NCBI GenBank assembly: GCA_934668765.1
Contig: CAKUOH010000023.1
Coordinates: forward strand, 1-35,862
DNA from: an uncultured Helicobacteraceae bacterium
GTDB lineage: Bacteria; Campylobacterota; Campylobacteria; Campylobacterales; Helicobacteraceae
Length of the DNA: 35,862 bases
Direction: 5' to 3'
Shown here piece after piece: positions 1-35,862 of this stretch; position 1 is the stretch's first letter; every line of letters begins with the position of its first letter. The notes beneath the pieces are model-generated. The model was given only the letters and a program-made list of their open reading frames with translations, had not been told where the DNA came from and did not search any database. The position numbers were made by a program, and so were the translations under genes.

Positions 1-966
1 TTTTAAATTTGGATTGCCACGAATCACTGCGTGATTCTAGCAATGACAGAATTTTAAGCCCATCCCTTGTTGGATGGTGATTCACTTTATCTTTCCCCCT
101 CCCTTGCGGATGTGAATTTCTTTTATTTTCCCCCTCCCTTGCGGAGGGGGATTAAGGGGGTGGGTATATCCTAACGAATCGTCATTGCGAACATTCGCAA
201 GAATGCAAAGCAATCCACACAAAATCTATCATTCTAATGCAATTTTAAGTCGCCAAAGAATCTAAAAAAATCAAAGAAAATTTATAGATTGCCACGACTT
301 ACCTAACGGCAAGTCTCGCAATGACAGAATGGTAGATTTGCACTTGATTCGTGGATTGCTTTGCCACGAATCGCTTTTGCGATGCAGGGTTTGCAAGCAA
401 ATCTCGCAATGACAGCGTGGGACAGATTTGCTATAATTTGCTAAAACAATTCTCACAATAACGAAATTCTACCCACCCCCTTAATCCCCCTCCGCAAGGG
501 AGGGGGAGAAATGCAAAAATCTCCGCAAGGGAGGGGGAATCAAATGCGAAATTCTCCGCAAGGGAGGGGAATTTAAAGAATTACCACGCGCAATGGAGGG
601 GTAAAATAAAGTTTGGATGCCACAAAAATCCTATGGATTTGCAGGGTTCGTAAGCGAATCTCACAATGACGAAAAATTTGGATTGCCACGACTTACCTAA
701 CGGAAAGTCTCGCAATGACGATTTGTTTTTTTACAAAAGCGCAGATTCTCGCAATGACGACAAGTTTAGATTGCCACGAAAAACTGCGTTTTTCTCGCAA
801 TGACGAATTTACTTTTGATTCTTTTTTTAGATTGCCACAAATCGCTTTTGCGATGCAGGGTTTGCAAGCAAATCTCGCAATGACGACAAGTTTAGATTAC
901 CACGAATTTGTAGAATTGCATACCAAAATATAAATTGCAAAGCGCAAATGCACAAAATGCGCATCT
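1..966. repeat. Gene-free cluster of palindromic repeats
   Basis: I see no credible gene here. The stretch is built from two short repeat families. Family A has outer arms GATTGCCAC and CGCAATGAC around a variable palindrome; copies lie near 10–51, 180–219 (inverted), 287–327, 352–416, 613–671, 679–720, 768–806 and 829–884, with fragments near 745–760 and 892–908. Family B is a GC-rich element containing CCCTCCCTTGCGGAGGG or its complement, at 130–165 and 471–509, with shorter pieces near 94–110, 521–537 and 553–570. A third module, CCCATCCCTTG plus its partial inverse, lies at 59–77. Small ORFs in this stretch only translate the repeats. The cluster sits downstream of the pilus operon and could end its transcription. 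Confidence 0.85.
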
Positions 967-2196
967 TTACGCGCCTTTTGCAGCTGCTCCAAGCCCCCAC
1001 ATCGGCAAAAAGATTCCAAGTGCAAGTAGCAACACCAAACACGCAAGGAAAAATGTCATTATCGGCTCAATATACGCGCTCATATTATCCAAAATGTAGT
1101 CATATTTGATTTTATAATACTCCGCCACAGAAGTTAGCATTTTATCTAGCTCCCCGCTTTGCTCCCCTGTGTTTATCATCTGCAAAGCCATCGGGTCAAA
1201 ATATCTTGTATCCGTGAGCGCGTCTGTGAGCGTAACCCCGCGTTGAATCGCACGATTCACAGTAGATAGATTGGCTTTCATATAGTCATTTGCAAGTAGT
1301 GTGGCGGAGGATTCAAGCCCCTCTTCAAGCGATAACCCTGCTTTTAGCATAAGTGCAAGTGTGGTTGAATACTGCGTGATATTGGATAGAAATGTGATTC
1401 GCCCGATTAGCTTAACTTTCAAAATATATTTATCCCAATTATATTTAAAACTCGGGCTATATTTGTAGCGATTTTTGATAAAGATGATAAGTGCGGCAAA
1501 TCCAAATGCCACTAAAATGCCGTAATTTGATAGCGTTTCCTCGATGCCAATTAGAATCTTTGTGGGTAGTGGTAGCTCACCGCCAAGCTCGTTAAATATA
1601 TCTTTAAATTGCGGGATAACAAGCATACATAGCGCAATAAAGGCTATTGCCATCGCGCTTATTACGATTGTGGGGTAACGCATAGCTTTTTTAAATTTAG
1701 CGCGATTGTCGCGGAGCTCTTCAAGGTTTTTCACAAGCATATCTAGCGATTCAGCTAGGTTACCTGTTTTCTCGCCCAAAGAAATCATAGATATTACCAA
1801 ACCACCTATAACAAGCCTATGGTCGTTAAATGATTCGGTTAAAGTTCTACCACTATTTACGCCATTTAGCACTTCATCAAAAATGCCTACAAGCCGTTCA
1901 TTTGCTGTATATTTCACCAAGTCTTCAAGCGTGGATTGAATCGAAATCCCCGCATTTATCATAAAGCTCATTTGTTTAAACGCCGCAATCAAGTCATCAT
2001 ACTTAATCGCCTTGTCCTTTGTCATATTTGCATAAAATTTCAAATAAAATGGCGGGTCAGATTCAACCGCTGATATGGGTTTTAGTTTGTGTTTATTGCG
2101 CACTATTTCAAATGCGGCGTCCGCTGTCATCGCTTTAATCACTATATTTACTCGTCTGCCGTTTTTGCCTTTTGATTTTACCTTAAAGAACTTCAT
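967..2196 (-). CDS. GspF/PilC-family inner-membrane platform protein (CtsF-like)
   Basis: Polytopic inner-membrane platform protein of a type II secretion / type IV pilus machine. It couples the cytoplasmic ATPase to pilin assembly. At 409 aa it has the usual family length. Two T2SSF domains are visible: the first near residues 70–195, with the MRYP motif at 172–175 leading into a membrane helix, and the second near 268–395, with the repeated pattern of Gln-rich start and AGLSLEEGLE. Hydrophobic helices lie near 174–196, 224–240 and at the C-terminus. It is the last gene of the seven-gene minus-strand operon and overlaps the ATPase gene by 4 bp (ATGA), so the two are probably translationally coupled. 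By order it matches ctsF of the Campylobacter competence locus. The family is certain; the DNA-uptake role is inferred. Confidence 0.93.
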   Translation of the reverse strand: MKFFKVKSKGKNGRRVNIVIKAMTADAAFEIVRNKHKLKPISAVESDPPFYLKFYANMTKDKAIKYDDLIAAFKQMSFMINAGISIQSTLEDLVKYTANERLVGIFDEVLNGVNSGRTLTESFNDHRLVIGGLVISMISLGEKTGNLAESLDMLVKNLEELRDNRAKFKKAMRYPTIVISAMAIAFIALCMLVIPQFKDIFNELGGELPLPTKILIGIEETLSNYGILVAFGFAALIIFIKNRYKYSPSFKYNWDKYILKVKLIGRITFLSNITQYSTTLALMLKAGLSLEEGLESSATLLANDYMKANLSTVNRAIQRGVTLTDALTDTRYFDPMALQMINTGEQSGELDKMLTSVAEYYKIKYDYILDNMSAYIEPIMTFFLACLVLLLALGIFLPMWGLGAAAKGA

Positions 2197-3998
2197 AGTT
2201 TTGCCACCCTATACACTTCATCTAAACTCGTCCTACCCTCTAATGCCTTTGAAAGCGCGTCTTCAAACATTGTTACAAAGCCATCTTTCCTAGCCTCTGC
2301 TAAAAGCTCATCTTTGGTCGCATTTGCGGAGATTAGTCGCCGCATACCCTCTGTGCCAAGCACGACTTCTGATATAACCTCCCTGCCTGAATAGCCCTGC
2401 ATATTGCATTCATTGCAACCGTGAGATTTGAAAAAATGATAATCCTCTGGGATTAGATTTTTGATTTGGGCTACCATTTTCTCTGGTGGCTCTACCTCAT
2501 ATCTGCAATGCGGACAGAGTTTTCGCACAAGCCTTTGCGCTTGCAATCCACACATTGTAGAGCCGATAAAAAAAGACTCTACGCCCATATCAAGTAGCCT
2601 TGCAACTCCACTAATAGCATCATTTGTGTGAAGTGTCGCTAACACTAAGTGTCCTGTAAGCGCGGCTTGGAGTGCGATTTGCAAAGTCTCTTTATCGCGA
2701 ATCTCACCTATCATCACAATATCAGGGTCTTGTCGCAGAATCGAACGAAGCCCTGCTGCAAAAGTCATACCCGCGCGCTCATTCACCATAACCTGCTGAA
2801 TCATATCCATTTGATATTCCACAGGGTCCTCAACGGTTATGATTTTGTGCGTAACGCTTTTTATCGCATTTAGCGCGGCATAAAGTGTAGTTGTTTTCCC
2901 GCTACCTGTCGGTCCCGTTACAAGCACAATGCCATTTGGCTGTCTAATGGCTTCGCCAAATCTATCGAAATTTAGCTCACTAATCCCCAAATCCTCTAAC
3001 TGCACCAAAACCTTGCTCTTATCCAAAATCCTAATAACAATAGATTCGCCTGTGATAATAGGAAGCGTAGAAATACGAAAATCATAAGGCTTTTCTGCGA
3101 CAAATGCGCTATACCTACCATCTTGTGGTTTTCTGCGCTCAGCTATGTCCATATTTGCCATTAGCTTGATTCGCGATGCAAGTGGCGCAAACATATCTTT
3201 ATCAAATTTAAATACTTCTCTCATCATACCATCTACACGGATTCGCACCAAAGTATTTTTGGCAGTCCCCTCAATGTGAATGTCGCTACCTTTTTGCTTT
3301 ACTGCGGTCTCTAAAATGACATTGACAAGCTTTGTAATCGCACTTTCATTTTTCTCATCGGCAAGAAGCAGATTTTGCGCATCGCCTTTCATTTCCTCGC
3401 GGATTTTTGCTACAAGGTCTTTTACGCTGTCATTTAGAGAGATTCTAACCACAATACCTACGATTTGCTCTTTTTTGGCAAGGCAAAATACTACTTGCTT
3501 ATTACGAATCGCTCTTTTTATTGCCTCAATACCTTGCACATCAAATGGGTCTGCGATTACGACTTTAACCACGGTCAACATCTTTGCTTGACCCTTCAGG
3601 ATTTCATTTGATGTCGCAACCTCTTTTTCCTCAACAGGAAAGGCTAAATATCGCTCAATAATGCTAAAAGGCACAAGATTAGCAATATCTACATCAAATT
3701 GCATTGCATCCAAATTGATATATTCCATATTTAGCATTCGTGAGAGCAATTTTAGGATATTTTCCTCGCTATTTGGGAAGTCCTCTAAAATCGACATTAG
3801 ATTTAATTCGCCTCTTTTGCAAAGCTCTATAAAAAATCCAAGTAGCTTTGTTTCCTCTAAATAGCCTAAATCCACTAAGATTCGTATGATTTTTTTACGG
3901 CGAACTTGCTTTTTTTGCTCTTCTAAGGCATAAGTTAATTGCTCATTAGTGATTAGTCCAGCGGAGATTAACCTATCTCCAATCCTAACTTTTGCCAC
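2193..3998 (-). CDS. GspE/PilB-family assembly ATPase (CtsE-like)
   Basis: Hexameric cytoplasmic ATPase that powers pilus or pseudopilus assembly. An N-terminal GspE/MshE-like domain covers about residues 1–180. The ATPase core carries Walker A GPTGSGKTT at 362–370 and a Walker B region DPDIVMIGEIRD at 424–435, followed by the His box LATLHTNDA. A zinc-type tetracysteine set (C495, C498, C528, C531) marks PilB/GspE assembly ATPases and is absent from PilT. Length (601 aa) is normal for the family. It overlaps the GspF-like gene by 4 bp, and its start shares one base with the stop of the upstream TPR gene. A PilT-type ATPase on the other strand (13026–14078) is its likely antagonist. By position it matches ctsE. 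Confidence 0.95.
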   Translation of the reverse strand: MAKVRIGDRLISAGLITNEQLTYALEEQKKQVRRKKIIRILVDLGYLEETKLLGFFIELCKRGELNLMSILEDFPNSEENILKLLSRMLNMEYINLDAMQFDVDIANLVPFSIIERYLAFPVEEKEVATSNEILKGQAKMLTVVKVVIADPFDVQGIEAIKRAIRNKQVVFCLAKKEQIVGIVVRISLNDSVKDLVAKIREEMKGDAQNLLLADEKNESAITKLVNVILETAVKQKGSDIHIEGTAKNTLVRIRVDGMMREVFKFDKDMFAPLASRIKLMANMDIAERRKPQDGRYSAFVAEKPYDFRISTLPIITGESIVIRILDKSKVLVQLEDLGISELNFDRFGEAIRQPNGIVLVTGPTGSGKTTTLYAALNAIKSVTHKIITVEDPVEYQMDMIQQVMVNERAGMTFAAGLRSILRQDPDIVMIGEIRDKETLQIALQAALTGHLVLATLHTNDAISGVARLLDMGVESFFIGSTMCGLQAQRLVRKLCPHCRYEVEPPEKMVAQIKNLIPEDYHFFKSHGCNECNMQGYSGREVISEVVLGTEGMRRLISANATKDELLAEARKDGFVTMFEDALSKALEGRTSLDEVYRVAKL

Positions 3999-4969
3999 TA
4001 GATAATGCCTTCTTTCATTTTGTTTAGCGCATCAATCGCATCGGGTGCATTTGTGCTTGAAATATAGCGATTTAGCACTTCAAAGGCTTGGTCTTGCTTT
4101 CCGCTTAAATAAAGCGACTTAGCGTAAATGATAAAACTCTCTGTCTTTTGTTTGCCTTTAGAATCGGCATTTGAGGCATTTAACGCCCATCTTATGCTTT
4201 TGTCGTAATTTTTGGCATCATAATAAAATCTCGCCACCTCAATAGCCGTGTTGTAATCTTTGGTATTGCGAAAGTCGGATTCTTTAAACTCTATCATTTT
4301 TTCTTTTGTTAAATTTTGCGAAGTGATGATAGGCTTGGACTTTGGCTTTGTGGATATTGCGCTAGATTCGGCATTGCTAAAACTACGATTTGGTTTATCA
4401 AATACGCGCACTTCTTCAACGCTAGTTTTTGGCGCATTGCGCTGTGCGATGATTCGCGCTCCACTTGTGCCTTGATATTTATAAAATCCCGTATCGACAA
4501 ACATATTTACATTAACCACTTGGCTATAAGCGTCATTTGCGCTAACCCAGCCATTTGGCGTTTTTAGCAATCCATTTACGCTTTTGCTGCTAGCGCAAAA
4601 GATTGAATCGCGTGAATAATGCCCTAATGCTTTGGAGCGAAAACTAGCATTTTGGCGCACTGTAAGTTTATTTACCGTTACTTGTCTGCAAGTAAAGTTG
4701 ATTTTCGCACTTTTTTGGTTTGAATCTATGCTTGGATTTGTAGTTTGATTTTGATTTGGTGGTAGGGCATTTTTTGGGACATTGCTTTGGGCTAGATTCG
4801 CATTTGAATCGTGCTTTTTAACTAGCACACTTTTATCATAGATTTGAAACTTTATAAAAACGCCCAGCATTATGATAAATGCCACAAGCACAGCGACAAA
4901 GACATAAAATATCGTAGTCCTATATTTATATGCCTTCCAGCGATTTTCTAGCTCAATGATTTTTTTCAT
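3998..4969 (-). CDS. Membrane-anchored SH3-like/TPR protein of the pilus operon
   Basis: A 323-aa protein with one membrane helix near residues 19–41 and a short cytoplasmic N-terminus, so most of the chain is periplasmic. After an Asn/Gln/Pro-rich linker (about 50–90), residues 92–150 look like a bacterial SH3 domain (a VTVNKLTVRQNAS start, ending near GWVSANDAYS). Residues 228–323 contain two TPR-like helical pairs (ARFYYDAKNYDKSIRWAL and AKSLYLSGKQDQAFEVL). The gene lies between the secretin and ATPase genes, which suggests a periplasmic assembly factor, perhaps comparable in role to MshN-type TPR proteins or to one of the small Cts proteins. No specific homologue is recognised. SH3 could anchor the protein to peptidoglycan, but that is inference. 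Confidence 0.82.
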   Translation of the reverse strand: MKKIIELENRWKAYKYRTTIFYVFVAVLVAFIIMLGVFIKFQIYDKSVLVKKHDSNANLAQSNVPKNALPPNQNQTTNPSIDSNQKSAKINFTCRQVTVNKLTVRQNASFRSKALGHYSRDSIFCASSKSVNGLLKTPNGWVSANDAYSQVVNVNMFVDTGFYKYQGTSGARIIAQRNAPKTSVEEVRVFDKPNRSFSNAESSAISTKPKSKPIITSQNLTKEKMIEFKESDFRNTKDYNTAIEVARFYYDAKNYDKSIRWALNASNADSKGKQKTESFIIYAKSLYLSGKQDQAFEVLNRYISSTNAPDAIDALNKMKEGII

Positions 4970-4997
4970 TCACAACCTACAACTTCGCGCATTAGGG

Positions 4998-6692
4998 CTA
5001 TTCTTCCCCTATTTCGTGGATATTTGCCTTTATGTCATCTTTTCTAATGATTTCATTCACGGTTTCGGTATATCCTAAATCCTGCAAACTTGGATTGTCG
5101 TTTCGTTTGACAATGTGGGGCGTGATGACAATTACCATTTCACTTGTTTCCTCTACCATCGAATCATAAGAGAACAAATATTTTACGATAGGTATGTAGC
5201 CCAAAAGTGGGACACGATTTTTGGTATTTGTCGCACTTTTGTTAATAAGCCCACCGATGATGATTTTATCGCCATCTTTTGCGCGCACAAGCGATGAAAG
5301 CTGACTAGCAGATAGGTTTGGTGGCTCTGTCAAGGCTGTGGCTTTATTATCCACCGTCCTATCCTTTGTCTGCGTAATGCTTGGATTTATTTTAAGCATT
5401 ATATATTCGCCTTGAATCGATGGCGTAACATCAAGCAAAACCCCCGCAAATATGCTAGGATAGTCCTCATTAGTCGTAGTGCTAGAAGTCCCAGAAGTCG
5501 CCGTCAAATACGATGAGCTTTGCGAATAGCGCAAAATACTACCCACGCTAATTAGCGCAGGTTGATTATTTAAAGTTAGCACTTTGGGATTTGAAACTGA
5601 ACGCACCGTGCCGTAAGTGGTTAGAAACTCTATGATTCGATTAAGCGAAAATCCCGCTGCAAAGAGCTTGTATCCGCCTAATTCTAGCACAGGATTCCCA
5701 GCGGCTTCTGCCGCAGATTCATTTGGGACTATGAAGTTTCCAGCATTATAGAGCTGATTCCAATCAACGCCCACTGTATTGCCGTTATTATGCGTTACAG
5801 TTAGAATCGTTACATCAATTAGCACTTGATTTTGCATTTGTTCTTCTAGCTCTTTTAGGTATTTTCTAACGCGCTCAAGTTGCTTAATAGTCCCTGTAAC
5901 GGTGATTAACCCCGCTGCTTTATTGACTATGACGCTTTGTCCGCTACCAATATCTTCGCTACTTTTGCCATTTGCACCATTTGCGCCACCAGCTCCAGCA
6001 TCTCCACCTGCCGCATCGCCTTCAGTGCCTGTGGATAAGATTCGCTTTGGTTGGTGTGCATCGCCCGGACGAAAGGCGATTTCAAAGACTTCTTTTTCGA
6101 TTCGTCCCCAAAAGTCAAATTCATCGACAGAATAAATCTTTGTCCCGCTAATGCTATCCGCACTTCCACCAGCCATAGCGGAATTTACAATCCCGCCGTG
6201 AACGCCACTTTGCACAGTGGCACTATCTACTTGGGATAATCCACTACCCGTGGAGCTACCGCCACCGCCACCTGAATCGGAAGTAAGAGAGTTTTGCGAC
6301 AAAATTATGTCTGTGTTGCTTGCGCCAACTCTAGAAGTGCCAATGTAGTTGATTTTAAAAGTCTCTGTCATTAGGTAGGATACACGCAAAAGTTTGCCAT
6401 CAAATTCGTAGTTTAGCTCATTTTCGGTAAGCAATAAATCAAAGATTTTTTCTAGTGGCAATTCTACGATATTTACAGAGGCAATAGAGCCATTAAGTTT
6501 ATTTCTAGCAGCTTTATCGCGCACTAGCATACTATATCCGCACTCAAAGCTTAATTGCTCCAAAAGCTCACCCACAGAAGTTCCATCTAAACTTGATGCA
6601 GATATGGTAAATGCCTTATCCTCGCACAAACCAACCGCTTGTAATGAGCCTAAACACACACTTAACAAAAATCCAAAAATACACTTTTTCAT
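4998..6692 (-). CDS. Outer-membrane secretin (MshL/PilQ/CtsD-like)
   Basis: Secretin that forms the outer-membrane gate for a pilus or for incoming DNA. The N-terminal hydrophobic stretch (1–20) is a signal peptide. Residues 27–107 form an STN/secretin N-terminal short domain. Two glycine-rich low-complexity inserts follow (140–151 and 223–242). An N0/N1-like segment at 255–290 (GLITVTGTIKQLERV) leads to the secretin beta-domain from about 290, ending with the signature VPLLGYIP and a C-terminal VIVITPHIV strand. Length 564 aa is typical of MshL. No lipobox was recognised, so a separate pilotin, or none, is likely. The 258-aa PilP-like gene upstream ends 11 bp before this start. By order it corresponds to ctsD. 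Confidence 0.93.
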   Translation of the reverse strand: MKKCIFGFLLSVCLGSLQAVGLCEDKAFTISASSLDGTSVGELLEQLSFECGYSMLVRDKAARNKLNGSIASVNIVELPLEKIFDLLLTENELNYEFDGKLLRVSYLMTETFKINYIGTSRVGASNTDIILSQNSLTSDSGGGGGSSTGSGLSQVDSATVQSGVHGGIVNSAMAGGSADSISGTKIYSVDEFDFWGRIEKEVFEIAFRPGDAHQPKRILSTGTEGDAAGGDAGAGGANGANGKSSEDIGSGQSVIVNKAAGLITVTGTIKQLERVRKYLKELEEQMQNQVLIDVTILTVTHNNGNTVGVDWNQLYNAGNFIVPNESAAEAAGNPVLELGGYKLFAAGFSLNRIIEFLTTYGTVRSVSNPKVLTLNNQPALISVGSILRYSQSSSYLTATSGTSSTTTNEDYPSIFAGVLLDVTPSIQGEYIMLKINPSITQTKDRTVDNKATALTEPPNLSASQLSSLVRAKDGDKIIIGGLINKSATNTKNRVPLLGYIPIVKYLFSYDSMVEETSEMVIVITPHIVKRNDNPSLQDLGYTETVNEIIRKDDIKANIHEIGEE

Positions 6693-6703
6693 CTACTACG
6701 ACC

Positions 6704-7480
6704 TTACTTGTAATTATCTGCTTTTTTTATCGTAACTTTTTTATTCATAAGCTGTAAGTCTCGTTTCATATTATAACGCGCAACGCGTAGCTTCACGCTA
6801 TCTTCATTGATGCTTACGACTTCCCAGCCTTCAACAGAATCGCATTCTTTGCTTTTTCTTGCCACTCTACATTCCTCTACCCATTGGTTGTTAATGTGTG
6901 CTTTATATCGCTTGATTCGGCTGTTATTTGAATCGGGAGCAATAATAATGCTTTTTAATGTAAGCACAGCTTGTTCCAACTGCGCTCTTATAGCCACTTC
7001 GTCCTCTGTCTGCTGATAAACATAGATAAATGGGTCATCAATATTAGCATTATCTTGAAAATACTGCTCCCTTTCAAAACTCACAATATCTTCTTTTAGA
7101 CGCTCATCAGGGTCGCTTGGGCGTGGTTTGGCGACTTTTTGTGGCTTGGGTTTCGTGGTTTGCTTGGGCTGTGGCTGTTGCTCTTGTGGCGTGGATTGAG
7201 TTTGATTTGTTTGATTTTGCGCTTGATTCGTTTCGCTTGTAGATTGAGATTGATTTGTTTGATTTTCACTTGGATTTTGCGCGGGATTTACGGCTTGATT
7301 CGTAGTTTGATTTGCTTTGGCATTGCTTATGGCATTATTTGGATTCGTAGCATTTGTAGGTGCTTGATTATCCGTAGCCACTGCATTTTGCTCATTTGTA
7401 GGCGCAATATTATCGCTAATGTCAAGATTCGCGCCCAAAGCTACGCCAAAAAGCAAAGCTAATATTGCTAATCTCATCAC
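6704..7480 (-). CDS. PilP/GspC-like periplasmic protein with Gln/Asn-rich linker
   Basis: Residues 1–17 are a signal peptide or anchor (MMRLAILALLFGVALGA). Residues 20–115 are low complexity, rich in Asn, Gln, Thr, Ser and Pro, encoded by short DNA repeats related to TTTGATTTGTTTGATT. The C-terminal about 120 residues form a small beta-rich domain (WEVVSINEDSVKLRV, then VTIKK) with two cysteines (VEECRVARKSKECDS). Such a domain after a flexible linker is the layout of PilP/MshK/GspC proteins, which link the inner-membrane PilN/PilO pair to the secretin. Position between the PilO-like and secretin genes agrees. It overlaps the upstream gene by 4 bp. Assignment rests on architecture and context, not on a recognised signature. 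Confidence 0.75.
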   Translation of the reverse strand: MMRLAILALLFGVALGANLDISDNIAPTNEQNAVATDNQAPTNATNPNNAISNAKANQTTNQAVNPAQNPSENQTNQSQSTSETNQAQNQTNQTQSTPQEQQPQPKQTTKPKPQKVAKPRPSDPDERLKEDIVSFEREQYFQDNANIDDPFIYVYQQTEDEVAIRAQLEQAVLTLKSIIIAPDSNNSRIKRYKAHINNQWVEECRVARKSKECDSVEGWEVVSINEDSVKLRVARYNMKRDLQLMNKKVTIKKADNYK

Positions 7481-8115
7481 ACACCTCCCCTAAAATTGCG
7501 AATCAAAATGCTGAAATTCAAGCGATTATCCTTGCTTTCAATGATAATGTTATCTAGAGAGACAAACTGCCCGAAAGTCTCCAGCCAATCGATATATTCA
7601 AGGATTTTATTATACTTGCCATAGCCAAAAAGCACAAAAGTGCTGTGCTTCATACCACCCAAGCTCGTAGTATCGCCTAACTCAATATCCGTGCCATTTA
7701 CGACAAGCCCCAAGTCGATTGCCTTTTTACTCGCCTCATCAAATGTCAAAAACCAATCCTTACTGCTATCAAAGACATCATTTAGCAAGGCGTTTAGGCG
7801 TTTTATGGTTTCTTGTGATTGCAATATGCCATCATTTAGGGAGCTGATTTGCTGCTCTAAATTCATAAATCCGCCATTATCCATAGAACTAATATAGTCT
7901 TTCTCTTTGTTTATCTTGCCACTTATTTCATCGTGTATGCCTTGATATTCATATCTATATCCAGCCACAAAATCATACACGCCAAAATACATAAGCCCAA
8001 TGATTGCCGCGCCACAGATAAAGCCAAATAAAGTGCGCTCATTTGGGCTTTTATCGACTAGATATGTGTCTAATTTATCTAATTGCTCATAAAATTGCGT
8101 TTGAAGTTGATTCAT
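7477..8115 (-). CDS. PilO/GspM-like inner-membrane protein
   Basis: A 212-aa bitopic protein: a short N-terminal cytoplasmic stretch, one membrane helix near residues 30–50 (FGFICGAAIIGLMYFGVYDF), a coiled-coil region at about 65–115, and a C-terminal alpha/beta domain of about 90 residues containing VLFGYGKYNKILEYIDWL, as in PilO and GspM ferredoxin-like domains. In type IV pili PilO pairs with PilN and holds PilP and the secretin in line. The start overlaps the upstream PilM/N-like gene by 4 bp (ATGA), and the stop overlaps the PilP-like gene by 4 bp, so all three are probably made in fixed ratio. Good confidence from architecture and order. Confidence 0.82.
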   Translation of the reverse strand: MNQLQTQFYEQLDKLDTYLVDKSPNERTLFGFICGAAIIGLMYFGVYDFVAGYRYEYQGIHDEISGKINKEKDYISSMDNGGFMNLEQQISSLNDGILQSQETIKRLNALLNDVFDSSKDWFLTFDEASKKAIDLGLVVNGTDIELGDTTSLGGMKHSTFVLFGYGKYNKILEYIDWLETFGQFVSLDNIIIESKDNRLNFSILIRNFRGGV

Positions 8116-9923
8116 CTCACTACCACCTTCACTATGGAGTTTAAATACCCGCCTACGCGACTTTCTAAATCTGGATTCGCACTAAAATTGTATTCCGCAC
8201 TCATCGCATCTATCTCATTGCCTGCGGCTTTAGATGCTGTATTTGCTGCGGTTTTTGCGGTGTTAGCGACATTTTTAGCGGTAGCGTTAGCATTTTGTGG
8301 TGTAGTGGCTATAATCTCTACGCCAAATTTTTCGACTTTTTCAGTCGTTACGGATTTATAAGTTTTTTGACTATTTAGATTTCTAATAAAATCCGAAATA
8401 TCATTTTGCGTTTTGGCAAAGAGATTTAACTCTACGATTAGTTGCTGATTGTTGTTTGCCACAGCGGTATATTTTACAATGCTTACCTTGCTATTTTTAG
8501 CGACTTTGAGGATATCATCTACGACTTTGGATTTTTGGATATAGCCCACCTGCCAAGTGTGAATGTCGCTCATATCGCCACGCAGATTTGCTACGGTTTT
8601 ATTTAAACCTACTTGGGTTGTTTGCAGATTTTCGATTTGATTTTTCATATTTGTCTCTCTGCCACGATATTCCTCTGCTTTTGGGAAAACGACATTATCA
8701 TAATCGCTTTGTAGCATTCCTGCGCGGAAATTATAAAATCCGCTCATTGCGACATTGTAGATAGGGTGCAATAATGACAGCACAAAACAAGTCCCCGCTA
8801 TCATCACAAACTGCCCTGATTCGCGTTGGCTTAATGGCTTTGGACGCTTTAGATAAGAGAAGTTTGGGATTTTTAGATTCATATTGCCAATATATAAATC
8901 CGCGTAGTGCATAGCGATATTTGCGAGTGCGTGTTTGCCTTTGTCTGTATTTACAAATGCTAGTTGATTAAATGGGCGCGTGTCAAGCAAAAATGTATCC
9001 CTAAATATAGGCAAGAATCTATTATCATACTCCGCACTCATACCAAAATAAAGCGAAGTCGGGTCTAAATCGGGATAAATGCGCTTAATATATGAGATAT
9101 TTTCCTCGATTTCGCGTCCGATTCTATCTACCATCGAATCAATAGATGCTTTATGGTCGGCTGCTTCCGCTGCCTTGCTTGAGATAAAATCCTCAAATTC
9201 AGACGCGCTTAATTCTAGTGAAGTCTCTTGGTTAAACTCTATGCGCAATCTTTGCATACTAGCATTGAGCGTTTTGATATAGACAGGCTCACCCTTGCTA
9301 TAAAAAGCAAAGATTCCATTATCCTCTCCGATAAACACAAAGATATGATTGTCAATGACATCTAATTTGCCCTTTTTATAAAGTGCTAGTGGCAAAAACG
9401 CCGTAGAAGTGAGAACATCAATATATGTTGTTTTTTGGGCTAAATCATTATAGATATTTTCCAAATTTTTGGTTTCAATGGCATAAACATCGTAATTCCA
9501 ATTATCCGCATCGAAATTTGCATCAACGCGATAATATGACACTTGATAGTCTGCGTCCGTAGAGATATTTAGACTCTTATAAGTTGTCTCGATGACAAAA
9601 TCTTCAATATCTTCCTCTTCAGTCGTGCGCGGGACTTCGACATTTGTCTTTAACAATGTATCAAAATTGATTAAACTTACAACTCTTAAGCTAGAATTTG
9701 CGCTCTTTGTGTATTGTATGACTTTTCCGCCACTTGTAGTTAAGAAAATCTTTGAATCAGGGTTGTAATATACGATATTGGCGTTTTTTTGCTTTGCATT
9801 TATCTTGCTACTTAAGGTTTTGGTTACATTTTTTTGTAAATCTTTTAGGTTTAGGTTATCTAAATTCAAGCCTTTTGGACTTTTAAATTTGCCTAGCAAA
9901 CCCTTAAAATCAAACTTTTTCAT
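8112..9923 (-). CDS. PilM/PilN-like (MshI/GspL-type) inner-membrane protein
   Basis: First gene of the minus-strand pilus operon, 603 aa. A long soluble N-terminal part (about 1–370) has an acidic patch near 97–107 and a segment resembling the actin-like cytoplasmic domain of PilM/GspL proteins. One membrane helix lies near 372–392 (MIAGTCFVLSLLHPIYNVAM), followed by a periplasmic coiled coil (about 415–460) and a PilN-like C-terminal domain. An Ala/Asn/Thr-rich tail region (NANATAKNVANTAKTAANT) precedes the end. This is the GspL/MshI layout, with PilM and PilN functions in one chain; order places it where C. jejuni has one of the larger cts genes. Start chosen at 9923 because a minus-strand AAGGAAAG lies just upstream. 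No actin ATP-binding residues could be confirmed by eye. Confidence 0.8.
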   Translation of the reverse strand: MKKFDFKGLLGKFKSPKGLNLDNLNLKDLQKNVTKTLSSKINAKQKNANIVYYNPDSKIFLTTSGGKVIQYTKSANSSLRVVSLINFDTLLKTNVEVPRTTEEEDIEDFVIETTYKSLNISTDADYQVSYYRVDANFDADNWNYDVYAIETKNLENIYNDLAQKTTYIDVLTSTAFLPLALYKKGKLDVIDNHIFVFIGEDNGIFAFYSKGEPVYIKTLNASMQRLRIEFNQETSLELSASEFEDFISSKAAEAADHKASIDSMVDRIGREIEENISYIKRIYPDLDPTSLYFGMSAEYDNRFLPIFRDTFLLDTRPFNQLAFVNTDKGKHALANIAMHYADLYIGNMNLKIPNFSYLKRPKPLSQRESGQFVMIAGTCFVLSLLHPIYNVAMSGFYNFRAGMLQSDYDNVVFPKAEEYRGRETNMKNQIENLQTTQVGLNKTVANLRGDMSDIHTWQVGYIQKSKVVDDILKVAKNSKVSIVKYTAVANNNQQLIVELNLFAKTQNDISDFIRNLNSQKTYKSVTTEKVEKFGVEIIATTPQNANATAKNVANTAKTAANTASKAAGNEIDAMSAEYNFSANPDLESRVGGYLNSIVKVVVR

Positions 9924-10030
9924 AAACTTTCCTTAAAAAATATCCTAAACGCCTTAAATCAAGGCTTTATCAAAAATTTTAGATTCTATCAAATCGGCTA
10001 TTATATCTTTGCATTTATAAAAATCGCTAA

Positions 10031-10036
10031 ATTATA
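10031..10036 (-). promoter_or_regulatory. Probable -10 box of the minus-strand pilus operon
   Basis: On the minus strand this reads TATAAT, about 108 bases before the start of the PilM/N-like gene. No convincing -35 box is visible, as is usual for vegetative promoters of Helicobacter and Campylobacter. The implied 5' leader is about 100 bases. Confidence 0.5.
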
Positions 10037-10179
10037 AAATTTAATTGTAAATGTTTTTCGCAAACAAATCTAAAACGAATCGCAATAAATAAAAGCGCGA
10101 ATTTTATATAAAATCACACATAAAATTCAAATTATTGAAAAAATCTGCGATTTTCTATGACTTTTTAAAGTATTTGTAG

Positions 10180-10185
10180 TAAGAT
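10180..10185 (+). promoter_or_regulatory. Possible -10 box of the prepilin operon
   Basis: TAAGAT on the plus strand, 47 bases before the start of the first prepilin gene, preceded by TG-containing sequence. A strong ribosome site (GGGAGGA, 10216–10222) follows. The match is weak; it is the best candidate in the right place. Confidence 0.35.
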
Positions 10186-10231
10186 TGCATTTATTTTTTA
10201 TTTACGAAATCCAAAAGGGAGGAATCAAACA

Positions 10232-11005
10232 ATGTCAGTTTCAAAGCAAGATTCGATATATTTGGCACAAGATTCAGCAAAACGCGCCGCTTTTACGATG
10301 ATAGAGCTGATTTTTTCAATCGTCATTGTCGGTTTAGTCATATTAAGCATTCCCCTAATCGTCCGCCAAAGCAACCTAAACACCATTATGTCGCAAAATG
10401 TCATCGGCTACTACAACGCGCTAACGCTTATGGAGACGATAAAATCAAAGCCGTGGGATAAAAGTAATGTCGCGGATTTCATAAGCTCGGGCGAATATTA
10501 TATTTTAGATACCGATGAGGATAGTTGCAAGATTCTTACCATAACCACAGGCGTTAAAGATGATGCTGGCAATATCGCAAATGTAGGCAAAAATATCTAT
10601 ACCAAAAAGGGACTATCAACTGCTAATAAACGCCGTATGTGCGACCCTAACAAAAAAAAGGCAAGTGCCATAGCCGCTAACAATGCACTTGAATCGATAA
10701 ATGACTTTCATAACTACGAAGTGGCTGTTTATAGCGATATAGATAGCAATCAGCAGATTTTTAAGCTAAAAGTGGCAGTGGATTATGTTCGTGTAGATTT
10801 TGGCAATGGCGTAAATAACGCAAATGTCGTAGGTAGCATTAACAATCCTAATGGCAACACAAGCGATGTCAAGCGAATCCGTATCACTTTGATTCGTATG
10901 CTAGATAATCAAGAGATTGACAAAGATGGCGAGGCTGTTTTCACATACTATGCGGCAAATATTGGCAATGACATTCCGCTAATCAAAGACAATAAAACCA
11001 TTTAA
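10232..11005 (+). CDS. Prepilin-like protein with N-methylation motif (minor pseudopilin 1)
   Basis: A 257-aa type IV prepilin-like protein. The leader is about 20 residues, then the cleavage site RAA^FTMIELIFSIVIVG, with Phe+1 and Glu+5 present and a hydrophobic helix of about 20 residues. Ala stands at -1 where Gly is usual; prepilin peptidases are known to accept Ala. The globular part has two cysteine-containing segments (EDSCKIL and RRMCDPN) that could form a disulfide. It opens the plus-strand operon of three prepilin-like genes and a pilT-like gene, divergent from the assembly genes. GspI/PilV-like minor pseudopilin is the likeliest role, by size and position. The start is set by GGGAGGA 9 bases upstream. 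Confidence 0.85.
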   Translation: MSVSKQDSIYLAQDSAKRAAFTMIELIFSIVIVGLVILSIPLIVRQSNLNTIMSQNVIGYYNALTLMETIKSKPWDKSNVADFISSGEYYILDTDEDSCKILTITTGVKDDAGNIANVGKNIYTKKGLSTANKRRMCDPNKKKASAIAANNALESINDFHNYEVAVYSDIDSNQQIFKLKVAVDYVRVDFGNGVNNANVVGSINNPNGNTSDVKRIRITLIRMLDNQEIDKDGEAVFTYYAANIGNDIPLIKDNKTI

Positions 11006-11019
11006 ACGGAGGCGCGATT

Positions 11020-12027
11020 ATGAAAAATAAAAAATATTTTGTAGAATTTGGGATAGATTCACTTGAATCTAAAACTTCCCCTTCCCTTGCGAATCTAGCA
11101 AAAGCCCCAAAGGGACAACGCGCGGGATTTACTATGATAGAAATCGTCTTTGTCATAGTCATCACAGGGCTAGTCGCTGTCGCAGGTGGCAATGCAATCG
11201 TGCAGATTTTACAAAACTACACTTTGCAAAAAATGTATGCTAAAACGGAGATGGATTCTGCATCCGCGATTCGCCAAATCTCTAATTACTTGCAAAATTC
11301 CGTGTGGGATTCGATTGCATTTGGTGGGACTATACCCATTTCGGAGGTATCCACCGCCAATGATGGCAAACTCAATGTAAGCAACAACAAACAGAAATTA
11401 TCTTTCATAGAAAAGGATTTAGAATCACAAAATGGCGCAAGTGATAATAATGGCAATATGATACCATATTTCGCAGGATTTATAGATTTGAATAAATCTA
11501 ATGCAAAGGTTATCGCAAGCCAAACTAACAGCGATGATTTAGAAAAGGCTTTCGGCAATAGGACAGGCATAGCGTTGTATTTTCCTTTTATCAATGTAGG
11601 CACTAGCACAAGCGTCCAAGAAAAATATCATCAAAGCAACATTCAAAATAATAAGGCACTTTTTCAGGTAAATAGCGCAAGTAATAATCATACCGTAGGC
11701 AAAAAAGCCTTTACTTTAAATAATGAGCCACAGCAAATAGGCGATATAGCAATGTTAGTAAATGCCTATCCAAGCTATTTGCAGTTAGCCGATAAAAATG
11801 ACACAAAGATAAACAATGAAGTTTTTGAAAAGGGCGATTTGGTATTTTTTCGCAGAGAGCCGGGCGACAATGCGTGGAAGTCTATTAGAATCGCACGAAA
11901 AGTCTCTAATCTGCACTTTTGGACGGAATCTAGTTCAAGTTTGATTCGTGTGCGAATCTGCTTTGAAGCTGGGGTAGTTAAAAGCGTAATGGATGAATTT
12001 TGCAAAGAGGGGATAATAATGCAATGA
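11020..12027 (+). CDS. Prepilin-like protein (GspJ/PilW-type minor pseudopilin 2)
   Basis: A 335-aa prepilin-like protein. A 34-residue leader ends at RAG^FTMIEIVFVIVITG, a canonical site with Gly-1, Phe+1 and Glu+5. The large C-terminal part includes a VFFRREPGDNAWKSIRI-type strand region and one late Cys pair. Its size and place, second of three, fit a GspJ/PilW-like minor pseudopilin that primes assembly at the pilus tip. GGAGG (11008–11012) sets the start. Its stop overlaps the start of the next gene (ATGA at 12024–12027). Oddity: the leader codons SPSLANL come from a stretch that matches repeat family B (11076–11092). Confidence 0.86.
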   Translation: MKNKKYFVEFGIDSLESKTSPSLANLAKAPKGQRAGFTMIEIVFVIVITGLVAVAGGNAIVQILQNYTLQKMYAKTEMDSASAIRQISNYLQNSVWDSIAFGGTIPISEVSTANDGKLNVSNNKQKLSFIEKDLESQNGASDNNGNMIPYFAGFIDLNKSNAKVIASQTNSDDLEKAFGNRTGIALYFPFINVGTSTSVQEKYHQSNIQNNKALFQVNSASNNHTVGKKAFTLNNEPQQIGDIAMLVNAYPSYLQLADKNDTKINNEVFEKGDLVFFRREPGDNAWKSIRIARKVSNLHFWTESSSSLIRVRICFEAGVVKSVMDEFCKEGIIMQ

Positions 12028-13013
12028 AAAAGATAGAATTGAATGTTAAAGAAAACGAAATTGTTATTGTAAGATTCGCAAAGCAAACCAAAGCAATCCG
12101 CAAAAAAACAAATAGATTGCCACGACTTGACTGCGTCAAGTCTTGCAATGACAAAAAAATAAATGTGTGCAAGGAAGCATCTTGTGATGGATTGCAAACT
12201 AAATTTATAGAAACTAATATACGCGGAAGTATTTTGAGTGAATGTTGTAAAACACAAAACAGCATTCGCGCGGAAGCATCTTGCGATGGATTGCAAACTA
12301 AATTTATAGAAACTAATATACGCGGAAGTATTTTGAGTGAATGTTGTAAAACACAAAACAGTATTCGCGCGGAAGCATCTTGCGATGGATTTGTGGGTTT
12401 TCAAGTGCGGATGCGCGAAAATAGGACATATAGTCCATTGAGCGAATCCGAACGCAGAATCCCGCAAATACGCGCAAGAGGCAATCGTGCGGGATTCGGT
12501 ATGATGTTTGCTATAATCATTACGATTTTAGTCGCCACTCTTGGCGTCCTAGCGGTAAAATTTAGCACTCAAACGCTAAATACCACCACAAACGAATACA
12601 TAGCCATTCAGTTAGATTTATACTTAAACTCCACTGCTGAATTAGCGGTTTTGTATGTCCAGCGCAATGGATTTGTGTGTAATGAAAATATAGATTGCGA
12701 TTTAAGCAAAAATGGCACTAATGGCAAAAGGGCAAATGTAACCGCACCCATAGAGAAATATATCGCCTATGGCGAAAATAAAGAGTATAGTTTCAAATAC
12801 AAAATCACGCCACTAGATAACTATGATAGATTCGACACTAGCGTATATCAAGATGTCGCTGGTGATGCAGTCTGCAATGAAACACAAGGCGCAAAACGGT
12901 GCTTTAAAGAAGAGACGAAAAACGCCTTTGTGCTAGATATTTCAGGGAGCGTAACGAATCCCATCACAAATCAAACTTTGCGCGTAACCAAACGGCAAAT
13001 TATCAAACCATAA
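12024..13013 (+). CDS. GspK/PilX-like prepilin with a very long, repeat-built leader
   Basis: From ATG 12024 (overlapping the upstream stop as ATGA) this is 330 aa. The prepilin-type site is RAG^FGMMFAIIITILVATLG, with Gly-1 and Phe+1 but no Glu+5, as in GspK-class tip pseudopilins. The mature part is about 175 aa with three Cys pairs (FVCNENIDC, DAVCNETQGAKRC). The leader before the site would be about 156 residues, against 20–34 in its two neighbours, and is made of DNA repeats: a family A palindrome at 12114–12152 and a 33-residue unit repeated in tandem at 12174–12371. An internal ATG at 12411 would give a normal 28-residue leader, but it has only a weak ribosome site. Either the repeats lie in the gene, or they form an untranslated gap that happens to stay open. 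Confidence 0.75.
   Translation: MKKIELNVKENEIVIVRFAKQTKAIRKKTNRLPRLDCVKSCNDKKINVCKEASCDGLQTKFIETNIRGSILSECCKTQNSIRAEASCDGLQTKFIETNIRGSILSECCKTQNSIRAEASCDGFVGFQVRMRENRTYSPLSESERRIPQIRARGNRAGFGMMFAIIITILVATLGVLAVKFSTQTLNTTTNEYIAIQLDLYLNSTAELAVLYVQRNGFVCNENIDCDLSKNGTNGKRANVTAPIEKYIAYGENKEYSFKYKITPLDNYDRFDTSVYQDVAGDAVCNETQGAKRCFKEETKNAFVLDISGSVTNPITNQTLRVTKRQIIKP
12114..12152 (+). repeat. Family A palindromic repeat inside the prepilin leader
   Basis: Outer arms GATTGCCAC and TGCAATGAC flank an inner perfect stem GACTTGAC–TGC–GTCAAGTC (12124–12142). It is open in the frame of the prepilin gene. A more diverged, inverted copy may lie just before it (12060–12099). Confidence 0.8.
12174..12389 (+). 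repeat. 99-bp tandem repeat (two units plus 18 bp)
   Basis: Units at 12174–12272 and 12273–12371 differ at only a few positions (for example TGT/TGC at the Cys of EASCDG), and the first 18 bases recur at 12372–12389. The unit is 33 codons long, so copy-number change keeps frame. Each unit contains a hairpin GAATGTTGT … ACAGCATTC with one G–U pair, and encodes three cysteines. Confidence 0.92.
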
Positions 13014-13025
13014 AAGGAGTAAAAA

Positions 13026-14078
13026 ATGGAAGAAGTAGAATTAGGATATGACATAGCAGCTTTGTTAAGGACGACTTTTAAGCATAACGCAAGCGACTTA
13101 CATCTAGTGGCACGAAGTGAGCCACAGATTCGCATCGATGGCATTTTGCAAAAGCTAAATTTGCCCGTGTTAGATAAAAAGAGCATTGATAAGCTCTGCT
13201 ACGCGCTTTTGACAGACAAGCAAAAAAAGACGCTTGAAGAAGAGCGCGAGTTAGACTTTTCTATCGAGCTAGAAGATGTCGGGCGATTTAGGGTGAATTA
13301 TTATTACACGATGGGGAGCGTGGCGGCAGCTTTTAGGACGATTGAGACAAAGATTCCTACGCTTGATGATATAAACGCGCCAAAAGTGCTTAAAAATCTA
13401 GTTACGCGCAGAAAAGGGCTGATTTTGGTTACAGGACCCACAGGTAGCGGAAAAACTACCACTGTGGCGGCAATGATAAATGAAATCAACAAAAACGACA
13501 AAAAGCACATTCTTTGTATCGAAGACCCGATAGAATATGTGCATAAGGGTATAAATTGCCTTTTTTCTTATCGTGGGCTAGGCGAGGATACGAAGTCTTT
13601 TCAAGGGGCGTTAAAATCCGCACTGCGCGAAGACCCCGATATAATATTCATCGGCGAGATGAGAAATATTGAGACGATGGAAATCGCGCTTGAGGCAGCG
13701 GAAACAGGGCACTTAGTCATCGCCACACTGCATACAAACTCCGCAGCACAGACGATAAATAGGCTTGTAAGCTCATTTGAGGGTGCAAAACAAGAGCAAG
13801 TGCGAAGCCAAGTGGCAATCACTATCGAGGGGATTTTGTCGCAGATTTTGCTTCCACGCGTAGATGGCGGGCGCGTAGCAGCGACTGAGATTCTCATCGG
13901 CACACCTGCTATTCGCAACCTTATCCGCGAAAATAAAATCCACCAAATAAACTCACAAATGATGATAGGACAAACGCTAACCGAAATGAAAACAATGGCA
14001 CAAAGCCTAAATGAACTCTATGGTAGCCGAATCATCTCCAAAGAGGAATACGACATAGCAAGTGCTACGGTAATGTAG
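13026..14078 (+). CDS. pilT: PilT-type retraction ATPase
   Basis: A 350-aa PilT/PilU-family hexameric ATPase, expected to depolymerise the pilus. Walker A GPTGSGKTTT lies at 137–146, Walker B REDPDIIFIGEMRN at 201–214, and the His box ATLHTNSA at 233–240. The AIRNLIRE motif (295–302), which in PilT is needed for retraction, is intact, and the N-terminal PAS-like region (SDLHL, then RIDG) is typical. It lacks the tetracysteine of the assembly ATPase at 2193–3998. GGAG at 13016–13019 sets the start. It closes the prepilin operon and runs convergently into hemW 28 bases away. Whether it drives twitching or DNA uptake cannot be told from sequence. Confidence 0.94.
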   Translation: MEEVELGYDIAALLRTTFKHNASDLHLVARSEPQIRIDGILQKLNLPVLDKKSIDKLCYALLTDKQKKTLEEERELDFSIELEDVGRFRVNYYYTMGSVAAAFRTIETKIPTLDDINAPKVLKNLVTRRKGLILVTGPTGSGKTTTVAAMINEINKNDKKHILCIEDPIEYVHKGINCLFSYRGLGEDTKSFQGALKSALREDPDIIFIGEMRNIETMEIALEAAETGHLVIATLHTNSAAQTINRLVSSFEGAKQEQVRSQVAITIEGILSQILLPRVDGGRVAATEILIGTPAIRNLIRENKIHQINSQMMIGQTLTEMKTMAQSLNELYGSRIISKEEYDIASATVM

Positions 14079-14105
14079 CTTTTTTTGGTGGCTTAAATCT
14101 ATAAT

Positions 14106-15440
14106 TCAAGTTGCTTCTACCCACAGCACCATTTCATCGGCTATGAAGTAGTTTGTCGCATAGATTTTGCCGTTTTGTGCGCGAATCTTATCGCTTTGCA
14201 AAAGCAAATTTAGTCGTTCTTTGTTTGTGATTATCGCGCTATCTACGCCCACTTCGCTACGAAATCCTAAAAAAATCTTTTCTAATCTTATGTCGCTAGG
14301 GCTTAAAGATTCGCGTTTTATGGCACAAGGATTGCGTAAATACGCGCCAAAGTCGCCTTGCTTGTAGATTCGCGCCACTTGCAAACCACCCTGCGAATCA
14401 AAATCCGTGATTTTCCCCACCGCACCAAGCCCCACGCCGATATAATCGCGATATGCCCAATAGCCCAAATTATGACGGCTTTTTTGCGATTTATCACGCG
14501 CAAAATTTGAGACTTCGTATTGCGTAAATCCGCGCAAATCCAAAAACTCTTTTAGCTCGTAGCACAGGGAGGATTCGCGTGTGGGATTTTTGCGCTCCCT
14601 AAAAAACGCGGAGTTTTTATCAATGCTTAAAGAGTAACACGAAATATGCCCCACGCCCAAATTTAGCGCGTTTTCAAGCTCAAAGCATAACCGTTTAGGC
14701 GAATCTAAAATCGTCCCATAAATCAAATCAATGCTTGTTTTCACGCCACATTTTAGGGCGGATTCGATAAAATCACGCGCGATTTTTGGGCTATGATTGC
14801 GCTCTAAAAGTCGCAGTTTATCCGCATAAAAGCTCTGCACACCGATACTAAAACGATTCACGCCTAAATCCTTAAATGCGTTTAGCGTCTCAATGCTTGA
14901 AACATTTGGGTTTAGCTCCATTGTGATTTCGGTATGTGGGGCGATTTTTGGCTCTAAAATGCGAAAGATTTGCTCATAATCACTAGGATTCAAAGTATTT
15001 GGAGTGCCACCACCGATATAAATAGAATGGAATTTTTTGGATTTTACCCACCCCCTTAATCCCCCTCCGCAAGGGAGGGGGAGAGCTGAAAGATTGCCAT
15101 CCACAAGGGATGGGAAATTTTTGGATTTTGCAATTTTTGTGCGATTCGTAGAATCTAATCTATTGCTACAAGCAATCGAAGTATTTGCGGTGTGGCTTTG
15201 CACGAAGTTTGCCTCATTGCTAGGAAATAAGACTGATTGTCTATTGACGACGCAATGGGGCAAACTTCGTGTGAATCGCATACCCAAAGACAAATTGTCC
15301 CACGAATCCAGCTCATTTTTCAAATCCGCGCATAAGCAATCCAAATATTTTTGCTTAAATTCTAGCATATTTGTTAGCGAATTAAACCCGCAGTATCCGC
15401 ACTTTGAAGTGCAAAATGGTATGTGAATATAGAGCAACAT
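14106..15440 (-). CDS. hemW: HemW-like radical SAM protein with in-frame repeat insertion
   Basis: Radical SAM protein of the HemN/HemW family (HemW is a heme chaperone; older annotations say oxygen-independent coproporphyrinogen oxidase). The [4Fe-4S] motif is C10-x3-C14-x2-C17 followed by Gly-Phe, as in HemW. The SAM-binding IYIGGGTPNTL follows at 140–150, then NPNVSSIETL, GVQSF and a C-terminal HemN domain. Length is 444 aa against roughly 350–380 in the family. The excess is at residues 48–133, which separate LKNELDSW from KKFHSIYIGGGTP; relatives have only a few residues there. That insert is encoded by repetitive DNA (15046–15116 and a long hairpin at 15201–15271). Location next to nudH matches H. 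pylori HP1226. Activity with such an insert is unproven. Confidence 0.9.
   Translation of the reverse strand: MLLYIHIPFCTSKCGYCGFNSLTNMLEFKQKYLDCLCADLKNELDSWDNLSLGMRFTRSLPHCVVNRQSVLFPSNEANFVQSHTANTSIACSNRLDSTNRTKIAKSKNFPSLVDGNLSALPLPCGGGLRGWVKSKKFHSIYIGGGTPNTLNPSDYEQIFRILEPKIAPHTEITMELNPNVSSIETLNAFKDLGVNRFSIGVQSFYADKLRLLERNHSPKIARDFIESALKCGVKTSIDLIYGTILDSPKRLCFELENALNLGVGHISCYSLSIDKNSAFFRERKNPTRESSLCYELKEFLDLRGFTQYEVSNFARDKSQKSRHNLGYWAYRDYIGVGLGAVGKITDFDSQGGLQVARIYKQGDFGAYLRNPCAIKRESLSPSDIRLEKIFLGFRSEVGVDSAIITNKERLNLLLQSDKIRAQNGKIYATNYFIADEMVLWVEAT
15046..15116. repeat. Composite repeat (family B plus CCCATCCC module) within hemW
   Basis: 15046–15084 is identical over 39 bases to 471–509 in the intergenic cluster, and 36 bases match the complement of 130–165. 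Next to it, 15092–15116 is a copy of the CCCATCCCTTG module seen at 59–77, in the same relative order. On the hemW strand it encodes FPSLVDGNLS … LPLPCGGGLRGWV. Confidence 0.9.
15168..15271. repeat. Lead sequence plus 19-bp hairpin within hemW
   Basis: The arms 15201–15219 and 15253–15271 are complementary over 19 bp with one G–U-type mismatch, around a 33-base loop. The preceding 33 bases (15168–15200) match 23644–23676, downstream of metK, at about 25 of 33 positions. Both lie within hemW codons absent from its relatives. Confidence 0.75.
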
Positions 15441-15473
15441 TTTCCAAACTTATATTTTTTTTACGAAAAATTT

Positions 15474-15479
15474 TATAAA
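15474..15479 (+). promoter_or_regulatory. Possible -10 box for nudH–lysC
   Basis: TATAAA in a T/A-rich stretch 38 bases before nudH. It lies in the 76-base gap shared with the divergent hemW start. Confidence 0.35.
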
Positions 15480-15516
15480 ATTCGCTTTTTAAAATCAAAT
15501 TTTTTAAGGGAATCTT

Positions 15517-15990
15517 ATGAGCGAATATCGTCCAAATGTCGCTGCCGTGATATTATCAGAGCGTTACCCTGAGATTTGCGAGTTTTTTATCGCAAAGCGC
15601 AATGATATTAAGCGCACTAAGTGCATTTGGCAGTTTCCGCAAGGTGGAATCGATAATGGCGAATCGCCCGTAGATGCGTTGCATAGGGAGCTAATGGAGG
15701 AAATCGGCACAAATGATATTGAGATTTTAGCCGAGTATCCGCAGTGGCTGAAATACAATTTTCCCGCAGGCAATATCCAAACCAAAATGTATCCATTCAA
15801 AGGGCAGATGCAAAGGTATTTTTTGGTAAAGTTAAAGGCTGAAGCAAAAATCAATTTGGCGACTGAAATACCCGAATTTACCTCACATAAATTCGTGCCT
15901 TTTGAGAGTGTGCTGGAAAATGTGGTGTATTTCAAACGGCGCATTTACAAACAAGTGCTAGAATATTTTAAAAAGGAAGGATATATTTAA
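15517..15990 (+). CDS. nudH: RNA pyrophosphohydrolase / Nudix hydrolase (NudH/RppH)
   Basis: Nudix hydrolase of 157 aa, the RppH/NudH type that removes pyrophosphate from 5' ends of mRNA and also cleaves dinucleoside polyphosphates. The full Nudix box GGIDNGESPVDALHRELMEE-x-G is present near residues 44–68, and the preceding KCIWQFPQGG is diagnostic of RppH/NudH. Length equals the H. pylori NudA (HP1228) class. A start at 15517 follows AAGGGAATCTT. The stop is directly followed by the lysC ATG (no gap), so the two genes form an operon, as in H. pylori. Confidence 0.95.
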   Translation: MSEYRPNVAAVILSERYPEICEFFIAKRNDIKRTKCIWQFPQGGIDNGESPVDALHRELMEEIGTNDIEILAEYPQWLKYNFPAGNIQTKMYPFKGQMQRYFLVKLKAEAKINLATEIPEFTSHKFVPFESVLENVVYFKRRIYKQVLEYFKKEGYI

Positions 15991-17196
15991 ATGCTAATTG
16001 TGCAAAAATTCGGTGGGACGAGCGTAGGGGATTGCGAGCGAATCCAAAATATCGCTAAACGCGTGATTGAGACAAAGCAAAGTGGCGCAAAGCTTGTGGT
16101 GGTAGTATCTGCGATGAGTGGCGAGACGGATAAACTTATAGGCTATACAAAGCATTTTAGCGCATTGCCAAATGAGCGTGAGAGCGATAAAGTTTTAAGC
16201 ACGGGCGAGACTGTAACAAGTGCGCTTTTAGCCATCGCGCTAAATGAGTTTGGATTCAAAGCTGTATCGATGAGTGGGCGCGTGGCTGGGATTCACACAG
16301 ATTCGGTTCATACAAAAGCAAAGATTCAAGACATCGATACAAGCAATATTTTTAAGCATTTAGATGAGGATTATATAGTCGTGGTGGCTGGATTTCAAGG
16401 CGTGGGCGATGATGGATTTATCACAACGCTTGGACGAGGTGGAAGCGATTTAAGCGCGGTTGCGTTGGCTGGGGCTTTAAAGGCGGATATTTGTGAGATT
16501 TACACTGATGTCGATGGCGTTTTTACCACTGACCCGCGCATTGAATCAAAAGCTAAAAAAATCGATGAAATTAGTTATGATGAAATGTTGGAATTAGCGT
16601 CTTTGGGCGCAAAAGTATTGCTAAATCGCTCTGTTGAAATGGCAAAAAAATTAGGCGTGAAAATCATCACACGAAATTCTTTTAATCACAATGAAGGCAC
16701 AATTATCACAAACGAGGAGGAAATTATGGAAAAGCCTATTATTTCTGGCATTGCGCTAGATAGAAATCAAGCAAGAGTTAGCATCGTAGATGTCGATGAC
16801 AAGCCCGGAATTGCAGCAGAGCTTTTTAGTGCTTTGGCTGATTCAAACATAAATGTAGATATGATTGTCCAAACAATCGGGCGGGATGGCAAAACGGACA
16901 TTGATTTTACGATTCCAAAAACGGATATGGAGCTATGCAAAAAATTGCTAAATAATTACAAAGATGCCGCAAAGGGCATTGAATATGACGAAAATATCGC
17001 AAAAGTCTCCATCGTAGGACTTGGAATGAAAAGCCACTCTGGCGTGGCAAGCAAAACTTTTAGCGTAATGGCGCGAGAAAATATAAATATTATGATGATT
17101 AGCACAAGCGAGATTAAGATTTCCTTAATCATTGATGTGAAATACGCCGAACTTGCAGTGCGCTCACTTCATAGCGTATTTGGGCTAGATAAATAG
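15991..17196 (+). CDS. lysC: Aspartate kinase
   Basis: Aspartokinase (401 aa) catalyses phosphorylation of aspartate, the entry step to diaminopimelate/lysine, threonine and methionine. The N-terminal amino-acid kinase domain begins KFGGTSVGD and includes the TLGRGGSDLSAVALA loop and EIYTDVDGVFTTDPR. Two ACT domains follow (from about residue 255, beginning SGIALDRNQARVSIVDV, and from about 335), which usually bind lysine or threonine. Length matches H. pylori LysC (HP1229). Its ATG follows the nudH stop immediately; a 102-base gap with an 11-bp hairpin separates it from hobA. Confidence 0.96.
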   Translation: MLIVQKFGGTSVGDCERIQNIAKRVIETKQSGAKLVVVVSAMSGETDKLIGYTKHFSALPNERESDKVLSTGETVTSALLAIALNEFGFKAVSMSGRVAGIHTDSVHTKAKIQDIDTSNIFKHLDEDYIVVVAGFQGVGDDGFITTLGRGGSDLSAVALAGALKADICEIYTDVDGVFTTDPRIESKAKKIDEISYDEMLELASLGAKVLLNRSVEMAKKLGVKIITRNSFNHNEGTIITNEEEIMEKPIISGIALDRNQARVSIVDVDDKPGIAAELFSALADSNINVDMIVQTIGRDGKTDIDFTIPKTDMELCKKLLNNYKDAAKGIEYDENIAKVSIVGLGMKSHSGVASKTFSVMARENINIMMISTSEIKISLIIDVKYAELAVRSLHSVFGLDK

Positions 17197-17244
17197 AGTA
17201 TAAATCAAGAGAATCTTGCGTGAGATTTTTGGCGATTTGTGTGT

Positions 17245-17271
17245 ATATTTGGCGCGCTTTGCGCTAAATAT
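17245..17271 (+). other. 11-bp hairpin between lysC and hobA
   Basis: ATATTTGGCGC and GCGCTAAATAT pair over 11 bp (one G–U) around GCTTT. No T-run follows, so it is not a classical terminator; it could be a processing or attenuation site. Confidence 0.5.
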
Positions 17272-17298
17272 TATGTAGCGTAAATCTATGGGGCAAAT

Positions 17299-17844
17299 AT
17301 GAGCGAAAATATCCATCAACTTTTTGCAGATTGGACTTTGAGACTTTTACGCAAGGGCGAAAATGCTTTGACGCTATCGTGGCTTGAAGAACGCAGATTT
17401 GAGTGGTGTAGTCCCACATATCGTTTTATTCACAATGTGATTGCTAAGGGTAGCGCGATAATCCTATGCACAGATGTTAAACGCACTTGGTTTGGCGAAT
17501 ATATCTTACAGCACATAAATAGCGTAAATTCGCGTCCGCTTTTGCCTATTTTTTATATGAATAGCTCTTTGCCACGCGCGGAGCTAAACACGCAGTTAGT
17601 CGAGGATATGTTTAATATCGCTTTTAAAAATCACATACTTTGGTATATCGGGCGCACGGATAATAAATTAGCCACTCTTGCCATTGAGCAACAAGATAGC
17701 TTTATTTGGGCTTTTGATAGCAATTTACACACGGCGTTTCATTTGGATTCAAATGAATCTAGCGTGGATATAAAGCTTTTGCAACTTTTTTCCGTGCTTG
17801 ATAAAAGCATAGATGCGATAATGTTTGATGAGTTAGAGCCGTGA
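17299..17844 (+). CDS. hobA: DnaA-binding initiation factor HobA
   Basis: HobA (181 aa) is the Campylobacterota protein that binds domain I of DnaA and promotes orisome assembly at oriC; it is structurally related to E. coli DiaA. The call rests on length, on the conserved WTLRLLRKGENALTLSWLEE start, and on the strict place between lysC and holB as in H. pylori (HP1230). It is cytoplasmic, with no membrane segment. The 3' end overlaps holB by 4 bp (GTGA), so the initiation factor and the clamp-loader subunit are probably co-translated. Confidence 0.93.
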   Translation: MSENIHQLFADWTLRLLRKGENALTLSWLEERRFEWCSPTYRFIHNVIAKGSAIILCTDVKRTWFGEYILQHINSVNSRPLLPIFYMNSSLPRAELNTQLVEDMFNIAFKNHILWYIGRTDNKLATLAIEQQDSFIWAFDSNLHTAFHLDSNESSVDIKLLQLFSVLDKSIDAIMFDELEP

Positions 17845-18491
17845 ATATCGCAAATAGTGGCATTGGCGAGATTATCATCACAAATGATTTCGCGCTAGAA
17901 GTTGCGAATCTAAAAGAGAGCATTCCAAATACGCGTATTTTCCCTTACGCACCGGAGGAATTTAAAAAAGGCGAGTTTAAAATCAAACACGCAAGAGAGG
18001 CGATTGATGAGAGTATAATCGCTGAGACTTTACAAAAGACGATTATTTTGGCGGCTGATAAATTCAACATTGAGGCGCAAAATGCCCTGCTAAAAGTCCT
18101 AGAAGAGCCACCAAATAATGTGAAATTTATTTTGGTTACCAAGTATAAAAGTGCGATTCTGCCGACAATTTTATCACGCTTAATTCTTACAAATAAGCGC
18201 ACAAAAAGCGACACACCGCCATTTCCACTAGATATAACGCGTCTCAATTTAGAGGGCATAATGGGATTTTTGGAGGGCTTTGGATTTCAAGATAAGCGCG
18301 AAGAGATTCGCACAAAACTTACTAGCTTACTTTTTGCCGTGAGGGAGGCGAATCTAGTGCTAAATCGCAAAGAGTTAGATTGTTTTAGCAAGGCGATGAT
18401 AGAGATTGAAAGCTACGAACAACCGCGATATATTTTTTTAAAATTACTGCTAATGCTACTAGAGCATAAAAAACGCAGAGTTAAGGGGTAA
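17841..18491 (+). CDS. holB: DNA polymerase III delta' subunit (HolB)
   Basis: A short (216 aa) clamp-loader delta' subunit. The diagnostic segment is AQNALLKVLEEPPNNVKFIL followed by ILPTILSRL, as in delta'/RFC small subunits. The ATP-binding loop is absent, normal for delta'. The protein is much shorter than E. coli HolB but of the usual Helicobacter size (HP1231 class). The GTG start overlaps the hobA stop. In H. pylori folP follows; here a family A repeat and the hydrolase-fold gene follow instead. Confidence 0.9.
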   Translation: MNIANSGIGEIIITNDFALEVANLKESIPNTRIFPYAPEEFKKGEFKIKHAREAIDESIIAETLQKTIILAADKFNIEAQNALLKVLEEPPNNVKFILVTKYKSAILPTILSRLILTNKRTKSDTPPFPLDITRLNLEGIMGFLEGFGFQDKREEIRTKLTSLLFAVREANLVLNRKELDCFSKAMIEIESYEQPRYIFLKLLLMLLEHKKRRVKG

Positions 18492-18504
18492 AACAATAAA
18501 AATT

Positions 18505-18546
18505 CGTCATTGCGAGGAGATTTGTGTAAATTGTGTAAAGCAATCT
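18505..18546 (-). repeat. Family A repeat downstream of holB
   Basis: Inverted copy: CGTCATTGCGAGGAG at one end and AAAGCAATC at the other, with a TTTGTGTAAATTGTGTAAA centre. The centre is a direct repeat rather than a palindrome, so this copy is degenerate. Confidence 0.7.
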
Positions 18547-18603
18547 AAATTGCACAAAATTAGCACATATTTTAGCGTAAATATTTTTTAAAGCAAATTG
18601 CAA

Positions 18604-18609
18604 TATAAT
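18604..18609 (+). promoter_or_regulatory. Probable -10 box of the hydrolase-fold gene
   Basis: TATAAT 33 bases before the ATG at 18643. It lies inside the longer ORF that could start at 18598, which supports the later start. Confidence 0.55.
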
Positions 18610-18642
18610 TGCGATAAATTCAAAATAAGCGAGGTTAGTGAT

Positions 18643-19329
18643 ATGTTAAAATCAGCATTAAGAGGCATTTTGGTGGCTATATTTGCGAGTGGTGGGCTAT
18701 TTGCGGCTGATGATGTGAAAATCTATATCATTCACGGATTTGGCGCAAATAGCGAGTCATATTGGTATCCGTGGCTAAAGAGCGAATTAAGTAGCGAGGT
18801 GGGCAAGAAAATCAAGGCGGAGAATATCATTATCCCTGATTTGCCCACGCCACCTACTTTACAAGCGTGGAAAGATAAGATTAAAGAAGAAGTCGCGGGG
18901 CAGATGAATGAGCGGACATATTTCGTAACGCACGGAATCGGAGGCGTGGCTACGCTAAAATTCATCGAAGAGAGCGGACACAAAGTGGGTGGAATTGTGC
19001 TTGTGGGTGGCTTTGATAAACCATTTCAAGGGGTGCAAAATAATATCAAAACCTTTACAAACGCCCTGCTAGATTATAAAAATCTAGCGCAGCACATTAA
19101 GCACATAGCCGTAATCTCCGCGCGAGACGATAAAAGTATCCCTTATAGTGCAAGTGAGGATTTGGCAGATAAGCTGAATGCGAAGTTTATTTTAGAGCAG
19201 GGTGGCAGGGTAAAGGCGAATCAAGTCGGCTACACAAGCCCACGAATCATATATAGCGAGATTCGTCTAATGATTGACGCGGACAATCCACCGCCACCGC
19301 CAGCAGATGACAAGGCAAAAAAGAAGTAG
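18643..19329 (+). CDS. Exported RBBP9/YdeN-like alpha/beta-hydrolase-fold protein lacking catalytic residues
   Basis: A 228-aa protein with a signal peptide (residues 1–21, ending GGLFAA). I start it at 18643 because AAGCGAGG lies 7 bases upstream and a TATAAT box lies inside the longer ORF. The mature part follows the RBBP9/YdeN serine-hydrolase fold: IYIIHGFGANSESYWYPWL, an LPTPPTLQAW loop, the nucleophile elbow THGIGG at 96–101, an SARDDKSIPYS acid strand at 159–169, and GGRVKANQVGYT at 187–198. The elbow Ser is Gly98, and the usual GGHF His is Arg189, so two of three catalytic residues are missing. A proline-rich, lysine-rich tail ends it. It looks like a periplasmic pseudoenzyme, perhaps a binding protein. 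No partner is visible. Confidence 0.8.
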   Translation: MLKSALRGILVAIFASGGLFAADDVKIYIIHGFGANSESYWYPWLKSELSSEVGKKIKAENIIIPDLPTPPTLQAWKDKIKEEVAGQMNERTYFVTHGIGGVATLKFIEESGHKVGGIVLVGGFDKPFQGVQNNIKTFTNALLDYKNLAQHIKHIAVISARDDKSIPYSASEDLADKLNAKFILEQGGRVKANQVGYTSPRIIYSEIRLMIDADNPPPPPADDKAKKK

Positions 19330-19392
19330 GGCATTAAAGTTGTTTAAATACTAGATATTTGCCCGATATATTAGAATTTAGGAGGATTTAAT

Positions 19393-20448
19393 ATGAGAGT
19401 GTTTTTTTGCGCCGTAGTTGCCTTTGTGGTTGGCGCGTTTGTGATAGGCTGTGCGGATTTGGATTATGTCGATGATTACTCAGATTCCACATTCTATGAT
19501 GATGAATACACAGAAGAAGAAATCATAGATGAAGAGGACGAGGAATACGCACAGGACGCAGCAGATGAGGAAGTAGTGCAGTTTGCAAGTATGTCAAATA
19601 AACAAGATGAAGCCAAACCTACCAAATCCACAGAATCAAGTAAGCTTACCCTATCAAATAAAGATGATGAGGAAGTTGAATATATTGATGAAGATGAAGC
19701 TACAAATGATGAATCTAGTGAAAAACACGCCAATAAAGAAATTGCAGAGAAACAATCTACACCACAGCAAGAGCCACAAAGTGCCACTACACCAGCTTTA
19801 CAGCCTGTTCCAGCACCCAAAGAAACAGCAAAAGTAGAGCCAAAAAGCCCAAAAAACGCAGATGCAAATGCACCTAAAATCTCACGAGATTCGCGCCCTG
19901 CGGTAGTTGTGGCAGGTGCAAATAAGCCAAATGTAAGCAATCAAAAGATTCGTGGCAAGGGGACAAGAGGCTTAAATCAATCCGTAGCCAAGCTAAAAGC
20001 GCAATGCGAAAATAATGGCAATTTGCAAAAGTGCGAGGATTTAGGGCGAATCTACGCTGTGCGTGGCAATATCAGCTCATCTATTGAATATTACGAACGC
20101 GCTTGTGATAGTGGGAATGGCTTAATTTTATCGTGCTTTTTTCTATCCAAAATCTATGAAAATGACGGCAGCGCAGACCTTGCGGGGCATTATTCAAGTC
20201 TAATAAACGAAAGCACATTGCGCAACGCCAAAGTCGGCAAGATAGAATTGTTACTATCCACAGGCAAGGCAAATGTAGTCAAGCGCAATTTACGAATGTC
20301 TTGTGCGGAAGGCAAAGATGATTCGTGCAAATTTTTGGATTATCTATATAAGATTCGAGGCGAAAAAAGCGAGGCAAGAACCTACTTTGGCACAGAGTGC
20401 TGGAGAGGTAACGCCCTTTCGTGCGATATTTTAAGGACTTCATATTAA
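19393..20448 (+). CDS. Lipoprotein with acidic linker and Sel1-like cysteine repeats (paralogue 1)
   Basis: A 351-aa predicted lipoprotein: hydrophobic N-terminus with lipobox V-I-G-C20. Residues 21–70 are extremely acidic (runs of Asp and Glu), followed by a Gln/Pro/Ala/Lys-rich linker to about 195. The C-terminal about 150 residues hold Sel1/TPR-like helical pairs with regularly spaced cysteines (C-x8-C in CENNGNLQKC, CAEGKDDSC, CWRGNALSC), as in the Helicobacter cysteine-rich proteins, where each pair forms a disulfide. The conserved piece CEDLGRIYAVRG is shared with the next gene. GGAGG at 19381–19385 sets the start. Function unknown; a surface or periplasmic binding role is possible. Confidence 0.83.
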   Translation: MRVFFCAVVAFVVGAFVIGCADLDYVDDYSDSTFYDDEYTEEEIIDEEDEEYAQDAADEEVVQFASMSNKQDEAKPTKSTESSKLTLSNKDDEEVEYIDEDEATNDESSEKHANKEIAEKQSTPQQEPQSATTPALQPVPAPKETAKVEPKSPKNADANAPKISRDSRPAVVVAGANKPNVSNQKIRGKGTRGLNQSVAKLKAQCENNGNLQKCEDLGRIYAVRGNISSSIEYYERACDSGNGLILSCFFLSKIYENDGSADLAGHYSSLINESTLRNAKVGKIELLLSTGKANVVKRNLRMSCAEGKDDSCKFLDYLYKIRGEKSEARTYFGTECWRGNALSCDILRTSY

Positions 20449-20478
20449 GAATCTATTGCAAATCTAGGGCGCGACTTC

Positions 20479-20504
20479 CTATGCGCCTAATTTGCATAGT
20501 TTTT
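20479..20504 (+). terminator. Rho-independent terminator after lipoprotein 1
   Basis: CTATGC and GCATAG form a 6-bp stem around a 9-base loop, followed by five T. A competing hairpin (GGCGC 20468–20472 with GCGCC 20483–20487) shares bases with it. Confidence 0.55.
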
Positions 20505-20596
20505 AATCTCTCATTACCGCCAATCTAACACTAAAACATCTAGCGAATCTAGCGCAATGCCGATATGTCATAAAGGTTGATTTCAAGGATTGTGTT

Positions 20597-21574
20597 ATGA
20601 AAATTTTTGTCTATACTGCGCTTGTGTGCGCATTTGGAGCGTTTTGGCTGGGCTGTGCGGAAGTGGAATATAGTGAGATGACTGAAATGGTTGATTGGGA
20701 TAATATCACTAGTGATTTGGGTAAGTTAGCCGAATCTAATGCTAATTTAAACGCGACAAAGGCAAATAAATCTGCACAAAAATCTAAAGCATCTCCCAAA
20801 TTAGCCAAATCTAGCAAATCCCAAAATTCAGCTCCAAAAAATACCGCAAAAAGCACCATAGATTCGCATAAATCTATGGAATCCACACAAAGTAAATCTA
20901 CGCCAAAAAGTGCGAATCCGCTAGTAGATTTTCAAGATTCTAGTGCGATTCAAATGATAGATTCGCAGGATTTAGGCACGAATCAAGCACAAGATTTGCA
21001 AGATTTACACACAAATCAAATACAAAGCTCCAAAGATTCACGCATTTTAAATCAATCTGCGCCAAAGATAAAATTTTCATTTAATCCTGCCAAGCTAAAT
21101 CAGTCCTTGCCACAGCTAGAATCGCGTTGCGCTTCGGGCGATTTAGGGTATTGTGAGGATTTGGGGCGAATCTACGCCGTGCAAGAAAAGCGTGATTTAG
21201 CGGTGGCGCATTACAAACGCGCCTGTAATAACGGCAAAGGCAAGGTAATGTCTTGCTTTTTTCTCTCGCTTATTTACGCAAATAATGGCGATAGCGCGAC
21301 TTCAAGCGAATATTTGAGTGTGATTAGCGATAAGCTAGAATCGCACAAAATTGATGAGGCAGAATTGCTGCTATCTATCGGCGAGATTGCGCTTATCAAA
21401 GAAAAATTGCAAAATTTTTGCGCCAATGGCGAATCTAGCTCGTGCAAGATTTTATCTAGTGTTTTTAAGATTCGCAGCGAAAATAGCGAAGCAAGGGCGT
21501 TTTTTAGCGCGGGATGCAAACGCACAAATAATCCAAATGCTATACCTTGTGTGATTCTAAAATCTTTGCAGTGA
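20597..21574 (+). CDS. Lipoprotein with Ser/Lys-rich linker and Sel1-like cysteine repeats (paralogue 2)
   Basis: A 325-aa tandem paralogue of the gene before it. The N-terminus ends in W-L-G-C20; Trp at -3 is unusual for a lipobox, yet the aligned Cys20 of the paralogue supports lipidation. The linker (about 45–170) is rich in Ser, Lys, Ala, Asn and later Asp-Gln, not acidic as in paralogue 1. The C-terminal about 145 residues align with paralogue 1: CEDLGRIYAVQ, SCFFLSLIYANNG, AELLLSIGE, then C-x7-C pairs (CANGESSSC). The repeats thus stayed conserved while the linkers diverged completely. AAGGATTGTGTT precedes the start. A strong terminator follows at 21654. Function unknown. Confidence 0.83.
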   Translation: MKIFVYTALVCAFGAFWLGCAEVEYSEMTEMVDWDNITSDLGKLAESNANLNATKANKSAQKSKASPKLAKSSKSQNSAPKNTAKSTIDSHKSMESTQSKSTPKSANPLVDFQDSSAIQMIDSQDLGTNQAQDLQDLHTNQIQSSKDSRILNQSAPKIKFSFNPAKLNQSLPQLESRCASGDLGYCEDLGRIYAVQEKRDLAVAHYKRACNNGKGKVMSCFFLSLIYANNGDSATSSEYLSVISDKLESHKIDEAELLLSIGEIALIKEKLQNFCANGESSSCKILSSVFKIRSENSEARAFFSAGCKRTNNPNAIPCVILKSLQ

Positions 21575-21653
21575 TTTTTGGATAAGAAATTTTGAAATAA
21601 AATGGGCTAATAACGCGCTTTGAATGTTAATTAAGCAGTTAAGTGTTTCTTTG

Positions 21654-21691
21654 CGCTAGATTTGGCATATAGCGCAAATCTAGCGACTTTT
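21654..21691 (+). terminator. Terminator after lipoprotein 2
   Basis: Perfect 11-bp stem CGCTAGATTTG / CAAATCTAGCG around a 10-base loop, then ACTTTTATT. It sits between two convergent genes and its T-run serves the plus strand. Confidence 0.7.
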
Positions 21692-21699
21692 ATTAAAAT

Positions 21700-22248
21700 C
21701 TACTCAATCACGCCACAAGCCATTCTTGCACCGCCACCGCCAAGTGCTGCTGGATGGTCGCTGTGATTATCTCCACCAAAGTGAATCATTAAAGCGTGTT
21801 TTTTGATTTCTTTAATGTCTTTAAGTTTAGGAGCTAATACAGGATTATTTGCATTGCCGTCCTTATCCACATACAAGGCTGGTAAATCGCCCTTGTGTCC
21901 TTTATCGTCCCAAGGTAAAGAGTGATTGGTGGTTTTTTCAGGGTCCCAGTGTCCGCCTGCTTTCATTCCAAGCCCTTTGTCAGTCGCACCACAGTCAGCA
22001 TTTTCGTGGATATGAAAGCCGTGAATCCCTGCTTCTAAGCCTTTAAGATTTGGGAAAAATGCCACACCATAAGGGGTTTGCACAGCGACAATCTCACCTG
22101 CATCTTTGTTTGCCTTTTTATCTAAAACCTGCATTTTGATTACCAAATGCTCTTTGGCGGATTTTGGGTCAAAATTCTCCATATTTGCCGCCATAAGCGC
22201 ACTTACCGCCATACCTGCTACCATTAAAGTTAAAAGAAACTTTCTCAT
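21700..22248 (-). CDS. sodC: Periplasmic Cu/Zn superoxide dismutase
   Basis: SodC (182 aa) converts superoxide to hydrogen peroxide and oxygen in the periplasm. A signal peptide covers residues 1–20 ([13 protein letters not shown]). Copper ligands are seen in [11 protein letters not shown], the zinc-loop histidines in the [15 protein letters not shown] region with [15 protein letters not shown], and the final copper His in [15 protein letters not shown]. The C-terminal [12 protein letters not shown] supplies the second disulfide Cys. All expected metal ligands appear intact. Minus-strand AAAGGATAAATA sets the start. It is single-gene, convergent to lipoprotein 2 and divergent from metK. Confidence 0.96.
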
Positions 22249-22288
22249 TATTTATCCTTTGATTTGAAATTTTTTAAGGCAGTGGAAT

Positions 22289-22294
22289 GTTATA
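22289..22294 (-). promoter_or_regulatory. Possible -10 box of sodC
   Basis: Minus-strand TATAAC, 41 bases before the sodC start. Confidence 0.4.
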
Positions 22295-22415
22295 AAAAAA
22301 ATATTAAGAAATTATGTATTTTTGGATTTTGCGAATCGCAACGATTCGTAACTATTTAGATTCAAATTTTTCTAAAAAATTTCAAAAACATAATGTAATT
22401 TTAAGTTTTTGGTGC

Positions 22416-22421
22416 TACAAT
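22416..22421 (+). promoter_or_regulatory. Probable extended -10 box of metK
   Basis: TGCTACAAT: TACAAT with the TGn extension, 44 bases before the metK ATG at 22465. Confidence 0.5.
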
Positions 22422-22464
22422 TTCGTCTATATTTTTTTAAAATTCAAAATACAAGGTGAATCTA

Positions 22465-23622
22465 ATGAAATCTTTTCTTTTTACTAGCGAATCGGTAACC
22501 GAAGGACATCCCGATAAAATGGCTGACCAAATCAGCGATGCGGTGTTGGATTATATCATTGCGCGTGATAAAAATGCGCGTGTGGCGTGCGAAACGCTAC
22601 TAAGCAATGGCTTTTGTGTCATCGCTGGTGAGCTAAAAACTAGCATTTACGCGCCTATGCAGGACATTGCGCGTGAAGTGGTGCAAGACATCGGCTACAC
22701 AGACGCGCTTTATGGCTTTGATTATAAGTCCTGTGCGGTGCTAAATGGCATAGGTGAGCAAAGCCCTGATATAAATCAAGGCGTGGATAGAGAAGATGGC
22801 GAAATCGGTGCTGGCGACCAAGGGCTTATGTTTGGCTATGCGTGCAGGGAGACGCCTAGCCTTATGCCACTGCCTATTTGGCTTTCACACCGCTTGACAG
22901 AGGGATTAGCAGCGAAGCGAAAGGACGGCACTCTGCCATTTTTGCGCCCTGATGGCAAATCTCAAGTAACCGTGCGCTATGAAAATGGCGTCCCAAAAGC
23001 TATTGATACGATTGTGATTTCTACGCAACACAGCCCCGAAACGCAACAAAACCACCTAAAAGACGCCGTGATTGAAGAAATCGTGCAAAAAGTCCTACCA
23101 AAAGAATATTTAAATGATAATATCCGCTACTTTGTCAATCCCACAGGCAAGTTTGTCATAGGCGGTCCGCAAGGCGATGCGGGGCTAACGGGACGCAAGA
23201 TTATTGTAGATACTTATGGTGGGAGCTGTCCGCACGGGGGCGGTGCATTTAGTGGCAAAGACCCTAGCAAAGTCGATAGAAGCGCGGCATACTCTGCGCG
23301 ATATGTGGCGAAAAATCTCGTGGCAAGTGGCGTGTGTGATAAAGCAGTGGTGCAACTAGCCTACGCAATCGGCGTGGTAGAGCCCGTCTCAATTTTAGTA
23401 GATACGCAAGGCACGGGAAAAGTGGAAGATTCGGTGCTAACTGAATGCGTGAAAAACACCTTTCGCCTAACGCCAAAAGGTATCATAGAATCGCTTGATT
23501 TGCTCCGCCCAATCTATCGCAAAACAGCAGCGTATGGACACTTTGGGCGCGAACTGCCTGAATTTAGCTGGGAAAAAACGGACAAAATCGAAGCGATAAA
23601 GGATTTTTGTAAGATTAAGTAG
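22465..23622 (+). CDS. metK: S-adenosylmethionine synthase
   Basis: MetK (385 aa) makes S-adenosylmethionine from methionine and ATP. Visible signatures are [12 protein letters not shown] at the N-terminus, [12 protein letters not shown], and [18 protein letters not shown], all intact; length is normal. I start at ATG 22465, nine codon-bases after an in-frame GTG at 22456, because the AAGG of AAGGTGAAT is then correctly spaced and the GTG itself lies in the ribosome site. The gene stands alone. A hairpin-rich gap follows. Confidence 0.97.
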
Positions 23623-23643
23623 ATTGAATGCCATATTTGCACG

Positions 23644-23728
23644 ACAAATAATCGAAGTAGTCGCAGTAGTGCTTTGATTGATAGCTACACTTTGAAGCGA
23701 AGTGTGGCTATCGTGCAGATGATTATTT
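23644..23728. repeat. Hairpin element downstream of metK
   Basis: A lead of 33 bases (23644–23676) similar to 15168–15200 in hemW precedes a hairpin GATAGCTACACTT / AAGTGTGGCTATC (23680–23712, 13 bp with one G–U). Outside it AAATAATC and GATTATTT can pair as well. No T-run directly follows the stem. Confidence 0.7.
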
Positions 23729-23794
23729 AAAACAAGCGAAGCGCAGTTTATTTAGTAAATACAAATTATATATCCGTAATGCACAAAAAGCGAC

Positions 23795-24781
23795 TTATAG
23801 CCACTTTGGATTGCTTGTAAAGCTCACGCTAAGCCAAATCTTATAGCTGGGCAATTCTAGTGCGTTTTGTATTTTTTCGCGAATCATATCGCAATCTTTG
23901 ACGCTTGAAATCGCGCTCCCACTTGAATCTAGCAAAATATTTACCTCAATCATAAAAAACCGCCCCGATTTGGCAATATGCGTATCATAATCGCCAAATC
24001 CATACTCCCTTGCGATATTTTCCATAATTTCTGTGATTTTGTCATCCATTTCGCTAGGTGCTACCATCACCAAATCTTTGAAGTTTGCGATGGCGATTTT
24101 TAGCGGTGAGATGCTTAAATAAAGCGATAGCACGAAAAGCAATGCAGGGTCGATAAGCCGTGAGAGTGTGCTTGTTTGCGCTCTGTCAAATGCAAAGACA
24201 AACCCAAATGCGCACATTCCGCCGATGTAAAGGACGCAGTCGATTTTCCACTCTATATTATCGACTTTGATTAAATCTGACTCCAAGATTCGCCCATAAA
24301 AGCGCGTGATTCCAAACATTACTGCGCTTAAAATCAAAGCAAAAGCGTTATAAATCGCTGCCGCACCCGTCTCTATCGCATATCCGCCACCAAAAAGCTC
24401 CCTTATCGCACTAATAAAGGCATACACGCAGAGCATTAGCAAGATAAGTGCCTTAAAAAGATTTACCATAGGCTCGAATCGCACATAGCCATACTGAAAA
24501 ATATCATCATCATCTTTGTAGATAAAGCGCGAAGTCGCAACGCTAAGATAGCCAAGCCCCACGCTAATAAACGCCACTAACCCATCAAAAATAATGGCTT
24601 GTGTTTTGCTAAAAATCCCAAAAATTATGCCAAAAATCGCCAAAATCGCCGCGCTACACACGGAGACTTTTAAAATAAACTGCTCTTTTTGACTTTGTGA
24701 TTTTGGATTTGTGGCGATTTGTGCGCTGTATTTGCGCACTTTTTTGCGAAAATCATCGCGCTTTGTGCGAATGGGATTCAT
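23795..24781 (-). CDS. Cation diffusion facilitator family transporter with altered metal site
   Basis: A 328-aa CDF-family inner-membrane protein, usually a proton-coupled exporter of Zn2+, Fe2+, Mn2+ or similar. Hydrophobic helices lie near 38–57, 62–82, 108–128, 140–160, 181–197 and 207–225, then a cytoplasmic ferredoxin-like domain from about 230 (MDDKITEIMENIAREYGF) ending FTSNPKWL. In YiiP the transport site is D45, D49, H153, D157. Here the matching positions by eye are D66, A70, E177 and D181, so one Asp is lost and His is replaced by Glu. The usual FGHGK is YGYVR. It may carry a different ion. Divergent from the DedA-family gene. Confidence 0.85.
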   Translation of the reverse strand: MNPIRTKRDDFRKKVRKYSAQIATNPKSQSQKEQFILKVSVCSAAILAIFGIIFGIFSKTQAIIFDGLVAFISVGLGYLSVATSRFIYKDDDDIFQYGYVRFEPMVNLFKALILLMLCVYAFISAIRELFGGGYAIETGAAAIYNAFALILSAVMFGITRFYGRILESDLIKVDNIEWKIDCVLYIGGMCAFGFVFAFDRAQTSTLSRLIDPALLFVLSLYLSISPLKIAIANFKDLVMVAPSEMDDKITEIMENIAREYGFGDYDTHIAKSGRFFMIEVNILLDSSGSAISSVKDCDMIREKIQNALELPSYKIWLSVSFTSNPKWL

Positions 24782-24914
24782 AATGGACTGCCTTTGATTA
24801 AGTTAGATTTGCCCTAAATTATGCCATAAATTTGCAGAAATTTTGGTTATAAATCTAGCGCAATGGCAAAATTTGCGCAATTTATGTCAAGTTTTAGACA
24901 AATCAAATTTATGC

Positions 24915-24920
24915 TAGAAT
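24915..24920 (+). promoter_or_regulatory. Probable extended -10 box of the DedA-family gene
   Basis: TGCTAGAAT, 48 bases before ATG 24968. The following bases through GCTTAAATTTTTG match the promoter at 31751–31775 almost exactly. Confidence 0.5.
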
Positions 24921-24967
24921 CCGTGCTTAAATTTTTGCGAATCAAATCGCAAGCAATAAGGATTTTT

Positions 24968-25570
24968 ATGGATTCCATTTTGCAGTCGTTAGGCGAATCT
25001 ATTGGCTTATGGGGCTATGCCATTTTATTTTTCTACTCGCTTGGCGGGGGATTTGTCGCGCTTTTGGCAGCGGGAATCATCTCTAGCGTAGGCGTGGCAG
25101 GGCTTGGCGAAAATGCAAATTCGCTAAATATTTTGCTTTGTATTTTGGTGGCTGGAAGCGCAAATTTTATCGGCTCATCCGCACTTTTTTATCTCTCACG
25201 CTATCAAAAAAGTGATGTTATGCGTTTTTTAAAAAATCATCGCCGCAAAATCGCTTTAAGCCACATTTGGATTAAGAAATTTGACTTTTTAATTATCTTT
25301 ATCCATAAGTATCTCTATGGCATAAAAACCATTGTGCCTATGGTAATTGGGTTTAGTAAATATAGTGGCAAAAAGTTTGTTTTTTATAATTTTTTTGCAA
25401 GTTTTTTGTGGGCTGGACTAATCGGTGTGCTATCTTATGCGATGGGTGATGTCCTGCGCCGCGCTTATGAAAAATACTCAAATCCTTATATTTTCCCTGC
25501 CATTGGCATTTGTGCCATTATTGCACTAATTTTTGTGGCAAATAAAATCACAAAAAGCGCAAGAAAATAA
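24968..25570 (+). CDS. DedA-family membrane protein
   Basis: A 200-aa polytopic protein of the DedA/SNARE-associated family, a group that includes flippases for undecaprenyl phosphate and phospholipids. The diagnostic stretch is IHKYLYGIKTIVPMVIGFSK near residues 110–130, where Lys stands in place of the usual Arg of the GxR-x-x-x-P motif; FFASFLWAGLIGVLSYAMGD then completes the pattern. I start at 24968, since AAGG precedes it and an extended -10 box lies within the longer ORF that begins at 24863. The gene is convergent with dps. Specific substrate unknown. Confidence 0.82.
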   Translation: MDSILQSLGESIGLWGYAILFFYSLGGGFVALLAAGIISSVGVAGLGENANSLNILLCILVAGSANFIGSSALFYLSRYQKSDVMRFLKNHRRKIALSHIWIKKFDFLIIFIHKYLYGIKTIVPMVIGFSKYSGKKFVFYNFFASFLWAGLIGVLSYAMGDVLRRAYEKYSNPYIFPAIGICAIIALIFVANKITKSARK

Positions 25571-25611
25571 GTGAATTTTGTTTTTTTAAGGGTTTGTGTG
25601 AATATAGATTC

Positions 25612-25626
25612 GCCACGAATCGTGGC
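25612..25626. repeat. 15-bp palindrome between the DedA gene and dps
   Basis: GCCACGA-A-TCGTGGC, perfect over 7 bp arms. It resembles the left arm of family A meeting its own complement. Lying between convergent genes it may act as a weak bidirectional stop. Confidence 0.5.
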
Positions 25627-25651
25627 AAATCCAAAGCGTTTTTAAGGATTT

Positions 25652-26086
25652 TTAGCTCAACTGCGCTTTTAGCATCCAAATGTCTTTTTCAAGCTTTGCA
25701 ATGACGCCATTTGCGTAATCTGTGCTCGGCGTATCTCCAGCTTTTTCCCCTGATTTAGAGAGTTTTTTAAATTCGCCTAAAAAGTATTCGCAATCTTTTA
25801 GGACGATTTTTAGCACTTCCTCACCTTTGAAACTATTTTTGCTTTCTTCTTTGATTTTTGCTACTTTAAGCGCAGATTCAAGCGTAACAATGGGCTTTTC
25901 GCCTAGTTGAATAATGCGCTCTGCCACTGCGTCAAAAATCTCTGCAAACTCATCATAAATCGCCTCTGTGCTCTCGTGTATAGGTTTAAAAAGCAAACCT
26001 TTCACATTCCAATGCAAATTGTGCAATTTCATATAAAACACAATGCTATCAGCTTGAATCTGCTTCAAAATATCTACTACCATCAT
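25652..26086 (-). CDS. dps: Dps/NapA-family ferritin-like DNA-protection protein
   Basis: Dps-type mini-ferritin (144 aa) that forms 12-mers, oxidises Fe2+ with peroxide and stores iron; the H. pylori homologue NapA also activates neutrophils. Ferroxidase residues H25 (in LHNLHWNVKG), H37, D52 and E56 (in FDAVAERI) fall at the same numbers as in H. pylori NapA when counted from the first of two Met codons. AGGAG lies 3 bases before the first ATG (26086) and 6 before the second (26083); the second has the better spacing. Promoter and a long palindrome lie upstream. The gene is single. Confidence 0.95.
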   Translation of the reverse strand: MMVVDILKQIQADSIVFYMKLHNLHWNVKGLLFKPIHESTEAIYDEFAEIFDAVAERIIQLGEKPIVTLESALKVAKIKEESKNSFKGEEVLKIVLKDCEYFLGEFKKLSKSGEKAGDTPSTDYANGVIAKLEKDIWMLKAQLS

Positions 26087-26110
26087 TTTCTCCTTTAAGT
26101 TAAAATGTCC

Positions 26111-26131
26111 AAACGATAAATTTTATCATTT
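26111..26131. promoter_or_regulatory. Candidate operator in the dps leader
   Basis: A 21-bp palindrome: arms AAACGATAAA and TTTATCATTT with one central base and a single mismatch. It lies between the dps -10 box and the start codon, where a bound repressor would block transcription. Form and place suit a Fur/PerR-type iron or peroxide regulator; the regulator itself is not in the window. Confidence 0.6.
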
Positions 26132-26140
26132 AGGTGCGGA

Positions 26141-26146
26141 ATTATA
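26141..26146 (-). promoter_or_regulatory. Probable -10 box of dps
   Basis: Minus-strand TATAAT (in ATACTATAATTCC), 55 bases before the dps start. Confidence 0.6.
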
Positions 26147-26201
26147 GTATATTTTATGTTAAGATTATGTTAAAAATTGCGATGATTCGTGCGAATCTTT
26201 A

Positions 26202-26215
26202 GGAATATTTTTTGC
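26202..26215 (+). promoter_or_regulatory. Sigma-54 (RpoN) promoter of the fliK–flgD–flgE operon
   Basis: AGGAATATTTTTTGCTT contains GG-N10-GC (GG at 26202–26203, GC at 26214–26215) and the GGAA … TTTTTTGCTT form typical of Campylobacter and Helicobacter. Transcription should start near 26226–26228. RpoN control of hook genes is established in this group. Confidence 0.72.
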
Positions 26216-26256
26216 TTAACAAAGGCGAAATTTATATAAAAAAGGTTGCAAGATTA

Positions 26257-28551
26257 GTGGAAGCAGTTGCCAAAGAAATGCCAAAAAGTATCGCCACACA
26301 GGGTAAAATCGGTGTAAAAGGCGCAAAAAAATCAAATGCAAGTAGCTCGTTTGCGAATTTTATCAAGGATTTAGGCAAAACTACTACGCTGCAAAAACGC
26401 GCCGAATCTAACCCTATAAATCTCACAAATAATTTTATCAAAGTAAGCGACACAGGCGAATCTAGTGCAATTAAAAAAGATGAGATGTTAAGCAATCTAC
26501 TAAAAGGCAAAACGCAAGAAGCACCCAAACAGGTTACGCAAAATCCGCTAGATTATGTTTTAAGTCGCCCCAAAGCCACGCACACAAAGCTAAACGCTAC
26601 GCCAGAGATTAAGCAGCCAAAAGAGGCTGAGGTAGGGCGATTTAGCAATAGAGATGCGACATTGCGCAACCTAAAAGGCACAAATATTAGTTTTGAGAAA
26701 AGCAAGGATAGCGATTTTAGCTTTGTTAAAACTGCTGATTCTGGTGCGGATTCGGCGAAAAATAGTGCGATTCCAAGTCCTAGTGATTTGCAAAAAATAG
26801 GGCAGAATGCGCCAAAAAATGAAGCAAAAAATAGCGTGAATGTGGCGGATTCCACGCCTAAAAATTTGGGTAAGCAAAACTTACAACCGCAAGATTTGCC
26901 AAAAAATTTATCGTCTGAAAATGCCAAAGATTCGCACCAAAAAACGCAAACCAAAGCCCAAACTCCGCAGGATTTGCAAGCTAAAATCACGCCTAAATTA
27001 GATGAAGCGCAAAATCTAACAAACAATGAAGCCCAAAATTTAGGCGAATCTAAAGCACAAACTACCGAATCTAGCACAAATATCGCAGAAATTAGCGATG
27101 AGTTACCAAATATCACGCAAATGACGCAGGATTTAGCACAAAATAAATCAAATACGCCAAGTGCGCAAACTCTACAAACGCAATCGCAAAATAATGCAAA
27201 TAACGCGAATCAAGCGCAGATTCAACCCCAAAATGCGATGAGTGCGCAAGATTTAGGCGAATCGCAGAATGCGAAAGATTTACAAGAATTAGCGCAAACG
27301 AAAGCTATCCCGCAGGATAAGGCGCAGGATTCACAAAAAAGTTTTACTAAACTTGGCATTGCAAATACGCTGAAATACGGCGCATTCAAGGCATTTGACG
27401 CGCTTTCATTGCTAAAACCAAGCGATGGCAAAAAATTAAGTGAGCTAATCAAAAAGGCTGATGAATTGTCGCTAAATCTGCAAAGCGTAAAATATACAAA
27501 AATGGCACAAACGCCTTTAAGTGCGAACTATTTTGCAAATCAACTTCAAAAACTAACGCCAAAAATGTCATTAGAAACAAATGCGCCGAATCTTGCGAAT
27601 CAAAGCGCGAAAAACCCGCAAGATTCGGCACTATCGCAGATTTTAGAGCAAAAACCAAATGAAACACCAAAAGATTCGCCCAAAATTGCTACGAATAATG
27701 CAAATAATGAAACTTTGGCGACAAAAAATGATAGCCCCAAAATTGCCGATAATGGCGCAAAAAATAGCGATAATAACAGCGATAAAAATTCACAAAATAA
27801 TGCTAAAGATTCATCGCAAAATGCACCAAAAATAGCAGAATCAAAAGCACCAGAATCAAAAATAGCCGAATTAAAAATGCCCGAGCCAAAAGCACAAGAA
27901 GAAAAAATCCCCGAATTTCCCATAAAAAATAATGCCGATTCAAAAGAAAATAGCGACTTAAAGCCTGTGAATTTCAAAGTGGGTGCAAATAATGAATCTA
28001 AGATTCAAGCCCCAAAAACTGAATCAAATGCAAATCAAAACGCGATTCAAAATAATAACGCCGAAGTAACGCAAAATCTAGCAAACGCTGAGCAAAGCGC
28101 GAAAGTCGAGCAATTAGGCAATAAATTATTTGATGCAAGAGAGACTATGCGACATTTTGCGCAAAATTTGCGAAGTGAGATTCAAAACTATAAGCCACCG
28201 CTTTCAAAAATCACGCTTGAATTGCAGCCTGCAAATTTGGGCAGTGTAGAAGTTAGCATAATCTCGCAGGGCAAAAACATTCAAATTCAGCTAAATGCCA
28301 GCCAAAACACGCTAAATCTCTTTATTCAAAATCAAAGCGACTTGCGACAGGCGTTAGCGCAAATTGGCTATGAAAATGTGGCGATGAGTTTTAGCAATGG
28401 TTCTCAAATGGGATTTAGCGACAATAATGGCAAGTGGAAGTATGAAAGCCAAAGATTTAGCGCAAACAAGTCTGGGAATGCTTTTGGCTTAAATAATAGC
28501 GATGAGCAAGATAATGTATTTGAGATTATGATAACTAATAATTACGCGTAA
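26257..28551 (+). CDS. fliK: Flagellar hook-length control protein FliK
   Basis: FliK is the secreted ruler that measures hook length and switches the export gate. The conserved C-terminal FliK domain is seen roughly 100 residues before the end: LSKITLELQPANLGSVEVSI, then QIQLNASQNTLNLFI and LRQALAQIGYENV. Most of the remaining about 600 residues are low complexity, rich in Asn, Gln, Ala, Ser, Lys and Thr, as often in ruler proteins. The reading frame is open from TTG 26212, but that codon overlaps the sigma-54 box, so it cannot be in the transcript from it. GTG 26257, with AAAGG 11 bases upstream, or ATG 26278 are likelier; I use 26257 (764 aa). Next in operon: flgD, flgE, as in H. pylori. 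Confidence 0.85.
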   Translation: MEAVAKEMPKSIATQGKIGVKGAKKSNASSSFANFIKDLGKTTTLQKRAESNPINLTNNFIKVSDTGESSAIKKDEMLSNLLKGKTQEAPKQVTQNPLDYVLSRPKATHTKLNATPEIKQPKEAEVGRFSNRDATLRNLKGTNISFEKSKDSDFSFVKTADSGADSAKNSAIPSPSDLQKIGQNAPKNEAKNSVNVADSTPKNLGKQNLQPQDLPKNLSSENAKDSHQKTQTKAQTPQDLQAKITPKLDEAQNLTNNEAQNLGESKAQTTESSTNIAEISDELPNITQMTQDLAQNKSNTPSAQTLQTQSQNNANNANQAQIQPQNAMSAQDLGESQNAKDLQELAQTKAIPQDKAQDSQKSFTKLGIANTLKYGAFKAFDALSLLKPSDGKKLSELIKKADELSLNLQSVKYTKMAQTPLSANYFANQLQKLTPKMSLETNAPNLANQSAKNPQDSALSQILEQKPNETPKDSPKIATNNANNETLATKNDSPKIADNGAKNSDNNSDKNSQNNAKDSSQNAPKIAESKAPESKIAELKMPEPKAQEEKIPEFPIKNNADSKENSDLKPVNFKVGANNESKIQAPKTESNANQNAIQNNNAEVTQNLANAEQSAKVEQLGNKLFDARETMRHFAQNLRSEIQNYKPPLSKITLELQPANLGSVEVSIISQGKNIQIQLNASQNTLNLFIQNQSDLRQALAQIGYENVAMSFSNGSQMGFSDNNGKWKYESQRFSANKSGNAFGLNNSDEQDNVFEIMITNNYA

Positions 28552-28579
28552 ATCACGCACAATAAAGGAGTTTAAAGCA

Positions 28580-29407
28580 ATGGAAGCGATTGAAAGCAAA
28601 AAAGAGCCTTTGAATCTAAATGAAATCACAGGCTATAATGAAGCACAAAAAAGCAAACCAAAAGAAGACCCAAATAAACTTGACAATACGGCGTTTATGC
28701 GCTTATTTTTGGAGCAATTAAAAAATCAAGACCCCACTTCGCCGATGGAAACAGACAAAATCATCACGCAAACCGCGCAACTTACGCAAGTAGAAATGCA
28801 AGAGCAAGTCAAAAAAACGATGATTGAAATGGCTGAAGCGATGAAAAGCACACAAGAGACGAATAAAGAGCTAAAAAACTTGCAAGGCGATATAAAAATC
28901 GCATTAGATAATTTGGCGCAATCTTTTGGCGATAATGGCAAAGATGTAGCACAAAATAGCGCGAATCAAGGTGGGATTAGTGGGCTTGATATGATTGGCA
29001 AAATCGCTGAAACCAAAATAAATGGGCTAAATATCGCAGAAAATATGCGGAGTGATTTTGAGCTATATTTTGATGAGCCTATTGATATAAGAAAGGGTGC
29101 GCCAAAAATCATCATAATGAATGAAAATAAAGAAATCGTGCGCGAGATTGATATAAGCGATTATAATGGTTTAAGCGGGTATCTGCCATTTAGTTTTGAT
29201 TCGCGTGATAGTAATGGGCAGAATTTGCCATCTGGTGCGTATAATATCATCGCGCAGTATAATTATAAGCCCGATGGTAGCTTTAACCTTGCGCGAATCG
29301 GGCGGGGTGAAGTGCAAAGCGTGATTTTGGATAATGGCAAAGCGCATTTGCGAATGGGCGAACTTATCGTGCCACTAGATGACGCGCTAGAATTTTACAA
29401 TAGATAG
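28580..29407 (+). CDS. flgD: Flagellar hook-capping protein FlgD
   Basis: FlgD forms the temporary cap on which hook subunits assemble. The conserved N-terminal region shows FMRLFLEQLKNQDPTSPMET followed by QTAQLTQVEMQEQ, the classical FlgD signature. The C-terminal part holds the FLgD Ig/tudor-like domains (FDSRDSNGQNLPSGAYNI). Length 275 aa is in the usual range. AAAGGAG precedes the start; fliK ends 28 bases before and flgE begins 9 bases after. It is exported without a cleaved signal by the flagellar type III system. Confidence 0.95.
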   Translation: MEAIESKKEPLNLNEITGYNEAQKSKPKEDPNKLDNTAFMRLFLEQLKNQDPTSPMETDKIITQTAQLTQVEMQEQVKKTMIEMAEAMKSTQETNKELKNLQGDIKIALDNLAQSFGDNGKDVAQNSANQGGISGLDMIGKIAETKINGLNIAENMRSDFELYFDEPIDIRKGAPKIIIMNENKEIVREIDISDYNGLSGYLPFSFDSRDSNGQNLPSGAYNIIAQYNYKPDGSFNLARIGRGEVQSVILDNGKAHLRMGELIVPLDDALEFYNR

Positions 29408-29416
29408 GGGGCGACA

Positions 29417-31603
29417 ATGAATACGACTTTATATAATGGCGTGAGCGGGATTCGGACGCATCAATTTGGATTAGATTCGACTTCAAATAATATCGCAAAT
29501 ATCAATACCACAGGCTACCGCGCTAACTTACCTGAATTTAAAAGCCTTTTTGCAAACGCGCTAAATTTGGCAAATCCGCACACGCCCGTCAAAAGTGATA
29601 TGAATTACGGCTCAACTCGCGCTTCAAATGCTATCTCAAATAATGATGGCTCATACAAAGAAAGCGATGAGGAATTTAGCGTGGCTTACGCTGGAAAAGG
29701 TTGGTTTGTCGTGGGGGATAATGAAAACACAAACTTCAAAGGCGATGTGCAAAAAGGCGTGTATTTCACGCGAGACGGCTCATTTTCTCGCGATGCAGAA
29801 GGATATGTCGTAAATAGCGCGGGGTATTATATGCTTGGCGTGGATTTGGGAAAAATCAAGGACGGCGTTTTTATTAGCGATAGTCAAAACGATGAGGAAA
29901 ATTTGGCAGCAAGCGAAATAAAACCACTTCAAATCCCGCAAGACTTGCACTATGGACCCACAGAGACTACAAGCGTGGCGTTAGCGGTGAATCTAAATAG
30001 CAATAAAAGCGAGATTCCCACCTATAAAATTTTTAGCGATGAAAGTGATAGGGTTAATGAAGCAAAATTGCTAAATGAGGATATAAACGCGCTTGTGGTA
30101 AATATTGAGAATTTTAATGCGCCTGTTTATGGCGAGGGGACAATTAAAATCACTAAAAATGGCGAAACCACCGAGCACACATTTAATTACGGCGATTTTA
30201 AAACGATAGGTGAGCTAAAAAATGCCATTGCTGAAAAAACGGGATTAACGCTTGATTTTGTGAGAGATAGCGAGGGCGATGTCGATAAAAATCTCATTTT
30301 AGAGCTAATGGCAAAAGAGCCAACTGCGATGAGCGTTACCGTGGAGGGGCGACTTTTTGAGCGGCTTGGGATAAAGGGGCAAAAGGATTTAAATAACTTT
30401 AATATCCCCAAATTTGAGGACAAAAAGCCATATAAAGCAAATGATTTGGTAAATCTAAATGGTGCGATTTTCCAGCGAATCGAAACGGACGGCGCGAGCA
30501 ATCCGCTTGATGATGCTACTTCGTGGATTTTGGTGGATTCGGTAGGTGTGGCGGAGTTTGACGCAGAAAAATACAACAACATAAATGAATTAGTCGCTTA
30601 TGATGGCAAGATTTATCGCAAGATAGGCGATGGCGATGAGATTCCTAGCGAAGATTCACAGATTTGGGATTTGATTGGTGAAGATGTGGGTATGGAGATT
30701 AGCGAGTTTAAAGACGGCGAATCCTATCCGCGCAATAGCTTTGTGGATTATAACAATCACATTTATCAAAAGATTAGTGATGATGGGACTTCGCCAAATA
30801 TCGCGCCCGATAAGGATACGGCAAATTGGAAGCTAATCAATAATGATACATTTTTAAGCGACAAAATCGCCGTGGCAAACTACAAAACCACGACAGATAT
30901 TTTTAATGATAGTGGCGATAAGCTAGTGATTATCTCACAATATATTTTGACAAGCAATGCGCCTGAAAATCAAGTGTGGGAAGTCAAAAGTGGCATTTAT
31001 GATAAAACAGGCAAAGTGCTATTAAGCGAGGAAGTGGCGCATAATATTACCTTTGATAAGGACGGAGTGGCGACAAGTGAGCCTATTGAGTTAATTTATG
31101 AAGATAAAGTCGTATCCTACACCATTTCAGGCAGTCCAAATAAGAAAAGTAGCAATATGAGCTATGTGGATTCTGGTGTGATGGATTTGGATAAGGACGG
31201 CACACAAAAGGGCGAACTTGCGCACATAGGCATTGATAATGATGGAATCATAAATCTATCTTTTAGCAATGGAATCACCGAAAAAATGGGGCGCGTGGGC
31301 GTTGTGGCGTTTGTCAATGACCAAGGTTTGCAAAAAGTAGGCGGGAATCTCTTTGAGATGAGCGGATATTTAAGAGACGGCGAAACTGCGCTCCCTGCAA
31401 GTGGCGCACCGCTTATTGGCTGGGACGAAAAGGGTGCATTACGATTTGGGCAGGTTTTGCATAAATATTTGGAGACTAGCAATGTCAATGCAGCGGACGC
31501 AATGACGGACTTAATCGTCTATCAGCGCGGATATTCGATGAATGCAAAGGCATTTACAACAGGCGATGATTTAATCAAAGAAGCGATAAATTTGAAACGA
31601 TAA
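29417..31603 (+). CDS. flgE: Flagellar hook protein FlgE with three CBM-like repeats
   Basis: Hook subunit family protein (728 aa). The N-terminal D0 region is typical (YNGVSGIRTHQFGLDSTSNN, then IANINTTGYR), and so is the C-terminal coiled coil (NVNAADAMTDLIVYQRGYSM, ending ITAKAF-type sequence and AINLKR). The middle is enlarged. Residues 336–477 contain three consecutive modules of about 45 residues, each of the form Y..N/D-x-V-x-x-x-G-x-I-Y/F-x-K/R … W-x-L (Trp at 370, 417 and 471), like the small chitin-binding CBM5/12 fold. Position after flgD matches the H. pylori HP0908 hook paralogue rather than HP0870. Which hook role it has cannot be fixed from this window. Confidence 0.9.
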   Translation: MNTTLYNGVSGIRTHQFGLDSTSNNIANINTTGYRANLPEFKSLFANALNLANPHTPVKSDMNYGSTRASNAISNNDGSYKESDEEFSVAYAGKGWFVVGDNENTNFKGDVQKGVYFTRDGSFSRDAEGYVVNSAGYYMLGVDLGKIKDGVFISDSQNDEENLAASEIKPLQIPQDLHYGPTETTSVALAVNLNSNKSEIPTYKIFSDESDRVNEAKLLNEDINALVVNIENFNAPVYGEGTIKITKNGETTEHTFNYGDFKTIGELKNAIAEKTGLTLDFVRDSEGDVDKNLILELMAKEPTAMSVTVEGRLFERLGIKGQKDLNNFNIPKFEDKKPYKANDLVNLNGAIFQRIETDGASNPLDDATSWILVDSVGVAEFDAEKYNNINELVAYDGKIYRKIGDGDEIPSEDSQIWDLIGEDVGMEISEFKDGESYPRNSFVDYNNHIYQKISDDGTSPNIAPDKDTANWKLINNDTFLSDKIAVANYKTTTDIFNDSGDKLVIISQYILTSNAPENQVWEVKSGIYDKTGKVLLSEEVAHNITFDKDGVATSEPIELIYEDKVVSYTISGSPNKKSSNMSYVDSGVMDLDKDGTQKGELAHIGIDNDGIINLSFSNGITEKMGRVGVVAFVNDQGLQKVGGNLFEMSGYLRDGETALPASGAPLIGWDEKGALRFGQVLHKYLETSNVNAADAMTDLIVYQRGYSMNAKAFTTGDDLIKEAINLKR

Positions 31604-31831
31604 ATTCGCGATTGTATCTTTGACAATTTACCAAGTTTTGCCAAGTCATTGCGAGAATCGCAGATTTGCGCAAAGCAATCCACGCTTTGTTTTGTCATTT
31701 TGAGAATCGCGAAAGCGATTCGTGGCAATCTTGCGAATCTAGCAAAATCCTGCTAGAATTGCGCTTAAATTTTTGGGGGCGATTTGGGCAAATCGAAGCG
31801 AATCAAAATTAGGCGAATCTAAAGGGATAAA
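31604..31831. other. Intergenic region with two family A repeats and a promoter
   Basis: Two inverted family A copies lie at 31645–31682 and 31694–31730; the second has the perfect stem GAATCGC–GAAA–GCGATTC. The regulator's promoter follows. The hairpins may end the hook transcript. Confidence 0.7.
31754..31759 (+). promoter_or_regulatory. Probable extended -10 box of the TetR-family gene
   Basis: TGCTAGAAT, 73 bases before the regulator's ATG. The segment 31751–31775 closely matches 24912–24937 upstream of the DedA-family gene. Confidence 0.5.
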
Positions 31832-32443
31832 ATGGCAAAGGGGACAAAAGAGCTAATCATCGAAAATACACGCGCTTACCTAAAATCTCTAGGCGTTTTA
31901 AAATCTGTTAGTTTATCTATGATTCTAAAGGCTATCGGCATTTCAAAGGGGACTTTTTACCACTATTTTAAGGACAAAGATGAGCTTTTTTATGAAGTAT
32001 TTATCCCAGAGATGAAGCAAAAGGAAATAATATTCACCAAAGAGCTTTCCAAACTGCCCACCTTGCGCGAAAGATTGCATTTTATGTTTAATCTTTTGAT
32101 TGATGACAAGTATGAAAAAGAGCTAAATGATATGGAGAATTTTACTATTTATTTTTTCTTTGAAAGTAGCGACATAGGCAAATTAAAGGTTTTTAAAACG
32201 ATTCACGATGAGATTAGCAAAACGCGCAAAAGCCTTATAATGCAACAGATTCGCTACTATAATATCAAAATTACAAAGGACATTAGCATTTTGGTGGATT
32301 ATATCGTTGATACGATGATTTTCTATCACATTTTTCATAAAAAACTAAAAGGCAAAGCCCCAAAATACGAGATTATTGGCGTAATTGATATGCTTTGTAA
32401 AATGATTGAAAGCGAAAAAGTCGCCAAAAAAGCGCGAATCTAG
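31832..32443 (+). CDS. TetR/AcrR-family transcriptional regulator
   Basis: A 203-aa one-component repressor type. The N-terminal DNA-binding domain has the TetR helix-turn-helix at about residues 28–54 (MILKAIGISKGTFYHYFKDK). The C-terminal ligand domain is not assignable to a subfamily by eye. AAAGGG precedes the start. The neighbour in the same direction is ppk, 68 bases downstream with its own -10 box, so co-transcription is uncertain. Its target could be itself or ppk. No palindrome worth naming as operator was found near its promoter. Confidence 0.88.
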   Translation: MAKGTKELIIENTRAYLKSLGVLKSVSLSMILKAIGISKGTFYHYFKDKDELFYEVFIPEMKQKEIIFTKELSKLPTLRERLHFMFNLLIDDKYEKELNDMENFTIYFFFESSDIGKLKVFKTIHDEISKTRKSLIMQQIRYYNIKITKDISILVDYIVDTMIFYHIFHKKLKGKAPKYEIIGVIDMLCKMIESEKVAKKARI

Positions 32444-32476
32444 TATTATTTGAATCTAAAAGCGCGAAATTTATAG

Positions 32477-32482
32477 TATAAT
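32477..32482 (+). promoter_or_regulatory. Probable -10 box of ppk
   Basis: TAGTATAAT, 30 bases before the ppk start. GGAGG at 32501–32505 is the ribosome site. Confidence 0.6.
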
Positions 32483-32511
32483 GCTTAAAATCTTAACTTT
32501 GGAGGCGCAAA

Positions 32512-34611
32512 ATGAAAAAAACAGAAAAACGATTTTTTAACCGCGAATTATCGTGGCTTCGATTTAATACGCGTGTGTTAAATGAAGCGAACAATAAAAA
32601 AATTCCGCTTTTTGAGAGACTAAAATTTATCGCCATTTATGGCACGAATTTAGATGAATTTTATATGGTGCGTGTGGCAGGGCTAAAACGGCTATATTTA
32701 GCAGGAATCACCGATTGCGGTGCGGATAAACTTACGCCGCGTGAGCAACTCATTGCGATTCGTAGTTATATCCACAAGGAAAAGGACAGATTAGAGGCAT
32801 TATTTGAAGAGATTCGCAAGGAAGCAGAGAAAGAGCATTTGTTTATCAAATCATTTGCCCAGCTTAATGAGAGCCAAAAAAAGAACCTAAAAGAGTTCTT
32901 TTTAAACAATCTTTATCCCATAATCGTGCCTATCATCGTGGATTCCACGCACCCATTCCCGCATTTTAACAATCTATCCTTTGGAATGGCAATCAAGCTA
33001 AAAGACACAAGCAACAAAAATAAAATCAAATTTGGAATGGTGCGAATCTCGCGAATGTTGCCTAGATTTATCGAAGTAACGGAGGGCATTTATGTGCCGA
33101 TTGAAATGGTTGTGGGCGAATTTATCGGCGATATTTTTGCAGGCTGTGAGGTTTTGAGCTATACTTCATTTAGAGTTACGCGCAATGCGGATATGGAGAT
33201 TGAAGAAGAGGAAGCAGATGACTTTTTAGAGATTATGACAGAGGGGCTAAAATCGCGCAGAAAAGGCGAAATTGTCCGCCTTGAAATTGGCGAAAATAGC
33301 GATAATTCTTTGCTTGATTTTCTTATGGGACATATCAAAATCGATAAAGATGATGTGTATAGCTACAAGATTCCGCTAAATTTAAGTGCACTGTGGCAGA
33401 TTGTGGGCGCGAATCAATTCGCACACTTGCGACTGCCGACTTTTAATGCTAAAACGCTCCCACCGCTAAATAATACCATTGATATTTTTAAAAGCATTGA
33501 TTCTAGCGATATTGTGGCATATCACCCATATCAAAGCTTCGACCCTGTGGTAAATTTTATACAAAGTGCGGCAAACGACCCAGATGTGTATAGCATTCGT
33601 ATGACGCTCTATCGTGTGGGAAAAAATTCGCCTATCGTCAAAGCACTTGCCCAAGCAGCGGAGAATAACAAGCAAGTTAGCGTTTTAGTGGAGCTAAAAG
33701 CGCGTTTTGATGAGGAAAACAATCTCTATTGGGCAAAGGCGTTAGAAACCGCAGGGGCGCATGTGATTTATGGAATCCCGGGCTTAAAAGTTCACGCCAA
33801 AATCGCGCTTGTGGTTAAAAAAATCGGTGGAGAGTTTAAAAAATATGTCCATCTCTCAACGGGCAATTACAACCCAGCTACCGCGAAAATCTACACAGAC
33901 ATTAGCTTTTTTACCGCAGATTCTGGCATTACAAATGACGCAATCAAACTTTTTCACACGCTATCCACAGGATATTCGCATCAGGCAAGGTTAGATTCGC
34001 TATTTGTCGCACCCACACAAATCAAACCCAAAATTTTAGAGCTAATCAAAGATGAGGCAAAAAAGGGCAAGGATGGCTACATTATCCTAAAAGCAAACGC
34101 CGTAGTCGATGTCGATGTCATTGAAGCACTCTATGCAGCAAGTAAGGCAGGGGTCCGAATCGATATGATAGTGCGCGGAATCTGCTGCTTAATCCCGCGC
34201 CTACAAGGTGTTAGCGACAATATCCGTGTCGTGTCAATTATCGGCAAATATTTGGAGCACGCACGAATCTATTATTTTAAACACGCAAATCCGCAGATTT
34301 ACTTTGCTAGTGCGGATTTGATGCCACGCAATTTGGAAAAACGCGTAGAGATTATGACGCCTGTAAAAAATAAAAATATCGCCGAAAAATTACTTGAGAT
34401 TCTAAAAGCGCAGATTGCCGATAACTGCCAAGCACACGAATTAGGCGCAGATGGTGAATACACAAAATTATCGCCAAAAGATGGCGAAAACGCGCTAAAT
34501 TCGCAAGATGAATACGAAAAATATATCAATTTGCTTTACAACAACGCCCTTAAGGTGCAAGAGGATACAAAGGCAAAAAAGCTAGTAAAGCGAATGATGG
34601 GGGAATCATAG
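32512..34611 (+). CDS. ppk: Polyphosphate kinase 1
   Basis: PPK1 (699 aa) makes inorganic polyphosphate from ATP; in Campylobacterota it supports stress survival and motility. The N-terminal domain starts FFNRELSWLRFNTRVLNEA, the family signature. The phospholipase-D-like catalytic part shows GLKVHAKIALV with H428 and LEHARIYYF with H583, equivalent to the E. coli phosphohistidine pair H435/H592. GNYNPATAKIYTD and the late SADLMPRNLEKRVE are also conserved. Full length with no sign of damage. The acidic tail (about 645–690) is usual variation. The AT-rich restriction-modification genes begin 39 bases after its stop. Confidence 0.97.
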   Translation: MKKTEKRFFNRELSWLRFNTRVLNEANNKKIPLFERLKFIAIYGTNLDEFYMVRVAGLKRLYLAGITDCGADKLTPREQLIAIRSYIHKEKDRLEALFEEIRKEAEKEHLFIKSFAQLNESQKKNLKEFFLNNLYPIIVPIIVDSTHPFPHFNNLSFGMAIKLKDTSNKNKIKFGMVRISRMLPRFIEVTEGIYVPIEMVVGEFIGDIFAGCEVLSYTSFRVTRNADMEIEEEEADDFLEIMTEGLKSRRKGEIVRLEIGENSDNSLLDFLMGHIKIDKDDVYSYKIPLNLSALWQIVGANQFAHLRLPTFNAKTLPPLNNTIDIFKSIDSSDIVAYHPYQSFDPVVNFIQSAANDPDVYSIRMTLYRVGKNSPIVKALAQAAENNKQVSVLVELKARFDEENNLYWAKALETAGAHVIYGIPGLKVHAKIALVVKKIGGEFKKYVHLSTGNYNPATAKIYTDISFFTADSGITNDAIKLFHTLSTGYSHQARLDSLFVAPTQIKPKILELIKDEAKKGKDGYIILKANAVVDVDVIEALYAASKAGVRIDMIVRGICCLIPRLQGVSDNIRVVSIIGKYLEHARIYYFKHANPQIYFASADLMPRNLEKRVEIMTPVKNKNIAEKLLEILKAQIADNCQAHELGADGEYTKLSPKDGENALNSQDEYEKYINLLYNNALKVQEDTKAKKLVKRMMGES

Positions 34612-34650
34612 ATTTTTTAATATATTTTATGGCAAAAAAGGTAAAATAAT

Positions 34651-35349
34651 ATGCAGACAATGACAATAAGGCGCAATGCTAAATGCCTAAATAGTGCTAT
34701 TTTGCAAATAAAATATAATGCAATATACAATATAGATTGTATGATTGGTATGATAGATTTGGGCGATAATAGCGTAGATTTTACGCTTACAGACATACCT
34801 TATAATGCAGTCAATAGAACAGATAACGGACTTCGTAAGATTGATAAAGCGAATGCTGATATACTTACTTTTAAGCTTGATGAATTTTTAAGTGAAGTGT
34901 ATAGGATTACTAAAAATAGCATAGTTATTTTTTGTGGCAAGGAGCAATTTAGCGAAATTTATGGCTTTTTTGCCAAGCAAAAAGGAACAACTCGCCCTAT
35001 TATTTGGGAAAAATCTAATCCTAGCCCTATGAATGGGCAGCACATTTATTTAAGCGGTGTTGAAATGGCTGTTTGGTTTAAAAAACAAGGTGCGAAAGTC
35101 TTTAACGCACATTGCAAAAATTCAGTGTTTAAATATCCAAATGGCAAAAGTAAATTACACCCGACAGAAAAAAATCATCAACTACTTGCCGAGCTTATAA
35201 AGGACAATAGCAACGAAAATGACTTAGTATTTGACCCTTGCTGTGGAAGTGGCTCACACTTGCTTGTAGCAAAGCAGCTTAATAGGCGGTATTTAGGTTT
35301 TGAGTTAAATAAAGAATACATAAAAATTGCAAAGGATAGATTCAATTAA
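34651..35349 (+). CDS. Beta-class DNA methyltransferase (type II) with DIPY motif
   Basis: A 232-aa S-adenosylmethionine-dependent DNA amino-methyltransferase. Motif IV comes first as TDIPYNAVNR (DIPY at 48–51), then the KLHPTEKN motif X at 169–175 and motif I FDPCCGSGSHLLVA at 194–206. This order is beta class. DIPY instead of DPPY, NPPY or SPPY keeps the base-flipping Asp and Tyr but leaves N6-adenine versus N4-cytosine open. It has no target-recognition insert, so specificity lies in the short loop between motifs. AAAAAAGG and an ATG at 34651 set the start; a second ATG at 34660 is possible. Base use is more AT-rich than its neighbours, which suggests transfer. It overlaps the convergent gene by 8 bp. 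Confidence 0.88.
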   Translation: MQTMTIRRNAKCLNSAILQIKYNAIYNIDCMIGMIDLGDNSVDFTLTDIPYNAVNRTDNGLRKIDKANADILTFKLDEFLSEVYRITKNSIVIFCGKEQFSEIYGFFAKQKGTTRPIIWEKSNPSPMNGQHIYLSGVEMAVWFKKQGAKVFNAHCKNSVFKYPNGKSKLHPTEKNHQLLAELIKDNSNENDLVFDPCCGSGSHLLVAKQLNRRYLGFELNKEYIKIAKDRFN

Positions 35350-35862
35350 AATTTGTTAGATATGCTTTTATCTCGCTTTTAACTTTTTTAAGATTATCGA
35401 TTGTGTCAAAAAAGCACTCTGTGTTTGATTTTAAAACTTTTGCATTTATGGGCAAAAACGCCGAGCCGTGAGTATCTCCTAAATTTTTCTTGCTGTTGAT
35501 TTTAAGATTTTTAAAACATTGTTCTATATTTTTGTTTAGATAATTAAGAAGTTCATCATTTTTTATAATCATTATTTTGTCAGGGTTTTGTTTTAAATTC
35601 AAAGTGCCATCATAAAACAAAATTATCACCGCATCAAGATAATCGGGCTGAAAATACTTACCAACTTTATTTATCTTAAATCCATTATTACTTTCAAATT
35701 CTTTAAATTTACATTCAAATGATTTAGGTATGTGTTGGTTAGAATAAAAGCTTTTGCCTTGCTGTCCTTCTTTTGAATATGCAGAAACAAAATCTACTCT
35801 CAAATCCCCATATAGAGCAAAGTTATTTGAATACTGAACATCTATTTTAACTTGATTATCAA
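35342..35862 (-). CDS. Probable restriction endonuclease, 5' part outside the window
   Basis: The frame is open to the window edge, so at least 173 residues and probably more; a TTG at 35803 would be an internal start only if the upstream codons were not coding, and these read on sensibly (QYSNNFALYGDLRVDFVSAY). The visible part includes NQHIPKSFECKFKEF, where E-C-K could be the E-x-K half of a PD-(D/E)xK site paired with the earlier DLRVDF, and YLDAVIILFYDGTL. Its 3' end overlaps the methyltransferase tail to tail by 8 bp. Such convergent, overlapping placement next to a solitary beta-class methyltransferase suits a type II restriction partner. No family could be named; the active-site reading is tentative. 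Confidence 0.6.
   Translation of the reverse strand, partial: DNQVKIDVQYSNNFALYGDLRVDFVSAYSKEGQQGKSFYSNQHIPKSFECKFKEFESNNGFKINKVGKYFQPDYLDAVIILFYDGTLNLKQNPDKIMIIKNDELLNYLNKNIEQCFKNLKINSKKNLGDTHGSAFLPINAKVLKSNTECFFDTIDNLKKVKSEIKAYLTNFN

Follow-up and report, generated by a model that had tools for sequence, protein, structure and literature searches.

A HemW loop apparently formed by two unrelated palindromic repeats, and an in-frame hairpin family dispersed among Helicobacteraceae genes

Why does the HemW of an uncultured Helicobacteraceae bacterium carry so many residues between its Fe-S cysteine motif and its GGGTP strand, and what is the DNA that encodes them? The gene lies in what we call the window, the whole stretch of 35,862 nucleotides analysed here, and its product scores 262.4 bits against the TIGR00539 HemW profile (curated cut-off 205.4), with HemN (1olt, 79.5 bits) as its nearest solved relative by sequence. 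Among 71 sequences in which both motifs could be placed (P0001 and the listed homologues), the spacing from CxxC to the GGGTP strand is 37-43 residues in 59 and 47-144 in the remaining 12; in the window HemW it is 126 residues, so that some 83-89 residues are extra, close to the figure of about 85 in the original prediction. The insert is in frame and both flanking motifs are intact, as was also proposed. Used as a query on genome contigs, HemW found only three loci, all of them distant, and the whole window is without an Rfam match at gathering thresholds. The extra residues consist of two repeat-derived parts that differ in age and in family (Table 1), and it is very probable that they are the read-through of two unrelated, non-autonomous palindromic repeats lodged in one loop.

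Table 1. Coordinates in the window of hemW, its repeat-derived parts and the related repeats
Feature	Position	Strand	Remark
hemW, 444 aa	14106..15440	-	CxxxCxxC and GGGTP motifs intact in translation
Young insert, 84-bp addition, 28 residues	15034..15129	-	absent from P0003-P0009
Module B, hairpin CCCCCTCCCTTGCGGAGGGGG and tail ATTAAGGGGGTGGGT	15045..15084	-	40 bases identical to 470-509
Module C (CCCATCCCTTGTGGATGG), small palindrome	15097..15114	-	as at 60-77
Element E, 106 nt, one long hairpin, ends TTTGGGTATGC and CACACCGCAAAT	15183..15288	-	
E inner stem arm, 20 nt	15201..15220	-	95% complementary to 15252-15271
E inner stem, other arm	15252..15271	-	
Intergenic repeat cluster, A-type (CGTC-like), B and C units	1..960	.	
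Second in-frame case, A-type unit	12112..12153	+	ORF 12024-13013

A 12-bp direct repeat marks either edge of the younger part, which contains modules C and B; its two copies, at 15034-15045 and 15118-15129, are identical. The entire insert had been equated with the composite repeat of the intergenic cluster, and this stands for about 84 of its 255 bases but fails for the segment encoding residues 48-104, whose common stretches with the rest of the window reach 15 bases at most. The details of the correspondence shift slightly as well: the 39 identical bases that were reported are genuine and extend to exactly 40; for the CCCATCCCTTGT module the match is one of 12 bases, at 59-70; and the modules follow the same order as in the copy at 59-166, but not as in the copy with the 40-base match, which has no adjoining CCCATCC module. 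Full copies of B in the cluster lie at 132-164 on the forward strand and 472-504 on the reverse strand. Inclusion of the 12-bp AAAATCCAAAAA as part of B is unsupported by these two copies, and AATCC-like stretches come after B at some other loci. A target-site duplication as a general rule for B was also dropped, because the flanking sequences are not alike from locus to locus and other repeats often adjoin the tail. Judged by eye, the flanks of other B loci have no general counterpart of the 12-bp repeat in hemW.

The younger part is absent from several close relatives. A protein database search returned 7982 homologues, of which the best 120 were listed, and 40 of 121 sequences were aligned. 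P0002, which represents 18 member sequences and therefore speaks against an assembly artefact, differs from the window HemW by one substitution and a start one residue shorter. Seven of the closest HemWs (P0003-P0009), with 94-96% identity over aligned residues, keep the older segment (residues 48-104) but are without precisely those 28 residues that the young module encodes. At the protein level the young module thus has the clean borders that had been anticipated, and the contrary possibility, that close relatives would all be equally long, is contradicted. In a tree of the protein core (40 sequences) the B-bearing P0001 and P0002 are surrounded by HemWs that lack B, and the remaining HemWs with B (P0014, P0018, P0019, and P0020) fall in a sister clade; B requires at least three changes on this tree, two of them forced by well-supported branches, each of which could be a gain or a loss. 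When 17 HemW loops were compared with the repeat cluster of the window, translated in all six frames, and with 40 shuffles, the loops of P0001, P0014, P0018, P0019, and P0020 beat all 40 shuffles and also stretches elsewhere in their own protein, with narrow margins for P0019 (50 vs 46) and P0020 (43 vs 42); the other 12 of the 17 had no match to the cluster in this six-frame comparison. P0018 carries B in another reading frame, and at least two frames are therefore tolerated at about the same place. Judging from these sequences, the HemW loop took in repeats more than once among the relatives. We also note that P0022 has a different segment, ADFLLEADKRGSPPKSEKRQLLARRGSGAGGAALLRK, which is in frame also in the unrelated P0140, a homologue of the window ORF at 12024-13013, that P0012 and P0015, close HemW relatives, have instead of E a loop segment that is about as long but quite different and has no match to the cluster, and that the HemW frame of genome G173 has, by eye, repeat-like peptides at a C-terminal place.

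The older segment folds at z = -6.19, and the copy of element E within it folds at z = -7.35. A DNA search with the older segment against 121 Helicobacteraceae genomes gave short matches in eight, two of them in alaS and ilvD. With the shared 42 residues as a peptide query in a six-frame search of 121 Helicobacteraceae genomes, E was found in 22, with a total of 60 matches, 56 of them without an internal stop and 45 in open frames of at least 200 aa; the weaker matches have only 45-55% identity. Of the 29 copies located, 23 are 106 nt long; the hemW copy has the length and ends of the family but an inside that none of the other copies found shares. The pattern formed by the ends has a single occurrence in the window, against none in 100 dinucleotide shuffles; it was matched in 12 of the 121 genomes, none with the inside of the HemW copy, and the reversed control gave 0. 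The HemW of P0014 has yet another E inside, likewise of 40 residues.

Which genes carry E was addressed by comparing ten E-bearing frames with NCBIfam. Those over curated cut-offs are ilvD (L089 and L095), alaS (L094 and L105), guaA with a Tag domain (L091), and glyS (L106); L101, L102, L103, and L113 match just more general or weaker models. The alaS genes of genomes G246 and G409 have 89-94% identity outside their inserts, and each has an empty site where the other is occupied, with E after YYRDDELL in G246 and after GDKGVLLES in G409. A single alaS locus was seen in G246, a genome whose completeness is not given, the other matches being confined to the E region. AlaRS is an essential enzyme, and its E-bearing form is therefore presumably functional. 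A protein database search with the E region gave 123 proteins of suitable length, and most of the 120 listed are alaS, ilvD, and guaA fusions; further Pfam architectures with E are ones that we take to be carB-like, saccharopine-dehydrogenase-like, other tRNA synthetases, and an RNB nuclease. The named sources among the listed matches are Helicobacter (cinaedi, bilis, pullorum, winghamensis, valdiviensis, rodentium, ganmani, marmotae, and others), the sole other name being that of one MAG labelled Candidatus Scatomorpha. An alternative in which slippage and drift simply lengthened a native HemW loop, without any mobile repeat, would be in keeping with the wide variation of loop length in this lineage and with the long loops of P0012, P0015, and P0030, which match no known repeat. 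It is nonetheless contradicted by the 40 bases identical to an intergenic copy, and the sharp presence/absence borders and the appearance of the E ends at canonical spacing in unrelated genes also oppose it, such that we assign it almost no chance of being correct.

E is conserved as a hairpin, and in its pairing more than in its peptide. All seven of the E copies that were folded, that of HemW among them, form the long hairpin (z from -4.63 to -8.92). Pairing was counted in 20 of the 29 located copies, after dropping three identical copies, five that are not 106 nt, and the weak second copy of L106; the hemW copy is outside the 29 and so is absent from the count. With a structure taken from one of the counted sequences, which favours that structure somewhat, 91.5% of cells are paired and 15 pairs are altered on both sides. 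The covariation score was reached by none of 500 shuffles, and with the partner shifted one column along, only 45-49% still pair; further pair types were no more numerous than in the shuffles, 75 of 500 of which reach their count. Over 16 distinct copies, differences at the three codon positions number 962, 544, and 915, with 1209 non-synonymous vs 516 synonymous, and there is therefore no third-position excess; selection on the E peptide at the protein level is unsupported, third positions varying no more than first. A peptide of E or B that is useful to its hosts, for example by providing a contact or a regulated loop, might explain why the length and reading frame of E are kept in most hosts and why second codon positions vary least, but these codon counts oppose it, three copies (L109, L110, and L118) read the middle of E in another frame that is still open, and the hosts are unrelated proteins in which it is the pairing that is conserved instead. 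We regard a useful peptide as very unlikely.

Whether the inserted stretch is present in the mature protein is a related consideration. E and B are both stable hairpins by folding, ribosome skipping at hairpins occurs in other systems, and the stretch could be missing as a result of RNA or protein removal or of such skipping. However, 45 of the 60 copies of E are in phase in a long open frame, which would be unneeded under skipping or RNA removal, and we find this explanation highly improbable. The read-through of the repeats into protein, which we prefer, is compatible with the predicted structure of HemW. The AlphaFold2 model (from 40 sequences) has a mean pLDDT of 79.1, with 277 of the 444 residues at 90 or higher, and residues 54-132 are below 50; the insert is modelled between the first helix (21-51) and the second strand (137-143). 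It is thus predicted as a low-confidence loop off an intact core, and this fits a loose loop outside the core, with the proviso that low confidence is no proof of disorder.

We infer that HemW with the insert still works. The opposite view is that the insert has inactivated HemW, with the gene becoming a pseudogene and its open frame a transient accident, and it draws on three of the closest relatives (P0010, P0011, and P0013) that are deposited from a start inside E and are without the Fe-S motif. But the core and motifs are intact in the window, P0002, and P0003, the core is more than 94% identical in P0003-P0009, and what is apparently the only alaS of G246 bears E. Furthermore, internal-Met starts such as those of P0004-P0009 are also seen in ten insert-free HemWs (P0048 and P0053-P0061) and therefore look like gene calling, and N-terminal truncation was for this reason mostly dropped as a sign of inactivation. 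For P0010, P0011, P0013, and P0029, whose deposited entries start within the insert or close to it, the strains may have a broken frame; inactivation of the window HemW is in our view unlikely.

HemW is not the only protein that includes these repeats. The 96-bp hemW stretch matched 13 of 121 genomes at E-values up to 0.01, G298 and G073 weakly, and had no match in the five nearest-genus genomes. We examined 35 of the 49 places listed for B, the rest being mostly at contig ends, and 16 of the 35 (15 frames) are within open frames of at least 200 aa with at least 60 aa on either side. The clearest host is lysA of G247 (TIGR01048, 475.7 bits), with B at residues 145-158. One Pfam domain spans B in the methylases L045 and L084, and domains lie on both sides of B in the methylases L040, L041, L044, and L081; the frames L036 and L087 matched no Pfam family, and the Pfam match of L071 is to part of folC only. 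We note that restriction-modification methylases are common among the B frames (L040, L041, L044, L045, L081, L084, and L085), several with more than one repeat-like peptide. A-type CGTC units are present in 41 of the 121 Helicobacteraceae genomes, with 0 in the reversed control. Their ends, GTCATTGCGAG and GTGGCAATC, are constant, and the inner palindrome varies by copy and is still palindromic in many of the listed copies. One such unit provides a second in-frame case in the window (Table 1), where it is preceded by a degenerate head-to-head partner and followed by a conserved membrane-like segment. The ORF has no Pfam match and contains at 12173-12370 an in-frame tandem duplication of 99 bp (33 residues), with two units in the window and P0123, one in P0124, and none extra in P0127.

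The best reading of these observations is that the repeats are selfish palindromic elements of the Rickettsia palindromic element (RPE) kind, tolerated in a permissive loop that was hit repeatedly. Short hairpin repeats would spread as selfish DNA, perhaps moved by a machinery acting in trans, perhaps through replication or recombination at hairpins; gene-disrupting insertions would be lost, and open-frame copies in permissive loops would survive. The HemW loop after helix 1 could be one such place, receiving E first and then C and B, with insert peptides that would have no function of their own and an insertion that would be neutral. A likeness to RPEs in frame had been suggested from the outset and is supported, and it extends well past hemW, to other Helicobacteraceae genes with the same repeats in frame. 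In PMC2229807 and PMC3767692, RPEs are described as 105-146 bp long, with a long stem-loop and in frame in conserved protein genes, and R. japonica has different RPE groups at the same loci. E is alike in length, stem-loop, and in-frame siting, a likeness by description, in that it is a hairpin of the ~100-150-nt kind, is in frame in alaS, ilvD, glyS, and guaA, and has element-free alaS sites; B is in frame in lysA, and the C+B insertion of hemW has empty orthologues at the protein level. E differs in that the hosts here are Helicobacteraceae, the named carriers being Helicobacter rather than Rickettsia save for the Candidatus Scatomorpha MAG, and HemW differs in stacking two unrelated families in one loop.

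Other known repeats offer partial parallels. CGTC-tagged REPs, including RPE-4 and RPE-6, are found inside ORFs of many species and often as head-to-head dimers, according to PMC3733652, in which the word Helicobacter is absent. The A-type units of the window share with these REPs the CGTC end, ATTGC stem, and CCA tail, and a CGTC end, AT-starting stem, and CCA tail can be read at 678-720 and in other A-type units. However, the loops described in PMC3733652 are of 4-5 nt, whereas the inner part of the A-type units is longer, with a variable second palindrome, and neither E nor B is a CGTC unit. By their description, Wolbachia palindromic elements are likewise protein-coding palindromic repeats outside Rickettsia. 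Bacterial MITEs (ERIC, RU-2, and RU-3) are short and non-autonomous with inverted repeats, and some are fused in frame to genes, according to PMC2229807. In contrast, neither TA ends nor a constant target duplication was seen for B, and no partner transposase is known.

The obligate intracellular Rickettsiales are the best-known hosts of protein-coding palindromes. In-frame palindromes in Rickettsia and Wolbachia and in-frame REPs in several other bacteria are already known (PMC2229807, PMC3733652, and PMC3767692), whereas searches among open-licence PMC papers yielded nothing relevant on E, on the repeat peptides, or on Helicobacter repeats that are palindromic or in frame. We think it probable that Helicobacteraceae hold an undescribed protein-coding palindromic family, E, of ~106-nt hairpins with fixed ends and length and exchangeable, re-paired stems, spread in frame through core genes, and that the HemW loop is a docking site later given a second repeat family. 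In-frame hairpin families in H. cinaedi, H. bilis, and H. pullorum would offer culturable hosts for testing presence/absence among strains, activity, and spread. If true, the stronger conservation of pairing than of peptide would mean that E is kept as hairpin DNA or RNA, which bears on how such elements, RPEs included, move. Peptides such as CHSERSEES, SPSLAEGARGW, and SHTANTRI, where annotated proteins contain them, may also come from repeat DNA instead of being domains.

Finally, guaA in the nearest genus seems to be a single long frame, of 1547 aa in G204 (L119:2700-7340, reverse strand) and 1185 aa in G244 (L120:1074-4628, forward strand), in which GNAT domains and a Tag glycosylase domain with E separate the GATase from the synthetase domains. 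The junction between Tag and E is seen at nine loci (L091-L093, L096-L100, and L104), and the same GMP synthase architecture is present in the protein database in H. rodentium, H. ganmani, and H. marmotae.
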